This document shows, piece after piece, positions 1-64,000 of a stretch of DNA of 64,000 nucleotides. Every line of letters starts with the position of its first letter. The first letter of the stretch is position 1. The translations under genes were made by a program, and so were the position numbers. The notes beneath the pieces were generated by a model. The model was not told where the DNA came from and made no database searches. It saw only the letters and a program-made list of their open reading frames with translations. The DNA comes from Nocardioides sp. HDW12B (lineage in GTDB: Bacteria; Actinomycetota; Actinomycetes; Propionibacteriales; Nocardioidaceae): contig NZ_CP049867.1 of NCBI RefSeq assembly GCF_011299595.1, forward strand, positions 1,798,001-1,862,000, read 5' to 3'.

Positions 1-722
1 GGATCGGGGCAGGGTTCGTCAACACGCTGGCCGGGTCGGGGACGCTGCTGACGTTCCCGACCCTGCTGGCGTTCGGCGTGCCCCCGGTCACCGCCAACGT
101 CTCCAACAACATCGGTCTGGTCCCCGGCGCGCTCAGCGCCGCCTGGGGCTGGCGCGCCGAGCTGCGCCACCAGAAGCGGCGGCTGCTCCGCCTGGCACCG
201 GCCTCCCTGGTCGGCGGCCTGGTCGGCGCGGTGCTGCTGCTCGTGCTGCCGGCCGAGGCCTTCGAGGCCGTGGTGCCGGTGCTGGTCGCGCTCGGGCTCG
301 TGCTGGTGGCGGTGCAGCCCTGGATCAACCGGCGCATCAACGCCCGGGCCCAGGAGGGGATCGAGCCCCGCGACCACTGGACGACGATCCCCGCGGTCGC
401 CGCGACCGGGGTGTACGGCGGCTACTTCGGCGCCGCCCAGGGCATCCTGCTCGTCGGGGCGCTCGGGATCACCACCGGCGAGCCGGTGCACGCCACCAAC
501 GCGATGAAGAACGCCCTGTCCGCGGTGGTCAACTCCGTCGCAGCCGCCGTGTTCGTCCTGGTGGCCGAGGTCGACTGGCTGATCGTGCTGGTGATCGGCG
601 TCGGGTCGGTCGTCGGCTCGCTCGTCGGCTCTCGGGTGGGACGCCGGCTGCCCGCCGCGCTGCTGCGGGGGTTCATCCTCGTCATGGGGACGACCGCGCT
701 GGTCGTCTTCCTCACCCGCTGA
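1..722 (+). CDS. TauE/SafE family anion permease, 5' end outside the window
   Basis: The reading frame is open from base 3 and has no start inside the window, so the N-terminus is missing. The visible residues include a glycine-rich first helix (AGFVNTLAGSGTLLTF), the conserved SNNIGLVPG segment, a second repeat GVYGGYFGAAQGILLVGALG, and several hydrophobic helices. This two-repeat arrangement is typical of the TauE/SafE family, integral membrane proteins thought to export sulfite or organosulfonates; the substrate here is unknown. The TGA stop overlaps the convergent hydrolase gene by 11 bp. Confidence 0.85.
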   Translation, partial: IGAGFVNTLAGSGTLLTFPTLLAFGVPPVTANVSNNIGLVPGALSAAWGWRAELRHQKRRLLRLAPASLVGGLVGAVLLLVLPAEAFEAVVPVLVALGLVLVAVQPWINRRINARAQEGIEPRDHWTTIPAVAATGVYGGYFGAAQGILLVGALGITTGEPVHATNAMKNALSAVVNSVAAAVFVLVAEVDWLIVLVIGVGSVVGSLVGSRVGRRLPAALLRGFILVMGTTALVVFLTR

Positions 723-1713
723 CGTAGGCCCCGAGCCACCGGTCGAGCTCGGCGTAGACCCGGTCGCGGGCCGGCTGGCGCGACAGCGTCACGTCGTGCA
801 GCGCCCCGGGGACCTGCACGAGCGTCACGTGGCGGGAGAGCTTGTGCACCCACTTCGCCATGAGCGCCACGTCGAGCACGGTGTCGGACTCGTCGACCGC
901 CGGCTCCCACTCCTGCGGCTGCAGGCTGGTGGCCGAGCTGAGCACGAGGGTGGGCACCGTCAGGCCCAGGCCCTTGTGGATGGCGGCGTGGCCGCGGCGC
1001 ACCGCCCGCAACCAGCCGGCGTACACCGGCCAGCTCTCGATCGGCTTCCAGGCCAGGTCGTAGTCCCACTCGCCGTCGAAGTCGGCGTGCAGGCTGCGTC
1101 CGTAGAGCCCGGACACGTGCCGCGGGATGGACTGGTAGGGCCGTCGCGCCCCGACCTGGTTGATGGCCTGAGTGCCGGCGGTGCGCAGCAGGAAGGAGCC
1201 CTGCATGTCGAGCCAGGGCGAGTTCAGCACGACCGCCTCGAGCGGCACCTCGTGCCGGGCCGCCCACAGCGACCCGATCATGCCGCCGGTGGAGTGCCCG
1301 GTCAGCAGCACCCGGTCGTGGCCGTCCCGCTCGGTGATGATCCGGAACGCGGCGGTCAGCTCCTCGGCGTACTCGTCGAGGTCGCGCGCGAAGTTGGGGG
1401 TCTGGTGCGGGCGCAGGGAGCGGCCGTACTTGCGCAGGTCGAGGGCGTAGAAGGCGTAGCCGCGCTCGGTCCACCAGTCGGCCGCCCCGGTCTGGAAGAA
1501 GTAGTCGCAGAAGCCGTGCAGGTGCAGCACGGCCGGACCGGTCGCCGGGGCGTCGGAGCGGGAGACGAGCGTGGCGACGACCTCGCCCTCGTCGTCGGGC
1601 TCGAGGGGGATCGTCTCGCGGAGGTACGGCGCGCCGAGGACGTCGGCCTGACGGTCGGGGGCGTCGTCGACGCCGGGGCCCTCGGGGGTCACAACGGCAG
1701 GCATGTCGAGCAT
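712..1713 (-). CDS. Alpha/beta hydrolase (serine aminopeptidase S33-like)
   Basis: A cytosolic alpha/beta-hydrolase of about 333 aa. It shows the oxyanion segment LHLHGFCDYFF, the nucleophile elbow GHSTGG, and a late catalytic His in PGALHDVTLSR, the order expected for lysophospholipase or monoacylglycerol-lipase type S33 hydrolases. The start was placed at ATG 1713 (MLDMPAVV); ATG 1704 is an equally simple choice. The frame stays open further upstream, but there it runs over the divergent NUDIX gene and loses similarity to the family. Substrate unknown. Confidence 0.8.
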   Translation of the reverse strand: MLDMPAVVTPEGPGVDDAPDRQADVLGAPYLRETIPLEPDDEGEVVATLVSRSDAPATGPAVLHLHGFCDYFFQTGAADWWTERGYAFYALDLRKYGRSLRPHQTPNFARDLDEYAEELTAAFRIITERDGHDRVLLTGHSTGGMIGSLWAARHEVPLEAVVLNSPWLDMQGSFLLRTAGTQAINQVGARRPYQSIPRHVSGLYGRSLHADFDGEWDYDLAWKPIESWPVYAGWLRAVRRGHAAIHKGLGLTVPTLVLSSATSLQPQEWEPAVDESDTVLDVALMAKWVHKLSRHVTLVQVPGALHDVTLSRQPARDRVYAELDRWLGAYVSG

Positions 1714-1738
1714 TCTCACCCACCGGCCCTGAGGCAGA

Positions 1739-2239
1739 GTGGCCCGGGTGGGCCCCACGCCGCCCGTCGATCCCGACCACCTGCTGCCCTGCGCCCGACG
1801 CTCGTGCGACGTCGCAGGCGTCTTCCTCGTCGACGCGCGCGGGTGGGTGCTGCTGCAGGAGCGTGACGAGGGCGCCCCGGTCGCTGCGAACCAGTGGGGC
1901 ATCGTCGGCGGCCACGTGGAGCCGGGGGAGGAGTGGCCCGCGGCGATGCGTCGCGAGCTGCTCGAGGAGACCGGGCTGACACTGCCCGAGGGGGTCCTCG
2001 AGGTCTGGTACGACGGCGACCACACGCCCGAGACCAAGGCCGTCGCCGGCCTGCGCAACCACTGGCAGCTGTGGGTCGGCCGCGCGGACCTGACCGACGA
2101 CGACATCGTGCTGGGGGAGGGGCGGCAGATCGTCTTCGTCGACCCGGACCGGATCGACGAGCTCGACCTCGCCGAGACCACGGCCGACTTCCTGCCGCGG
2201 TTCCTGGCCTCGGAGACCTACCGCCGTCTCACCCGCTGA
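1739..2239 (+). CDS. NUDIX hydrolase
   Basis: A 166-aa protein with a complete NUDIX box: the G-x5-E-x7-REUxEExGU pattern is filled by GHVEPGE, then RELLEETGL. Residues before it (DVAGVFLVDARGWVLLQERD) form the usual first strands. Family members cleave nucleoside diphosphates linked to another moiety, using Mg2+ bound by the box glutamates; no substrate signature is visible. The GTG start leaves about 25 bp to the divergent hydrolase gene, so the two probably share a small promoter region. Confidence 0.85.
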   Translation: MARVGPTPPVDPDHLLPCARRSCDVAGVFLVDARGWVLLQERDEGAPVAANQWGIVGGHVEPGEEWPAAMRRELLEETGLTLPEGVLEVWYDGDHTPETKAVAGLRNHWQLWVGRADLTDDDIVLGEGRQIVFVDPDRIDELDLAETTADFLPRFLASETYRRLTR

Positions 2240-2245
2240 CGACGC

Positions 2246-2776
2246 TCAGTGCTGGTAGGTGCCGGTGAGGATCGCGCGGCCCGCGGTCTTGAAGGCCAGG
2301 TTGAACGACACCACCGCCGGGCTGGCGTCGCTGTCGACGCCGAGCTGCTCCTCCTTCACCGCGTGGACGACGAAGAAGTAGCGGTGGACCTGGTCGCCCT
2401 CCGGCGGGGCGGCACCGGTGAAGGCCTTCGTGCCGACGTCGTTGCGGCACATGAACGCGCCCTCGGGGAGCCCGGCGCCGCCCTCGGCGCCGGCGCCGGT
2501 GTCCAGCGAGGTCACCGACGCCGGGATGTCGCACACGACCCAGTGCCAGAACCCGGACGGGGTCGGGGCGTCGGGGTCGAAGCAGGTCACGGTGAAGCTC
2601 TTCGTGTCGTCACCGAAGCCGGACCAGCTGAGCTGGGGCGAGGTGTCGCCGGCGGCCTGCACCTGGTCGTCCTTCAGCGCCTGCCCCTCGGTGACGTCGT
2701 CGCTGGTGACCTCGAACGACGGCACGCTCGGCAGCAGCTCGTAGGGGTCGGGGGTGACCGGGCGGTCCAGGCTCAT
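2246..2776 (-). CDS. YbhB/YbcL family Raf-kinase-inhibitor-like protein (PEBP)
   Basis: A 176-aa phosphatidylethanolamine-binding-protein family member. Family marks are SPQLSWSG near the N-terminus, the [21 protein letters not shown] core with the ligand-pocket DPDAP motif, and the C-terminal HRYFFVVHA strand. ATG 2776 was chosen because AGGAG lies a few bases upstream; longer versions would read into the divergent siroheme synthase promoter. Bacterial members are cytosolic and of uncertain function. No signal peptide is seen. Confidence 0.88.
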
Positions 2777-2906
2777 GGAGGTTCTCCTCGGGATCGGTGT
2801 CTCGGGCGGGTGTCGTGCGTGTAACCGACCGGTGACGGCCGCGGGGACGCGTTCCGTCAGGTGGTCGGTCCTCATCGTGCCCACCGGACCGCCGGAGAAT
2901 GCATGC

Positions 2907-4151
2907 ATGGACAGCACCGCCCCGCCGTACCCCTCCGCGCTCCGGCTGCAGGGTCGCCGCGTGCTGGTCGTCGGGGCGGGTCAGGTGGCCCAGCGCCGGG
3001 TGCCCGCGCTGCTGACCGCCGGCGCGGTCGTCGAGGTCGTGTCCCCCGAGGCGACACCGGCCATCGAGGCCTTCGCGACCGCGGGGGAGATCACCTGGCA
3101 CCGGCGCCCCTTCGTCGCCGAGGACTGCGACGAGGCGTGGTACGTCATCGCGGCCACCGACGTCACCGAGGTCAACGCCGCCGTCACCGAGGCGGCCGAG
3201 GAGCGGCGGATCTTCTGCGTGCGCTCCGACGACGCCAGTCAGGCGACGGCGTGGACTCCCGCGGTCGGGCGCCACGACGGGGTCACCGTCGCGGTGGTCA
3301 GCAACCGCGAGCCGCGGCGCTCCGCCGCCCTGCGCGACCAGATCATCGACGGGCTGCGCGACGGCGCCCTGCCCGCGCACGTCCCGGACCGTACGCCGGG
3401 CGTGGTGCTCGTCGGGGGCGGCCCCGGGGACCCCGACCTCGTGACCGTGGCCGCCCGCAAGGCGCTGGCCGACGCCGACGTGGTGGTCGCCGACCGTCTC
3501 GCCCCCCGTGAGCTGCTGGGTGAGCTGTCTCCGGACGTCGAGGTCATCGACGTCGCGAAGCTTCCCCGCGGCCGCTCCGCCACGCAGGAGGAGATCAACC
3601 GGGTCATCGTCGAGCGGGCCCGCGCCGGCAAGCGCGTGGTGCGTTTCAAGGGCGGTGACAATTTCGTCTTCGGTCGCGGCTTCGAGGAGATCCAGGCCTG
3701 CCAGGAGGCGGGTGTCCCGGTCCGGGTCGTGCCCGGCCTGTCCAGCTCGATCTCGGTGCCCGGGCTGCTCGGCATCCCCGTCACGCACCGCGGCGTGGCC
3801 CACGAGTTCACCGTGATCAGCGGCCACCTGCCGCCCGACCACCCGGGCTCGCTGGTGGCGTGGGACGCCGTGGCGCAGATGCGGGGCACGGTCGTGCTGC
3901 TGATGGCGGTGCAGAACCTGCCCGCCATCGCCGCCCGGCTGGTCGCGGCCGGCCGTCCCTCCTCGACCCCGGTGGCGGTCGTGGCCGACGGCAGCATGCC
4001 GACCGAGCGCGCCGTGTGGTCCACCCTCGAGCACGTCGCCGAGGACCTGGAGACGCAGTTCATCCGGCCGCCCGCGATCGTGGTCGTCGGCGAGGTGGTG
4101 GCGGTGGCGAACCCGCAGCGCTACGCCACCCCCGGTGCCGTGCACGGCTGA
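2907..4151 (+). CDS. cysG: Siroheme synthase: uroporphyrinogen-III C-methyltransferase with precorrin-2 dehydrogenase domain
   Basis: A 414-aa two-domain enzyme. The first 160 or so residues carry a Rossmann GxGxxA motif ([11 protein letters not shown]) of the precorrin-2 dehydrogenase/ferrochelatase part. From about residue 165 comes the SAM-dependent methyltransferase part, with [27 protein letters not shown] and [23 protein letters not shown]. Together they convert uroporphyrinogen III through precorrin-2 to siroheme, the cofactor of sulfite and nitrite reductases. ATG 2907 starts the recognisable N-terminus. It could also be named cobA. Divergent from the PEBP gene. Confidence 0.9.
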
Positions 4152-4168
4152 GCGCCGAGCGCCCACCC

Positions 4169-4972
4169 ATGGCCGAGATCGTCGAGATCACCGACCCCGC
4201 CGACCCGCGGCTGCGCGACTACCGCGACCTGCGCGACGTACAGCTCCGCACGCAGGTCGAGACCGCGCACGGGCTGTTCCTCGCCGAGGGGGAGAAGGTC
4301 GTGCGCCGTGCCGCGGAGGCCGGCTACGAGGCCCGCTCGTTCCTCATGGCCTCGCGCTGGCTGGACGGGCTGGCGAGCGTGCTGACGGCCAGCGACGCAC
4401 CCTGCTACGTGGTGTCGGAGGCGCTGGCCGAGGAGGTCACCGGCTTCCACGTGCACCGCGGCGCGCTGGCGTCCTTCCACCGCACGCCGCTGCCGAGCGT
4501 GGCCGAGGTGCTCGACGGCGCCCGCACCGTGCTGGTGCTCGAGGACATCACCGACCACACCAACGTCGGGGCGGCCCTGCGCAACGCCGCCGGTCTCGGC
4601 GTCGACGGCGTGCTGCTGGCGCCGCGCTGCGCGGACCCGCTCTACCGGCGCGCGGTCAAGGTGGCGATGGGCACCGTCTTCTCGCTGCCCTGGACCCGCC
4701 TGCCCGACTGGTACGACGCACTGCCGTCGCTGGGCGCCGCCGGCTTCACCACGGTGGCGATGGCGCTGACCGACGACGCCGTCGACGTGGCCGAGGCGGT
4801 CGCCGGCGTCGACCGGCTGGCGCTCGTGCTCGGCAGCGAGGGCCACGGGCTGTCCTCGCGGTGGCTCGAGACCGCGGACCGGCACGCGGTGATCCCGATG
4901 ACCGGCGGCGTCGACTCGCTCAACATCGCCGCCGCCGCCGCGGTCGCCTGCTACGTCGCCCGCGAGCGGTAG
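4169..4972 (+). CDS. SpoU/TrmH-family RNA 2'-O-methyltransferase
   Basis: A 267-aa SPOUT methyltransferase. The N-terminal ~110 residues form the substrate-binding domain (FLAEGEKVVRRAAEAG). The knotted catalytic domain follows, with motif 1 LEDITDHTNVGAALRNAAGL, motif 2 LVLGSEGHGLS and motif 3 IPMTGGVDSLNIAAAAAV. Such enzymes methylate a ribose 2'-OH in rRNA or tRNA using SAM; the target base cannot be told from sequence. It follows cysG by 17 bp, so co-transcription is likely, and ends just before a large inverted repeat. Confidence 0.87.
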   Translation: MAEIVEITDPADPRLRDYRDLRDVQLRTQVETAHGLFLAEGEKVVRRAAEAGYEARSFLMASRWLDGLASVLTASDAPCYVVSEALAEEVTGFHVHRGALASFHRTPLPSVAEVLDGARTVLVLEDITDHTNVGAALRNAAGLGVDGVLLAPRCADPLYRRAVKVAMGTVFSLPWTRLPDWYDALPSLGAAGFTTVAMALTDDAVDVAEAVAGVDRLALVLGSEGHGLSSRWLETADRHAVIPMTGGVDSLNIAAAAAVACYVARER

Positions 4973-4980
4973 CGGGCGCC

Positions 4981-5068
4981 GGTTTCCCACGGTATGTCGA
5001 CGTACTGGCACTCCCCATGGTGTCGGCGCCGTGGGAAGTGCCAGTTTTCCTGCATACCGTGGGAAACC
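4981..5068. repeat. Nested inverted repeat between convergent genes
   Basis: The outer arms GGTTTCCCACGGTATG (4981-4996) and its exact complement (5053-5068) are 16 bp and perfect. Inside them a second inverted repeat pairs ACTGGCACT-x-CCC (from 5004) with GGG-x-AGTGCCAGT (5033-5045). The whole folds into one long, interrupted hairpin filling the gap between the methyltransferase and the convergent deformylase. It could act as a bidirectional terminator, but it lacks a T-tract and is unusually long, so a palindromic REP-type element is also possible. Confidence 0.7.
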
Positions 5069-5076
5069 AGCACCCC

Positions 5077-5718
5077 TCAGGCGTGGTCGGCGGGCCAGCC
5101 GAGCGGGTAGGACGCGGCCTCGTCGTCGTGCTGGCGGGTCAGCTTCTTCATGGCGCGGCGGTTGATGCGGTCGCCGAAGACGGTTCCGTGGCAGTGGTCG
5201 GTCTCGTGCTGCAGGCAGCGGGCGAGCAGCCCGTCGCCCTCGTAGTGGACCGGCTCGCCGTCGAGCCCCTGGCCGTCGACGGCCGCCCAGTCGGGGCGGG
5301 CGCACGGCACGAACGAGCCGGGGAAGGACAGGCAACCCTCGTCGCTCTCGTCGAGGCGGCGGTCCCGTCCCTCGGGCAGCCGCAGGGTGGGGTTGCAGAC
5401 CACCCCGCTGACCATGCGGCCCTCGTCGTCGGGGCAGTCGAAGACGAAGACCGAGCGGCCCACCCCGATCTGGCAGGCGGCCAGGCCCACGCCGTCGGCG
5501 GCACGCATGGTGGCCACCATGTCGGCCGCCAGGGCCCGCAGGTCGTCGTCGAACTCGGTCACCGCCTCGGCCGGACGGTGCATCACGGGCTCGCCCCAGC
5601 GCGTGACCGGGCGGACCGTCCCGCCGGTCGGCAGGACCGAACCGGCGGCGTCGGGGGTGGCGTCGGCTGTGGCGTCGGCTGTGGCGTCGGGAGTGGCGTC
5701 GGGGGAGGGGGACGTCAT
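5077..5718 (-). CDS. def: Peptide deformylase
   Basis: A 213-aa metalloenzyme that removes the N-formyl group from nascent polypeptides. All three motifs are present: GVGLAACQIG (residues 76-85), EGCLS (127-131, metal-binding Cys) and HETDH (171-175, metal ligands and catalytic Glu). ATG 5718 gives the normal catalytic domain plus a low-complexity leader in which Asp-Ala-Thr units repeat (residues 7-24), encoded by near-identical 12-bp tandem repeats at about 5650-5705. The leader is not part of the usual family. Divergent from the acyl-CoA dehydrogenase operon. Confidence 0.9.
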   Translation of the reverse strand: MTSPSPDATPDATADATADATPDAAGSVLPTGGTVRPVTRWGEPVMHRPAEAVTEFDDDLRALAADMVATMRAADGVGLAACQIGVGRSVFVFDCPDDEGRMVSGVVCNPTLRLPEGRDRRLDESDEGCLSFPGSFVPCARPDWAAVDGQGLDGEPVHYEGDGLLARCLQHETDHCHGTVFGDRINRRAMKKLTRQHDDEAASYPLGWPADHA

Positions 5719-5780
5719 GGGTCCATCGTAGGCAGCGCGCGCGTGTGACCCCTGCCACCCGGGGCGTGTGTGGCGCAGTG

Positions 5781-5797
5781 TGTAACTCAGAGTTACA
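5781..5797. promoter_or_regulatory. Palindromic operator upstream of acyl-CoA dehydrogenase operon
   Basis: TGTAACTCAGAGTTACA is a perfect 7-3-7 palindrome ending 10 bp before the ATG at 5807. Its size and symmetry are those of TetR-family operators, which commonly control fatty-acid degradation genes in actinobacteria. No regulator gene lies beside it. Its closeness to the start codon implies repression of the two acyl-CoA dehydrogenase genes, possibly on a nearly leaderless transcript. Confidence 0.65.
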
Positions 5798-5806
5798 GTG
5801 GAGCAC

Positions 5807-7201
5807 ATGTCCGACAGCGCACGCACCAGTGATGAGACCCGTCCCGGTCAGACCCAGCGCCCTGCCTCCGCGCAGCGACGACGCGGGCTGACCTCCTTCG
5901 ACCGACCCGACGCCATCGGCTATGCGGTGGCGGCCCTGAACCGGCTGGCCCAGACCCCGGCGCTCGACAAGCTCGGGCTGCGCAAGCCCGCCGAGCGCGC
6001 GGTGTACGCCGCCACCAAGTCCGGCTTCCAGACCGTCGGCACCGTGAACCGCCAGTTCTCCCGCTCAGGCAAGAAGCAGGCCGGCACCCGCGTGCCGAGC
6101 ACGAACCGCCCCGGCGTCTTCGACCTCACCCCGACCGAGGACGAGCAGATGCTCGTCGACGTCGTGAGCGAGCTCGCCACCGAGGTCTTCGCCCCCGCCG
6201 CGGAGGAGGCCAACGACGCGTGCGAGGCACCCGTCGACGTCCTCAAGGCCGGCCTCGACCTGGGTCTGCCGGTCCTCGGTGTCGCCGAGGACCTGGGCGG
6301 CATCGCCGCTGAGCGCTCGTCCGTGGCCGGGGTCCTGGTCGCCGAGGCGCTGGCCAAGGGCGACATGGGCCTCGCGGTCGCCTCCCTCGCGCCGGCCGCG
6401 GTCAGCACCGCCCTGTCGCTGTGGGGCACCGACGAGCAGCAGCAGACCTACCTGCCCGCCTTCACCGGCGACGACGTACCGGCCGCTGCGCTGGCGCTCG
6501 CCGAGCCCACCGCGCTGTTCGACCCGCTCGCGCCGGGCACCAAGGCCGAGCGCAGCGGTGACGGCTTCGTCCTCACCGGCACCAAGTCGGGCGTCCCGCG
6601 CGGCGTGGACGCTGAGCTGTTCGTCGTCGGCGCCGAGCTCGACGGCAAGCCGCAGCTGTTCATCGTGGAGTCCTCCACCACCGGGCTGACCGTCGAGACC
6701 GACCCGTCCATGGGCGTCCGCGCCGCCGGCCTGTCCAAGCTGGTCCTCAACGGCGTCCAGGTCGGCTCCATCAGCCCGCTGGGCGACGCCGAGACCTACC
6801 GCGACGCCGTGCGTCTCTCGCGCCTGGCGTGGTGCGCCCTCGCGGTCGGCACCGGCCAGGCCGTGCTCGACTACGTGACGCCCTATGTCAACGAGCGCAA
6901 GGCCTTCGGCGAGCCCATCAGCAACCGCCAGTCGGTCGCGTTCATGGTCGCCAACATCGCGATCGAGCTCCAGGGCATGCGCCTGGTCACCTACCGCGCC
7001 GCGGCACGCGCCGCGCAGGGCAAGTCGTTCGACCGCGAGGTCGCGCTGGCCCGTCGCCTGTGCTCCGAGCACGGCATGCGGATCGGCCTCGACGGCGTCC
7101 AGCTGCTCGGCGGCCACGGCTTCGTCAAGGAGCACCCGGTCGAGCGGTGGTACCGCGACCTGCGTGCCGTCGGTCTCATGGAGGGAGGGGTCCTGGTCTG
7201 A
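5807..7201 (+). CDS. Acyl-CoA dehydrogenase family protein
   Basis: A 464-aa FAD-dependent dehydrogenase, first gene of a two-gene operon. After a ~100-residue N-terminal extension comes the fold itself: PTEDEQMLVDVVSELATEVF, a degenerate substrate loop, then the C-terminal helices with YVNERKAFGEPISNRQSVAFMVANI and LLGGHGFVKEHPVERWYRDL. The C-terminus ends LMEGGVLV; the glutamate aligns with the usual EGT catalytic base, but the chain stops right after it. ATG 5807 follows the operator; an in-frame GTG at 5798 would overlap the operator's edge. It may pair with the next gene as a heteromer. Confidence 0.85.
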   Translation: MSDSARTSDETRPGQTQRPASAQRRRGLTSFDRPDAIGYAVAALNRLAQTPALDKLGLRKPAERAVYAATKSGFQTVGTVNRQFSRSGKKQAGTRVPSTNRPGVFDLTPTEDEQMLVDVVSELATEVFAPAAEEANDACEAPVDVLKAGLDLGLPVLGVAEDLGGIAAERSSVAGVLVAEALAKGDMGLAVASLAPAAVSTALSLWGTDEQQQTYLPAFTGDDVPAAALALAEPTALFDPLAPGTKAERSGDGFVLTGTKSGVPRGVDAELFVVGAELDGKPQLFIVESSTTGLTVETDPSMGVRAAGLSKLVLNGVQVGSISPLGDAETYRDAVRLSRLAWCALAVGTGQAVLDYVTPYVNERKAFGEPISNRQSVAFMVANIAIELQGMRLVTYRAAARAAQGKSFDREVALARRLCSEHGMRIGLDGVQLLGGHGFVKEHPVERWYRDLRAVGLMEGGVLV

Positions 7202-7256
7202 GCGCCGGCCGCTTCCGCCGTACGCCGAGCAGCCGACGACTTCCAGGAGACACACC

Positions 7257-8471
7257 ATGATCAACCTCGAGACCCCCAAGAAGCACAAGGGCCTGGTCAG
7301 CCAGGCCCACCAGGTGGCGATGAACGTGCTGCGCGCCAACTCGCGCAAGTACGACCTCGCCGAGCACGAGTACCCCGTCGAGCTGGACATGCTCGCCGCC
7401 ATGATCGACGGCCTGTCCGACTCCGGATCGGCTGAGGGCGCCGGCGCCTCCGGCGTGCGCCGCGAGGCGGACGACGGCAAGGACACCACCGTCAAGAACG
7501 GGGCGAACCTCGCCTCGGTCCTCTCCATCCAGGAGATGTGCTGGGGTGACGTCGGCCTGCTGCTGTCGATGCCGCGCCAGGGCCTGGGCAACTCCGCCAT
7601 CGCCAGCGTCGCCAACGACGAGCAGCTGGAGAAGTTCAAGGGCGTGTGGGCCGGCATGGCCATCACCGAGCCCGGCGCCGGGTCCGACTCGGCGAACATC
7701 TCCACGACCGCCGTCCTCGACGGTGACGAGTACGTCATCAACGGCGAGAAGATCTACGTCACCGCCGGTGGCCGCGCCGACGCCATCGTCGTCTGGGCCA
7801 CCCTCGACAAGGACCTCGGCCGTGCTGCCATCAAGTCCTTCGTCGTCGAGAAGGGCACGCCCGGCATGCGGGTGGAGCGCCTCGAGCACAAGCTCGGCAT
7901 CAAGGCGTCCGACACCGCCACGATCATCTTCGACGACTGCCGCGTGCCGAAGGAGAACCTCCTCGGCTCCCCGGAGGTCGACGCCAAGCAGGGCTTCGCC
8001 GGCGCCATGGCGACCTTCGACAACACCCGTCCGCTGGTGGCCGCGATGGCCGTCGGCGTGGCCCGGGCGTCGCTGGAGCTCACCAAGGAGCTGCTGACCG
8101 AGGCCGGCGTCGTCATCGACTACGACCGCCCCGTCCTCACGCAGTCCGCCGCGGCCGCGACCTTCATCCAGCTCGAGTCCGACTGGGAGGCCGCGCACCT
8201 GCTGACCATGCAGGCGGCGTGGATGGCCGACAACCGCAAGGCCAACTCGCTGGAGGCCTCGATGGCCAAGGCGAAGGCCGGCCGGATGGCCTCCGACGTC
8301 ACCCTGCGCTGCGTCGAGCTCGCCGGCAGCGTCGGCTACAGCGAGCAGGACCTGCTCGAGAAGTGGGCCCGCGACTCCAAGATCCTCGACATCTTCGAGG
8401 GCACCCAGCAGATCCAGCAGCTCATCGTGGCGCGCCGCATCCTCGGCAAGTCGTCGGCCGAGCTCAAGTAG
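7257..8471 (+). CDS. Acyl-CoA dehydrogenase
   Basis: A 404-aa enzyme that would introduce the alpha-beta double bond into an acyl-CoA and pass electrons to ETF. It shows the FAD-binding middle domain (AGMAITEPGAGSDSANISTTA and VINGEKIYVTAGGRAD) and the C-terminal IFEGTQQIQQLIVARRILG, where Glu is the catalytic base. It begins 55 bp after the first dehydrogenase with CCAGGAGA as ribosome site, so the two share a transcript from the 5781 operator. A perfect-stem terminator follows. Confidence 0.9.
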   Translation: MINLETPKKHKGLVSQAHQVAMNVLRANSRKYDLAEHEYPVELDMLAAMIDGLSDSGSAEGAGASGVRREADDGKDTTVKNGANLASVLSIQEMCWGDVGLLLSMPRQGLGNSAIASVANDEQLEKFKGVWAGMAITEPGAGSDSANISTTAVLDGDEYVINGEKIYVTAGGRADAIVVWATLDKDLGRAAIKSFVVEKGTPGMRVERLEHKLGIKASDTATIIFDDCRVPKENLLGSPEVDAKQGFAGAMATFDNTRPLVAAMAVGVARASLELTKELLTEAGVVIDYDRPVLTQSAAAATFIQLESDWEAAHLLTMQAAWMADNRKANSLEASMAKAKAGRMASDVTLRCVELAGSVGYSEQDLLEKWARDSKILDIFEGTQQIQQLIVARRILGKSSAELK

Positions 8472-8507
8472 ACCCCCTCGTTCGGGAGAGCGACACGGGC
8501 AGCCGAG

Positions 8508-8546
8508 CGGCCCGCCGGGTCCCGTCACGGGAACACCGGCGGGCCG
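8508..8546 (+). terminator. Hairpin terminator after the acyl-CoA dehydrogenase pair
   Basis: An exact 11-bp stem, CGGCCCGCCGG (8508-8518) and CCGGCGGGCCG (8536-8546), surrounds a 17-base loop that itself can pair (TCCCGT with ACGGGA). It lies 37 bp after the stop codon and is followed by TTCGTCGTT. There is no full T-run, as is usual in high-GC actinobacteria. Confidence 0.65.
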
Positions 8547-8564
8547 TTCGTCGTTCTGGCCCGC

Positions 8565-9437
8565 ATGACCTCCACAGCGGGCAGCACACCGGGCAGCACC
8601 ACGATCGGGATCACCGGCGCGACCGGCCACATCGGCGGACAGGTCGCGCGCCTGCTCGCGGCGGACCTGCCGGCCGGCACGAGCCTCCGGCTGCTCGTCC
8701 GCGACGCGTCACGCGCCCCTGACCTGCCGGGCGCCGACGTCGTCGAGGTGCAGTACGGCGATCCGGCCGCCGTCGAGGCGCTCACCGGCGTGGACGTCCT
8801 GCTCATGGTCTCGGCCGCCGAGTCCGACGACCGGGTGGGGGAGCACCGTGCGTTCGTCGAGCACGCCGTCGAGGCCGGGGTCGGCCACCTCGTGTACACC
8901 TCGTTCGTCGGCGCCACCCCCGACTGCGGCTTCCTGCTGGGCCGCGACCACGCCGCCACCGAGGAGATCATCCGCGGCACCGGCGTCGCCTCGACGTTCC
9001 TGCGCGACAACTTCTACGCCGAGGTCTTCCCGCTCTTCGCCGACGACGACGGCGTGCTGCGGGGGCCGGCCGGCCACGGCCTGGTCGCGCCGGTGTCGCG
9101 ACGTGACGTGGCGGAGGTGGCGGCGGCGGTGCTGCGCGCTCCCGCCGACCACGTCGGTGCGACGTACGACCTCACCGGGCCGGAGGCGCTCACCCTCGCG
9201 GAGATCGCCGACGTCCTCACGGAGGTCACCGGGCGCCCGCACCGCTTCCACGACGAGACGCTGGAGGAGGCGCGCGCGAGCCGCGCCCACTACGGCGCCC
9301 CGGACTGGATGGTGGAGGCCTGGATCAGCACCTACACCGCCATCCGCGACGGCGAGCTCGCGGCCGTGAGCGACGGCGTCCCCCGGCTGCTCGGGCGACC
9401 GGCGACGTCGTTCCGGGAGGCGGTCACGCCCGCCTGA
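8565..9437 (+). CDS. NmrA-like NAD(P)-binding oxidoreductase
   Basis: A 290-aa Rossmann protein. The N-terminal ITGATGHIGGQVARLL is the GxxGxxG nucleotide-binding loop of atypical short-chain dehydrogenases. The central YTSFVGATPDCGFLLGRDHAATEEII and TFLRDNFYAEVFP resemble the NmrA/quinone-oxidoreductase-2 subgroup, and the SDR catalytic YxxxK is not evident. Members act as redox sensors or as NAD(P)H:quinone reductases. It stands alone behind the terminator at 8546. Function beyond NAD(P) binding is inferred. Confidence 0.8.
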   Translation: MTSTAGSTPGSTTIGITGATGHIGGQVARLLAADLPAGTSLRLLVRDASRAPDLPGADVVEVQYGDPAAVEALTGVDVLLMVSAAESDDRVGEHRAFVEHAVEAGVGHLVYTSFVGATPDCGFLLGRDHAATEEIIRGTGVASTFLRDNFYAEVFPLFADDDGVLRGPAGHGLVAPVSRRDVAEVAAAVLRAPADHVGATYDLTGPEALTLAEIADVLTEVTGRPHRFHDETLEEARASRAHYGAPDWMVEAWISTYTAIRDGELAAVSDGVPRLLGRPATSFREAVTPA

Positions 9438-9512
9438 GGGCGCGTCCACTCTTCCGACGACCTCAACCTCGGGTTCACCGTGCCGTCACGCGCACCCGCC
9501 AGCGTGGACGTC

Positions 9513-9617
9513 ATGAAGACACAGATGGTCGCCCTGTTCGGACTGGCCGCCTACATGATCTGGACCTCGACGTTCGCCGGGCTCATGCTCGGGTTCGTGC
9601 CCGCGCCGGGCCTCTAG
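9513..9617 (+). CDS. Possible 34-aa single-helix membrane peptide
   Basis: ATG to TAG encodes a short peptide, almost all hydrophobic, reading MKTQMVALFGLAAYMIW and ending in GFVPAPGL. It has one possible transmembrane helix and a positive N-terminus. It fills a gap of nearly 270 bp between two clear genes and has normal high-GC third positions. No good ribosome site is seen, and I do not recognise a family. Confidence 0.35.
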   Translation: MKTQMVALFGLAAYMIWTSTFAGLMLGFVPAPGL

Positions 9618-9704
9618 CCCTGCGGGCGGGAGGGACCCGTCCTCGGCACGGGTGGCGACGAATACGGTGTGACGCAGCCAGTCCACCGACGAAGGGTCCC
9701 CACC

Positions 9705-11021
9705 GTGACGGCAACCGCGCCGACCCCGCCCGACACCCGCCCCAGCCCGGGGGGTGAGCCGGTCGCCGAGGTCCTGCACGGCCTGGCCGACAAGGTGTTC
9801 GGCGGCGAGGCCCCGCTGCGCATCACGGCGTGGGACGGCTCCACGGCGGGTCCGGCCGACGCCCCGGCGCTGCACGTCACCACCCCGCAGGCCCTCACCC
9901 GGCTGCTGTACCACCCCGGCGAGCTCGGCCTGGCCCAGGCCTACGTCCTGGGTGAGATCGACGTCGAGGGCGACCTCCTCGACGGCCTGCGGCGGGTCTG
10001 GGCGGCCACCCGCGAGCGGGGGCTGAGCTCACGGCTCGACGTCACCACGGTCGCCGCCGGGCTGCGCGCCGTGGTCGGGCTCAAGGTGCTCCGGCGCCCG
10101 CCGGCACCCCCGGCGACCCAGGCGCAGCTGCGCGGGCGGCTGCACAGCAAGCGTCGCGACTCCGAGGCGATCTCGCACCACTACGACCTCAGCAACGAGT
10201 TCTACGACTTCATCCTCGACCGCCACAAGGCCTACTCCTGCGCCTACTACACGAGCGACGACCCGTCGTACACGCTGGAGGACGCCCAGCGCGACAAGCT
10301 CGACCTGGTCTGCCGCAAGCTCGGCCTCGACCAGGCGAAGCCCGGTCACCGTCACCTCGACATCGGCTGCGGCTGGGGCTCGCTGTCGCTGCACGCGGCC
10401 GCGGCGTACGGCGTCGACGTGGTCGGCGTGACCATCTCGAAGGAGCAGAAGGCCTCCATCGACGAGCGCCTGGTGCGCGAGGGCCTCCAAGGCAAGGTCG
10501 ACATCCGGCTCCAGGACTACCGCGAGGTCGTCGACGGGCCGTTCGACACGGTGTCGTCGATCGAGATGGGCGAGCACGTCGGCAAGAGGAACTACCCGGT
10601 CTTCCTCGGTCAGATCGAGCGGTTGCTGGCTCCCGGCGGCCGGATGCTCATCCAGCAGATGTCGCGGGTGACCAAGCCGGGCGGCGGTCCCTTCATCGAG
10701 GCCTTCATCGCCCCCGACATGCACATGCGCCCGGTCGGCGAGACCATCGGGCTCATCGAGGAGGCCGGCCTCGAGGTGCGCGACGTGCACGCCCTGCGCG
10801 AGCACTACGTCCGCACCGTCGACGCGTGGTACGCCACCTTCGAGTCGAACTGGGACCGCGTGGTCGCCATGGTCGGCGAGGAGATGGCGCGCGTCTGGCG
10901 GCTCTACCTCGTCGGCGGTGCGCTGGCCTTCGAGGAGGGCCGGATGGGCGTCGACCAGATCCTCGCCGTCAAGGCCACCCCGGACGGCCGCAGCGGCCTG
11001 CCGCCGGTGCGTGCCTGGTGA
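9705..11021 (+). CDS. Cyclopropane-fatty-acyl-phospholipid synthase family methyltransferase
   Basis: A 438-aa SAM-dependent enzyme acting on unsaturated acyl chains of membrane phospholipids. Residues include the substrate region SEAISHHYDLSNEFYDFILD, the SAM loop HLDIGCGWGSLSLHAA, the bicarbonate-binding MGEHVG-type segment, and the C-terminal HYVRTVDAWYATFESNWD. GTG 9705 was preferred because GAAGGG sits 8 bases upstream; GTG 9669 is the longer alternative. The product could be a cyclopropane or a mid-chain methyl branch. It overlaps the DUF1295 gene by four bases, so the two products are probably linked. Confidence 0.88.
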   Translation: MTATAPTPPDTRPSPGGEPVAEVLHGLADKVFGGEAPLRITAWDGSTAGPADAPALHVTTPQALTRLLYHPGELGLAQAYVLGEIDVEGDLLDGLRRVWAATRERGLSSRLDVTTVAAGLRAVVGLKVLRRPPAPPATQAQLRGRLHSKRRDSEAISHHYDLSNEFYDFILDRHKAYSCAYYTSDDPSYTLEDAQRDKLDLVCRKLGLDQAKPGHRHLDIGCGWGSLSLHAAAAYGVDVVGVTISKEQKASIDERLVREGLQGKVDIRLQDYREVVDGPFDTVSSIEMGEHVGKRNYPVFLGQIERLLAPGGRMLIQQMSRVTKPGGGPFIEAFIAPDMHMRPVGETIGLIEEAGLEVRDVHALREHYVRTVDAWYATFESNWDRVVAMVGEEMARVWRLYLVGGALAFEEGRMGVDQILAVKATPDGRSGLPPVRAW

Positions 11022-11818
11022 ACGACCTCGACGGCTCCGCCCTGCTGGTGGCGCTGCCGGCCACCGCCGGGGCGGTCCTCGTCCTCATGGGGCTGACCTT
11101 CGCGGTCGCGCTGAGGGCGGGCAAGCACGCGGTCATCGACGTCACGTGGGGCCTCGGGTTCGCGGTCGTCGCCGCGACGGCGTACGTCCTGCACACCGGC
11201 GACGGCACCCGCGCCGCGGTCGCGCTCGGCATCGTCGCGCTCTGGGGGCTCCGGCTGGCGGCGCACATCGCCAACCGCTCCCGCGGCCACGGCGAGGACC
11301 CGCGCTACGAGGCGCTGCTGGCGCGCGCACCCGGCAACCCGCAGGTGTACGCCGTGCAGCGGGTCTACGTGCCGCAGGCCGTCATCATGTGGTTCGTGTC
11401 GCTGCCGGTCCAGTTGGCGATGTTCTCCGGCTCCGGGCCGGGGCCGCTGCTGTGGCTCGGCGTGGCGGTCTGGGCGGTCGGCATCACGTTCGAGACGGTG
11501 GGGGACTGGCAGCTGCACCGGTTCCGCAGCGACCCGGCCAGTCGGGGGCAGGTGCTCGACACCGGGCTGTGGCGCTACACCCGCCACCCGAACTACTTCG
11601 GCGACGCCACCGCCTGGTGGGGCATCTTCCTCGTCGCCGCCGACACCGGGCTGCCCGGCTGGCTGACGATCCTCTCGCCGCTGCTCATGACGTGGTTCCT
11701 GGCCAAGGGCACCGGCAAGCCGCTGCTGGAGAAGGACATGGCGGAGCGGCGTCCGGGCTACGTCGACTACGTCCGGCGCACCAGCGGGTTCGTGCCGTGG
11801 CCGCCGAAGAAGGGCTAG
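11018..11818 (+). CDS. DUF1295 membrane protein (steroid 5-alpha-reductase-like)
   Basis: A 266-aa polytopic protein starting at a GTG that overlaps the previous stop (GTGA). Several hydrophobic helices precede the conserved C-terminal core LDTGLWRYTRHPNYFGDATAWWG and the tail MAERRPGYVDYVRRTSGFVPWPPK, which define the DUF1295/ICMT-like fold related to NAD(P)H-dependent 5-alpha-reductases. Translational coupling to the lipid methyltransferase suggests it works on the same modified acyl chain, perhaps as a reductase or partner. That role is inference from neighbourhood. Confidence 0.85.
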   Translation: MNDLDGSALLVALPATAGAVLVLMGLTFAVALRAGKHAVIDVTWGLGFAVVAATAYVLHTGDGTRAAVALGIVALWGLRLAAHIANRSRGHGEDPRYEALLARAPGNPQVYAVQRVYVPQAVIMWFVSLPVQLAMFSGSGPGPLLWLGVAVWAVGITFETVGDWQLHRFRSDPASRGQVLDTGLWRYTRHPNYFGDATAWWGIFLVAADTGLPGWLTILSPLLMTWFLAKGTGKPLLEKDMAERRPGYVDYVRRTSGFVPWPPKKG

Positions 11819-11846
11819 GCGCGCCGGCCACCCGGCGCCCGACCTG

Positions 11847-12704
11847 TCAGCCGGCGTCGACGCGCCCGTCGTCACCGATCCAGGCCAGGGTCTCCTCGCG
11901 GTCCACGCGGTAGGAGTACTCGACGCCGCGGCAGTTGTCGTTGCGTCCGAAGGACACCACCGCGAGCAGCACGTCGGTGCCCTCGGCCAGGACGGGGCCG
12001 CCCGAGTCCCCGACGCACGAGCCGCCCTTGCCCTGCGAGGCGTTCGACGACGTCTTGAGGTGGTACTCGGACACCGGGGAGTCATCGCTGACCAGCTGGG
12101 ACCGGGCCGTCAGCCGCTGGCCGACGAGCACGCGCGGCTTGACCTGGCTGACGCCGTACCCGCTGAGGGTGAAGTCGACGGTGCGCTTGGCCGACGAGCT
12201 CGACGTGTAGGTGTCCACGGCGCCGGGCGCCGGCAGCTCGGCGTACCGCTCGAGGGTCACGGGCTCGTCGAGCACGACGACGCCGAGGTCTCCGGTGTCG
12301 GGCAGGCTGCGGGAGCCGAAGCCGAGGTTCGCCGCGTCGCGGAACTCGGTGCCGCCCAGGTAGGGGTAGCCGGTCGTCGTGTCGCCGCCCCGCCCGCCGA
12401 AGGCGGTGGGGTCGTAGTCGGGGAACGGCGAGGTCTGGAAGTAGGCCCGTCCCGTGTCGACTCCCTGGGTGCAGTGACCCGCGGTCACCACGGTGACGCG
12501 GTCGGCCAGCAGGCTGCCGGTGCAGCGGTGGCTGTAGGGGTCGCCGCCCGGCTCGGCGGGCTCGGTGTAGAAGACGAGGAGCGCGACGTAGGGGTGCTCG
12601 TCGTCGACCGTGGCGTTGCCGGTGACGGCCTGGGACGGCGCCGGCCCCGTGAGGGTCAGCGCGGTCAGGCCGAGGGCGGCGAGGACGGCAGAGGGTCGGC
12701 GCAC
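11847..12704 (-). CDS. Secreted trypsin-like serine protease (first of a tandem pair)
   Basis: A 285-aa S1-family protease. The N-terminal 26 residues form a Sec signal peptide ending at PSQA. The triad is His77 (TAGHC), Asp139 (GDLGVVVLD) and Ser234 (GDSGGP). The start is GTG 12704, with AGGAGG six bases upstream. An unusual insert, FGGRGGDTTTGYPYLGGTEF, follows the His region and is shared with the next gene, so the pair arose by duplication. Probably extracellular; the mature end TGNATVDDEHPYVALL lacks a classic IVGG activation site. Confidence 0.88.
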   Translation of the reverse strand: MRRPSAVLAALGLTALTLTGPAPSQAVTGNATVDDEHPYVALLVFYTEPAEPGGDPYSHRCTGSLLADRVTVVTAGHCTQGVDTGRAYFQTSPFPDYDPTAFGGRGGDTTTGYPYLGGTEFRDAANLGFGSRSLPDTGDLGVVVLDEPVTLERYAELPAPGAVDTYTSSSSAKRTVDFTLSGYGVSQVKPRVLVGQRLTARSQLVSDDSPVSEYHLKTSSNASQGKGGSCVGDSGGPVLAEGTDVLLAVVSFGRNDNCRGVEYSYRVDREETLAWIGDDGRVDAG

Positions 12705-12790
12705 AGGGGTCCTCCTGGGAGCGATGGGACTCTCAGGGTAGGAGCGCAGCCGGATGCCGGTGGGCGATATGTCCGATCCCGTGGGCGACG

Positions 12791-13654
12791 TCAGCCTGCG
12801 TCGAGCCGGTTCGGGTCCGCGATCCAGTCGAGGACGACCTTCCGGTCGAGCCGGTAGGAGAAGTCCAGGCCCCGGCACTTGGCGTTCATCCCGAAGGACG
12901 TGACGGCCAGGACGGTGTCGCTGCCCCTGGCCAGGACAGGACCACCGGAGTCACCGCTGCAGGTGCCGGCCTTGCCCTGCGCCGGGTTGGCGGAGGTCTT
13001 CAGGTTGAACCTCGTGATCGGCGCACGGTCGTTGACGAGGGCGGAGGTGCCCGTCAGGCGCTCGCGGGTGGAGGTCGGGGTCGGCGTCGTCCCGCTGAGG
13101 CCGTAGCCGCTCAGGGTGAAGCGCACGTTCTGCTTCTTCCTGACGCTCGCCACGTAGTCGTTCAGGGCGCCCGCCTCCGGCAGCTCGGCGTACCGGCGGT
13201 TGGAGGTGGTGACGGGCTCGTCGAGCACGACGACACCGACGTCCTTGTTCTCCGGGTAGCCCTCGAAGTCGTGGAAGCCGTAGTTGTCGGCCTGGCTGAA
13301 CGTCACGCCGCCGACGTAGGGGTAGCCCGTCGTCGGGTCGCCGCCGCGGCCGTCGAAGGCCTCGGGGTCGTAGTTCGGCGCCGCCGCCTGCTGGAAGTAG
13401 GCGCGTCCCTCGTCGACGCCCTCGGTGCAGTGGCCCGCCGTCACGATCGTCACGCCGTCGTCCAGCAGGCTGCCGGTGCAGCGGTGGCTGAACGGGTCGC
13501 CGCCCTCCTCGGCCGGCTCGGTGTAGAACACGAGCATGGCCACGTAGGTGTGGACCGTGTCCTTCTCGTAGTTGCCCGTGATGGCCTGGCTGGGAGCGAG
13601 CCCGGCCGCGGTGGCGGCGAGGCTCAGGGCTGCGACGGTCAGTGCGCGGCGCAT
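12791..13654 (-). CDS. Secreted trypsin-like serine protease (second of a tandem pair)
   Basis: A 287-aa paralogue of the neighbouring protease, in the same orientation and 86 bp upstream of it. A signal peptide ends at PSQA; the triad is His75, Asp138 and Ser236 (GDSGGP). It shares the DGRGGDPTTGYPYVGGVTF insert and the C-terminal LDW/LAWI ending with its twin. ATG 13654 has AGGAGG upstream. Each gene has its own ribosome site and a spacer long enough for its own promoter. Confidence 0.88.
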   Translation of the reverse strand: MRRALTVAALSLAATAAGLAPSQAITGNYEKDTVHTYVAMLVFYTEPAEEGGDPFSHRCTGSLLDDGVTIVTAGHCTEGVDEGRAYFQQAAAPNYDPEAFDGRGGDPTTGYPYVGGVTFSQADNYGFHDFEGYPENKDVGVVVLDEPVTTSNRRYAELPEAGALNDYVASVRKKQNVRFTLSGYGLSGTTPTPTSTRERLTGTSALVNDRAPITRFNLKTSANPAQGKAGTCSGDSGGPVLARGSDTVLAVTSFGMNAKCRGLDFSYRLDRKVVLDWIADPNRLDAG

Positions 13655-13788
13655 GGCGGTTCCTCCTGGACGCAACGGCACCCCGGGGTGCCGTCGGCAC
13701 CGGGTTCGGTGCACCCGCGCATGCTAGGTCCCGGTCGAGCCCCGTGGGAAGACCTGCGAGCGGGGCTGGGACCGGGGACCGGTCGTAG

Positions 13789-15281
<1,493 letters not shown>

Positions 15282-15315
15282 CCGGCGTCCGCCTGACCGA
15301 CGTCGCCGCTCCGGC

Positions 15316-17202
15316 TCACCGCTGCGTGGACGCGGCCTCGTCGAGCCACGCCGGTCGCCACGACGCGTCGTCCAGGTCGCTCAGGTCACCCATGCCGCCG
15401 AGATCGTCCAGGTGGTCCGGATCCCAGGTCGGACCGTCCCAGGGCGGGCTCTCCAGGAGCTGGGCGTCCCAAGGCTGGCCGTCACCGGGCCGGAAGTCGA
15501 CAGACACCGCCGCCGAGGTCAGGATCGCCGGGGTCTCTCGTCCGAGGGCCGTGCTGCCGGTGTGGTCCACCTGGAACCAGTGGCCTGACGGCGTCTGCCA
15601 GAGGTAGACGCCCGGCAGCGGCTGGTGGCACCGGAACCCGCCGAAGGTCTTGGCGCGGTGGTGGTGACGGCCGAGCGGGCCGAGGTTGTCCGGCCGTGTC
15701 TGCCCGCGACCGCCGCCCTCGGACCGCGGTCGGAACGGCGTCGTGTGGTCGAGGTCGACGGATCCGACCTCGCCGGTGCCCCAGGGGAACACCTCGAACG
15801 GCTCGCGCAGCTCCATCACCTCCGCCATCGGCGGCGGGATGGCGTACTCGTCCACCGGGACCTGTCCGGCCAGGTCGATCACGGGTCTGACGTCGACCCG
15901 GTCCTCGCCGATCCAGTCCCTCAGCTGTTGCAGACCCACGGGGCCGAGCCCTCGCACCCGGGCAAGTTCGGCGTGGGGGCGGCCGGAGCCGGGTGTCACC
16001 GACAGCGAGTCGAGTGCCTCCTCGGCCAGGTGCACGTAGAGCACGGTCCGTGGACGCAGCCGCCGCAGGGCACGGGCACCCATGCTGATCAGGGCCTGTC
16101 CGAGCAGCACCGCACGCTCGACCGCGGTCTCGTAAGGCTCCGCCTCCTCGGGCTCCGGGTCCTCGGGCTGCTGCACGTCCTCGCGATGCACGTCGATGTT
16201 CTCTGGGTGTGACACGTCTGGGGTTGAGTCAGCCGGGGTCGCCTCAGCCCGCGCCGAGGTCGGCGCGCCCGGTGTCAGCGCTTCCGAGGTCGGGGTGTGA
16301 GCGGGCTGGTGTCCCTGAGCCAGCAGCTGGCAGGCGCGCGCCGGATCGGCCAGGACCGCGAGGGCCTTGGCCCGGCGCACCTGGAGCGGATCCTGGTCGC
16401 CGAGACGCTCGAGCACGTCGGCCAGGTGCGCCACCATCGCGTCCACCCGCGCGACGTCGCCGGCCGTCGTCTGGCAGACCAGCGAACGGAGGCCGGCCGC
16501 GTTGGGGCGGCGGCCGAGCGCGACGTAGCGACGTGCCTCCTCGGCCCGGCGCCGCGCCTCGTGCGCCGCGGGGTCGGCCGCCACCACCGCAGCCTCGAGC
16601 ACGTCCAGGGCCCGTCGTGTCGGGAGGCCCACGAGCGCCTGCGCCACCCGGGCGTCCACCAGCGCTGCCTGCTCGGCGGTGAGAGGACGTGTCGCGGTCG
16701 CCACGCGACGCGCCTTCCACACGTCGATCTGCCCGGTGACGGTGACCTGCCACGTCCTCGGCAGGCGGTGCCGCAGCTCCAGGGCGTCGCGCATCAGCGT
16801 CGCGGCGGCGTAGGTCGTGATCTGCAGCAGCACGCCGAGCTCGACCGCGGCGAACTCGCGGATGGCGGGGATGCCGTCGGCACCGAGCTGCACCGATCGC
16901 TCCGATCGCTCAGATCCCTCCGGACGCGCGGCCACGCGGTCGCTGTCACCGCGGCGGCGACCCAGGCGGCGCAGCGCTGCTTCGTCCGCCTGCCGCGTCC
17001 ACGACGTGTCGTCGGCGCAGGGCTCCGCGAACGCCCCGGGATCCCGACGGAGCTGCCTCTCCCCGGGCGGGTGCAGGTCGGCCCAGTGGACCGCCAGCAG
17101 GAGCCGCTCCGCCTCCGCACGTCGGACAGCAGGCACCGAGGACACGAGCGCGTCCGCACACTCCGCGACCGTCAGGTCGTCGAGAGCGGGTAGCGTGAAC
17201 AT
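15316..17202 (-). CDS. DUF222 / HNH endonuclease protein (13E12-type)
   Basis: A 628-aa protein with the DUF222 helical domain (about residues 60-280, VWKARRVATATRPLTAEQAALVD), a variable acidic linker near 290-350, and a C-terminal HNH nuclease: VDLDHTTPF, then RPDNLGPLGRHHHRAKT. This is the layout of the 13E12 repeat family found in many copies in actinobacteria. ATG 17202 is followed upstream by an SOS box, so DNA-damage induction is likely. Biological role unknown; the nuclease active-site residues look intact. Confidence 0.88.
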   Translation of the reverse strand: MFTLPALDDLTVAECADALVSSVPAVRRAEAERLLLAVHWADLHPPGERQLRRDPGAFAEPCADDTSWTRQADEAALRRLGRRRGDSDRVAARPEGSERSERSVQLGADGIPAIREFAAVELGVLLQITTYAAATLMRDALELRHRLPRTWQVTVTGQIDVWKARRVATATRPLTAEQAALVDARVAQALVGLPTRRALDVLEAAVVAADPAAHEARRRAEEARRYVALGRRPNAAGLRSLVCQTTAGDVARVDAMVAHLADVLERLGDQDPLQVRRAKALAVLADPARACQLLAQGHQPAHTPTSEALTPGAPTSARAEATPADSTPDVSHPENIDVHREDVQQPEDPEPEEAEPYETAVERAVLLGQALISMGARALRRLRPRTVLYVHLAEEALDSLSVTPGSGRPHAELARVRGLGPVGLQQLRDWIGEDRVDVRPVIDLAGQVPVDEYAIPPPMAEVMELREPFEVFPWGTGEVGSVDLDHTTPFRPRSEGGGRGQTRPDNLGPLGRHHHRAKTFGGFRCHQPLPGVYLWQTPSGHWFQVDHTGSTALGRETPAILTSAAVSVDFRPGDGQPWDAQLLESPPWDGPTWDPDHLDDLGGMGDLSDLDDASWRPAWLDEAASTQR

Positions 17203-17216
17203 GGCTTTATTTTAAG

Positions 17217-17230
17217 CGAACGCATGTTCG
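17217..17230. promoter_or_regulatory. LexA (SOS) box
   Basis: CGAACGCATGTTCG fits the actinobacterial SOS box CGAAC-N4-GTTCG exactly, including its dyad. It lies 15 bp upstream of the ATG of the DUF222/HNH gene, in a locally AT-rich stretch (ATGGCTTTATTTTAAG), so LexA would sit over the promoter. Members of the 13E12 family in Mycobacterium tuberculosis are known to be LexA-controlled, which supports the call. Confidence 0.85.
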
Positions 17231-17300
17231 ACTACAAGCATCGCCACGTGTCTGGGGAGAACCAAAGAACTCGGGCCGAGGTCCCGCCGGGCGACCGCTC

Positions 17301-17342
17301 CCGGGTCACCGCGCCCGGGTCACCGCGCCCGGGTCATCGCGC
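17301..17342. repeat. Three 14-bp tandem repeats over a stop codon
   Basis: The unit CCGGGTCACCGCGC occurs at 17301, 17315 and 17329, the last with one change (TCA-T). The stop codon of the nitroreductase gene lies in the third unit, and the array extends into the gap before the HNH gene. No function is evident; it looks like slippage-type expansion. Confidence 0.7.
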
Positions 17343-17831
17343 CCGCGGCTCGAGCACCACGACCGGGATCTCACGGTCCGTCCAGGAGCGGTAGTCGGCG
17401 AAGTCGGCGTACAGCTCGTCGAGCAGCGGCCAGAGCCGCTCGCGCTCCGCCGGCTCGGCGACGCGTGCGGTGACGAGCCGGAGCTCGGGACCGATCTGCA
17501 CCTGGGTGTCCGGAGACGCGACGAGGTTGCGGTACCACTGCGGGTGAGCGGCCATCCCGCCCTGCGAGGCGACGACGACCACGTCGGACCCGTCCTCGAG
17601 GTACAGCAGCGGGGTCGTGAAGAGCCTCCCGGATCGACGGCCGAGGTGGTCCAGCAGCAGGACGGGCACCGGCTTGCGGAACCCGGCACCGACGCGCCAG
17701 GTGCCGCCCACCCGACCGTTGGTGCGGCGGTAGAGCCACACCTGCGAGCGTGAGACCCGCTTCAGCAGCTTCTTGACGGTGGGGGAGTCCAGACCCGGCG
17801 GACGCCGGGTGGCGCCGCTCGCCTCAGGCAC
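17334..17831 (-). CDS. Deazaflavin-dependent nitroreductase family protein
   Basis: A 165-aa split-barrel protein. LLLDHLGRRSGRLFTTPLLYLEDGSDVVVVASQGG and HPQWYRNLVASPDTQVQIG (given here in parts of the real chain) match the DDN family, which binds coenzyme F420 and reduces quinones or nitro compounds. The start is GTG 17831, which overlaps the end of the patatin gene by eight bases, so translation is probably coupled. An upstream extension would lie wholly within patatin. Cofactor use is inferred from the family. Confidence 0.82.
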   Translation of the reverse strand: MPEASGATRRPPGLDSPTVKKLLKRVSRSQVWLYRRTNGRVGGTWRVGAGFRKPVPVLLLDHLGRRSGRLFTTPLLYLEDGSDVVVVASQGGMAAHPQWYRNLVASPDTQVQIGPELRLVTARVAEPAERERLWPLLDELYADFADYRSWTDREIPVVVLEPRAR

Positions 17832-18669
17832 CGGTCTCCCCGTCCCACGCGCGGCGCACCTTGTCGACGACCGTGGCCGCCTGCCGCAGGCCGGCGCGCG
17901 CCGCATCGGCGCGTTTGCTCGGGTTGAGCACGTTCTTGCCGATTGCGGCGAGCGCGTCCTCGTCGGGCGCGACGACGGCGCGCGTGCGAGGTGCGACGCG
18001 GTCGAGCTGGGCGTGGATGGAGGTGTGCTTGCTGAACGCCTGGGGGAGCGGCGCGAGGACGACGACGCGGTCGCAGCCGACGGCCAGGTCGGCGTTCGCG
18101 GTGGAGCGCATCCCGCCGTCGACGTAGTGGAGCCCGTCGATGGTGACGGCCGGCCACACGAGAGGTACGGCGCAGCTGGCCGCGACCGCCTCGACGAGGT
18201 CGACCCCGCTGTCGCGGGTGAACGTCACGAGCCGTCCCGACTCGGCCTCGACCGCCGTCACCCGCAGGTCGCGCTCGGGCCACTCGTTCACCCCGATGCG
18301 GCTGCGGATCACCTCGATGCGCTGGGCCCCGCCGGGTGGATGAGCCTTGAGCGCGAGCGAGCCGATGCGGGAGCGCTTCGCGACCGGGTGGCCGGGCAGC
18401 ACGATCGGCACGGCCAGCCGGAGCATCATCGACCGCGTCATCCGCGCCCCGATCTCGCGGTCGGCCGGCCGCAGCTGCTCGGCGTACAGCTCCTCGACGG
18501 TGAGGCCCGTCGTGATCTGCGCGCCCACCACCGACCCGGCCGACGTGCCGACGACCCGGTCGGCCGTCGTCAGGTCGACCCCGGCGTCGGCCAGGCCCTT
18601 GAGGAGCCCGAGCTCCCACGCGATCCCCGTGATGCCGCCTCCACCGAGGACCAGCGCTCGTCCGCTCAT
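17824..18669 (-). CDS. Patatin-like phospholipase family protein
   Basis: A 281-aa serine lipase-type protein. The N-terminal ALVLGGGGITGIAWELG is the oxyanion loop, GTSAG the nucleophile elbow, and YVDGGMRS supplies the catalytic Asp of the Ser-Asp dyad. It should hydrolyse acyl esters, with lipid class unknown. It has no signal peptide. It is first in a two-gene unit with the nitroreductase-like gene. ATG 18669 begins the conserved oxyanion strand almost at once, as normal for the family. Confidence 0.87.
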   Translation of the reverse strand: MSGRALVLGGGGITGIAWELGLLKGLADAGVDLTTADRVVGTSAGSVVGAQITTGLTVEELYAEQLRPADREIGARMTRSMMLRLAVPIVLPGHPVAKRSRIGSLALKAHPPGGAQRIEVIRSRIGVNEWPERDLRVTAVEAESGRLVTFTRDSGVDLVEAVAASCAVPLVWPAVTIDGLHYVDGGMRSTANADLAVGCDRVVVLAPLPQAFSKHTSIHAQLDRVAPRTRAVVAPDEDALAAIGKNVLNPSKRADAARAGLRQAATVVDKVRRAWDGETGA

Positions 18670-18686
18670 GCGGGAAACCTACGCGG

Positions 18687-19490
18687 TCACTCCGACGCGT
18701 CCGCTCGGTAGGTCAGCCCGAGATCGGCGAGGGCCTCGCCCAGCCGCGTCAGCGCCATCGGCCCCACCCCGTGGAGCGCCGCGAGGTCCGCGCGCGTCCA
18801 CGACGCCACTTGCTCGACGGTGCTCACCCCCACGCCGTGCAACGCGCGCGTCGCGGGCGCCCCGATGTTCCGCGGCAGGGGAGTGCCGGCCGCGCGCGGC
18901 GCCCGCTCCCGAGCCGGACCGCCGTGGTCGAGCACCGCCTCACCACGGGGCGAGAGCCGGTAGCCGATGGCCAGCGACTCGGTCAGCCCCTTCTCCTTGA
19001 GCTTGCGCACGTCGCGCTTCCACTCGAGCGTCTCGCGACCGAGCTCGGTGGCCAGCTCGGGCGCGCGCACGCCGGGGGAGCGGTCGATGATCTCGAGGGT
19101 CGCCCGCGTCCACGGGCCCACGGCCGACACCTGGTCGAGCCGGTCCATCCAGGCGCGAATGTCCTTGATCTCGTCGGGCGTGGGGACCTGCTCGCGCAGC
19201 TCCTCGCGCGGGTCGGCGCCGGCGTGGCGCAGGCCGACGCGGAACAGCGGCCGCTCCGCGCGGGCCTGGAGCGCCTGCGTGAGCGCCGCCACCGACGCGT
19301 ACCCCGCCCGGCGCGCATCCTCGGCCCTCAGCGACGAGACCGTCACCTGCTCCACCGAGACGACCTCGAGCAGCCCCACCGCCGTCCGCAGCCGGGTCCC
19401 GACCTTCACCCGGGGGCGTTCCCACCGCCGGAAGGCCAGGTCGATCTCCCCACGTCTGATGGCCGCCAGCTCGGCGGGTCGGATCATCAT
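18687..19490 (-). CDS. ASCH-like plus helix-hairpin-helix protein of unknown function
   Basis: A 267-aa protein starting at one of two adjacent ATGs (19490 or 19487). Residues 1-85 (RPAELAAIRRGEIDLAFRRW, then VKVGTRLRTAVGLLEVVSV) resemble an ASCH/PUA-like RNA-binding fold. The middle holds a winged-helix-like segment (APELATELGRETLEWKRDVR). The C-terminus has two helix-hairpin-helix motifs (ALHGVGVSTVEQVASW and ALHGVGPMALTRLGEAL), which usually bind DNA non-specifically. I know no function for this combination. Divergent from the small membrane protein at 19583. Confidence 0.75.
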   Translation of the reverse strand: MMIRPAELAAIRRGEIDLAFRRWERPRVKVGTRLRTAVGLLEVVSVEQVTVSSLRAEDARRAGYASVAALTQALQARAERPLFRVGLRHAGADPREELREQVPTPDEIKDIRAWMDRLDQVSAVGPWTRATLEIIDRSPGVRAPELATELGRETLEWKRDVRKLKEKGLTESLAIGYRLSPRGEAVLDHGGPARERAPRAAGTPLPRNIGAPATRALHGVGVSTVEQVASWTRADLAALHGVGPMALTRLGEALADLGLTYRADASE

Positions 19491-19582
19491 GGCGCCCAGT
19501 CTCGCCCCAGGCGGGCCGGTACGGCGACCCGCGGCGGCGGTTCTGCCTGACGGCCCGACCCCCGACCGGGCATGATCGCGCC

Positions 19583-20023
19583 ATGGCGACCACGCGTCCT
19601 GCACCGCCCGCCCGTCGCGGAGGGGCGGCCTTCCTGCTGCCCCTGCTCGCCGTGCTCTGGGCCTCGGAGACGGGCGCGGAGGGCCGGACGACCGGCCGAG
19701 AGCTGTTCACGGTCGCCGTCGTGTGCGTCGCGGCCGGCGCGGCGTGGAACCTCCTGCACCGTCGCGACCTCGCCGACCGGCTGACCCACCTCGCCGCCTG
19801 CTTCAGCGTGGTCGTGGTGATCCACCTCGGTTACGCATGGGACAGCGCGGTCTCCTCGAGCGCCGGCACCGGGTGGGGCCTGCTCGGGGTCGTCACCGGA
19901 CTCGTGTGGGCCGAGCAGTGGTCGCGGCACCGCGACTCCCGGAGGCGGGCCCGCGCCGCCCGGGCGAGCCGGGCGCGCACCGAGTCGCTCACGGCCGTGT
20001 CCCGGAGGTCCTTGCAGGACTAG
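19583..20023 (+). CDS. Hypothetical membrane protein
   Basis: A 146-aa protein with about four hydrophobic segments (AAFLLPLLAVLWAS, ELFTVAVVCVAAGAAWNLL, LAACFSVVVVIHLGYAW, GWGLLGVVTGLVW) and a strongly basic cytosolic tail (RRRARAARASRAR). I do not recognise the family. It precedes the broken SulP gene by 39 bp on the same strand. Confidence 0.65.
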   Translation: MATTRPAPPARRGGAAFLLPLLAVLWASETGAEGRTTGRELFTVAVVCVAAGAAWNLLHRRDLADRLTHLAACFSVVVVIHLGYAWDSAVSSSAGTGWGLLGVVTGLVWAEQWSRHRDSRRRARAARASRARTESLTAVSRRSLQD

Positions 20024-20062
20024 GCTCCCGGGCACCGAGGACGCCCGAGACCGGAGGTCGCC

Positions 20063-21234
20063 GTGCACGCTCGGCTGACCCGCTCCACCGCTGCCCGCTC
20101 GGGCTTCGCGCCCGGGCTCGCCGGCCTGCGTGGCTACGGGCGCGAATGGCTCCGCGGCGACGTGCTCGGCGGGGTGACCGTCGCGGCGTACCTCGTGCCC
20201 CAGGTGATGGCCTACGCCTCGGTCGCCGGGCTGCCGCCCACCGCCGGGCTGTCCGCGGCGCTGCCGGCCCTCCTCGTGTACGCCGTGCTCGGCAGCTCAC
20301 GTCAGCTCTCGGTCGGGCCGGAGTCCACCACCGCCCTGATGACCACAGCGGCGATCGGAGGGATGACGGCCGGCGACCCGGACCGCTACGCCGCGGCCGC
20401 GGCCGCGCTGGCGCTCGTCGTCGGGGCGCTCTGCCTGCTCGGGCGCGCCGTGCGGCTGGGGTTCGTCGCCGACCTGCTCTCGCGCCCCGTGCTCATCGGC
20501 TAACTCGCCGGGGTCGCGGTGCTGATGGTCACCGGGCAGCTGGGCACCGTGACCGGGGTGGACCTCGCCGCCGACGACCCCGTCGGGCAGGTGCGTTGAG
20601 CTGGTCGCCGAGGCCGACCAGGTGCGGCTCGCGCCCCTGACGGTCGCGCTGCTGGTCACCGGCGGCCTGCTGGTGGCGAGCCGGCTGCGCCCCCGGTGGC
20701 CCAACCCGCTCATCGCCGTGGTGCTCGCCTCGGCGGCGACCGCCCTGCTCGACCTGGAGTCCCTCGGCATCGCCACCGTGGGACCGGTCGCCGGCCTGCC
20801 GGTGCCGGAGCTGCCGGCGGTCTCGCTCTCGGTGCTGGCCGAGCTGCTGCTGCCGGCCGTCGGCGTGGCCGTCGTCGGCTACACCGACAACGTGCTCACC
20901 GGCCGCGCCTTCGCCTCCCGCCACCAGCAGCACGTCGACGCCGACCAGGAGCTGCTCGCGCTCGGGGCCGCCAACCTCGCCAGCGGCGTGGTCGGCGGCT
21001 TCCCTGACCGCCCTCGACGCACTCGACGAGCTGCGCCGCACGCTGGTGGCCCAGGACGTGGTGGTGGCGCTGGCGCGGGTGAAGGACGACCTGCGCCACG
21101 ACCTCGACCGGTTCGGCCTCACCGAGGCGCTGGGCCCCGACCTGCTGTTCCCCACGCTGCCGACCGCGGTGGCGACGTACATCCGCGACTTCGAGGCCCG
21201 CCACGGGCGCCCCCCGTCCGGCGCGCCGGGCTGA
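20063..21234 (+). pseudogene. SulP family anion transporter with STAS domain, decayed
   Basis: The first 146 codons are a normal SulP N-terminus (GDVLGGVTVAAYLVPQVMAYASVAGLPP and SVGPESTTALM in sequence). Three lesions follow. A TAA at 20501 replaces the codon after VLIG, and similarity continues in frame as LAGVAVLMVTGQLG. A frameshift near 20597 moves the frame, which then continues VTGGLLVASRLRPRWP to NLASGVVGGFP. At about 21003 the frame changes again and jumps straight to the end of a STAS domain (LTALDALDELRRTL, to the TGA at 21234). The later membrane helices and most of STAS are deleted. Intact members run near 550 aa. Confidence 0.85.
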
Positions 21235-21266
21235 CGCCGTCGCGGCCTGTATCGACGAGCAGCCCC

Positions 21267-22630
21267 TCAGCCGTCGGCGCCGGGGAACGCCTGCGACATC
21301 CGGCCCGACAGCGCGATCTCGCGCAGCTCGTCGGCCTTCTCCGGTGTCCAGCGCCGGGGCCGCAGGATCGCCGCCCACCCGTCCACGTGCTCACCGGTGT
21401 AGTTGTGCCCGTGCCCCGGCTCGGTTGAGAAGGCCAGCGCAAGGTCGGCCGAGACCTGCCAGAAGGACACGAAGGGCACCCACCGCACCTCGTCGAGGAC
21501 GTCGTCGCCCGGCGGCTCCTGCATCCAGTCGGGCGGGCGGAGCACCAGGTCGGGGCTCCACCACGTGATGGGGTCCGACGGGTGCTGCAGGTAGACCACC
21601 CGGCTGCCCTCCCACGGCCGGCCCTGCGGACCGATGCCGTCACGCGGGCGGTTGCTGAAGCGGATGGTCCGGCCGTCGCGGTAGACAGGCTCCACCTCCG
21701 ACGAGCCGGGGTCGCGGTCGCGGTCGAAGCTGCGGTAGAGCGGGTTGAAGTTGGGCGGGCCGACGCAGAGCGCACCGGACGTGCGGTTGCGCAGGTCGTA
21801 CTCCCCGCTGAAGGCGGTCTCGCCGCCGAAGGAGCCGAGGCTCTCCCCGAACACGTGCAGCCGCGGCCGGTCGTCGGCCGGCAGCCGGCTCCAAAGGCTC
21901 GTAGACGGCGTCGAAGAGGGCGCGGCCCGCCGCGCGGGCCCGGTCCTGGTCGACGAGGAACGACAACCACGACGGCAGGTAGGAGTACTGCACCGCCACG
22001 GAGGCCGTGTCCCCTCCGGCGATGTACTCGAACGACCCCAGCGACGCCGGCTCCACCCACCCGGTGCCGGTCGTGGTCGACCCCCTCACCTCCGGTGAAG
22101 GCGGCGATGTCCTCGGCGCCCGGACCCCGTCCCACGAAGACGCGCCCCTCGCGTCCCAGGTCCTCCCACGCCACGACCGAGTCCGGGCTGTCCGAGCGCA
22201 GGGGAGTGCTCGGCACCGCGACGCGTCCCGGCGTGCCCTGGTCGCGCAGGTGGTAGACACCGTCGGCGGTCCGAACGGCGGCGTCGAGCAGGACCCCGTT
22301 CACCAGCATCACCGCGACGCCGACGAGCAGCACCAGCCCGGTCGCCCGGGCCGCCCGGTCACCCATGCGGCGGGCGAGCCACCCCGACACCCGCCGGTAC
22401 GCCGTACGCACCCCGCGCGCCAGCGCGACGAGGAGCACGAACGTCAGACCGGCGACCAGGGGGACGAGCAGGGAGGCGACCGGGTTCTCGGGCTCGACGG
22501 CGACCAGCTCGCTGACCTGTCGTTGCCACGCGACGTGGAGGATCGCAGGCGGCGCTCCCGGCGGACCAGACCAGAGCGCGCGACGACGCTCCGCTGCCGG
22601 GACCCGACGCACAGGACCCCGGACCCTCAC
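21267..22630 (-). pseudogene. Membrane alpha/beta-hydrolase (Abhydrolase_9 type), frameshifted
   Basis: Similarity begins near 22550 with NPVASLLVPLVAGLTFVLLV helices and continues to AGAEDIAAFTGGE-like sequence. A frameshift near 22085-22093 passes to the frame carrying GSFEYIAGGDTASVAVQYSY and LPSWLSFLVDQDRA. A second near 21893 passes to the frame with FGESLGSFGGETAFSG, holding the GESLG nucleophile elbow, and on to the C-terminus at 21267. The N-terminal membrane part is shorter than usual, ending against the island edge at 22659. The product would be a membrane-anchored serine hydrolase; two indels could also be sequencing errors. Confidence 0.75.
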
Positions 22631-22650
22631 GAGGAGGGGACCGGGGTCCT
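22613..22650 (-). terminator. Hairpin, probably the original tRNA-Leu terminator
   Basis: AGGACCCCGG and its complement CCGGGGTCCT form the outer stem (22613-22622 and 22641-22650), extended by CCCTC/GAGGG pairs. It lies nine bases beyond the left repeat of the island. Before integration it would have been directly downstream of the minus-strand tRNA-Leu, where tRNA terminators sit. The role is inferred from geometry. Confidence 0.6.
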
Positions 22651-22658
22651 GAGGTGTG

Positions 22659-22679
22659 GTGTCCGAGGGGGGACTTGAA
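22659..22679. repeat. Left attachment repeat (attL) of the genomic island
   Basis: A 21-bp stretch ending in GGGGGGACTTGAA is identical to 40573-40593, which is the 3' end of tRNA-Leu (acceptor and T-arm). Beyond it the two sequences diverge. It marks the left edge of the integrated element. The T-stem partner is not preserved on the island side, so no tRNA is encoded here. Confidence 0.85.
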
Positions 22680-23337
22680 GTCCCTCATCGGCTGTCGATC
22701 TGCCGCCTAAAACCGGGCGAAAGCCGGTTTGACCAGGTGTTCCTCCAGCTCGTCGGGTCCTCGCGGAACCTCGCAGGACCTCCAGGGGACCACGAGTGGG
22801 ACATGAAATTCAATGGTTCAGTGCGTCCGACCGGGGGTTCGGTGGGGCGGGCGGTGGACGTGGTGCTGCTGCTGCAAGCGCCACCCCAGCAGGCTGCTGG
22901 ATTTGGCCAGTTTCCAGAACGGACCGGCACGTGCCGCAGAGGACCCGCGGCAGCGCTGCACGTCACCGTTCGCCGATACCGCATGCGTGTCGAGCCCACC
23001 TGAAACCCCATCTCCGCCTTCGATGCGCAGACGGTCTCGCTCGCCGTCAGCCTCAATCGCACACATGATGAAGGAAGTCGATCATCGTCTCCCCGCGCTT
23101 GCGGCGCTGACCCCACCACGAGAAACATCGGTGCCCCCAGCAATGACGTTGGGCGCGCGCGAATACGCACTCGGGCGTGTGAGCCATGCTGCTGGTGAGC
23201 GTTGACCGCAGCCCCACAACACAGGCTCTCCGGCCCTTTCGGCGCGTCCTACACGGCAGCGACGTCCCTTGCGCGATAACCGTCCCCGACGACGCGCTCG
23301 GGCACGCTCGACGAGCGGGGTTGCGCTGTGGCTAGAT
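22680..23337. other. Island left end, no gene recognised
   Basis: About 660 bp without a convincing gene. It holds a small hairpin, AAACCGG (22710-22716) with CCGGTTT (22724-22730), and one copy of GAGTGGGACATGA at 22794-22806 that recurs at the island's other end. The rest shows only short open frames with no family resemblance. The element's left non-coding border is the simplest reading. Confidence 0.6.
22794..22806. repeat. Putative integrase arm-type site, left end
   Basis: GAGTGGGACATGA is identical to 40437-40449 and matches 12 of 13 bases at 40493-40505; AGTGGGACATGA also occurs at 40483-40494. Repeated short sites about 100-150 bp inside each end of an island are what arm-binding sites of tyrosine integrases look like. 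Confidence 0.6.
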
Positions 23338-24210
23338 TCAGCCGTCGCCTTCGAGAACCAACTTCCAAGTCTCGCCGTCGTCGGTGGACTCGAAGACACC
23401 CGTGGCGGTGGCTGCATGCCAGCGGCCTGATGTCACGTCGAGCGCTTCGGCCGGCCCGTCAAGCCTACCTTCTTCACTCCATTGCGTTTCACCGTCCGCG
23501 CTGACCATCACGGCCCCGCTGGGGGTGACGCCGACTAGGGGACCGTCCGGCTGCCAGTCGATGACGCTGAGGGTCGGGGACGCGTCGACGGGTGCGGGTG
23601 CGGCCTGGTCGACGGAGCGGACGAGGCCGCCATTGCCGGTGGTGGCGTAGACGGTTTCCGGGTCGGCTGGGTTGGCAGCTATGTCGAGAAACGGAGCGCT
23701 CAATATACTGTTCCAGCGTTGCCGGTCGGTGGTGACGATGAGGGATTGGGTGGCTGCGTCGAGTGCGTAGGTGTAGTCGCCGACGGCTTCAATGGCGTGG
23801 AGGTCTGCTTCACCGAGGAGGGACACCGGTTCCCAGGTCTCTGCAGCGTCGGTCGATTCGATGAGCCCGAGCAATGGCGGGAGGTCCTCGGAGAGGTCTG
23901 GGTGGCCGCTGCCGAGGAAACGACCGGGCCCGACAACCGTGAAGCCCATGGTGTCTTGCCACCGGTCAGCGACCCGTTGGCCTTCGCCGCCCTTGACACG
24001 GAAGACTCCGTAGTGGGATGCGACGTACAAGATGCCGTCGGTGGGGTCGACTCCGAGGCCGTGGACGTGCCCCACAGCCCGCTCGTCCGCCGCCGAGGCC
24101 CCTCCCGATGCGCCTCCTGTCTGAGTCGCGTTGCCAGAAGAGCAAGCAACCAATGTGGCTGTGGTGAACGCAAACACGGCGGTGCGACCGGCGGTGGCAA
24201 CAAGAGACAC
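23338..24210 (-). CDS. F510_1955-type beta-propeller lipoprotein
   Basis: A 290-aa lipoprotein. The signal peptide ends in the lipobox LVAC at about residue 22, so it is anchored outside the membrane. The body is a run of BNR/sialidase-like propeller blades: HVHGLGVDPTDGILYVASHYG, then STDAAETWEPVS, and STDDGETWKLV at the end. Proteins of this kind often sit beside copper-resistance genes, as here. The GTG start has GAGGAG six bases upstream. Its substrate or metal role is not known; despite the glycosylhydrolase family label no catalytic residues can be assigned. Confidence 0.75.
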   Translation of the reverse strand: MSLVATAGRTAVFAFTTATLVACSSGNATQTGGASGGASAADERAVGHVHGLGVDPTDGILYVASHYGVFRVKGGEGQRVADRWQDTMGFTVVGPGRFLGSGHPDLSEDLPPLLGLIESTDAAETWEPVSLLGEADLHAIEAVGDYTYALDAATQSLIVTTDRQRWNSILSAPFLDIAANPADPETVYATTGNGGLVRSVDQAAPAPVDASPTLSVIDWQPDGPLVGVTPSGAVMVSADGETQWSEEGRLDGPAEALDVTSGRWHAATATGVFESTDDGETWKLVLEGDG

Positions 24211-24240
24211 GTTTTCTCCTCGGCAAGATTGCGGTTCGTG

Positions 24241-24774
24241 TTAGGCACGGGCGGCAGGGGTGCGTGCGCGTTGGCGGTGACGGTAGCCACGGCGGGTCAG
24301 CCCGGCTGGTTTGTACACAGCGAGGGCCGTGGCGCTGACTAGGAGAATGAGCGCTCCAGTTGCGTGCACGACCACTGATGCGCTGCGCAGGAACTGCAGC
24401 TCGTCAGGTGTGATCGTCTCCAACGTGGCAACGTCGGCGAATGCGTCGAGTGTGCTGGTGTAGGTGACAAGGACACCGGTGGCGAGGACTGTGACGGCGA
24501 GCTTGAAGATGACCCAGTAGTGCCGCAGCAGTCCCCACTTGGTCACCAGCGACTGCGCGACACCAGTGACCAGGGTGGCGGCTGCGAGAGGAACAAGGAC
24601 CCCCCAGGCAGCCCAGTCCATCGCCACATAGGCGGCGCGAAGTAGGACGGTGTCCTCACCGGTCATGACGGTGACACCGAGGGCGAGGTAAACCAGAACG
24701 ACACCGACCCACCCGACTGAAACGAGCACGTGGACCGTCAGGAGGGCCTTGCAGGCCGGTGAGGACGCTCTCAT
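24241..24774 (-). CDS. DUF2269-like membrane protein
   Basis: A 177-aa protein with four hydrophobic helices. TVHVLVSVGWVGVVLVYLAL contains a His in the first helix, followed by GLLRHYWVIFKLAVTVLAT and VVVHATGALILLVSATALAVY, also with membrane histidines. This resembles the CopD/DUF2269 membrane fold, in which the histidines may bind copper or haem. Its ATG overlaps the previous gene's stop (ATGA), so they are co-translated. Placement within the copper block supports a metal-related role, which is inference. Confidence 0.7.
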   Translation of the reverse strand: MRASSPACKALLTVHVLVSVGWVGVVLVYLALGVTVMTGEDTVLLRAAYVAMDWAAWGVLVPLAAATLVTGVAQSLVTKWGLLRHYWVIFKLAVTVLATGVLVTYTSTLDAFADVATLETITPDELQFLRSASVVVHATGALILLVSATALAVYKPAGLTRRGYRHRQRARTPAARA

Positions 24775-24980
24775 CGGTACCCCAACCGGTGAGCCGCTAT
24801 TTCGAGTTGGGTCGGAGCGGATAGGTGCCTTCCGGGGCCATGGTCACCGCCCACGATGAGAGCCACCACGATCAGTACAACCAGCAACGCCACGGCGGTG
24901 ACGAAGGACCACCTCACCCACTTCGGCATCCCGGTGTAACCGTCACCGGGAGGCGGGCTGGGGGTTGGAGCACGACTCAA
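24771..24980 (-). CDS. Small single-helix membrane protein
   Basis: A 69-aa protein with a proline-rich N-terminus, one strong transmembrane helix (FVTAVALLVVLIVVALIVGG) and a short tail containing GGDHGPGRHLS. Its stop overlaps the start of the DUF2269-like gene. No family name can be given with certainty; it is a recurrent kind of small partner in actinobacterial copper loci. Confidence 0.65.
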   Translation of the reverse strand: MSRAPTPSPPPGDGYTGMPKWVRWSFVTAVALLVVLIVVALIVGGDHGPGRHLSAPTQLEIAAHRLGYR

Positions 24981-25011
24981 CGGATGTCCTTCAGTTCAGT
25001 GATGCCCCATC

Positions 25012-25048
25012 GGGGGCGGGTAGCTCGGTCGAGACCCCACCCGCCCCC
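25012..25048 (-). terminator. Hairpin after the DUF305 gene
   Basis: GGGGGCGGGT (25012-25021) and ACCCGCCCCC (25039-25048) form a perfect 10-bp stem with a 17-base loop, directly after the DUF305 stop codon on the minus strand. It may end or attenuate the transcript before the three downstream genes. No T-tract follows. Confidence 0.55.
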
Positions 25049-25066
25049 TCTGGCGGGACCGGACGG

Positions 25067-25681
25067 TCAGGAAACGAGCCCTTGCATCATCTCGATCTCG
25101 GCTGTTTGCGACTCGACGACGTTATCGGCGAGTTCGACGGCGGGCTTGTACTGTCCGTTGGTCTTCTCGGATTCAGCCATCTCGACCGCGCCTTCGTGGT
25201 GCTCGATCATCATCTCGAGCCACATGTCCTGGAATTTGGCGTCGGAGGCGTTCGCGAGGGCTTCCATGTCGTCGGCGGACATCATGCCGGGCATCCCCGA
25301 GTCCATTCCTTGCATGTCCATCTGGTCCATCTCGCTGGCCGAACTCTTGCTGCTCGTGTCGTGGAAGGTCTTCGGGATGTCTTCGCCCCACTGAGCCAAC
25401 CATCCGGTCATGGCTTCGATCTCGGGTGCTTGGGCAGCGCGAATGTCGTCGGCCAGTCCCTCGACCGCGGGGTCGAGCTCGCGGCCCTCGGTCATCTCGA
25501 CCATCGTGAGGGCCTGGGCGTGGTGCTGGATCATGTCTGTCGCGAAGGCGACGTCGGCGTCGTTGTGCTCGGTGGCAGACACGCTTGTGGTCGTGTCGGC
25601 GGGCTCGTCGTCGTTGCCGCAAGCGGTCAGCGTGAGGGACAGGCCGAGAGCCAGAGCCGCGATTGCAGGGATCGTGCGCAT
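25067..25681 (-). CDS. DUF305 lipoprotein, probable extracytoplasmic copper binder
   Basis: A 204-aa lipoprotein with lipobox LTAC at about residue 21. It has two DUF305 repeats, each with an HH-Met signature (DMIQHHAQALTM and MMIEHHEGAVEM), and between them a Met-rich stretch MDQMDMQGMDSGMPGMM. His and Met clusters of this type bind Cu(I)/Ag(I) outside the membrane, as reported for CopM-like proteins. ATG 25681 starts the signal peptide (MRTIPAIAALALGLSLTLTAC). Lies in the copper block, 79 bp after the DUF6153 gene. Confidence 0.85.
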   Translation of the reverse strand: MRTIPAIAALALGLSLTLTACGNDDEPADTTTSVSATEHNDADVAFATDMIQHHAQALTMVEMTEGRELDPAVEGLADDIRAAQAPEIEAMTGWLAQWGEDIPKTFHDTSSKSSASEMDQMDMQGMDSGMPGMMSADDMEALANASDAKFQDMWLEMMIEHHEGAVEMAESEKTNGQYKPAVELADNVVESQTAEIEMMQGLVS

Positions 25682-25760
25682 AAGGGTTCTCCAAAGGGTC
25701 GAAAGGGTTACTGAGCGGGCCGTGTGGACGCACCCACGAAAGGGCGTGTCGGAACGTCTC

Positions 25761-26231
25761 TCAGCACCTGATGACGGAGAACTTCCATGCAACCGGTGGT
25801 CCGATCCCAATACGGGCTGTGAAGGGGAACGTGCGGTTGCCCGGCCTTGGCCTGAGACTGACCGGAATGCGGGGCGCACATCGCCTGAGCCGCAACGCCA
25901 AGAGGATCCCGGCGGCGACCGCGACGAGCATCGCGGCGCAGAGCATGACCATCTCGCCCATCGAGTGGGCGGGGACTGGAACCTCGGCCACAGTGCCGCC
26001 GCGCGCAGATGCGGACAACGGATCGATCAGCCTGGTCGCCATGCTGTGGCCGGTCGCTTCGACGCTCACTCCGACGGTTGCGCTGTGGCTGGCCCCGGTC
26101 ATCTGCATCGGGTTGTGAGCGAGCCCGTGCATGCCCAGGATGCCGAGGACGATGGCTGCGACGACGGCACTCAGACCAGCGGCCATCAGGGGTGTCCTGA
26201 TGCCGTGGTCTGCTCGACCGTGCGCTGCCAC
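25761..26231 (-). CDS. DUF6153 family membrane protein
   Basis: A 156-aa protein with an N-terminal helix running into the family-like GILGMHGLAHN, a His/Met-rich external loop (MQMTGASHSATV, VPAHSMGEMVM) and a second helix followed by a basic tail. Such small proteins accompany copper ATPases in actinobacteria. The start was placed at GTG 26231 because AAGGAG lies eight bases upstream; GTG 26240 overlaps that ribosome site. Role in copper handling is inferred. Confidence 0.7.
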   Translation of the reverse strand: MAAHGRADHGIRTPLMAAGLSAVVAAIVLGILGMHGLAHNPMQMTGASHSATVGVSVEATGHSMATRLIDPLSASARGGTVAEVPVPAHSMGEMVMLCAAMLVAVAAGILLALRLRRCAPRIPVSLRPRPGNRTFPFTARIGIGPPVAWKFSVIRC

Positions 26232-26287
26232 TGTGGTCACTCCTTCATTGTAGGAACCAGTGCCGCATCATCTGTAGGCGTGCTGCG

Positions 26288-28669
26288 TCACGTGTGAGGG
26301 ATGTCGCCGTGGGCGGAGCGCAAACGGAGTGCGTTGGCGATGACCGAGACCGACGACAACGCCATCGCGGCGGCAGCAATCATCGGTGACAGCAACAGCC
26401 CGAAGGCCGGGTAGAGGACACCCGCAGCGATGGGGATACCGGCCACGTTGTAGATGAACGCGAACACCAGGTTCTGGCGGATGTTGGACATGGTGGCGCG
26501 CGAGAGGTGGCGCGCTCTGACGATGCCGGTGAGGTCGCCCTTGAGCAGCGTCACTCCGGCGGACTCCATGGCAACGTCAGTACCTGAACTCATCGCCAAC
26601 CCGACGTCGGCGGCTGCCAGAGCGGGTGCATCGTTGACACCGTCACCGGCCATGGCGACGACGCGCCCTTCGGCGCGCAGCCGGTTGACGACGTCACTCT
26701 TGTGGTCGGGCAGGACCTCCGCTTCGACCCGGTCGATGCCCAGGGTGCGTGCGACGGCTTCGGCGGTGACACGGTTGTCGCCGGTCAACATGACCACCTT
26801 GATGCCGTCGGCGCGCAACGCTTCCAGCGCTGCAGGAGTGGTGACCTTGACGGGGTCGGCGATGGCGAAGATCCCGACGACACGGGTGTCGATGCCCATG
26901 ATGATGGCGGTTGCCCCGTCGGCGCGGAGCCGGTCAGCCTCCTCTGCCCAAGGGGTTGGGTCGAGGCCCTGGGAAGCGAGGAAGCTGGCGCTGCCGAGGA
27001 GGACCCGACGACTCTCGACGACACCGACCACTCCCTTGCCGACCGGGGAGTCGAAGTCACTCACCGTAGGAATGGTGTGCCCCGCGGTGGTCGCGGCGTT
27101 GACGATCGCCAACCCGAGAGGATGCTCCGAAGCTCTCTCCACTCCAGCTGCCAGGCGCAACAGGTCGCCCTCGTCGAAATCGTCGGTGGTGATGATGGCG
27201 GTGACTGACGGCTTGCCTTCGGTCAGGGTTCCGGTCTTGTCGACGACCAGGGTGTCGACCTTCTCCATCAGCTCGAGCGCCTCGGCGTTCTTGATGAGCA
27301 CACCGGCCCCGGCACCGCGTCCGACGCCGACCATGATGGAGACCGGTGTTGCCAGGCCCAATGCACAGGGGCAAGCGATGATCAGGACGGTGACAGCCAC
27401 GATGAGGGCGTGCGCCAACCTGGGGTCGGGCCCGATGGTGGCCCAGATCGCGAATGCGACAATGGCAATGACGATGACGACGGGAACGAACCAGGCGGCG
27501 ACCCGGTCTGCCATCCGTTGGATCGGTGCGCGTGAGCGTTGGGCATCAGCAACCATCTGCACGATGCGGGCAAGCATCGTGTCGCGACCAATCTTGTCGG
27601 CGACCATCACCAAGGATCCGGTCTGGTTCACGGTGCCACCAATGACCGTGTCGCCAGTGGCCTTCGTGACTGGCATCGACTCACCGGTCACCAATGACTC
27701 ATCGAGCGAGGATCGGCCGTCCTCAACAGTCCCGTCCACCGGCACCGTGTCGCCGGGGCGAACCCGGAGCCGGTCACCGATCTGCACCAGGTCGAGAGTC
27801 ACCTCATCCTCGGTCCCGTCAGGGTTGAGGCGGTGCGCCGTCTTGGGGGTCAGATTCAGCAACGCCTTGATGGCACCAGAGGTTTGCTCCCTGGCGCGCA
27901 GTTCAAGGACCTGGCCCAGCAGCACCAGTGTGGTGATGACTGCGGCGGCTTCGAAGTAGACGTCGACGACGCCGTCCATGCGGAACGAGTCGGGGAAGAT
28001 GTCGGGGGCGATGGTGGCGATGACGCTGAACAGCCAGGCAACACCGGTGCCCATCGCGATCAGGGTGAACATGTTCAGCTTCATTGTCCGGACCGAGGTC
28101 CAACCACGCTGGAAGAACGGCCACCCCGCCCACAGCACCACCGGAGTCGCCAGCACCAACTGCACCCACGATGAGGCGGTGGGTGAGATCAGCTCGTGGA
28201 TGGCGGACACCAACTCGCCGCCCATCCCCAGGATCAGCACCGGGACGGTCAGCGCGACCGCGACCCAGAACCGGCGAGTCATGTCAGCCAGCTCCGGGCT
28301 GGGCCCTGAGTCAGCAGTCACCATGACCGGTTCGAGCGCCATCCCACAGATGGGGCACGCGCCCGGCCCCGGCTGACGAATCTCGGGGTGCATGGGGCAG
28401 GTCCACTCCGACACCTCCCCCTCGGGGGGTGCACCAGCTGCCGACGTACCCGCGTGCCCGTGACCCGCATGGTGGTTTCCGCCCACCTGGGCGAACTGAG
28501 CCGGATTCGCGTCGAACGTCGACTTGCAGTGACCGGAGCAGAAGAAGAACCGCTCGCCGTCGTACTCAGAGACGAATCCGCTCGTAGCGTGATCCACGTC
28601 CATGCCGCACACCGGGTCCTTCACGGTCGGGGTAGTGCGCGCAGTGCTGTCGGGTGGGTGGCTGGTCAT
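26288..28669 (-). CDS. Copper-translocating P-type ATPase with N-terminal YHS domain
   Basis: A 793-aa P1B-ATPase that should pump Cu(I) (possibly Ag) out of the cytosol. Order: YHS domain ([11 protein letters not shown] and [12 protein letters not shown]), a His-rich linker ([12 protein letters not shown]), a heavy-metal-binding motif (WTCPMHPEI then [10 protein letters not shown]), membrane helices with the ion-site [10 protein letters not shown], phosphorylation site DKTGTLTEG, hinge TGDN and GDGVNDAP. No classical HMA domain is present; YHS replaces it. ATG 28669 was chosen over an upstream TTG. A CsoR-like operator is 10 bp upstream. Confidence 0.93.
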
Positions 28670-28676
28670 ACCCAAA

Positions 28677-28697
28677 GGGTACCCCCTAGGGGTATGT
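28677..28697. promoter_or_regulatory. CsoR-like copper operator
   Basis: GGTACCCCCTAGGGGTATG contains the palindrome TACCCCC-TA-GGGGTA (core 28680-28694), the G/C-tract dyad typical of CsoR/RcnR repressors, just ahead of the copper ATPase start on the minus strand. Copper binding by CsoR would release it and induce export. No csoR gene was found in the island, so control would have to come from elsewhere in the genome. Confidence 0.7.
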
Positions 28698-28701
28698 AGT
28701 C

Positions 28702-28830
28702 AAGGGACAAACCCGCTTCAGCGGCCTCGAGGAGCACGCCGTGGACCGGCTCGGCCTCGAAATCTGCCTGAGCATGCTCCACGCAGCAAGGGACCTCGAC
28801 CTGGACCTGGGCCGGGACCAGTCGTCATGA
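28702..28830 (+). pseudogene. C-terminal remnant of an unknown gene
   Basis: An open frame with no start of its own ends at TGA 28828-28830, overlapping the ATG of the next gene (ATGA). Its peptide reads TRFSGLEEHAVDRLGLEICL and continues SMLHAARDLDLDLGRDQSS, a natural-looking protein end. Upstream it runs into the copper operator. The simplest reading is a gene cut off when the copper block was joined here, leaving the end that was coupled to the following gene. Confidence 0.5.
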
Positions 28831-30137
28831 CCTACGGGGAGAAGTCCCACGAGATGCGGGAGTCGATGGCCTCGCTGCTGCGCTGGCACCGGATCCAACA
28901 ACGCCTCGGCGGACCCGGCAGCCACACCGTCCCAGTCACCACCACGCCCGCGGAGCGCGAACGGATGGGACAGATCATCCAGCGCTACCGACTCGCGGCA
29001 CTGACCTGGTGCAGCCAAGCGGTCACCGCGGTCACCCCCCGGGCCGAGTGGTCACGCACCACCGGCCCCGCCCGGACGCCGGCCGAGGAGCTCCGCACTC
29101 ACCTCGACACCGCCATCACGGCGCTCGGGCACGGTGAACGTCTCAGCGACCTGCTCGCGGTCCATCACGACAACCACCTGCTCGACTCCTGGCAATGGGT
29201 TGCCCGAGCCGCGGCCCTCGGGGAACACGACTTCGCCTCCGGAGTGAACCGGGACTCGCTGACCCCCGAACAGGCCCGCACGGTCCTCAAGGACGCCGCC
29301 GACCTCACCCAGGGTCTGGTGATCCTCGACAGCCGCTACAAGAACGTCCCGGCCTGGCAGCATCTCAACCAGCCCGTGCGCCTGGGCCGCGCCGCCGAAG
29401 CCGTCTCCCTCACGGCCGACCAGAACGGCTACGACACCACCGTCGACACCCGAGGCTGGCGACCTCCCGCCGGCCTGATCAACGGCCCCGCCCTGCCCGG
29501 ACTCGCCGGCGCCGTACAGGCCCAGCACAACACCCTCGTCCACCTCAGCGCACTCCCCAACGCGCTCAACCTCCGCCGCATCCTGCACTCCCAGGCCCGC
29601 GTCACCCAGGAAGCGGCGAAGCACGCGGCGACCGCGACCCCCGACCTGTTCCAAGAGTTCTCACACCGAGCGGTGCTCTACCGCAACATGGTGACCGCCA
29701 GCCGCGACCTCCGCGGTCTCATCGGAGCCGGAGGCCACGCCGTGGTCGAAAGCCAGAACGCCGCCACACGACTTCAACGAGTACACCCGATGCTTGGAGC
29801 TGGTCGGAAACCGCTGGAGGACCTTCACCGGCTCTTCAAACGGACCGACGCACGGATCGCTGCCACGGTCGAGCGCGGCATCCACGAGAAGCTCTACCTG
29901 GCCTCAGCCAGTCACGATCAGCTGGCGGAGGATCCCATCAGGGGGATCCACCCCGCGCGGCGTGAGTGGAAGCCAGTCACCTCACCAGTACAGACGCCTC
30001 TGCTCCGACTGGTCCGCGAGCGGCTCCGACCCATCGCCGTCCCCCAGAGCGAGCCTGATACCTCGGACGCGGGGCGGATGGACTTTGCGTCCGCTCTGGC
30101 GCACCACCCCCAGCCTGGTAGAGGACGGGCACCGTAG
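28827..30137 (+). CDS. Hypothetical protein of mobile-element type
   Basis: A 436-aa, mostly helical, soluble protein beginning MTYGEKSHEMRESMASLLRW. No signal peptide, membrane helix or catalytic motif can be picked out. Features are RMGQIIQRYRLAALTWCSQA near residue 55 and a basic C-terminal third (LFKRTDARIAATVERG). Its base composition and lack of recognisable relatives differ from the metal genes, and its start overlaps the remnant upstream. It probably belongs to the older plasmid or integrative element; function unknown. Confidence 0.65.
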   Translation: MTYGEKSHEMRESMASLLRWHRIQQRLGGPGSHTVPVTTTPAERERMGQIIQRYRLAALTWCSQAVTAVTPRAEWSRTTGPARTPAEELRTHLDTAITALGHGERLSDLLAVHHDNHLLDSWQWVARAAALGEHDFASGVNRDSLTPEQARTVLKDAADLTQGLVILDSRYKNVPAWQHLNQPVRLGRAAEAVSLTADQNGYDTTVDTRGWRPPAGLINGPALPGLAGAVQAQHNTLVHLSALPNALNLRRILHSQARVTQEAAKHAATATPDLFQEFSHRAVLYRNMVTASRDLRGLIGAGGHAVVESQNAATRLQRVHPMLGAGRKPLEDLHRLFKRTDARIAATVERGIHEKLYLASASHDQLAEDPIRGIHPARREWKPVTSPVQTPLLRLVRERLRPIAVPQSEPDTSDAGRMDFASALAHHPQPGRGRAP

Positions 30138-30579
30138 CCCAGAATGGACGCTCAGTTCCGTCTGGTGCGGTTCGAAACGGCTCCGGGAAGGGCGGGCGCC
30201 ATGCGAGATGTGCTCTGGCCCCTCGCCCGGTTGACGTGACGCTCGTCGGGTGCGCGGGCTCGTCGTCGTAGTTGGTGTCGATGTAGTCGGCCAGTGATGG
30301 CTGGGCTCATAACGCAGAGGTCGCAGGTTCAAATCCTGCCCCCGCTACAACACATAAGCGCAGGTCAGAGGCCGTTTCCGGTAGGGGCTCGGAGGCCGTC
30401 TCGTCCTGCTCCCGAGGGTGCTTGTAGGCAAATGTGGGCAGGCGAGCTTCCGTGACGGCAGCGCTGCGCTCGACGTCAGTGGATACGCAGGGATCGCAAT
30501 ATGGCCACTGATGGACTCGCCGGACTGAGCACCGGTCCTTTGCCGGCTGCGCGTCTGCGTTGACCCAGAGGTCACGTCC
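30138..30579. other. Non-coding stretch holding a tRNA scar
   Basis: No gene can be supported here. It contains the 3' half of a tRNA-Met at 30301-30347. On the minus strand, 30236-30300 reads SLADYIDTNYDDEPAHPTS before a stop, which looks like a decayed protein end. The remaining sequence shows no repeat or promoter I can name. Confidence 0.5.
30301..30347 (+). pseudogene. 3' half of tRNA-Met (CAU), an integration scar
   Basis: The sequence gives anticodon loop CTCATAA, variable loop, a T-arm with GCAGG-TTCAAAT-CCTGC (30323-30339) and the 3' acceptor strand CCCCGCTA, followed by CAA, not CCA. The D-arm and 5' acceptor strand (expected as a GGGGTAGCTCAG-like start) are absent upstream. Integrases that use tRNA genes carry such 3' halves, so this is best read as an attachment-site remnant of an earlier element. 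Confidence 0.75.
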
Positions 30580-30761
30580 ATGACCGCCGGGCCACTCAAC
30601 TTCGAGTACCCCCCACCCCCAGCTCCCTGCAGTGGGCCGTCTTCGCCATCACCGTCATCGGCTGCGCACTGATCTTCTGGCGCGGCTGGTCGATTCTACG
30701 GACCCTGGGAGTCTGCGAAATCGCAGGCATCGTCGTCGGGCTCACGGCCGCCGCGATGTGA
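30580..30761 (+). pseudogene. Small membrane protein with a frameshift in a C-tract
   Basis: ATG 30580 encodes MTAGPLNFEYPP and then reaches a run of cytosines (about 30607-30620). In the next frame the sequence continues LQWAVFAITVIGCALIFWRG and WSILRTLGVCEIAGIVVGLT to a TGA at 30761, a convincing two-helix membrane protein of about 60 aa. One base gained or lost in the C-run would explain the split; programmed or sequencing slippage cannot be excluded. Confidence 0.55.
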
Positions 30762-30971
30762 CCGCGGAGAGCGATGAGGGGTGCCTGAGCAAGCGCGCCC
30801 GCTCCACCCACCGACGGGTGCGGTGGTGTAGGGAATGCACTCTTCATCGAGGCCCTGGGCGCTGTGGGCAGGTCCAATTGCGATGCGCCACGGTCCGTTA
30901 AGGCTTCCGCGCAGGTGACGAACGAACTGCCACGACAACTCGCTGACGATCGAGTGTTTGCATGAGGCCGG

Positions 30972-31865
30972 CTAAGCGTGCCGCCACACCTTGAACGCGG
31001 AGACGAGCAGTAGCGCTACCAACAGCGGTACCAACACCAGCTCCGGGACGACCCCGAGGAGCAGCCCGCCGGCAACGGACCCTGTGACGGAGCCGGCGGC
31101 CATGGCGGTGACGAATCGCCGGTTCGACGACAGGACTGCGAATGCCTGGTCGCGGCTGTAGCGGAAGAATGCGACCAGCATGGTGGGGAGCGAGACCAGC
31201 AGGGATAGCGACCCGGCCAGCTTGACGTCTACGGCGAACAGCAACACCAGGGTCGGGATGAGGAGCTCCCCGCCGGCTACGCCCATCAGGGCCGCGACGA
31301 CACCGATTCCGAACCCGGCAGCCACTCCGGCGACCAATTGAACTGGTTGGGCTAGATCGGGGGAGGGCAGGGTGCCGATGTGTTCGGCGGTGAAGACGAT
31401 GGCAATGAACACCAGCAGCACTGCGAGCACGCGGTACAACGTTGCGGTCGCCACCCGGGTGGCCCATGACGCGCCGAGCCATGCCCCGACCAGGCTCCCG
31501 GCCAACAGGTTGAGCACCGCGGGCCACTGGCCGACTACATCTGTCAGTGGCACCGCCGCAAGCCGGGCCGGAATCGCCGCGAGAACGACGACCAGGCTCA
31601 TCGCCTTGTTCACGATGACCGCTGCCAGAGCCGCAAACCCGAATACGCCCAGCAGCAGCGGGAGGCGGAACTCGGCGCCCCCGAGCCCAACCAGCCCCCC
31701 GAGCAGACCGACCGCAGCGCCACCGGCGAATCCCGCCGGTGCGGTGAGCCAGCGCCCGGCTCCCACATCTCGGCCGGCGGGAGAGTTGCCGGTCGCGGTC
31801 ACAAGGGCCACGGTATCCGCGGCCAGCGCGCCTGCGGTTTCAGGAGCGGACAGATCGAGAGGCAA
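30972..31865 (-). CDS. TauE/SafE family exporter
   Basis: A 297-aa membrane protein with about eight helices in two repeats, each with a glycine-rich signature (GLLGGLVGLGGAEFRLPLLL and VVAALMGVAGGELLIPTLVL). Family members export sulfite, sulfoacetate or thiosulfate-like anions. The long version begins at TTG 31865, which lacks a ribosome site; GTG 31811 is a reasonable alternative giving about 279 aa. It lies downstream of the mercury/thiol block, where sulfur-compound export would be sensible, but this is inference. Confidence 0.82.
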   Translation of the reverse strand: MPLDLSAPETAGALAADTVALVTATGNSPAGRDVGAGRWLTAPAGFAGGAAVGLLGGLVGLGGAEFRLPLLLGVFGFAALAAVIVNKAMSLVVVLAAIPARLAAVPLTDVVGQWPAVLNLLAGSLVGAWLGASWATRVATATLYRVLAVLLVFIAIVFTAEHIGTLPSPDLAQPVQLVAGVAAGFGIGVVAALMGVAGGELLIPTLVLLFAVDVKLAGSLSLLVSLPTMLVAFFRYSRDQAFAVLSSNRRFVTAMAAGSVTGSVAGGLLLGVVPELVLVPLLVALLLVSAFKVWRHA

Positions 31866-32040
31866 CGCGTCCGTGGGCTGATTGTGTGAGACAACGGGAC
31901 TCCGGGGTGGTCATCAGAATCAGTCACCCTCGAATGGTTGGTCGCCCGCCTCGCCGCGCTGGTCGAGTAGTGGGGCGGCTCGCATGTTGTCCCAGGGCTT
32001 GACCCACGACCGCATCGGTTGTGCCCGACGTCTGTCGACG

Positions 32041-33261
32041 TCAGGTCTCCTCGGGATCGCCTTTGGTCGAGGCCAGACCTGCAGCGGCTGCGGCGATTAG
32101 GAGTGCTCCGCCGAGGTAGTAGACGGCCTCGATGCCGTAGCGGTCCGCGAGGATGCCTCCGACCGCGAGGGAGAGGAGCCGGCCGGTTTGCCAGAGCACA
32201 TCCATCAATGCGAACACGCGACCGCGCACATGTTCGGGTGTCTCGCCTTGCAGCATGGAGTTGAACGTGACGGCACCCGTGGAGGTGCCGATCCCGTATA
32301 GGGCGAGCGCGCCCGCTGCGAACGGGACGGATGCGACTGAGGCGATGGCGAGGTCGACGACGCCTCGGAGTCCGTAAGGGCCGAACACGAACAAGGGACG
32401 AGCCGGGTTGCGGATGAGCCGGAGCAGCACGAGCGGACCGAGCGCGGCCCCCACCCCGATCGCTCCGATCAGGAGCCCGTACCCACGGCCGGTGACACCG
32501 AGGTGTTCTGTGGCCAGGATTACCAGCAGGGCACTAGTGGCGCCCGCCGAGAGCGCGGCGAGAAACTGCCCGATCGCCAGGGCCCGAAGCAGTCGACGGT
32601 GAAGGAGAACCGCGACCCCTTCACGGGCTTCGGCAAGTAGATGGCGTCGCTGGACCCTCTCCGGACTCCCGGGCACCCGCAGCCCGCGTAACAGCATGGC
32701 GCTGATCGCATACGAGACAGCATTGAGCGCGAAGGCCGGACCGTATCCGAGCGTGACGACCAGGAGCCCCGCGAGTGGAGCCAACGCGATCTGAGAGAGG
32801 ACGGCGGCAGTCCAGATGCCGCTGTTCGCGGCGACCAACGCGTCCTTCTTCACCAGTGCCGGGAGGATGGAGGAGGCGGCGGGGTTGAAAAAGACCGCGC
32901 CGACCGACATGCCGAACGCCACCGCATAGACCCCGACCGGTGCGTTGTGCCACACCGCCAGGACGACCGCGAGGACCATGCGGAACAGGTCCGAGCCGAC
33001 CATCACCCGTACCCGGGGCCACCGGTCCACCAACGGCCCAGCGAACGGCGCGAGCAGGAGCACCGGCAGGATCTCGGCGACCACGACGCCGCTGACCCCG
33101 AGTCCGGAACCGGTCAGGTCATAGATCAGCAGTGCGAGCGCCACGAAGTTGAACGTGTCGCCCCACTGCGACAAGGTCCGAGCCGACCACAACCGCCGGT
33201 ACCCGGGATCCGCGAACACGTCGCCAAGCCCTGGTCGCAGCGTGGTCTGGTTGGCGCTCAA
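32041..33261 (-). CDS. MFS transporter
   Basis: A 406-aa major-facilitator protein of the MFS_3/enterobactin-exporter-like type: YRRLWSARTLSQWGDTFNFVALALLIYDLT at the first helix, the loop signature DRWPRVRVMVGSDLFR, and 12 hydrophobic segments. The substrate is unknown. TTG 33261 was chosen as start because GGAG lies about eight bases upstream; a GTG at 33315 is the longer alternative with no ribosome site. Last but one of the minus-strand genes following the mercury block. Confidence 0.82.
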   Translation of the reverse strand: MSANQTTLRPGLGDVFADPGYRRLWSARTLSQWGDTFNFVALALLIYDLTGSGLGVSGVVVAEILPVLLLAPFAGPLVDRWPRVRVMVGSDLFRMVLAVVLAVWHNAPVGVYAVAFGMSVGAVFFNPAASSILPALVKKDALVAANSGIWTAAVLSQIALAPLAGLLVVTLGYGPAFALNAVSYAISAMLLRGLRVPGSPERVQRRHLLAEAREGVAVLLHRRLLRALAIGQFLAALSAGATSALLVILATEHLGVTGRGYGLLIGAIGVGAALGPLVLLRLIRNPARPLFVFGPYGLRGVVDLAIASVASVPFAAGALALYGIGTSTGAVTFNSMLQGETPEHVRGRVFALMDVLWQTGRLLSLAVGGILADRYGIEAVYYLGGALLIAAAAAGLASTKGDPEET

Positions 33262-33583
33262 GTCAGCGTCTCCGTTTTCTTGATGGGGCGCCCGTCTTAG
33301 GTATAACCATGGCACTGCGTTCGATGCCCACCAACGCGCATCGGCCAGTCCCGCAGCGCGGTGGTTCGTGTGGCGGGCTCAGGCGGAGCCGAGCGACTCC
33401 GGCTCCACCAAGTGACGACGGCGCGGCACGCCGGCGCGAGGATGGCGGGGCCCGCCGGCCGGGCGCGGGGCGATCGGTCCTCGACCATGAGGCGGCGCTG
33501 ACGAAGCCGAGTGGTCAAGCCTCTGACCAGAGCGGACCCGGAGCATCGCGAAGCCGGGTTGATTGCCAGACGGCAAGCAAAGC
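33262..33583. other. Gap between MFS and CcdA genes
   Basis: About 320 bp without a supported gene. On the plus strand a stretch near 33530-33600 reads RADPEHREAGLIARRQAKLI, a protein-like fragment with no start, and may be debris of a lost gene. No terminator or repeat was recognised. Confidence 0.4.
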
Positions 33584-34483
33584 TCATTGAGGCCCGCCGC
33601 CGTCGGACATGGCGCGAGGTCGCGGCGTACGGGGAGTCCGGGTGCGCGACGCAAGAAACGTGGTGGCGGCGGTGCCGGCGAGGATGACGCCGGCTGCGAG
33701 AACAACGGCGAGCTGGTGGTCGCTCATCCACGAGGAGACGTGCGCGGATAGCGCGGAGACGCCCCTGTCGGGGGGTCGTGCGGCGCCGAGCAGCTGCGGG
33801 AGCCAGTAGTAGAGGAGGTAGAGGCCGCTGGATGCGAGCAGCGCACCTGCGATGCGGGAGGCGTAGGGGGCGATGGCGCGCAGGCTGCGTGCCAATGCGC
33901 TTGCGGTCCCGGCGGCGAGTAGGGCGAGGCTGACCAGCAGCAGGGCGGATCCGGCGGCGTAGGCGGTGAACACGGCGATGACGCCGATCCAGGTGGTCGC
34001 CGCTGCCTGGGTGACCACGGCGAGCAGGACCGCCAGGGTGCAGGAGGCCGACGCGACGGCGTATCCGGAGCCGAAGGTCACCAGCCCCCGGGTGCCGGTG
34101 ACCTTGATGGGGTCGGGGTGGCGCCCGGGGAGCAGGAATGTCGGGTGCCAGCCGGCGAGCATCGCGAGGCCGATGAGGGCGAGGACGGCGCCGAGGGCGG
34201 CGGCGACCCACGGGGCGAGGGTGATCACCGCGCGGACACCGATCGTGAGGAGCAGCCCGATGCCGGTGAAGGTCGCGGTGAACCCCACTGCCTGGGCGAG
34301 CCCGGCGCGCAGCCCGGCCGCGAGGCGAGCCACGAGGCCTGCGGTCTCACCGCTGTCGCCGCGTGCGACTGTTCTGGTGGTCCCGGAGGTCGCGGTCAGG
34401 ACGGCTGGGAGCAGTCCGAAGCCGCAGGGGTTGACGGGGGCGAGCAGGCCGGCGCCAAACGCGAGCGCGAGAAGGCCGCTCAC
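33584..34483 (-). CDS. CcdA-type cytochrome c biogenesis/thiol-disulfide transporter
   Basis: A 299-aa membrane protein starting at GTG 34483, overlapping the upstream stop (GTGA). The first helix contains LLAPVNPCGFGLLPA and the fourth region ASASCTLAVLLAVVT: the two conserved Cys, each near a Pro or Ser, that CcdA/DsbD proteins use to pass electrons across the membrane to a thioredoxin-like partner. Helices are about six plus a basic tail. The partner gene immediately upstream is damaged. Likely supplies reductant outside the cell for metal-stressed thiols. Confidence 0.82.
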   Translation of the reverse strand: MSGLLALAFGAGLLAPVNPCGFGLLPAVLTATSGTTRTVARGDSGETAGLVARLAAGLRAGLAQAVGFTATFTGIGLLLTIGVRAVITLAPWVAAALGAVLALIGLAMLAGWHPTFLLPGRHPDPIKVTGTRGLVTFGSGYAVASASCTLAVLLAVVTQAAATTWIGVIAVFTAYAAGSALLLVSLALLAAGTASALARSLRAIAPYASRIAGALLASSGLYLLYYWLPQLLGAARPPDRGVSALSAHVSSWMSDHQLAVVLAAGVILAGTAATTFLASRTRTPRTPRPRAMSDGGGPQ

Positions 34484-34799
34484 TCGACGCCGGCCTTGGT
34501 CAGCGCGGTGCGGATCTGGGTGGGGGTGGGGTCCACGCCGCGGTAGACCTCGGTGCCGGATGCGTCGAGCACGACCGCGGTGGAGAGCTGGTGAATGCGG
34601 TCGGCGCCGTGCTGGAGCCAGCGGCCGAGGACACCGCACCGGGAGCGGGGCTCGGCTGGCTGAGCGCGGTGTAGGTGACCGCCAGCACCAGCAGGGTGAC
34701 GACTGCGGCACCCACGATGGCCAGCCAGCGCCGCCGGAACCCGCCGGCGGGCCCCGGACCGGAGGCCGATGGGGGCGTGGACGTTGAAGTGGTGGTCAT
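34480..34799 (-). pseudogene. Membrane-anchored thioredoxin-like protein, broken
   Basis: ATG 34799 starts MTTTSTSTPPSASGPGPAGG and a transmembrane anchor (LAIVGAAVVTLLVLAVTYTA). The end of the gene, in another frame, reads LSTAVVLDASGTEVYRGVDP then TPTQIRTALTKAGVE, the last strand and helix of a thioredoxin fold. The centre that should carry the CxxC active site is missing and the frames do not join, so an internal deletion of roughly 60 codons with frameshift has occurred. It would have been the partner of CcdA. Confidence 0.75.
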
Positions 34800-34851
34800 G
34801 TTGCTTCTCCTGCATCAAGGTCGAGTGAGGTTTCACAAGTGGTTGGTGCGC

Positions 34852-35190
34852 TCAACAGCACCGGTCGCGCGACGGTGGAGCGGTCGTCGAGCTATCGGCG
34901 GTGCGGGTGCGGGAGCGGCGCCGCATCCCCCAGATGCCGAGGACGGCGGCACCGGTCAGCAGCAGGACACCCCCAGTCACGCCACCGAGTACGGCGCCGC
35001 TGCCGGCGGCCACGCCGCCGACGACGAGCAGGGGCAGAGCGCAGCAGGCGATGGGCAGCAGGGCCAGCAGCCCGAACCACCAGCCGGAGAAGCCCCGTGA
35101 CGCGTTTGGTTCCACCGGAGTGTTGGTGACATGGCTCGGGTGCTCCGTGGGGTGCTGTTGGTCGGTGGGCGACGAGCTGTGCTGTGTCAT
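34852..35190 (-). CDS. Small MerT-like membrane protein
   Basis: A 112-aa protein: a polar His/Pro-rich N-terminus, helix LLALLPIACCALPLLVVGG with a vicinal Cys pair at the membrane, a second glycine-rich helix, and a basic tail ending RDRCC with another Cys pair. Paired cysteines in the first helix are the hallmark of MerT mercuric-ion transporters, and the position beside merB fits, but the length and topology are not those of canonical MerT. ATG 35190 has GGAGGA upstream. Confidence 0.65.
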   Translation of the reverse strand: MTQHSSSPTDQQHPTEHPSHVTNTPVEPNASRGFSGWWFGLLALLPIACCALPLLVVGGVAAGSGAVLGGVTGGVLLLTGAAVLGIWGMRRRSRTRTADSSTTAPPSRDRCC

Positions 35191-35234
35191 GGCAGTTCCT
35201 CCAAGTGGGACGTTCGCTGGGTTGGGTGGCGGCG

Positions 35235-35345
35235 TCATGTCAGCGCCAAGACGGTCCCGCTGGTGGCCGTGACCGCGGGGCCGAACACGAGGCGCGCGAG
35301 GAGCGGGTGTGCTGCGATGACGAGGGCCGCTGTGGCATCGGTCAC
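35235..35345 (-). CDS. Possible 36-aa peptide between merB and the MerT-like gene
   Basis: GTG 35345 follows CGGAG by eight bases and encodes VTDATAALVIAAHPLLARLV then FGPAVTATSGTVLALT. It has one weakly hydrophobic helix and codon use like its neighbours, and it neatly fills the gap after merB. Too short to identify. Confidence 0.35.
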   Translation of the reverse strand: MTDATAALVIAAHPLLARLVFGPAVTATSGTVLALT

Positions 35346-35363
35346 GGGCGTCTCCGGGGGTCT

Positions 35364-36050
35364 TCACCCTCGGGCGTCAGGTCGGGCCGACTGGCTCCTC
35401 AGGAGATCGCCAAAGACGAGTGCTCCGGCTTCCACCGCATCCGACAGCGCGAGCACGACACCGTCTAGGGCGTGCGCGCTCTGGTAGGCGAGGGCATGGT
35501 CACTGCTGGTGAAGAAGTTGATCACCGGACAGCACGTTTCAGTGAGCCGTCCCGGACCCGCGGAACCGACGAACACGACTGCCTCCAGCGGTTGCCAGGC
35601 CCAGCGCCCGGCGCGGCTGCTCGCGGTGATCTGCTCACCGGTCAGCGGGTCAAGGGACTCCACATCGATATCTCGGTCGAGCATGGCCGCGATACCCAGG
35701 GCGTCGACCGCACAGTTCGCGGACACCGTCGGGCCGTCGACGACGCGGACCTGGTGCGCTGTTGGTCCGGGCGCAAACGGGACGCCTCCGGTGATCTCGC
35801 GCCCGGCGGGGTCCAGGAACACCAGTTCCGACTCAGCCATGTCACGCAGAGCTGCGTCGAGGTCGAGATAGAGTTCGGTTGCCCAGGTCTCGAGCTGATC
35901 GCGTGTCGGTGGCTTCCCGCTCTGACCCAGGGCGAGCAGCGTGCGTCGGTGCAGAAGTTGAAGCGGCTCGGGAAGCGAGTTGCGCCGGGTCAACAGCTTG
36001 TTCGCCGGCAGCCCCGTGGCTTCCAGGAGGGCACTCACTGCAGAACTCAT
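35364..36050 (-). CDS. merB: Organomercurial (alkylmercury) lyase
   Basis: A 228-aa enzyme that cleaves the carbon-mercury bond of organomercurials to release Hg(II). The catalytic residues can be placed: Cys113 and Asp116 in SANCAVDALG and the second Cys at 173 or 174 in TETCCPVINFF, matching the Cys96-Asp99-Cys159 set and spacing of the plasmid-borne MerB. The N-terminal helical part (RDQLETWATELYLDLDAALRDM) is also family-like. It follows the flavin reductase by 68 bp in the same direction. Length is normal. Confidence 0.9.
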   Translation of the reverse strand: MSSAVSALLEATGLPANKLLTRRNSLPEPLQLLHRRTLLALGQSGKPPTRDQLETWATELYLDLDAALRDMAESELVFLDPAGREITGGVPFAPGPTAHQVRVVDGPTVSANCAVDALGIAAMLDRDIDVESLDPLTGEQITASSRAGRWAWQPLEAVVFVGSAGPGRLTETCCPVINFFTSSDHALAYQSAHALDGVVLALSDAVEAGALVFGDLLRSQSARPDARG

Positions 36051-36118
36051 GCTGTCGCTCCAATCGTCGTGTCGCGGCCGGTCTGTCGACCGAGCCCTGT
36101 TGCGCGGCTAGGAAGGGG

Positions 36119-37471
36119 TCAGAGCATGGAGCCGAGGTCTGAACCGACCGTGGGGTAGGCGGCGGTCATGGACTTCAGTTGACGGGTGGTCAGGTCGAGC
36201 TTCATCGCGAGGGCGAGGAAGTTGATCAGTTCCCCGTACTCGGGGCCCAGCAGGTGCGCGCCGACGATCCGGTCGCTGGCTCGGTCGATGAGGATCTTGG
36301 CGGCCGCGGTCGTCTCGCCGATGCGGTAGTTGGAGTACCAGCCACTGGTGTCGCTGTAGCGGACATCGACTTCGATGCCCTGGTCCTTGGCTTCTTGTTC
36401 GAGCATCCCGACCCGAGCGAGCTCGGGGATTGTGAACACCGCGGTCGGGACACCGGCGTAGGCAGGGACGGTCGTGGTGGCTTTGAGCATGTTGGACGCG
36501 GCGACCTTGCCCTCGAAAACCGCCACAGGGGTCAGCGGCATCCCGGGGCTGTTGGCTGAGTCCCCGGCGGCGTAGACCGCCGGGTTCGTGGTGCTCTGCA
36601 GGTGAGGGGCGACGTGCACGCCGCGCTCGTCCCACTCGACCCCGGCAGCGTCGAGGCCGAGGCCGGCGAGCTCGGGTGTCCGGCCGGCGCCGTGGACGAC
36701 GAGGTCGAACTCCAGAGTCTCGATCTGGCCCGATCGTTCGACGCTGACCTGGTAGCCGCTCTCGGACTTCTCGATCCCGGTGATTGTGGTCGAGCGCTGC
36801 AGCTCGATCCCAGCCTCGGTGCCGCGCGTAATGAGGAGCTCGACGAGGTCGGGGTCGAACCCCTTGAGGGGACGCGCCCCGCGGTCGAGAATGGTCGGGG
36901 CACTGCCGGCACGGGCCGAGATGTGCGCGAACTCAAAGGAGATGAACCCACCACCGACGAACAGGATCCGCGACGGGAGCACCTCCAGGTCCAGGAAGTC
37001 GGTGCTGTCGACCAGGTGCTGGTGACCGGGGAAGTCCAGCGGGCGTGGGCGTGCACCTGTGGCGATCATGAAATGCGTCGCCTCATAGCGGGTGCCGCTG
37101 ATCTCGATGCTGTTCTTGTCTGTGAATCGGGCGACGCCGTGGAGGGTGTCGATGCCGTTGCCGGTGAGGCTGTCCTCCGTGTTCTGGGGGACCGGGTCGG
37201 TGAAGCCGTGCTTGTGTTTCATCAGGTCGGCCCAGTTGATCGACAGGCCGCCCTCATCGACGCCCTTGCCGCGCATCAGCCGGGCGCTGTCGATGATCTC
37301 CGCACCGCGGCGCAGGATCTTCTTGGGGTCGCACCCGCGCAGCGCACAGGTGCCGCCGTAGGGCAGCGCGTCGACGATGGCGACGTTCCAGCCCTTGGAG
37401 GCGCACTTGTTGGCAGCTGAGACACCGGCCATGCCGGCGCCGATGACGATCAAGTCGTAGCTTTCTGTCAT
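36119..37471 (-). CDS. NAD(P)/FAD-dependent disulfide oxidoreductase, MerA-like but lacking the terminal Cys pair
   Basis: A 450-aa two-dinucleotide-fold flavoprotein. FAD motif YDLIVIGAGMAGVSAANKC; redox disulfide Cys42-Cys47 in GGTCALRGCDPKK; NAD(P) motif ILFVGGGFISFEFAH; second FAD motif VYAAGDSA. The position in a mer cluster suggests mercuric reductase, but the N-terminal HMA domain and the C-terminal vicinal Cys pair that binds Hg(II) in MerA are absent; the end reads AAYPTVGSDLGSML, and the His-Glu of glutathione reductase is replaced by Tyr. It probably reduces a low-molecular or protein disulfide. ATG 37471 overlaps the preceding stop. Confidence 0.85.
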   Translation of the reverse strand: MTESYDLIVIGAGMAGVSAANKCASKGWNVAIVDALPYGGTCALRGCDPKKILRRGAEIIDSARLMRGKGVDEGGLSINWADLMKHKHGFTDPVPQNTEDSLTGNGIDTLHGVARFTDKNSIEISGTRYEATHFMIATGARPRPLDFPGHQHLVDSTDFLDLEVLPSRILFVGGGFISFEFAHISARAGSAPTILDRGARPLKGFDPDLVELLITRGTEAGIELQRSTTITGIEKSESGYQVSVERSGQIETLEFDLVVHGAGRTPELAGLGLDAAGVEWDERGVHVAPHLQSTTNPAVYAAGDSANSPGMPLTPVAVFEGKVAASNMLKATTTVPAYAGVPTAVFTIPELARVGMLEQEAKDQGIEVDVRYSDTSGWYSNYRIGETTAAAKILIDRASDRIVGAHLLGPEYGELINFLALAMKLDLTTRQLKSMTAAYPTVGSDLGSML

Positions 37472-37782
37472 CGCATGGCCCGGTCGCTCACCGCGAGCGC
37501 TGCTCGCAGCTGTTCCTCCGTGGGCGCGCCTGCTGGGCCGTCGGGGGTGCGGTAGACCCGGCACGACAAGCCGACCCCGTCATCCGGTTCGGCGAAGACG
37601 TCGATGCCATCTACCAGGATGCTCGGCGAGCCGTAGAAGCCGACCCGCTCCGCTTCCTCGATCGTGTCGACGAGGTGACGCGAGACCGTCAGGTCAGGGC
37701 GTTCTGCGGCGATGGCGGCAAGACGCTCGTCGGCGATCTTCCAGTTCGGGCAGTCGTCGAAGTACAGCAAGGCGATGTCCAT
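37468..37782 (-). CDS. Thioredoxin-like protein with CPNW motif
   Basis: A 104-aa protein starting MDIALLYFDDCPNWKIADER and with the cis-Pro strand YGSPSILVDGIDVF, a thioredoxin fold with a single active-site Cys in place of CxxC. Related small proteins are found next to merB and merR in actinobacteria. First gene of the minus-strand mercury operon; its ATG is about two bases from the predicted transcription start, so the message is probably leaderless. It overlaps the flavin reductase by four bases, suggesting a redox pair. Confidence 0.75.
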   Translation of the reverse strand: MDIALLYFDDCPNWKIADERLAAIAAERPDLTVSRHLVDTIEEAERVGFYGSPSILVDGIDVFAEPDDGVGLSCRVYRTPDGPAGAPTEEQLRAALAVSDRAMR

Positions 37783-37790
37783 GCCAACGA

Positions 37791-37821
37791 CCGTAAACCT
37801 TGATCCATGGTGCAAGGTCAA
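37791..37821 (-). promoter_or_regulatory. MerR-type operator/promoter with 19-bp spacer
   Basis: On the minus strand TTGACC (37821-37816) is separated by exactly 19 bp from TTACGG (37796-37791). The spacer holds a perfect dyad, plus-strand CCTTGATCCATGGTGCAAGG at 37798-37817. The overlong spacer with central dyad is the classic design that MerR proteins untwist on metal binding. The start codon follows at 37782. The dyad also lies 20 bp before merR and so could autoregulate it. Confidence 0.85.
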
Positions 37822-37837
37822 GCGCTAGGATGGATCC

Positions 37838-38239
37838 ATGCTGATCGGAGAGCTCGCCAACGCCGTCGGGCTACCCAGCCAGACCATCAGGTTCTACGAA
37901 CGCAAGGGCCTGCTACCCGCACCCGAACGCGGCGCCAACGGCTACCGGACCTATGACGAATCCACGCTCGCCCGATTGCGTTTCGTCCAGACCGCCCAGG
38001 CAGCGGGCCTCACGCTCGCCGAGATCGGCACCATCCTCGACCTCCGCGACGACGGCAACGTCCCCTGCGCTCATGTGGCGACCCTGATCAACAGCAAGCT
38101 CCACGCCGTGCGTGCCCGCATCCGGGACCTCGCCCTGCTCGAGATAGAACTCGACGCCCTCATCGAACGCAGCCACCGCCTCGATCCCGACGACTGCATC
38201 GACGCCGATATCTGCCACATCATCGCCGCACCGCAGTAG
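37838..38239 (+). CDS. MerR family metal-responsive regulator
   Basis: A 133-aa regulator, divergent from the mercury operon. The winged-helix N-terminus is GELANAVGLPSQTIRFYERK; then a dimerisation helix, and cysteines at 77 (VPCAHV), 120 and 126 (DDCIDADICHI). Three such Cys resemble the Hg(II) site of MerR (Cys82, 117, 126), but the final pair here is spaced CX5C, not CX8C, so the metal sensed (Hg, Cd, Pb or Zn) is not certain. It should act at the dyad just upstream. Confidence 0.87.
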   Translation: MLIGELANAVGLPSQTIRFYERKGLLPAPERGANGYRTYDESTLARLRFVQTAQAAGLTLAEIGTILDLRDDGNVPCAHVATLINSKLHAVRARIRDLALLEIELDALIERSHRLDPDDCIDADICHIIAAPQ

Positions 38240-38521
38240 TAGGCGTCGCTGCCGGAACTGGCTCGGGCGATCACCTGAGGCGTTGGCCCAGCCGCCCATC
38301 GGCACGATCCGACACCAGGGGAGTGGGTCGCCTGCCGGATGGGCTGCGCCTCGTGGACCTCGAGTACGACGCTCCAGGGACTGTCCAGGCGCGTGGCTAT
38401 TCGCGAACTCCGCCGCAACGAGGCGGTTGGCCACGATGATGCCCTGGCCGGGCCAAGGCGTTCGCGCGCCCATGACCGCTTCCCTGCTCGAGACGGGGGT
38501 CTGAGGAGTACCTTCTGCAAG

Positions 38522-38689
38522 ATGCGACGGAACATTCTCATTGCGGTCACGCTCTACCTCAGCGCGGCTCTGGGGACTCGCGCCGCGGAGGCCGCTGGTC
38601 TGCAACGTTGCGGCTGCTCCTTCTCATGCTGGTGTCGCAGACCGATCCTCAGAGCCTTCCGCTGGGTGGCGCCGTTGGGCCACCGATAG
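38522..38689 (+). CDS. Small Cys-rich secreted or membrane-anchored protein (CGC-CWC)
   Basis: A 55-aa protein: MRRNILIAVTLYLSAALG is a signal-like helix, followed by a compact Cys cluster LQRCGCSFSCWCRRP and a conserved-looking end AFRWVAPLGHR. Four cysteines in CxC-x3-CxC spacing suggest metal or redox binding outside the membrane. I believe similar small proteins occur in other actinobacterial islands but cannot confirm it here. GAGGAG lies upstream, farther from the ATG than usual. Confidence 0.6.
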   Translation: MRRNILIAVTLYLSAALGTRAAEAAGLQRCGCSFSCWCRRPILRAFRWVAPLGHR

Positions 38690-38831
38690 ACGGATATCGG
38701 GCCGCGACACTGCATCTTGGAGCGAGCGACTTGTTTCACCGACGCGAGAGGGCGTCCAGGTACGTGAAGTGGGTGCACCTGGAACTGACAGGTGGCTCGA
38801 GGACTTCTCCTTGCCAGCGAAAGGACGAAGG

Positions 38832-39062
38832 GTGGGTAGGCACGTGTTGAGTCGATTGATGACAACCGAGGAGGCCGCGGATCTGTTGAATGTCTCCTAC
38901 TCGTGGTTGAAGAAGGCTGCGCAGCGCGGTGAGGTTCCGTGCACTCACATCGGGCGAGCGGTTCGATTTTCGCAGGTGCATGTGCAAGCGATCGTTGAGT
39001 CGGGTGAACAGGGCCGCCGCTCGGGGGTTCGGCAGCGCGGTTCAGCGCGCAGCCTCCTTTAG
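38832..39062 (+). CDS. Excisionase-type helix-turn-helix protein
   Basis: A 76-aa protein whose core MTTEEAADLLNVSYSWLKKA and HIGRAVRFSQVHVQAIVES is the winged-helix excisionase (Xis/BldC-like) domain. Convergent with the integrase and one base from its end. It should bend DNA at the attachment sites and favour excision. GTG 38832 was chosen because AAGGA lies upstream; ATG 38859 starts the conserved part and is an alternative. Confidence 0.82.
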   Translation: MGRHVLSRLMTTEEAADLLNVSYSWLKKAAQRGEVPCTHIGRAVRFSQVHVQAIVESGEQGRRSGVRQRGSARSLL

Positions 39063-39063
39063 G

Positions 39064-40392
39064 TCAACTGTTTCGGCGCCGGGTGCCGTCTGGCGCCGCG
39101 GGCCTGATCGGGCGGTTGTCGACGTCGTGCGGCGTCGGGCGAGGAACAACGGCCGACGCGATGGTGAGCATTTCGCGTGACATCGCCTCGGCCATCACCG
39201 GGTCGTGAAGGTTGATGAGACCGCCGTAGACGTCGTAGGTGATTTGCAGGCTGGCGTGACCGAGCTGTTCAGAGACGACTTCGATCCGGACCCCGGCGGC
39301 CAGTGACCACACGACGGTTGTGTGACGGAGCATGTGGGGTGTGGCGTGTTTGGTCATTCCGCGTCGGACGGCTTCGTTGCGCGCGGGCACCCACCGGTCG
39401 GAGTGGAAGTCTGGGTACCGCCAGGGGTTGCCTTGCGCTGTTCTGAAGACGTAGGTGTCGGGGTCGTGCGATGACACGGCGCGGCGCAGGCGTGCGGCGT
39501 CTTGACCGCGAACTACGACGTACCGTGAGCGCCGCGATTTCGGGGGGCCGAGCTTCCAGGTGCGGTTCTGGCCGGCCGTGAGGTCGATCGGGTCTTCGTC
39601 GGGGGCCCGTTTCGACCACGCCCGGACTACATGGATCCGGGCGGTCTGGTTGTCTGGGAACGAGAGGTCGCCGCGCCGTAGGGCGGCGAGCTCACCCCAG
39701 CGCATGCCGGTGGCGAGGGCGACGTCGACGAGCAGGTGCACGTCGCTGCGCAGACACGAGCGCAGCAGTGCCCACTCCTCGCGCTGGAAGAACCGGACCT
39801 GACGGCCGAGCTCACTGTCCTTGCTCGGCAGCCTTGTCAGCTCTGCTGGGTTGTCAGGTCGCAGCCCAAGCCTCTTCTGGCCGTGCATGAGGATGGAGAA
39901 CAGCAGTCCATGCCGGTTGCGGATGCTCTTGCCGGTCGACGGTAGGTCTCGTTGCTCGACCATCCAGTCTTCGATGTCGAGTGGCTGGATCTCGGTGAGC
40001 ACCATGGGCCCGAAGGTGGTCAACAGGTGGAGCTCGTAGGCGCGCCGGTAGCGATGCAGCGTGTAGGGCTTGAGATGACCGAGCTTCATCATGCGCGCCT
40101 GGTATCGGAAGTAGCTGATCGCTACGTCGTGGAAGGTCTCGGGAAGGCTCTCCGTCTCTTCGACGGGTAAGACGTAGCCGTGGCCTTTGCTCCAGCGGAT
40201 GCCATCAGGGTTGGTGGGCCACTGCTGCCCTGCCTCCTCCACCTCCGCGGCGAAGGCGAGGGCCCGCGACCGACTCACGAAGGTCTCCGCTACTTCAGTC
40301 CGCCCTGGGCCGGCAGCTCCGCCGCCCAGGACCCATCGGACCTGGTAACTCATGCCGCCGTCGGCCCGTCGACGCCTTCTCATTCGTGCCAT
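39064..40392 (-). CDS. Tyrosine recombinase (site-specific integrase)
   Basis: A 442-aa phage-type integrase. Its N-terminal arm-binding part is basic (ARMRRRRRADGG, then YQVRWVLGG). A core-binding SAM-like domain follows (TLHRYRRAYELHLLTTFG). The catalytic domain shows Arg in ATGMRWGELAALR, HMLRHTTV, LGHAS and the nucleophile Tyr in YDVYGG. ATG 40392 has GGGAG eight bases upstream. It lies 181 bp from the tRNA-Leu, whose 3' end it presumably targets. All catalytic residues appear intact, so the island may still move. Confidence 0.92.
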   Translation of the reverse strand: MARMRRRRRADGGMSYQVRWVLGGGAAGPGRTEVAETFVSRSRALAFAAEVEEAGQQWPTNPDGIRWSKGHGYVLPVEETESLPETFHDVAISYFRYQARMMKLGHLKPYTLHRYRRAYELHLLTTFGPMVLTEIQPLDIEDWMVEQRDLPSTGKSIRNRHGLLFSILMHGQKRLGLRPDNPAELTRLPSKDSELGRQVRFFQREEWALLRSCLRSDVHLLVDVALATGMRWGELAALRRGDLSFPDNQTARIHVVRAWSKRAPDEDPIDLTAGQNRTWKLGPPKSRRSRYVVVRGQDAARLRRAVSSHDPDTYVFRTAQGNPWRYPDFHSDRWVPARNEAVRRGMTKHATPHMLRHTTVVWSLAAGVRIEVVSEQLGHASLQITYDVYGGLINLHDPVMAEAMSREMLTIASAVVPRPTPHDVDNRPIRPAAPDGTRRRNS

Positions 40393-40436
40393 GTGTTGTG
40401 CTCCCGAACTGAGATGCCCTCTCCTGGTCAGGCCAT

Positions 40437-40505
40437 GAGTGGGACATGACGCGGACAGCCTCGCTTTAGCGAGTGGGCCACCAGTGGGACATGAGTGGGA
40501 CATGT
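40437..40505. repeat. Cluster of putative integrase arm sites, right end
   Basis: Three copies of AGTGGGACATG occur as GAGTGGGACATGA (40437-40449), AGTGGGACATGA (40483-40494) and GAGTGGGACATGT (40493-40505). They lie between the integrase start and the tRNA-Leu. A fourth identical copy is near the left end at 22794. Confidence 0.65.
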
Positions 40506-40572
40506 GCGCCGCCAGCGCCAGAAACGTGTCCGTTAAATGACGATAGGCCCCGGTTTCCGGGGCCCATCAACT

Positions 40573-40593
40573 GTGTCCGAGGGGGGACTTGAA
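40573..40593. repeat. Right attachment repeat (attR) inside tRNA-Leu
   Basis: Identical over 21 bp to 22659-22679. It covers the last acceptor-stem bases, discriminator and part of the T-arm of the minus-strand tRNA-Leu. Insertion therefore left the tRNA intact. Confidence 0.85.
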
Positions 40594-40658
40594 CCCCCAC
40601 GCCCTTTTGGGGCACTAGCACCTCAAGCTAGCGCGTCTGCCTATTCCGCCACCCGGAC
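40574..40658 (-). tRNA. tRNA-Leu (anticodon GAG)
   Basis: An 85-nt class II tRNA. The acceptor GTCCGGG pairs with CTCGGAC (one G-U), discriminator A, and the anticodon stem CTAGC/GCTAG closes the loop TTGAGGT, giving GAG. The long variable arm GCCC-CAAAA-GGGC is typical of tRNA-Leu, and the T-arm is GGGGG-TTCAAGT-CCCCC. CCA is not encoded. Its 3' end is the integration site of the island. Confidence 0.93.
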
Positions 40659-40771
40659 GAGGTGTCGTCGAGGCCCTCGTGGAGAGGGTCGATCGCGGCC
40701 GTAACTGTAGCAAAGGAGAGGCCTGTCCCCTGCATCGGGGATCCGCCCCGGGCGCCCGCGCGCGTGCCACC

Positions 40772-42118
40772 ATGGGCCGGGTGAGCGCACCGGAGAGCGA
40801 GACCCCCCAGGATCGGTCCTACGACCCCGCCGCGGAGGTCGTGGACATCTGTCGCGACCTGATCCGCATCGACACCACCAACACCGGCGACGGTGACGGA
40901 CCGGGGGAGCGCAAGGCCGCCGAGCACGTCGCGTCGCTGCTGTCCGACGTCGGTATCGAGGTCACGCTCAGCGAGTCCCGGCCCGGCCGCACCAGCCTGC
41001 TCGCCCGCTGGGGCGGGTCGCCCGGCTCGGACAAGCCGCCGCTGCTGGTCCACGGCCACCTCGACGTCGTCCCCGCCGACGCCGACGACTGGCAGCTGCA
41101 CCCGCTGTCCGGCGAGATCAAGGACGGCGCGATCTGGGGCCGCGGCGCGGTCGACATGAAGGACTTCGATGCGATCATCCTCAGCGTCGTCCGGGCCCGT
41201 CAGCGCGCCGGGAAGGCGCCCGACCGCGAGATCGTTCTCGCCTTCACCGCCGACGAGGAGGCAGGCGGGCACCAGGGCGCCGAGCACCTCATCACCGAGC
41301 ACCGCGACCTGCTCGCCGACTGCTCCGAGGCCGTGGGCGAGGTCGGCGGCTTCAGCGCCACCGTCCGCGGGCAGCGCATCTACCTCATCGAGGCCGCCGA
41401 GAAGGGCATGGCCTGGATGCGCCTCACCGCGCGCGGCACCGCCGGCCACGGCTCGATGCGCAACCCCGACAACCCCGTCTCCCGTCTGACGGCCGCGGTC
41501 GCGCGCATCGGCGCCCACGAGTGGCCGGTGCAGCTCACCCCGCAGATGGAGGTGCTGCTCGCGGCGGTCGCCGACCTCGCCGGCACCGAGGCCACCCCCG
41601 AGAACGCCCCGGCGCTCATCGAGGAGTTCGGCTCCGCCGCTCGGCTGCTGAGCAACACCATCCGCCACAGCGTCAACCCCACCCGCCTCGACGCCGGCTA
41701 CAAGGTCAACGTCGTGCCCGCCACCGCCACCGCCGAGCTGGACGGCCGCTTCCTGCCCGGGTTCGAGGACGACTTCTTCGGCACCCTCAAGGAGCTCATC
41801 GGCGAGGGCATCGACCTCGACTTCATCAGCAACCAGCACGCCCTCGAGACCGCCTACGAGGGCGACATCGTCACCGCCATGAACAGGTCCCTGCTGGCCG
41901 AGGACCCCGGCGCGCTCGTGGCGCCGTACCTCATGCCCGCCGGCACCGACGGCAAGCACTGGGCCAAGCTGGGCATCCGCTGCTTCGGGTTCTCCCCGCT
42001 CAAGCTGCCCGCCGACCTCGACTTCACCGCGCTCTTCCACGGCGTCGACGAGCGCGTGCCGGTCGACGCCCTCGAGTTCGGCGCCCGCGTCTTCGACCGC
42101 TTCCTCGACGACGCCTGA
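40772..42118 (+). CDS. M20 family metallopeptidase (DapE2-like)
   Basis: A 448-aa zinc peptidase. Metal and catalytic residues are in LLVHGHLDVVPAD (His, Asp), IWGRGAVDMKDF (bridging Asp) and FTADEEAGG (catalytic Glu, ligand Glu), with a dimerisation lid domain in the middle. Such enzymes hydrolyse small peptides or N-acyl amino acids; the closest actinobacterial group is annotated DapE2-like, but true succinyl-diaminopimelate activity cannot be claimed. ATG 40772 was taken; GTG 40781 is possible. ArfB follows 16 bp downstream. Confidence 0.86.
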   Translation: MGRVSAPESETPQDRSYDPAAEVVDICRDLIRIDTTNTGDGDGPGERKAAEHVASLLSDVGIEVTLSESRPGRTSLLARWGGSPGSDKPPLLVHGHLDVVPADADDWQLHPLSGEIKDGAIWGRGAVDMKDFDAIILSVVRARQRAGKAPDREIVLAFTADEEAGGHQGAEHLITEHRDLLADCSEAVGEVGGFSATVRGQRIYLIEAAEKGMAWMRLTARGTAGHGSMRNPDNPVSRLTAAVARIGAHEWPVQLTPQMEVLLAAVADLAGTEATPENAPALIEEFGSAARLLSNTIRHSVNPTRLDAGYKVNVVPATATAELDGRFLPGFEDDFFGTLKELIGEGIDLDFISNQHALETAYEGDIVTAMNRSLLAEDPGALVAPYLMPAGTDGKHWAKLGIRCFGFSPLKLPADLDFTALFHGVDERVPVDALEFGARVFDRFLDDA

Positions 42119-42134
42119 CCCGCGGGGCGACGAA

Positions 42135-42560
42135 ATGGCCGACGACCTGACGGTGACCCGCGCGCTGGTGATCCCCGGCGGCGAGCTGCGGGAGCGCTTC
42201 TCCCGGTCGTCGGGCCCCGGGGGACAGGGGGTCAACACCACCGACAGCCGGGTCGAGCTGTCCTTCGACGTCGCCGGCTCGCCGTCGGTGCCCGAGCCGC
42301 TGCGCGAGCGCATGCTCGACCGTCTGGCCGGGCGCCTCGTCGACGGCGTCGTCACGATCGCCGCCAGCGAGCACCGCGCGCAGCTGGCCAACCGTCAAGC
42401 CGCCCGCGAGCGGCTGGCCCAGCTGCTGCGCGAGGCCGCGGCGCCGCCTCCCCGCAAGCGTCGGGCCACCCGGCCCACGCGCGGGTCCAAGGAGCGCCGG
42501 CTCACGGCGAAGAAGCGGCGCGGCGAGACCAAGAGGCTCCGGCGGGGCGGGTTCGAGTGA
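42135..42560 (+). CDS. arfB: Alternative ribosome-rescue factor (ArfB/YaeJ type)
   Basis: A 141-aa stop-codon-independent peptidyl-tRNA hydrolase. The catalytic GGQ lies in RSSGPGGQGVNTTDSRVEL near residue 30, and the basic C-terminal tail (RKRRATRPTRGSKERRLTAK and KKRRGETKRLRRGG in overlapping parts) is the part that enters the empty mRNA channel of stalled ribosomes in this family. The codon-recognition domain of true release factors is absent. Its TGA overlaps the next start (GTGA). Confidence 0.9.
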   Translation: MADDLTVTRALVIPGGELRERFSRSSGPGGQGVNTTDSRVELSFDVAGSPSVPEPLRERMLDRLAGRLVDGVVTIAASEHRAQLANRQAARERLAQLLREAAAPPPRKRRATRPTRGSKERRLTAKKRRGETKRLRRGGFE

Positions 42561-43525
42561 GCGCCCCGGTGACGATCCCTCACACCGCGCTCCGACGACG
42601 CGCCCTGCTCACCGGCACCCTCGGGCTCGCCGCGGGCGTGGCCCTGACCGCATGCACAGGAGGAGACGTGGTCTCGACAGGCTCGACCACCGGGGACGGC
42701 TCGACCACCGGGGACGGCTCGACCACCGGGGACGGCTCGACCACCGGGGACGGCTCGACCGACGAGGACGACTCGCCGGAGCGGTTCACCTACGGCGAGG
42801 ACCCCTCGCAGTGGGCCGACCTCTACCGCCCGCAGGACCCCGACGCGTCACCGGGCGTCGTGGTGGTCGTCCACGGCGGGTTCTGGAAGTCGGCGTACGG
42901 CGCCTCGCTCGGCGCCCCGCTGGCGGCCGACCTGGCGGCGCGGGGCTGGACCGCCTGGAACCTGGAGTACCGCCGGGTGGGCAACGGCGGCGGCGCCCCG
43001 GAGACCTTCGACGACGTCGCGGCGGGCATCGACCTCCTCGCCGAGGTGCCGGACCTCGACCTCGGCACCGTCCTCACCCTGGGTCACTCCGCCGGTGGGC
43101 ACCTCGCCGCCTGGGCCGCAGCCCGCGGTCGCACGCAGCGGTGGGCCGACCCGCGGGTCGGGGTCACCGGCGTGGTGTCCCAGGCCGGTGTCCTCGACCT
43201 CACCGAGGCGGCCGCCGACGGTCTCGGCGCCGGCGCCGTCGAGGCCTTCATCGGTCGGGCGCCGGGCCCGTCGTACGACGACCTCGACCCGCAGCGGCAG
43301 ATCCCCCTCGACGTGCCGGTGCGGTGCGTTCACGGACGCAGCGACAGCAACGTGCCGCTGTCGCAGTCCGCCGACTACGTGCGCGCCGCGCAGGAGGCCG
43401 GTGCCGACGCGGACCTGCTCGAGGTCGACGGCGACCACTTCGTGCTCATCGACCCCGGCTCGGACGTGTGGCGCTCCACCGTCGACCTGCTGACGGAGCT
43501 CGCCGGGCCGGCCGGACCCGCCTGA
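42557..43525 (+). CDS. Lipoprotein alpha/beta hydrolase with repeat linker
   Basis: A 322-aa protein. The N-terminal TALRRRALLTGTLGLAAGVA leader with lipobox LTAC (Cys33) resembles a Tat or Sec lipoprotein signal. A linker of four TTGDGS units follows, encoded by 18-bp repeats. The hydrolase domain has VVVVHGGFWKSAYG, the nucleophile elbow GHSAGG, and a final Asp-His pair (GRSDSNVP and DGDHFVLID). It resembles carboxylesterase/BD-FAE type hydrolases. Translation is coupled to arfB by four bases. Confidence 0.82.
   Translation: MSAPVTIPHTALRRRALLTGTLGLAAGVALTACTGGDVVSTGSTTGDGSTTGDGSTTGDGSTTGDGSTDEDDSPERFTYGEDPSQWADLYRPQDPDASPGVVVVVHGGFWKSAYGASLGAPLAADLAARGWTAWNLEYRRVGNGGGAPETFDDVAAGIDLLAEVPDLDLGTVLTLGHSAGGHLAAWAAARGRTQRWADPRVGVTGVVSQAGVLDLTEAAADGLGAGAVEAFIGRAPGPSYDDLDPQRQIPLDVPVRCVHGRSDSNVPLSQSADYVRAAQEAGADADLLEVDGDHFVLIDPGSDVWRSTVDLLTELAGPAGPA
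42667..42755. repeat. Minisatellite of 18-bp units seeded by a REP-like palindrome
   Basis: Units of CTCGACCACCGGGGACGG start at 42681, 42699, 42717 and 42735, with a partial fifth. Just before them GTGGTCTCGACAGGCTCGAC (42667-42686) resembles the GTCGAGCCTGTCGA-type palindrome widespread as an intergenic repeat in actinobacteria. The array stays in frame (6 codons per unit) within the lipoprotein linker. Confidence 0.7.
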
Positions 43526-43593
43526 GCGTCCGCGACACCGCCACCCCGCGGAAGGTGCCGGGAGCGCCTGGCGCGCCGTGGCAGCATGTCGCC

Positions 43594-43860
43594 ATGCCGT
43601 CCGGGTCCGCGCTGCCGCTGCACACCTCGTCGCGCCGGGACACCGCGTTCGGCCGCCCGCGCCGCACCGCGGAGCTCGAGTTCGAGCGGCTCACGATCCC
43701 GCGTGACTTCTCCCGCTCCTTCGTGACCCGCATGCTCGTCGACCGGGCCGAGCACGGCGGCTGGGAGCTCGACCGGGTGCGCATCCTCGCCGACGGCACG
43801 CGCAAGGTCGTGCTGCGTCGCAAGATCATCCGCCAGCGCAGCCTCGAGCAGACCGCCTGA
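43594..43860 (+). CDS. DUF5703-like small conserved protein
   Basis: An 88-aa protein, ELEFERLTIPRDFSRSFVTR then MLVDRAEHGGWELDRVRIL and a basic end VVLRRKIIRQRSLEQ. Small proteins with this pattern and position, near uppP, recur in actinobacteria and are labelled DUF5703. Function unknown. No membrane segment. ATG 43594. Confidence 0.7.
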   Translation: MPSGSALPLHTSSRRDTAFGRPRRTAELEFERLTIPRDFSRSFVTRMLVDRAEHGGWELDRVRILADGTRKVVLRRKIIRQRSLEQTA

Positions 43861-43881
43861 GCCCCCCGGGAGCCTGGCGGG

Positions 43882-44850
43882 TCAGGGGCCGTCGGTCGTG
43901 CCCGCCCGGCCCGACACGTCGTCGAGGGCGGTGCGGATCTCGTCCGGCAGCACGCACTGCTCGGCGGTGAGCGAGCCGCGCAGCTGGGCCGCCGTGCGGG
44001 CGCCGACCAGCGCGGAGGCGACGCCGGGCCGGTCGCGCACCCAGGCCAGGGCGACCTCGAGCGGCGACCACTGGAGGCCGTCCGCGGCGCGGGCCACCGC
44101 CTCGACCACGGTGCGGCTCTGCGGGTCGAGGTAGGCGCCGACGTAGTTGCCGAAGTGCGGGGAGGCCGCGCGCGAGTCGGCCGGGGTGCCGGTGCGGTAC
44201 TTGCCGGTCAGCACGCCGCGCCCGAGCGGCGCCCAGGCCAGCAGGCCGACGTCCAGCGAGAGCCCGGCCGGCACCAGCTCGTGCTCGCAGGCGCGGTTGA
44301 GCAGGGAGTACTCCACCTGGTTCGAGGCCAGCGGCACCCGCCCGGGGACCGCCCGCTGCCAGGTCGCCGCCTGCGCCATCTGCCAGCCCGCGTAGTTCGA
44401 GACCCCGACGTACGACGCCCGCCCCGTCGACACGGCGTGGTCGAGGGCGCTCAGCGTCTCCTCGAGCGGCGCGTCGTCGGACCACACGTGCACCTGCCAC
44501 AGGTCGACGTGGTCCACCCCGAGGCGCTTGAGCGAGCCGTCGAGGGTGCGCAGCAGCGAGCCGCGCGAGACGTTGACCTCACGGGCGCCGCGGGACCGGG
44601 AGACCCCCGCCTTGGTCGCGAGCACGACGTCGTCGCGGGCTACCACGTCGCCCAGCAGGGCGCCGATCAGCTCCTCCGACGCGCCGTCGCCGTAGCCCGC
44701 CGCGGTGTCGAGCAGCGTGCCGCCGGCCTCCACGAACCCCTTGAGCTGGTCGCGGGCCTCGTGCTCGTCGGTGTCGCGGCCCCAGGTGAGCGTGCCGAGA
44801 CCCAGGCGCGAGACCTTCAGTCCCGTCCCACCGAGCCGCCGCTGCTCCAT
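43882..44850 (-). CDS. Aldo/keto reductase
   Basis: A 322-aa NADPH-dependent TIM-barrel oxidoreductase. The tetrad can be located: Asp in TLLDTAAGYGDG with Tyr of the same segment, Lys in LATKAGV, and His in LWQVHVWSDD; ASALVGARTAAQLR forms the cofactor-phosphate region. It is near the YajO/IolS-like group. ATG 44850 begins the standard MEQRRLGGTGLKVSRLGLGT. Stands alone, divergent from uppP. Confidence 0.9.
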   Translation of the reverse strand: MEQRRLGGTGLKVSRLGLGTLTWGRDTDEHEARDQLKGFVEAGGTLLDTAAGYGDGASEELIGALLGDVVARDDVVLATKAGVSRSRGAREVNVSRGSLLRTLDGSLKRLGVDHVDLWQVHVWSDDAPLEETLSALDHAVSTGRASYVGVSNYAGWQMAQAATWQRAVPGRVPLASNQVEYSLLNRACEHELVPAGLSLDVGLLAWAPLGRGVLTGKYRTGTPADSRAASPHFGNYVGAYLDPQSRTVVEAVARAADGLQWSPLEVALAWVRDRPGVASALVGARTAAQLRGSLTAEQCVLPDEIRTALDDVSGRAGTTDGP

Positions 44851-44992
44851 GCGGTCCAAAGTAGACCAGCACCGCCCCACCCCGCCCGTCGGCTCGCCGA
44901 GGGTCCTGCGCCGGGGCGAGCCCGGGACGCCGTACGCTGGCGGCCGTCCCGGCGGGCGAGGCGGCCCGACCCTTCGAGCAAGAGGCACCGCG

Positions 44993-45814
<822 letters not shown>

Positions 45815-45823
<9 letters not shown>

Positions 45824-45837
45824 GCTTCCCAGCCTCC
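45815..45837. terminator. Hairpin over the uppP stop codon
   Basis: GGAGGCTG (45815-45822) and CAGCCTCC (45830-45837) form a perfect 8-bp stem with a 7-base loop that contains the end of the stop codon. It sits between convergent uppP and the M4 peptidase and could serve both. Confidence 0.55.
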
Positions 45838-45859
45838 GACGGCCCACCCGTGCGGGCTG

Positions 45860-47800
45860 CTAGCAGGGCTCGACGGCGTCCACCGTCAGGCCCTGGTCGA
45901 CCACGGCCGCGTCCGTGACCAGCTGCACCGACCCCACCGAGGTGAGGATGCAGGGCGTGGTCACGCCCCCGGGCAGCGGGTGGGTGCCGTCGTAGGTGGC
46001 GATGACGTTGCCGTCGGCGTCCTTGACGTAGACGTAGTCGTAGCCGGCCTCGGTCTCCAGGAGGCTGAAGTGGAAGGCGAAGCCCGGCGAGCCGTTGTCG
46101 TAGGTCCAGGTGCAGTCACCGTTGTTGCCGTAGGGGTGCGGCGACTCGAACGGCAGCTGGGCGGTGCTGTCACCCACGCACGGCGGCGGCGGCGGGACGG
46201 CGGGCGTGCAGCCCTTGTGCACGCCGACCGCGTCCCAGGCCAGGCCGACGCTGCGACGGTCGGCACCCTTGGCCACGGCCACGGTGGCGCTGCGGGCGTC
46301 GCACATGTTGGCGTACTCCGTCAGGCTCGTGAAGGCCCGGTAGAAGATCGTCTTGGTGCGGTCCAGGCCGAGGGCCGGGACGGTCACGTCGCAGTCCTCG
46401 GTGTGGGTGTGACCGCTGGAGCCCACCGCGGAGCAGCCGGCGTTCCGGCCGCCGTTGACGGCCAGGAAGTAGGCGTGGTTCGGGATGCCGCTGTTGGTGT
46501 GCACGCCGCCGTTGTCGGCGGTGCCGGTCTCCCGCTCCGAGTAGTGGTCAGGGTTGCCGTCGTTCTGCGGGGCGCTCATGTCGCGGAACCCGGCCTCCGC
46601 ACCGCCGTAGACCGGACCGGCGGGGATGACGTCCTCGCCGATGAGCCAGTCCGGCTCCGCCGCGGGGTCGAGGCCGCGCTCGTCGGCGTAGAACTCGGTG
46701 GTGTTGCCCATCATGTCGCTGAACGACTCGTTGAGCGCGCCCGACTCGTTCTCGTAGATGAGGCCCGAGGTGAACTCCGTGACCCCGTGCGTCAGCTCGT
46801 GGCCGACCACGTCGAGACCGCCGGAGAGCGGCTTGCACTGCGAGCCGTCACCGTCGCCGTAGGTCATCTGCTCGCCGTTCCAGAAGGCGTTGCAGTAGCC
46901 GACGTCGTAGTGGACGGTCGAGATGATCTTCATGCCCTCGCCGTCGATGCTGTCGCGGCCGAAGGTGTCGCCGTAGAAGTTGTCGACGAGCTCGGCGTAG
47001 TAGTGCGCGTCCACGCCGGCCGACTGTCCCGGGCTCAGCGTCGCCGGCTGGGTGAGGTCCCAGACGTCGTCGGGGTCGGTCATGAGCACGCCGGGGTGGT
47101 CCTTGCGGTTCTGGGCGTCGTAGGTCTCCTGGCGCCCGTCCGAGGAGATCATCCGGTAGGCCCCGGCCGGACCGCTGGTGTCGATGGTCTTGGTGTCGCC
47201 CTTGAGGCCGACGCCCTCGCCCTCCTCGGCCAGCGCGTCGAAGCGGTTGGTCACCTGGCCGGACTGCGCGTCGACGTACAGCGTGGGCCGGGAGGCGAAG
47301 CGCTGGGTCTCCACCTCGTAGTAGAGCGCGCCGTCGCGCGGGTCGAGCTTCAGCGTGGTGGTGCGCTCACCACGCAGACCGAGCAGGTCGGTCGCGACGC
47401 GCAGCGACTCCGCGGGGGAGAGCCGGAGCACGTTGGTCGGCTCGAGCGAGGCGAAGTGCGCGCCGATCACGGTCGTCGTCGTCCCGGAGGCGTCGCTCAG
47501 CAGGGTGACCTGGCCGCCGAGGACCTCGGCCCCGTCGACGACCTGCTGGTAGCGGGTCTGGGTGGTCCCGTCGGCGTAGGTGGTGCTCCAGACACGCTCG
47601 ACGTCGTCCGGCAGCTCGTACGCCGCGGCGGCGGCACCGTCCAGCGTGAACGACCCGTCCGGCGGCAGCGCCGACGCGCTCGTGGCGGCGTCGGGGTCGG
47701 GCGTCGCGGTGGCGGGGGACAGGCCGGTGGCCGCGACCGCCAGGGGCGTCAGCAGGGTCAGGGTCAGCGCGGTCGCGCTCAGAGGTCGGCGCACTCTCAT
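45860..47800 (-). CDS. Secreted M4 (thermolysin-like) metalloprotease with CUB-like tail
   Basis: A 646-aa exported protease. Signal peptide (ALTLTLLTPLAVAATGLSPA), FTP/PepSY propeptide (about residues 50-190), then the catalytic domain with HELTH (about 333-337) and NESFSD, whose Glu is the third zinc ligand. VHTNSGIPNHAYFLAVNGG is another M4 mark. After the peptidase (about residue 540) a Pro-rich linker leads to a C-terminal domain CTWTYDNGSPGFAFHFSLLE-like with paired Cys, which resembles a CUB domain for substrate or surface contact. ATG 47800. Confidence 0.9.
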   Translation of the reverse strand: MRVRRPLSATALTLTLLTPLAVAATGLSPATATPDPDAATSASALPPDGSFTLDGAAAAAYELPDDVERVWSTTYADGTTQTRYQQVVDGAEVLGGQVTLLSDASGTTTTVIGAHFASLEPTNVLRLSPAESLRVATDLLGLRGERTTTLKLDPRDGALYYEVETQRFASRPTLYVDAQSGQVTNRFDALAEEGEGVGLKGDTKTIDTSGPAGAYRMISSDGRQETYDAQNRKDHPGVLMTDPDDVWDLTQPATLSPGQSAGVDAHYYAELVDNFYGDTFGRDSIDGEGMKIISTVHYDVGYCNAFWNGEQMTYGDGDGSQCKPLSGGLDVVGHELTHGVTEFTSGLIYENESGALNESFSDMMGNTTEFYADERGLDPAAEPDWLIGEDVIPAGPVYGGAEAGFRDMSAPQNDGNPDHYSERETGTADNGGVHTNSGIPNHAYFLAVNGGRNAGCSAVGSSGHTHTEDCDVTVPALGLDRTKTIFYRAFTSLTEYANMCDARSATVAVAKGADRRSVGLAWDAVGVHKGCTPAVPPPPPCVGDSTAQLPFESPHPYGNNGDCTWTYDNGSPGFAFHFSLLETEAGYDYVYVKDADGNVIATYDGTHPLPGGVTTPCILTSVGSVQLVTDAAVVDQGLTVDAVEPC

Positions 47801-47907
47801 GCAGCTCTCCTTCAGGTGGGAGCCGGTCCGGCGCCTGGCGCCGCCCGGTTTGGGACCGCCCCGAGAGGGGCATGAGGGTCCAACGACGCACCTGTGAGCC
47901 GCGTTAC

Positions 47908-47939
47908 GCCCGGCCGGTCCCCGGTGGGTGCCGCCGGGC
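47908..47939 (-). terminator. Hairpin downstream of corA
   Basis: GCCCGGC (47908-47914) and GCCGGGC (47933-47939) form a 7-bp stem just after the corA stop on the minus strand. It may separate corA from the M4 gene. No T-run. Confidence 0.45.
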
Positions 47940-47941
47940 GC

Positions 47942-48943
47942 TCACAGCCAGCCCGACTTCTTGAAGATCCGGTAGAGCACGATCCCGGGCACGACCATCA
48001 GCGAGAGCGCCCACGCGTAGCCGAAGCGCCAGCCCAGCTCGGGCATGTCGACGAAGTTCATGCCGTAGATGCCGGCCACGAGCGTGCCGACGGCCGCGAT
48101 CGCGACCCAGGCCGAGATCCGGCGCATGTCCTCGTTCTGCTCGACGGTGATGAGGGCCAGGTGGGCCTCGAACGCCGTCGAGAGCAGCTGGTCGAGCGTC
48201 TCGACCGCCTCGGCCACCCGGACGACGTGGTCGGCGATGTCGCGGAAGAACGTGCCCGAGTCCTCGTGGAGGTAGGGGTAGGAGGTGGCCGCGAAGCGCT
48301 GCATGGGGGTGCGCAGCGGCAGCACCGCCCGGCGGAACTCCGCGATCTCGCGCTTGAGGACGTAGATCCGGCGGCTGTCCTGGGTGCGGCCGGGGGAGAA
48401 CACCGACTCCTCGACCTCGTCGACGTCGGTCTCGAGCTCGGCGGCCACCTCCTCGTAGCCGTCGACGATGCGGTCGCACACCGAGTAGACGACCGCCGAG
48501 GGGCCGTGCCCGTGGAGGTGGGTCTTGCGCTCGAGGTCGTGACGGACGCCGGCCAGCTCGACGCCCTCGCCCTGGCGCACGGTGACGACGAAGTCGGGAC
48601 CGATGAACATCGAGACCTGCCCGGTCTCGACCTCGTCGCGCGCGTCGACGTACCAGAGGGTCTTGACGACCATGAACAGCATGTCGTCGTAGGGCTCGAC
48701 CTTGGGACGCTGGTGCCGCGACAGCGAGTCCTCCACGGCCAGCGGGTGGAGCCCGAAGATCTCCTCGAGGTCGGCCATCTCGGCGTGGTCGGGCTCGTGC
48801 AGCCCCACCCACACGAAGCCGGTCGGCTCCTCGTCGTCCGCGCAGGCCGCGCGCGCCTCCTCGCGGACCCGGCGCAGCGCCTGCGGCGTGAAGTCCAGCG
48901 GGTGCCGCACCCCGTCGCGATACCACGCGCTGTCGACGATCAT
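47942..48943 (-). CDS. corA: CorA family Mg2+/Co2+ transporter
   Basis: A 333-aa protein with a large cytosolic N-terminal domain (EEIFGLHPLAVEDSLSRHQRP), a long helical stalk, and two C-terminal helices joined by the signature YGMNF (GMN, the selectivity motif) and ending in the basic FKKSGWL. It would form a pentameric channel for Mg2+. ATG 48943 starts the usual short N-terminus. Divergent from the histidine phosphatase. Confidence 0.93.
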   Translation of the reverse strand: MIVDSAWYRDGVRHPLDFTPQALRRVREEARAACADDEEPTGFVWVGLHEPDHAEMADLEEIFGLHPLAVEDSLSRHQRPKVEPYDDMLFMVVKTLWYVDARDEVETGQVSMFIGPDFVVTVRQGEGVELAGVRHDLERKTHLHGHGPSAVVYSVCDRIVDGYEEVAAELETDVDEVEESVFSPGRTQDSRRIYVLKREIAEFRRAVLPLRTPMQRFAATSYPYLHEDSGTFFRDIADHVVRVAEAVETLDQLLSTAFEAHLALITVEQNEDMRRISAWVAIAAVGTLVAGIYGMNFVDMPELGWRFGYAWALSLMVVPGIVLYRIFKKSGWL

Positions 48944-49001
48944 GGCGCCACTGTAAGGACACCGGGATGCCGGTGCGGGAGGACGACCTACTCTGGGCGG
49001 C

Positions 49002-49733
49002 ATGGCGACGGTCATCTTGGTCAGGCACGGCCGGACGACGGCCAACACGGCCGGCGTCCTCGCCGGGCGCTCCCCGGGCGTGCGGCTCGACGACCGCGGC
49101 CGCGAGCAGGTGGCCCGCCTGGGCGAGCGGCTCTCGGGCGTGCCCCTGCGGGGCATCGTCTCGAGCCCCATGGTGCGGTGCCGCGAGACCGCCGCCGCCG
49201 TCGCCGAGCGCCAGCAGCCGGGGCCCGCGACGGTCGAGCGGGAGAGCGCCCTGGCCGAGGTCGACTACGGCGAGTGGACCGGCGGCACGCTGGCGACGCT
49301 GGCCAAGGAGCCGCTGTGGCGCACCGTGCAGGCCCACCCCTCCGCGGTCACGTTCCCCGGCGGGGAGTCGATGTCGGGCATGGCCGCACGCGCCGTCGCC
49401 GCCGTACGTCGGTGGGACGCGCGGGTGGCCGCCGAGCACGGCGACGACGCGCCCTGGGTGGCGGTCAGCCACGGCGACGTCATCAAGGCCGTCCTGGCCG
49501 ACGCGCTGGGCATCCACCTCGACCAGTTCCAGCGGATCGTGGTCGACCCGGCGTCGGTCTCGGTCGTCCGCTACACCCCGGACCGCCCCTTCGTGCTGAT
49601 GTCCAACAGCCACGACGGCGACCTGTCCTTCCTCGCCCCGCCCGCGAAGAAGCGCGGAGCCGCCCGGAAGCGGCGGGCGCCGGCCTCCGGGGACGCCGCG
49701 GTCGGCGGCGGCGCCGGACCGGACCGGGGATAG
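49002..49733 (+). CDS. Histidine phosphatase family protein (MSMEG_4193 type)
   Basis: A 243-aa cytosolic phosphatase. The catalytic motif is VILVRHGRTTANTAG, with the second active-site His in VAVSHGDVIKAVL. After residue ~205 comes a basic, disordered tail (KKRGAARKRRAPASG). It begins a conserved actinobacterial run with DUF3090, SCO1664-like and mshC genes; its substrate is not known. DUF3090 follows by 10 bp. Confidence 0.87.
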   Translation: MATVILVRHGRTTANTAGVLAGRSPGVRLDDRGREQVARLGERLSGVPLRGIVSSPMVRCRETAAAVAERQQPGPATVERESALAEVDYGEWTGGTLATLAKEPLWRTVQAHPSAVTFPGGESMSGMAARAVAAVRRWDARVAAEHGDDAPWVAVSHGDVIKAVLADALGIHLDQFQRIVVDPASVSVVRYTPDRPFVLMSNSHDGDLSFLAPPAKKRGAARKRRAPASGDAAVGGGAGPDRG

Positions 49734-49743
49734 GGTCGAGAGC

Positions 49744-50346
49744 ATGCCGATCGTTCACCGCTACGACCCGCCGGAGCGCTTCGTGGCCGGCACCGTCGGG
49801 GCCCCCGGGCAGCGCACCTTCTTCCTCCAGGCACGCTCCGGCGTGCGCATCACCAGCGTGGCGCTGGAGAAGCAGCAGGTCCTCGTGCTCGCCGAGCGCC
49901 TGGAGTCCCTGCTCGACGACCTCATGCAGGCCCAGGGCGAGGTGCTCATCCCCGCCGTCACCCCTGCCGGCTCGCAGGACAGCGAGCCCCTCGAGCAGCC
50001 CATCGACGAGGAGTTCCGCGCCGGGACGATGACGCTGGCCTGGGACGACGACGCGGGGCGCGTGATCATCGAGGTCTTCCCGGTCGAGGACTCGATCGAG
50101 GTCACCGAGGTCGACCCGGCCGAGGGCGACGCTCCCGGCGTGAGCGAGGTCGTCGAGCTGGAGGTCGAGGAGATCGAGCCAGACGAGCTGCTCGTCGTCA
50201 GCCTGCCGCCGGCCCTGGCCCGCGCCTTCTGCGAGCGTGCGCAGGCCGTCGTGGCCGCCGGCCGACCGCCGTGCCAGTTCTGCGGCAACCCCCTGGACCC
50301 GGCCGGACACCTGTGCCCGCGGGCGAACGGGTTCCGGCGCCGGTGA
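49744..50346 (+). CDS. DUF3090 family protein
   Basis: A 200-aa conserved actinobacterial protein: YDPPERFVAGTVGAPGQRTF, RITSVALEKQQVLVLAERL, and a C-terminal zinc-ribbon-like end PPCQFCGNPLDPAGHLCPR with CxxC and a third Cys. Function unknown. It always keeps company with the gene downstream (SCO1664-like), and here the two are 10 bp apart, so they probably act together. Confidence 0.88.
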   Translation: MPIVHRYDPPERFVAGTVGAPGQRTFFLQARSGVRITSVALEKQQVLVLAERLESLLDDLMQAQGEVLIPAVTPAGSQDSEPLEQPIDEEFRAGTMTLAWDDDAGRVIIEVFPVEDSIEVTEVDPAEGDAPGVSEVVELEVEEIEPDELLVVSLPPALARAFCERAQAVVAAGRPPCQFCGNPLDPAGHLCPRANGFRRR

Positions 50347-50356
50347 GGCCGGTCGC

Positions 50357-51166
50357 GTGACCGAGGACCTCCGCGCGCTCCGCGACGACCTCACCGTCGG
50401 CACCCTCGAGATCCGGGGCCGCATCATGCCGGCCTCCAACGCCACCTTCCTGGCCGAGGTCGCCACGCCCGCCGGCCCGGTGCCCTGCGTGTGGAAGCCG
50501 GTCGCCGGCGAGCGCCCGCTGTGGGACTTCCCCCTGGGCACGCTGGCCGAGCGCGAGGTGGCGGCCTACGCCGTCTCCGTCGCCACCGGCTGGGACGTCG
50601 TCCCGCTCACCCTGCTGCGCGAGGGCCCCCACGGCGTCGGCATGCTCCAGGTCTGGCAGGAGCCCGTCGACGACCCCGAGGGCAGGGACGCCGTCGACCT
50701 GTGCCCACCCGGAGAGGTGCCGCCCGGCTACCGCAGCGTGCTGGAGGCCGAGGACGGCGCCGGCAACGACGTCGTGCTGGTCCACGACGAGAGCCCGGCG
50801 CTGCGCCGGATGTCGGTGTTCGACGTGGTCGTGAACAACGCCGACCGCAAGGGCGGCCACGTGCTGGCCATGGCCGACGGCCACCGCTACGGCGTCGACC
50901 ACGGCATCTGCTTCCACAGCGACTACAAGCTGCGCACGGTCCTGTGGGGCTGGGCCGACGAGCCGCTCACCGGTGAGGAGACCGACGTGCTGGCGCGGCT
51001 CTCCGAGGAGCTGCTGCCCGGCGGCCCGCTCGCCGAGGAGCTCTCCGACCTGGTGGCCGACGTCGAGCTGGACGCCCTGCGCGCCCGCTGCCGGCGGCTG
51101 CTGCGGGAGGGTCGGCTGCCCTCGCCGGCCGGCCACTGGCCGGCCGTCCCCTGGCCGGCGTTCTGA
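50357..51166 (+). CDS. SCO1664 family protein (kinase-like fold)
   Basis: A 269-aa protein with LEIRGRIMPASNATFLAEV, CVWKPVAGERPLWDFPLGTL (a possible nucleotide-binding Lys), VFDVVVNNADRKGGHVLAM (catalytic-loop-like Asp-Arg-Lys) and YGVDHGICFHSDYKLRTVLW. The pattern resembles PI3K/4K- or HipA-like kinases. It is conserved with DUF3090 in actinobacteria; no activity is established that I know of. The GTG start lies just after the DUF3090 stop. Confidence 0.83.
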   Translation: MTEDLRALRDDLTVGTLEIRGRIMPASNATFLAEVATPAGPVPCVWKPVAGERPLWDFPLGTLAEREVAAYAVSVATGWDVVPLTLLREGPHGVGMLQVWQEPVDDPEGRDAVDLCPPGEVPPGYRSVLEAEDGAGNDVVLVHDESPALRRMSVFDVVVNNADRKGGHVLAMADGHRYGVDHGICFHSDYKLRTVLWGWADEPLTGEETDVLARLSEELLPGGPLAEELSDLVADVELDALRARCRRLLREGRLPSPAGHWPAVPWPAF

Positions 51167-51193
51167 CCTCGGGCGCTGGGTAGGCTTCGCGGC

Positions 51194-52429
51194 ATGCGCG
51201 CCTGGCCCACCGTCCCCGTCCCCTCCCTGGCGCGACTCGGCGACGCCGCGGTGCCGCAGGTCCACGACACCGCGCGCGGCGGACCGGTGCCGAGCGTGGC
51301 GCCGGGGTCGCCGCAGGGATCGGCCCGCCTCTACGTCTGCGGCATCACGCCGTACGACGCCACGCACCTGGGCCACGCCGCGACGTACCTCGCCTTCGAC
51401 CTGCTCAACCGGGCCTGGCGCGACGCCGGCCTGACGGTGACCTACGTGCAGAACGTCACCGACGTCGACGACCCGCTGCTCGAGCGGGCCGACCGGGACG
51501 GCGAGGACTGGCGCGACCTGGCCGAGCGGGAGATCGAGCGCTTCCGCGGCGACATGACCGCGCTGCGCGTGCTGCCGCCCGACCACTACGTCGGCGCCGT
51601 GGAGTCGATCCCGCTCGTGGTGGAGGCGGTGCAGCGCCTGGCCGAGGCGGGCACGGCGTACGACGTGGACGGCGACTGGTACTTCTCGGTGCACGCCGAC
51701 CCGGCCTTCGGAGCGGTCTCGGGGATGGACGAGGACACCATGCCCGCGGTGTTCGCCGAGCGCGGCGGCGACCCCGACCGCGCCGGCAAGAAGCACCCGC
51801 TCGACTGCCTGCTCTGGCGCGCCGAGCGCCCGGGGGAGCCGTCGTGGCCCTCCCCGTGGGGTCCGGGACGTCCCGGCTGGCACATCGAGTGCAGTGCGAT
51901 CGCCGCCCACCACCTCGGCACCGCCTTCGACGTGCAGGGCGGCGGCAGCGACCTCGTCTTCCCGCACCACGAGATGAGCGCCTCCGAGGCCCACGTCATG
52001 CAGCCGTCGGGGCCGTTCGCGCACGCCTACGTGCACGCGGGCATGGTCGGCTACGACGGCGAGAAGATGTCGAAGTCGCGCGGCAACCTGGTGTTCGTGT
52101 CCCGGCTGCGCGAGCAGGGCCTCGACCCCCGCCACCTCCGGCTGGCGCTGCTGGCCCACCACTACCGGGCCGACTGGGAGTGGTTCGACAGCGAGCTCGA
52201 CGTGGCCGCCTCCCGTCTCGCCCGGTGGCAGGCGGCCCTGCCGGGCACCGACCTCGTCACCGCCGAGCGGCTGGTCGCCGAGGTCCGGGCCGCCCTCGCC
52301 GACGACCTCGACGCCCCCCGGGCGCTGGCCGCGCTCGACGCGTGGGCGGCGGAGCCCGGCACGGGTGACGGCTCGGGCAAGACGCTCGTGCGCGACCTCG
52401 TCGACGCCCGCCTCGGCGTCGACCTCTGA
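51194..52429 (+). CDS. mshC: Cysteine:GlcN-Ins ligase of mycothiol synthesis
   Basis: A 411-aa class I aminoacyl-tRNA-synthetase-like enzyme. It joins cysteine to 1-D-myo-inosityl glucosamine using ATP, the third step of mycothiol synthesis. [20 protein letters not shown] carries the HIGH-like motif (HLGH), KMSKSRGN is the KMSKS loop, and the Cys at 49 (YVCGITPY) plus [14 protein letters not shown] supply the zinc ligands. It lacks the anticodon-binding end of CysS. This marks the organism as a mycothiol producer. ATG 51194. Confidence 0.93.
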
Positions 52430-52448
52430 CGCGGGGGAGCGGAGTCCC

Positions 52449-53300
52449 TCAGTCCTCCGGGTGGTCGCGGCGCTTGAGGTAGCGCTCGAACTCCCGGGCG
52501 ATCGCCTCGCCGCTGGCCTCGGGCAGCTCGGCGGTGTCGCGGGTCTCCTCGAGGGCCCGGACGTAGTCGCCGATCTCCTCGTCCTCCTCGGAGAGCTCGT
52601 CGACCCCGCGCTCCCACGCCCGCGACTCCTCGGGCAGGTCGCCGAGGGGGATGCTGATCTCCAGCAGGTCCTCGAGCTGCCCCAGCAGGGCCAGGGTCGC
52701 CTTCGGGCACGGCGGCTGCGCGACGTAGTGGGGGACGGCCGCCCAGAAGGAGACCGACGGCATGTCGGTGCGGATGCAGGCGTCCTGGAAGACCCCCACG
52801 ATGCCGGTCGGCCCCTCGTAGGTCGACTGCTCGAGCTTGAGGCGGTCGGCCAGCTCGGGCTCGGTGGTGGTGCCGGAGACCGGGATGGGTCGGGTGTGCG
52901 GGGTGTCGGCGAGGAGCGCGCCCAGCGTCACCACCATCTCGGTGCCGAGCTCGTCGGCGCCGGCGAGCAGCTCGGCGCAGAACTGGCGCCAGCGCATGTT
53001 GGGCTCGATGCCGCGCAGCAGGATCACGTCGCGCAGCGCCCCCGGCGGTGAGGCGACCGACAGCTGCGTGGAGGGCCAGGTGATGCGGCGCATGCCGCTC
53101 TCGTCGGTGCCGACGACCGGGCGGTTGACCTGGAAGTCGTAGAAGTCCTCGGGGTCGATGACGGCGACCATCCGGGTGTCCCACACCTTGAGCAGGTGGT
53201 CGACCACGCCGGACGCGGCGTCGGCGGCGTCGTTCCAGCCCTCGAAGGCGGCGATGAGGACGGGCGACCGCAGGGCGGGGAACTCCTCGATCTCGATCAC
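52449..53300 (-). CDS. PAC2 family protein
   Basis: A 283-aa homologue of proteasome-assembly chaperone 2: [38 protein letters not shown] and [24 protein letters not shown]. An acidic C-terminal helix ([19 protein letters not shown]) may extend the dimer. In actinobacteria its partner is unknown; a proteasome link is only by name. The GTG start at 53300 leaves about 79 bp to divergent metH, so both promoters lie there. Confidence 0.85.
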
Positions 53301-53378
53301 GTCCCCACCCTATGCCGCGACCGTCCCGCTGGGTGGCAGGCGGCGCCCACCCTCGTCCGCCTCTCCTACCCTGGTGAG

Positions 53379-57154
<3,776 letters not shown>

Positions 57155-57155
<1 letters not shown>

Positions 57156-57865
57156 TGCCCGAGCCCTCCGCGGCGCCGGGGTCGCACGACCTCGCCGGCG
57201 TCCTGCTGGACATGGACGGCACCCTGGTCGACACCGAGCCGTTCTGGTTCGAGGCCGAGAAGGCGGTGGTCGCCGAGCACGGTGGCACCTGGAGCGACGA
57301 GCAGGCGCTGAGCATGGTGGGCAGCGACCTGCTGACCTGCGCCCGCCGGCTGCGCGACGAGGGCGGGGTGACGGCCGACCCGCACGCGGTCGTGGACCGT
57401 CTGGTGTCCCACGTCATCGAGCGCACGCGCCGGGAGGTGCCCTGGCGTCCCGGTGCCCGCGAGCTGCTGGCCGACCTCCGTCACCACGCGGTGCCGACCG
57501 CGCTGGTCACCATGTCGTGGCGCCCGCTGGCCGACGCCCTCGTGGCGGACCTCCCGGCCGGCACGTTCGACGCGGTGGTGACCGGCGACGCCGTCACCCA
57601 CGGCAAGCCCCACCCGGAGCCCTACCTCACCGCTGCCGCGCTGCTGGGGGTGGACCCGACCCGCTGCGTCGCGATCGAGGACTCCGTCACCGGCGCGGCC
57701 TCGGCCGACGCGGCCGGCTGCCTGGTGCTCGTCGTGCCGCACCACGTCCCGGTCGACGACGGCCCGAGCCGTGTCGTGGTGCCCGGGCTCGAGGGCGTGG
57801 GCACCGCCGACCTCCGCCAGTGGATCAGCGACCGGGCCGACCGGGCTGGGGCAGGTCGCCGATGA
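57155..57865 (+). CDS. HAD family hydrolase (beta-phosphoglucomutase-like)
   Basis: A 236-aa phosphatase of HAD subfamily IA. Motif I is LLDMDGTLVDTEPFW, motif II TALVTMSW, motif III Lys in THGKPHPEPY, and motif IV CVAIEDSVTGAASADAAG. Its ATG overlaps metH's stop by one base (TGATG), so it is co-translated. The C-terminus overlaps the convergent PAS gene by 41 bp, which is unusual for unrelated genes. Substrate not known; probably a sugar phosphate or similar. Confidence 0.88.
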
Positions 57866-58949
57866 CGGCGTTCAGGTCGAGGATGAGCTCGCGGAGGTCG
57901 GTCGCGGCCTGGTCGAGCTGGAAGGCGATCGTGCTGGCGGCGTGAGCCTCCACGTCGTCGAGCTTGCGGCGCAGGATCTGCAGCCGCAGACCGGCGGCGA
58001 AGATGCGCTGGAGCACGTTGTCGTTGGCGTCGCGGACCGCGAGGGCGTGGCGGCGGCGCAGGTCGACCTGGCGGGCGTACTCCTCGTTGGCCTGCTCGAG
58101 GTCGCGCCGGCTGCGGCCCAACGAGTGGCGTGAGCTGACGTCGGTGGCGACGCCGTCCACGTGCAGGGCGCCGTCGACGGTCCGCGGGACCGTGCGCCAC
58201 GAGACCCACCGCTCCGTGCCGTCCCCGGCGAGGAGACGGATCTCGACCTCGAGGGGCTGCCCCGTCCGCGCGGCCTGCTCGAGCTCGCGCACGGCGGGCA
58301 GGTCGTCGGGGTGAGCGTGACGCTCGACCAGCGGCACCAGCGCCTCCTCGGAGGAGACCGGCGCGCCGAAGACCGTGGCGGAGTTCGGTCCGAAGTAGCG
58401 CCACTCGAGCTCGTCGTCGACGACCTGGACCGTGAAGGCGAAGACGTCGACGAGGGCCATCGTGCGCTCGACGGACGAGCCGTCGGGGGTGCCCGCGGTC
58501 ACAGGCGCGTCCGTCGTCGGGGTCGGCGGCGGTGCGCCCTCCTCCTGGACGCGGCGGCCGACCATCCGGGCCACGGTCTCCAGGAGCGCCAGCTCGGCGC
58601 CGGCGGGCTCGCGCAGGTCGGGTCCGGCGAAGGTGAGCGCCCCGGTCGCCCCGGTCTCGCCCCGGACCGGGACCGTCAGCGTGGGGACGTCGCCGTCACG
58701 CCACAGGACCCGCCGGGACCCCCACGTGTCCGGCTCGAGGTCCTCGGGCTGGGGGAGGGGGCTCCGAGCCGCATCGTCCTCACCCGGCCGGCCGCCCTCG
58801 GCGTACCAGCGTCGCGCGACGGCGTCCGCGACGGCGTACGTCGCCGTCTGCCACCCGACCAGGGCTCCGAGACCGCGGACCAGGGCGTCGAGATCGTCGT
58901 CGGGGTGGGGCCGCCCCGTGGTGCCCTGCCCGTGCGGATCCGCGCTCAT
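57825..58949 (-). CDS. GAF/PAS protein with degenerate HisKA_3-like domain
   Basis: A 374-aa cytosolic protein. Residues 20-140 form a GAF-like domain, about 160-270 a PAS domain (ERTMALVDVFAFTVQVVDDE, then RYFGPNSATVFGAP and the PAC end), and about 280-365 a long helical pair RDLEQANEEYARQVDLRRRH and VRDANDNVLQRIFAAGLRLQ. The last matches the HisKA_3 dimerisation box HD-x-VLQRLFAxGL of DevS-like kinases, but the phosphoacceptor His is Asn, and no ATPase domain follows. It cannot be a normal kinase; perhaps a dimeric sensor acting on partners. Confidence 0.78.
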   Translation of the reverse strand: MSADPHGQGTTGRPHPDDDLDALVRGLGALVGWQTATYAVADAVARRWYAEGGRPGEDDAARSPLPQPEDLEPDTWGSRRVLWRDGDVPTLTVPVRGETGATGALTFAGPDLREPAGAELALLETVARMVGRRVQEEGAPPPTPTTDAPVTAGTPDGSSVERTMALVDVFAFTVQVVDDELEWRYFGPNSATVFGAPVSSEEALVPLVERHAHPDDLPAVRELEQAARTGQPLEVEIRLLAGDGTERWVSWRTVPRTVDGALHVDGVATDVSSRHSLGRSRRDLEQANEEYARQVDLRRRHALAVRDANDNVLQRIFAAGLRLQILRRKLDDVEAHAASTIAFQLDQAATDLRELILDLNAVIGDLPQPGRPGR

Positions 58950-59083
58950 GCGGTGCTTGCCCTCCAGGTCCCGACCCCCGTCAACTGCTCACACGGTAGG
59001 GGGAGAAGGCCCCGAACGCGGCGAAGCGGACGGACCTGAACGCGTGTCGTGGGGCCGGCCCGGTCGACGACCGGCGCGCCCTC

Positions 59084-59097
59084 GGGACCAACGTCCC
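59084..59097. promoter_or_regulatory. DosR/DevR-like box 1
   Basis: GGGACCAACGTCCC is a palindrome with core GGGAC-N4-GTCCC. The extended context CTCGGGACCAACGTCCCACC resembles the mycobacterial DosR consensus TTSGGGACTWWAGTCCCSAA. It is the nearer of two sites to the GAF/PAS gene. Confidence 0.55.
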
Positions 59098-59159
59098 ACC
59101 GAACGGACAGGCGCTACCGCCCAGTTGGCGACCTCGAGGTCGACAAACGGATCGATTTG

Positions 59160-59173
59160 GGGACCAAAGTCCC
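59160..59173. promoter_or_regulatory. DosR/DevR-like box 2
   Basis: GGGACCAAAGTCCC with flanks TTG and GAT; over 20 bases it differs from the DosR consensus at only two positions. It lies 76 bp from box 1 and 107 bp before the subtilase start. Confidence 0.6.
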
Positions 59174-59280
59174 GATTCAGCCGGTAGTTTGGTGGTGATA
59201 AACCAGACATTGAATATGAAACCCCGCTTCTCGCCATACTCGTCGATTCTCGGGGGCCTGTCTTTGGGAGGGGACGAGCA

Positions 59281-60990
59281 ATGAGCAACAAGGTGTTCAG
59301 AGCGATCAGCAGCCACCGAGGAGCGGTCGTGGCCGTCACGGCACTGGCCCTGACGGGGGTCGCCTGCCCGGCCCTCGCCGAGGAGGTGGACGCGACCACG
59401 GCCACCGACGTGCCGACGGTCGCCGAGGCCGCGAGCTCGGAGGGCGACGCGATCGTCTCCACCGAGTGGGGCGACGTCACCGCCCGCCAGGAGGACGCCT
59501 CCACCAACGCCGCCGGCACCTGGTCGGCCTCGCGTGACGTCTCGTCGATGTGGTCGCTCACCCGCAGCCTCGGCATCCAGGACGCCTGGTCGCAGGGGAT
59601 CACCGGTGACGACGTCACGGTCGCCGTCATCGACACCGGCATCGCGCCGGTCCGCGGCCTGACCACCGCCCCCGACCAGGTCGTCGACGGGCCGGACCTG
59701 TCCTTCGACAACCACCTCGAGGGCTCGCGGTACTACGACGAGTTCGGTCACGGCACCCACATGGCGGGCATCGTCGCCGGGCGCGACGCCGACTGGTCCG
59801 CGACCAGCCCCGCACCCGGACAGTTCGCCGGCGTCGCCCCCGAGGCGCAGCTGCTGAACATGAAGGTCGGTGCCGGCGACGGCGGCGTCGACGTCTCGCA
59901 GGTCATCGCCGCCCTGGACTGGGTCGTCGAGCACCGCGACGCCGGCGGGATGGACGTCCGCGTGGTGTCCCTGGCCTACGGCACGGTCTCGCTGCAGCCC
60001 TCGCAGGTCGACCCGCTGGCGCGCGCGGTCGAGAACGCCTGGCGCGCCGGCATCGTCGTGGTCGCCTCGGCCGGCAACGACGGCCTCGAGACCGACCACC
60101 TCCTGATGCCGGCCCTCAGCCCGCACATCCTCGCCGTGGGCGCCGTGGACCCCCGCAGCACCGACGACCGGGCCGACGACGTCGTCGCCGACTTCACCAA
60201 CGGCGGCAACGACGAGCGCCGACCCGACGTCGTCGCCCCCGGCCGCTCGGTCGTCTCGCTCCGGGTGCCCGGCTCCTACGCCGACGTCACCAGCCCGGAG
60301 GGCCGCGTCGAGGGCGACCTGAGCGAGCGCTACTTCCGCGGCAGCGGCACCTCGCAGGCCACCGCCTTCGTCGCCGGCCAGGTCGCGCTGCTGCTGCAGC
60401 AGCGCCCCGACCTCACCCCCGACCAGGTCAAGACGCTGCTCATGTCGACCGCCCGTCCGCTCGCCGGGAACGAGCCGGCGATGGGCGCCGGGGTCCCCGA
60501 CGTGCTCGCTGCGGTGGCAGCCCCCGCCCCGGGCGACGCCCCGACGACGGACGCCCCCTTCTCCAGCGGCCTCGGCAGCCTGGACGCCGCGCGCGGCGAC
60601 GCCCGCGTCGTCGACCCCGACAGCGGCACCGTGCTGGAGGGCGAGCAGGACGCCCAGGGCCAGCCCTGGGACGCCGCGGCCTGGGTCGCCGCGACGGCGT
60701 CCGGCGGAGCCTGGGACGGCGGCACCTGGAACGGACGCACCTGGACCGGCGACGAGCTCGTCGCCGGGGCCTGGGAGTACGCCCCCTGGACCGGCACCTC
60801 CTGGTCCGGCGCCACGTGGGAGGACCGGCACACGGCCGAGTCCACCTGGGAGGCGCGCAGCTGGCGCAACGACGGGTGGGAGGCGCGCAGCTGGCGTGAG
60901 GACTCGTGGGAGGCCCGCAGCTGGCGCGAGGACTCGTGGGAGGCCCGCAGCTGGCGGCAGGACTCGTGGGAGGCCCGCAGCTGGCGGTGA
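59281..60990 (+). CDS. Secreted S8 serine peptidase with Trp-rich C-terminal repeats
   Basis: A 569-aa subtilase. Signal peptide to about residue 33 (ACPALA). Triad: Asp118 (VAVIDTGIAP), His157 (FGHGTHMAG), Ser358 (GSGTSQATAF), with oxyanion Asn266 (SAGND). The catalytic domain ends near 410, followed by a Pro/Ala linker, then a tail where Trp recurs every 5-8 residues (WDGGTWNGRTWTGDE). It finishes with five 10-residue units WEARSWRxDx encoded by 30-bp repeats. ATG 59281 has GGGAGG upstream. The GGDEF-EAL gene follows 12 bp later, so they form one unit. Confidence 0.88.
   Translation: MSNKVFRAISSHRGAVVAVTALALTGVACPALAEEVDATTATDVPTVAEAASSEGDAIVSTEWGDVTARQEDASTNAAGTWSASRDVSSMWSLTRSLGIQDAWSQGITGDDVTVAVIDTGIAPVRGLTTAPDQVVDGPDLSFDNHLEGSRYYDEFGHGTHMAGIVAGRDADWSATSPAPGQFAGVAPEAQLLNMKVGAGDGGVDVSQVIAALDWVVEHRDAGGMDVRVVSLAYGTVSLQPSQVDPLARAVENAWRAGIVVVASAGNDGLETDHLLMPALSPHILAVGAVDPRSTDDRADDVVADFTNGGNDERRPDVVAPGRSVVSLRVPGSYADVTSPEGRVEGDLSERYFRGSGTSQATAFVAGQVALLLQQRPDLTPDQVKTLLMSTARPLAGNEPAMGAGVPDVLAAVAAPAPGDAPTTDAPFSSGLGSLDAARGDARVVDPDSGTVLEGEQDAQGQPWDAAAWVAATASGGAWDGGTWNGRTWTGDELVAGAWEYAPWTGTSWSGATWEDRHTAESTWEARSWRNDGWEARSWREDSWEARSWREDSWEARSWRQDSWEARSWR
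60847..60987 (+). repeat. Five 30-bp coding repeats (WEARSWR)
   Basis: Units start at 60847, 60877, 60907, 60937 and 60967 (the last truncated to 21 bp before the stop). Each begins TGGGAGGCSCGCAGCTGGCG. High identity between units 2-5 indicates recent expansion. They encode an alternating Trp/charged tail of the subtilase. Confidence 0.85.
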
Positions 60991-61002
60991 TTCTCTGAGA
61001 CG

Positions 61003-63777
61003 ATGGACGGCGTGCCCGCCGACGTGAGCCCTCACCCCGACACCGGGGCCGCCACGTCCGCCGGCACGCCGTCCTCGTCCGCGGCCCCACCGGGGGCCGC
61101 CCCGCACCCCCCGTCGGCCGCGGGCGACACCGCGCCGACCGAGACGGGCGGGCCGAGGTCGGCCACCTCCCGGTCCCACCTCGTCTGGCTCCTGGTGCTG
61201 GCCCTCACCGGTGCCGCCGCCGCGGTGATCCTGCCCGGCATGCTGTCGGACCCCGCCGCGGTCGGGCCGACCGCGGCCGGGCTTGCCCTGGTGCCGCTCT
61301 TCGCGCTGACCGAGGTGGTCGTCATCCACCTGCCCACGCAGCGCAACGCCTACGGCCACACGCTGCGCGAGGTGCCGGCGGTCGTCGGGCTGACGTTCCT
61401 GGCACCGCAGGAGTACGTGCTGGTCTACGTCGTCGGCACCGTCTCCGCGCTCTTCCTCGTCACCCGGATGCGTGGCGTGAAGCTCGCGTTCAACTCCGCG
61501 CTCTTCGCCTTCGAGGCCGGTCTCGGTGCCGCGGTCTACCACCTGGTGCTCGCCGGGGGCGACCCGATCTCTCCCACCGGGTGGCTCGCGGCGCTCGCCG
61601 CCGTGGTCGCCACCGACCTGATCTCCGCCGCCGCGATCACCACGGCCATCAGCGTGACCGAGGGCGTGTTCGACGGGGACGTGCTGCGCGAGGCGCTGCG
61701 CTCGGGTCTCGCCGCCGCCTGCATCAACACCTGCGTCGCGCTGCTGGTGGCGACGCTGCTCATCGTGCGACCGACCTCGCTGCCGCTGCTGGCCGTCGTG
61801 GTGGTGCTGCTGGTGCTCGGCTACCGCGTCTACATCACGCTCGCGCGCGGGCACGCCCGCACCCAGCTGCTCTACCGGTTCGTCGACCGCACCGCCACGG
61901 CCCAGGCGCTCGACGACGTGATCCGCGTCGTGCTCACCGAGGCGGCCGACCTCATGCACGCCGAGAGCGCCCACCTCCTGGAGACGACCGACGACCCCGG
62001 CAGGGTGCGGTGCCACAGCATCGCGGCCGGCGGGACCGAGCCCATCACCACGCTGCTCACGCTCCCGGGCCACGACGACGGTGGCGGCGGTGACGGCGGC
62101 GTCGGCATCGGCGGCGGCACGCCCTGGTGGCACCCGGCGCTGGAGGGGCGACCCCTGCTGCTGGCGGCGGGGCGACAGGGCGGTGGTGACGCCGACCAGG
62201 AGCCCGACGAGGGACGCGACGACGGACGTCACGACGCACCGGACGACGTACCGGCGCCGACGTCGGCCGTGCTGCCCGCGCACCCGCGTGACGCCGTCGC
62301 GGCGCCGCTGCGAGCGGCCCGCGGGGTCCGGGCCGCCCTGGTGGTGTGCGACCGGTCGTTCGACCAGGAGACCTTCGGGCGCGACGACGTCCAGGTCTTC
62401 GCCACCCTGGCCTCGCACGCCGCGGTGGCCATCGAGCGGGCCGACACCGTCCACCGGCTCGAGCAGATGGTGGAGCAGCGCGCCCACGACGCGCTGCACG
62501 ACCCGCTGTCGGGGCTGCCCAACCGTCGCGCCTTCAACGAGGCCGTCGCGCGCGCGATGGCCGACGTCGGTCGCGTCCGGGCGCAGGACAGTGGCGCCCC
62601 GGCCCGCGGGGTCGTGCTGCTGCTGGACCTCGACGACTTCAAGGACGTCAACGACACGCTCGGGCACAGCGCCGGGGACCGGCTCATCACCGAGAGCGGC
62701 GAGCGGCTGCGGCACGAGGCAGCCGGCATGGTGGCGCGGCTCGGCGGCGACGAATTCGCCGTCCTGCTGCCCGGCATGACCCTGGCCGAGGGACTGCGCC
62801 ACGCGCAGCACCTGCACGCAGCGCTCTCGGCACCGGTGCCGCTCGACGACGTCGACCTCATCGTCTCCTCGAGCATCGGGGTGGCCGAGTTCAGCTCGGC
62901 CGCGAGCACGGCCGAGGAGCTGCTGGCCCAGGCCGACGTGGCGATGTACACCGCCAAGGCCGCGCGCTCCGGGGTCGCGGTCTACCGCCCCGAGGAGGGC
63001 GACTCGACGGCCCGACGGCTCGCGCTGGCCGCCGACCTGCCCCAGGCGCTCGCCGTGGGCGACATCCGGCTGTGGTACCAGCCGCAGGCGGACCCCCGGA
63101 CCGGGACGATCGCCGGCTTCGAGGCCCTCATGCGCTGGCACCACCCCGTCTTCGGCATGGTGCCGCCGCCCGAGATCGTGGCCGTCGCCCACCGGACCGG
63201 CCGGGTGCGCAGCCTCACCGACGACCTCATCCGTCAGGCGCTGTCGGCGCGGCACGCGTGGGCGGAGGCCGGACACCCGCTCGCGGTGTCGGTCAACGTC
63301 ACCCCGGCCGACATCGCCGACCCGATGCTGGTCTCGCGCGTCCGCCTGGAGCTGGCCCGCTCGGCGACCCCCGCCGAGGCGCTCGTGCTGGAGGTGACCG
63401 AGAGCGACGCCATGAAGGACCCCGAGCGCAGCCTGGAGGTCCTCACCGCGCTCAGCGCGCTCGGCGTCACGCTGTCGGTCGACGACTTCGGGACCGGCTA
63501 CTCGTCCCTGGCCTACCTCGACCGGCTGCCGGTGAAGGAGGTCAAGGTCGACCAGTCGTTCATCATCCGGATGCAGGAGGGGACCACGGACCCGACGGTG
63601 CTGCGGGCGACCATCGGGCTGGCGCACGACCTGGGGCTGCGCGTGGTCGCCGAGGGTGTGGAGAGCGAGTCGGCACGGGTCCTCGTGCGGGACCTGGGCG
63701 TCGACCTCTACCAGGGGTTCGGGCTGGCGCGGCCGATGACGGCCCCCGACGTGCTGGGCTGGCTCGAGCGGTACTGA
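61003..63777 (+). CDS. Membrane GGDEF-EAL protein (c-di-GMP turnover)
   Basis: A 924-aa protein. A disordered Pro/Ala N-terminus (1-55) leads to about seven helices (60-280, MASE-like), a GAF-like domain broken by a Gly/Asp-rich insert (about 350-430), a GGDEF domain with the intact motif ARLGGDEFAVLL near residue 583, and an EAL domain with FEALMRW near 706, DDFGTGYSSLAYLDR and EGVES. Both catalytic signatures are kept, so it may make and degrade c-di-GMP in response to a membrane signal. ATG 61003 follows the subtilase by 12 bp. Confidence 0.9.
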   Translation: MDGVPADVSPHPDTGAATSAGTPSSSAAPPGAAPHPPSAAGDTAPTETGGPRSATSRSHLVWLLVLALTGAAAAVILPGMLSDPAAVGPTAAGLALVPLFALTEVVVIHLPTQRNAYGHTLREVPAVVGLTFLAPQEYVLVYVVGTVSALFLVTRMRGVKLAFNSALFAFEAGLGAAVYHLVLAGGDPISPTGWLAALAAVVATDLISAAAITTAISVTEGVFDGDVLREALRSGLAAACINTCVALLVATLLIVRPTSLPLLAVVVVLLVLGYRVYITLARGHARTQLLYRFVDRTATAQALDDVIRVVLTEAADLMHAESAHLLETTDDPGRVRCHSIAAGGTEPITTLLTLPGHDDGGGGDGGVGIGGGTPWWHPALEGRPLLLAAGRQGGGDADQEPDEGRDDGRHDAPDDVPAPTSAVLPAHPRDAVAAPLRAARGVRAALVVCDRSFDQETFGRDDVQVFATLASHAAVAIERADTVHRLEQMVEQRAHDALHDPLSGLPNRRAFNEAVARAMADVGRVRAQDSGAPARGVVLLLDLDDFKDVNDTLGHSAGDRLITESGERLRHEAAGMVARLGGDEFAVLLPGMTLAEGLRHAQHLHAALSAPVPLDDVDLIVSSSIGVAEFSSAASTAEELLAQADVAMYTAKAARSGVAVYRPEEGDSTARRLALAADLPQALAVGDIRLWYQPQADPRTGTIAGFEALMRWHHPVFGMVPPPEIVAVAHRTGRVRSLTDDLIRQALSARHAWAEAGHPLAVSVNVTPADIADPMLVSRVRLELARSATPAEALVLEVTESDAMKDPERSLEVLTALSALGVTLSVDDFGTGYSSLAYLDRLPVKEVKVDQSFIIRMQEGTTDPTVLRATIGLAHDLGLRVVAEGVESESARVLVRDLGVDLYQGFGLARPMTAPDVLGWLERY

Positions 63778-63926
63778 GCCCGTCGCAGGCGCGTGGGACC
63801 GCAAATCGTTGCCATTTCGCGACCTCGCGGGCCGTCCCCGTCCGTAGATATCGGTGTGTCGGAGGACATAGGTTCGGCCCGTCCGCGGCACGTCGCCGGG
63901 ACCAGACGGATCGTGAGGAGCCAGTT

Positions 63927-64000
63927 GTGAAGGCCTTGAACACACGTCGGTGGCGCGCAGGCGCTGTCGGACTCATGGCGGGTGCGCTCACGCTGACCGC
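63927..64000 (+). CDS. Start of a probable secreted protein, cut by the window end
   Basis: GTG 63927 follows AGGAG by seven bases. The 24 visible codons read MKALNTRRWRAGAVGLMAGA then LTLT, a typical basic-plus-hydrophobic signal peptide. Nothing can be said of the mature protein. Confidence 0.6.
   Translation, partial: MKALNTRRWRAGAVGLMAGALTLT

Follow-up and report, generated by a model that had tools for sequence, protein, structure and literature searches.

A Very Probable DevR-Type Double Operator Between a PAS Protein Gene and a Subtilase/GGDEF-EAL Gene Pair

Two palindromes in the divergent gap between a PAS protein gene and a subtilase/GGDEF-EAL gene pair very probably form a predicted DevR-type double operator within a drifted DevR regulon, because the palindrome shows promoter bias, DevR-type regulators and DevS/DosT-like kinases are present in the genome, and the same box is attached to devR genes. 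The locus lies in a 64-kb window, by which we mean the whole stretch of DNA analyzed (positions 1798001-1862000 of a 4.19-Mb single-contig genome; window G+C 71%). The DevR, SsgA and DevS proteins of this genome, and its composition, point to an actinobacterium. In the fuller reading, to which we give a probability of about 0.7, the palindromes are DevR operators from which phosphorylated DevR (DevR~P) would activate the subtilase-GGDEF-EAL operon and probably also act on the PAS gene. If this is true, the best-studied actinobacterial oxygen/NO sensor would be coupled to c-di-GMP and secreted proteolysis.

Paired Palindromes in a Divergent Gap

The initial annotation had placed two palindromes 76 bp apart in a divergent region, and this was confirmed. 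The two boxes, GGGACCAACGTCCC (box 1) and GGGACCAAAGTCCC (box 2), are separated by 76 bp start to start and both fall inside a 331-bp gap between the divergent PAS and subtilase genes (Table 1). Each is upstream of both genes: box 1 is 134 bp from the PAS gene start and 183 bp from the subtilase start, and box 2 is 107 bp from the subtilase start and 210 bp from the PAS gene start. No other match to GGGACN4GTCCC exists in the window; 100 shuffles of the window gave a mean of 0.31 matches, with two matches reached in 3/100. For the AT-centred form GGGACNWWNGTCCC, so called for its two central A/T bases, 0.02 sites are expected per 64-kb window and the probability of at least two such sites in one window is about 2e-4.

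Table 1. Features of the locus, in window coordinates.
Feature	Position	Strand	Basis
PAS protein, 374 aa, ending in a DevS-like dimerization domain without ATPase	57825..58949	-	Pfam PAS_3 above cut-off
Degenerate DHp (HisKA_3-like) domain, residues about 284-366	57852..58100	-	Pairwise alignment with DevS-type kinases
DevR-type box 1 (predicted)	59084..59097	.	Second-best PWM score in window, 19.8
DevR-type box 2 (predicted)	59160..59173	.	Best PWM score in window, 25.5
Secreted subtilase, Peptidase_S8, 569 aa	59281..60990	+	Pfam E=2.3e-47
Membrane GGDEF-EAL protein, 924 aa	61003..63777	+	Pfam GAF, GGDEF, EAL; 7 hydrophobic stretches

Counted by hand against the 20-bp consensus TTSGGGACTWWAGTCCCSAA, box 2 agrees at 18/20 positions, the same figure as first reported, and box 1 at 14/20. 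The stringent mycobacterial DosR motif is given in the available text of one study as GGGACTTNNGNCCCT (PMC6448022); on the minus strand, and again by hand, box 2 matches it at 14/15 positions (all but the last T) and box 1 at 13/15, and the GGGAC-N4-GTCCC core of both boxes fits this published motif. A position weight matrix (PWM) built from 55 exact sites of eight other genomes of the family ranked the two boxes first and second in the window, with a maximum of 16.1 in 20 window shuffles, its core being fixed by how the sites were found so that independent information comes only from the flanks and central bases. More than one DosR box per promoter is known, according to the available text of PMC12919924, from mycobacterial hspX.

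A scan of the 331-bp gap for consensus sigma-70 promoters returned none; AT-rich hexamers, by eye possible -10 elements, start at 59185 and 59197, which is 12 and 24 bp past the end of box 2. Terminator hairpins were also considered and rejected: none was found in the gap, and the sites sit between divergent gene starts.

Genome-Wide Distribution of the Box

Could the palindromes have arisen by chance in a GC-rich genome? The bare GGGACN4GTCCC count is in line with such an origin, with 21 sites genome-wide against 22.9 expected from composition (reversed control, 1). The AT-centred subset, however, numbers 12 where 1.3 are expected (P=1.6e-8). Its reversed control gave 0, and no higher count was seen in the 149 genomes of the family. 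All 12 AT-centred sites are intergenic, against 4/9 of the other exact sites; of the sites with one mismatch to GGGACYWWNGTCCC, 22/27 are intergenic, these calls being made with our own codon-based gene caller, which marked 78% of the window as coding. For the whole pattern, the hit counts were 35/36, against counts of 4/2 for the control. For eight other genomes of the family 56 exact sites were listed, and 53 of the 55 that were fetched are intergenic. A chance origin, which we consider highly improbable, was rejected on the AT-centred enrichment, the boxes at devR loci (below) and the intergenic sites of the eight other genomes; the low probability of the window pair also speaks against it. 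The initial annotation had recognized that a motif common in the genome without promoter bias would undermine its reading, and the scan found the opposite arrangement.

The AT-centred boxes are unevenly placed, 8/12 lying within G000 C1:558975-1857173, a 1.3-Mb third of the chromosome.

DevR-Type Regulators and DevS/DosT-Like Kinases

The DevR homologue on which the first reading depended was found: the genome encodes three DevR-type regulators as well as DevS/DosT-like GAF kinases. The 215-aa DevR1 at C1:2794033 matches the DevR structure 3c3w over nearly its full length (E=2.3e-67). A recognition-helix core, EKTVKNYV, is common to three regulators (C1:2794048, 980723, and 2900605) and absent from the other GerE hits examined (30 of 32 GerE hits were looked at). 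Together with the promoter bias and the family-wide box upstream of devR, this upholds the initial assignment of the palindromes to the DevR/DosR type.

A DevR hit at E<=1e-40 is present in 137/149 genomes of the family, and the 400 bp upstream of the 30 best DevR loci, our own genome included, were searched for boxes allowing one mismatch. Such a box precedes 17 of the 30, whereas shuffled sequence yielded a mean of 0.13 and never more than 1, and the reversed pattern yielded none. Comparison across genomes thus shows the box to be a genome-wide promoter element tied to devR genes. In the window's genome, devR1 is preceded by an exact box at a distance of 262 bp and devR2 by a one-mismatch box at 60 bp; for devR3 there is no box below three mismatches in the 350 bp upstream, and the interval from C1:2798761 to 3106545, which contains the DevR3-DevS-USP cluster, holds no site within one mismatch of GGGACYWWNGTCCC.

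A further one-mismatch box stands some 100 bp ahead of an open frame that, judged by eye, is PNPOx-like and resembles the pyridoxamine-phosphate-oxidase-like genes of DevR regulons; a GAF-GAF-HisKA_3-HATPase kinase follows this frame. The GAF-A domains of this kinase and of a second one beside devR3 match DosT/DevS structures with E=1.6e-44 and 5.3e-36, 2vzw being the best. Both kinases retain the His of the HHP stretch, which by residue counting is the putative heme ligand (heme binding is predicted). The regulator, kinase and box look like parts of a single system of the kind found in mycobacteria and Streptomyces, because the box precedes devR genes, the PNPOx-like/kinase locus has a box, and the kinases match the DosT/DevS GAF domain.

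The boxes might nevertheless be real and bound by another LuxR-type regulator, such as that of the C1:853542 region, ruling a secreted-enzyme and pilus programme and not a hypoxia response. Among the remaining regulators with upstream sequence in view, boxes with no more than one mismatch occur in 2/24 rows (23 proteins), and both are LuxR-type, non-DevR proteins: the C1:853542 regulator has an exact box 58 bp upstream and the other a one-mismatch box. Such a programme would suit the targets in this genome, which are rich in secreted hydrolases and in Tad and sensor genes and, as far as they were scanned, include no USP. Nevertheless, the recognition helix of the C1:853542 regulator reads AESTVKEHL where DevR has EKTVKNYV, the box tracks devR genes across the family, and in three other genomes (G006, G128, and G051) the same box precedes classical-looking DevR targets, identified by eye. 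We therefore regard a non-DevR binder as unlikely and retain DevR as the predicted ligand.

The Divergent PAS Protein

The divergent gene had been described as encoding a GAF/PAS protein whose last domain resembles the DevS dimerization box. The PAS part of this description stands, with PAS_3 above the Pfam cut-off. The GAF part does not: Pfam recognized no GAF domain, and only a sub-cut-off PF03472 match covers residues 91-132. The likeness of the last domain to DevS was borne out, with the phospho-accepting His changed to Asn and no ATPase domain following. Its DHp reads RDANDNVLQRIFAAGLRLQ, to be compared with RDLHDHVIQRLFATGLSLQ in a DevS-type kinase; pairwise E-values against 11 kinases range from 3e-11 to 0.009, and the H-box is RDANDNV where all 11 aligned DevS-type kinases have LHD (a twelfth sequence, L102, was set aside as another type). 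In Pfam, HisKA_3 is below the cut-off (15.0 vs 24 bits) and HATPase gives no match. Since the H-box His is changed and the protein ends before an ATPase domain, the sequence indicates that the PAS protein cannot be a canonical kinase; it may instead be a partner that modulates DevS-type kinases.

A structure model of the lone PAS sequence is poor overall (mean pLDDT 48.6), its usable part being a C-terminal two-helix hairpin (block pLDDT 73-78). With up to 13 candidates scored in each of the 148 other family genomes, no full-length relative was found, and a search of genome contigs gave one distant, PAS-only hit. Phylogenetic footprinting through the PAS protein failed for want of full-length relatives.

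The Subtilase and GGDEF-EAL Gene Pair

The subtilase has an N-terminus that is signal-peptide-like by a home-made rule, keeps its Asp/His/Ser catalytic motifs intact, and carries W-x-A-R-S-W-R repeats in its C-terminal tail. The GGDEF-EAL gene starts 12 bp past it, and the two probably form one operon. Both GGDEF and EAL activities are possible in the encoded membrane protein because its signature residues are kept; no RxxD motif precedes the GGDEF. In NCBIfam only the general GGDEF model exceeds its cut-off for this protein, and no over-cut-off match names the PAS protein, the subtilase or DevR1.

The pairing is conserved, a homologue of the membrane-GAF-GGDEF part adjoining 6/9 subtilase-orthologue loci (directly downstream at five, divergent at one) with 31-68% identity over the stretch in view. 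A subtilase with a W-x-A-R-S-W-R-like tail beside a membrane GGDEF protein is thus kept in several genera of the family (window 59281-63777, and loci L159, L160, L162, L164, L165, and L166). A literature search on subtilisin with GGDEF in actinobacteria listed nothing on such a pair, judged by title or start of abstract.

The box does not follow the gene pair. At the nine subtilase-orthologue loci (L166 without its 5' end) no box with at most one mismatch was found, the best upstream matches at the seven measurable loci having 3-4 mismatches, and four of four same-genus genomes, one of them 82% complete, lack both the subtilase (E<=1e-40) and the N-terminus of the GGDEF-EAL protein. Because the orthologue loci have no box and the same-genus genomes no operon, we infer that this lineage either acquired the box or brought the operon into the regulon.

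The same lack of a box at the orthologues would fit boxes that serve the PAS gene only, or that are a recent, weak or non-functional acquisition, with the subtilase-GGDEF-EAL operon regulated otherwise. Box 1 is, moreover, only 134 bp from the PAS gene, and G058 and G023 have, respectively, two and one box-facing histidine kinases whose PAS matches fall below the cut-off. The stronger box 2, by contrast, is the one nearer the subtilase, and proteases elsewhere also stand behind boxes: in this genome a one-mismatch box precedes the second secreted subtilase by 33 bp, and in G023 an exact box precedes an M4 protease by 106 bp. An operon outside the control of these boxes is, in our estimate, quite improbable, and DevR~P control of the subtilase-GGDEF-EAL operon is the prediction carried forward.

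Other Genes Facing Boxes

In the window's genome, 43 genes face AT-centred boxes (exact or with one mismatch, within 320 bp), of which 25 were scanned with Pfam. Besides the window genes, these include two polysaccharide-lyase-type proteins, the second secreted subtilase, RTX repeats, an endonuclease/exonuclease/phosphatase-family protein, an amylase/pullulanase, a kelch-repeat protein, an L,D-transpeptidase, TadE, a type II/IV secretion ATPase, SsgA, DUF1800, a PIG-L protein, a DNA methyltransferase and a MASE1 histidine kinase. Several of the scanned genes had no Pfam match, and no USP was found among the 25. By a rough, home-made signal-peptide rule that also flags some cytosolic-looking proteins, 14/42 box-facing genes look secreted against 26/204 other genes (P=0.002) and 15/104 upstream-gap genes (P=0.013); by site type the figures are 4/18 for exact and 10/24 for one-mismatch sites. 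The same rule elsewhere, applied without a background set, gave 6/7 in G023, 5/9 in G126, 2/7 in G134, 1/12 in G058, 0/1 in G040, 0/5 in G006, 0/10 in G128, and 0/8 in G051.

Some targets recur behind boxes in the same-genus G058 by BLAST, namely devR (98% identity), an alpha-glucosidase-like gene (60%), DUF1800 (44%) and a small conserved protein (53-59%). Two more genes belong to target families seen here but were unpaired by BLAST at 1e-8: in G058 a TadE-like gene, named by eye, and in G023 a nuclease-family gene, identified with Pfam. Beyond the genus, the classical-looking targets noted above, seen in 3/5 genomes, comprise USP, cydA, hemerythrin, alanine dehydrogenase, and devR with a nitroreductase-like gene. 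In G006, a GGDEF protein and an EAL-GGDEF protein lie 118 and 143 bp behind exact boxes, these being 2/10 of the GGDEF genes there. Only two GGDEF genes were found in the window's genome, so that one of the two carries the predicted double operator; the other, and the single GGDEF gene found in G023, have no listed box nearby, and no GGDEF gene was found in G058 (82% complete).

Several box-associated loci are recorded here in their own right. In locus L057 (3238-3942 and 4214-4996, the C1:853542 region) the LuxR-type regulator gene and a gene for a TadA-like type II/IV secretion ATPase point away from each other. Two species encode small conserved proteins of roughly 95 aa (MLYTMGMAL...), each behind a box (L073 3151-3438 and 3581-3871; L194 2657-2935), and the product of L073 3581-3871 has no Pfam or NCBIfam match. 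An 837-aa protein (L058 431-2944), secreted by eye and likewise without a Pfam or NCBIfam match, lies behind a one-mismatch box.

Proposed Mechanism

We infer the signal, the binding at the window locus and the direction of control. Low oxygen, NO or CO, presumably the signal, would act through the DevS/DosT-like GAF kinases to bring about phosphorylation of DevR. DevR~P would bind box 2 first and box 1 with it, and the bound regulator would switch on the rightward genes for the secreted subtilase and the membrane GGDEF-EAL protein. Its action would probably also extend leftward to the PAS pseudo-kinase gene, perhaps with feedback.

A more far-reaching reading is possible, if doubtful when taken as a whole: the oxygen/NO-sensing DevSR system may have been rewired in this lineage from dormancy to an extracellular programme, with the PAS pseudo-kinase pairing with DevS-type kinases and tuning the circuit. 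That programme, as part of the same tentative proposal, would comprise secreted proteases, a nuclease-family protein, polysaccharide-degrading enzymes, Tad-type genes, an SsgA-like protein and one of the two GGDEF genes.

Comparison with Known Systems

The initial annotation had considered a link from a redox- or oxygen-responsive regulator to c-di-GMP and secreted proteolysis to be undescribed. The proteolysis half of this claim has to be given up. OsdR (SCO0204), the DevR homologue of Streptomyces coelicolor, has predicted sites before the secreted serine protease SCO2637, which was bound in EMSA, and the subtilisin-like secreted peptidase SCO7188, and it binds ssgB, according to the available text (PMC5069765). 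Control of secreted proteases by a DevR homologue is therefore a precedent, and the present locus is alike in having secreted proteases among the predicted targets. OsdR differs in its consensus, AGGGCCGATCGGCCCT, and the available text of that paper has no occurrence of c-di-GMP (PMC5069765). The c-di-GMP half of the claim stands as far as the searches reach: judged by title or start of abstract among the matches listed, mostly non-subscription literature, no link of DevR/DosR to c-di-GMP, diguanylate cyclase or GGDEF was found, and the word "diguanylate" occurs once in the available text of PMC6448022, in a reference. A search for DosR with the Tad pilus found no literature, again mostly non-subscription.

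The gene pair itself invites comparison with another group. LapG/LapD are c-di-GMP-protease systems in which a c-di-GMP protein is encoded beside an extracytoplasmic protease. The arrangement here is alike in this adjacency, but it joins a secreted S8 subtilase to a membrane GAF-GGDEF-EAL protein, and the NCBIfam LapD model gives 131 bits where its cut-off is 1020.

The mycobacterial DevR/DosR regulon shares with the present system the GGGAC-N4-GTCCC core, an identical EKTVKNYV recognition-helix core, DevS/DosT-like GAF kinases and a box upstream of devR. In contrast, the predicted targets here are many secreted hydrolases, Tad-type genes, an SsgA-like gene, sensors and the GGDEF-EAL operon; USP is missing from the 25/43 box-facing genes scanned, and about a third of box-facing genes look secreted by the rough rule. 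A DevR regulon may thus drift far while its box and regulator stay conserved.
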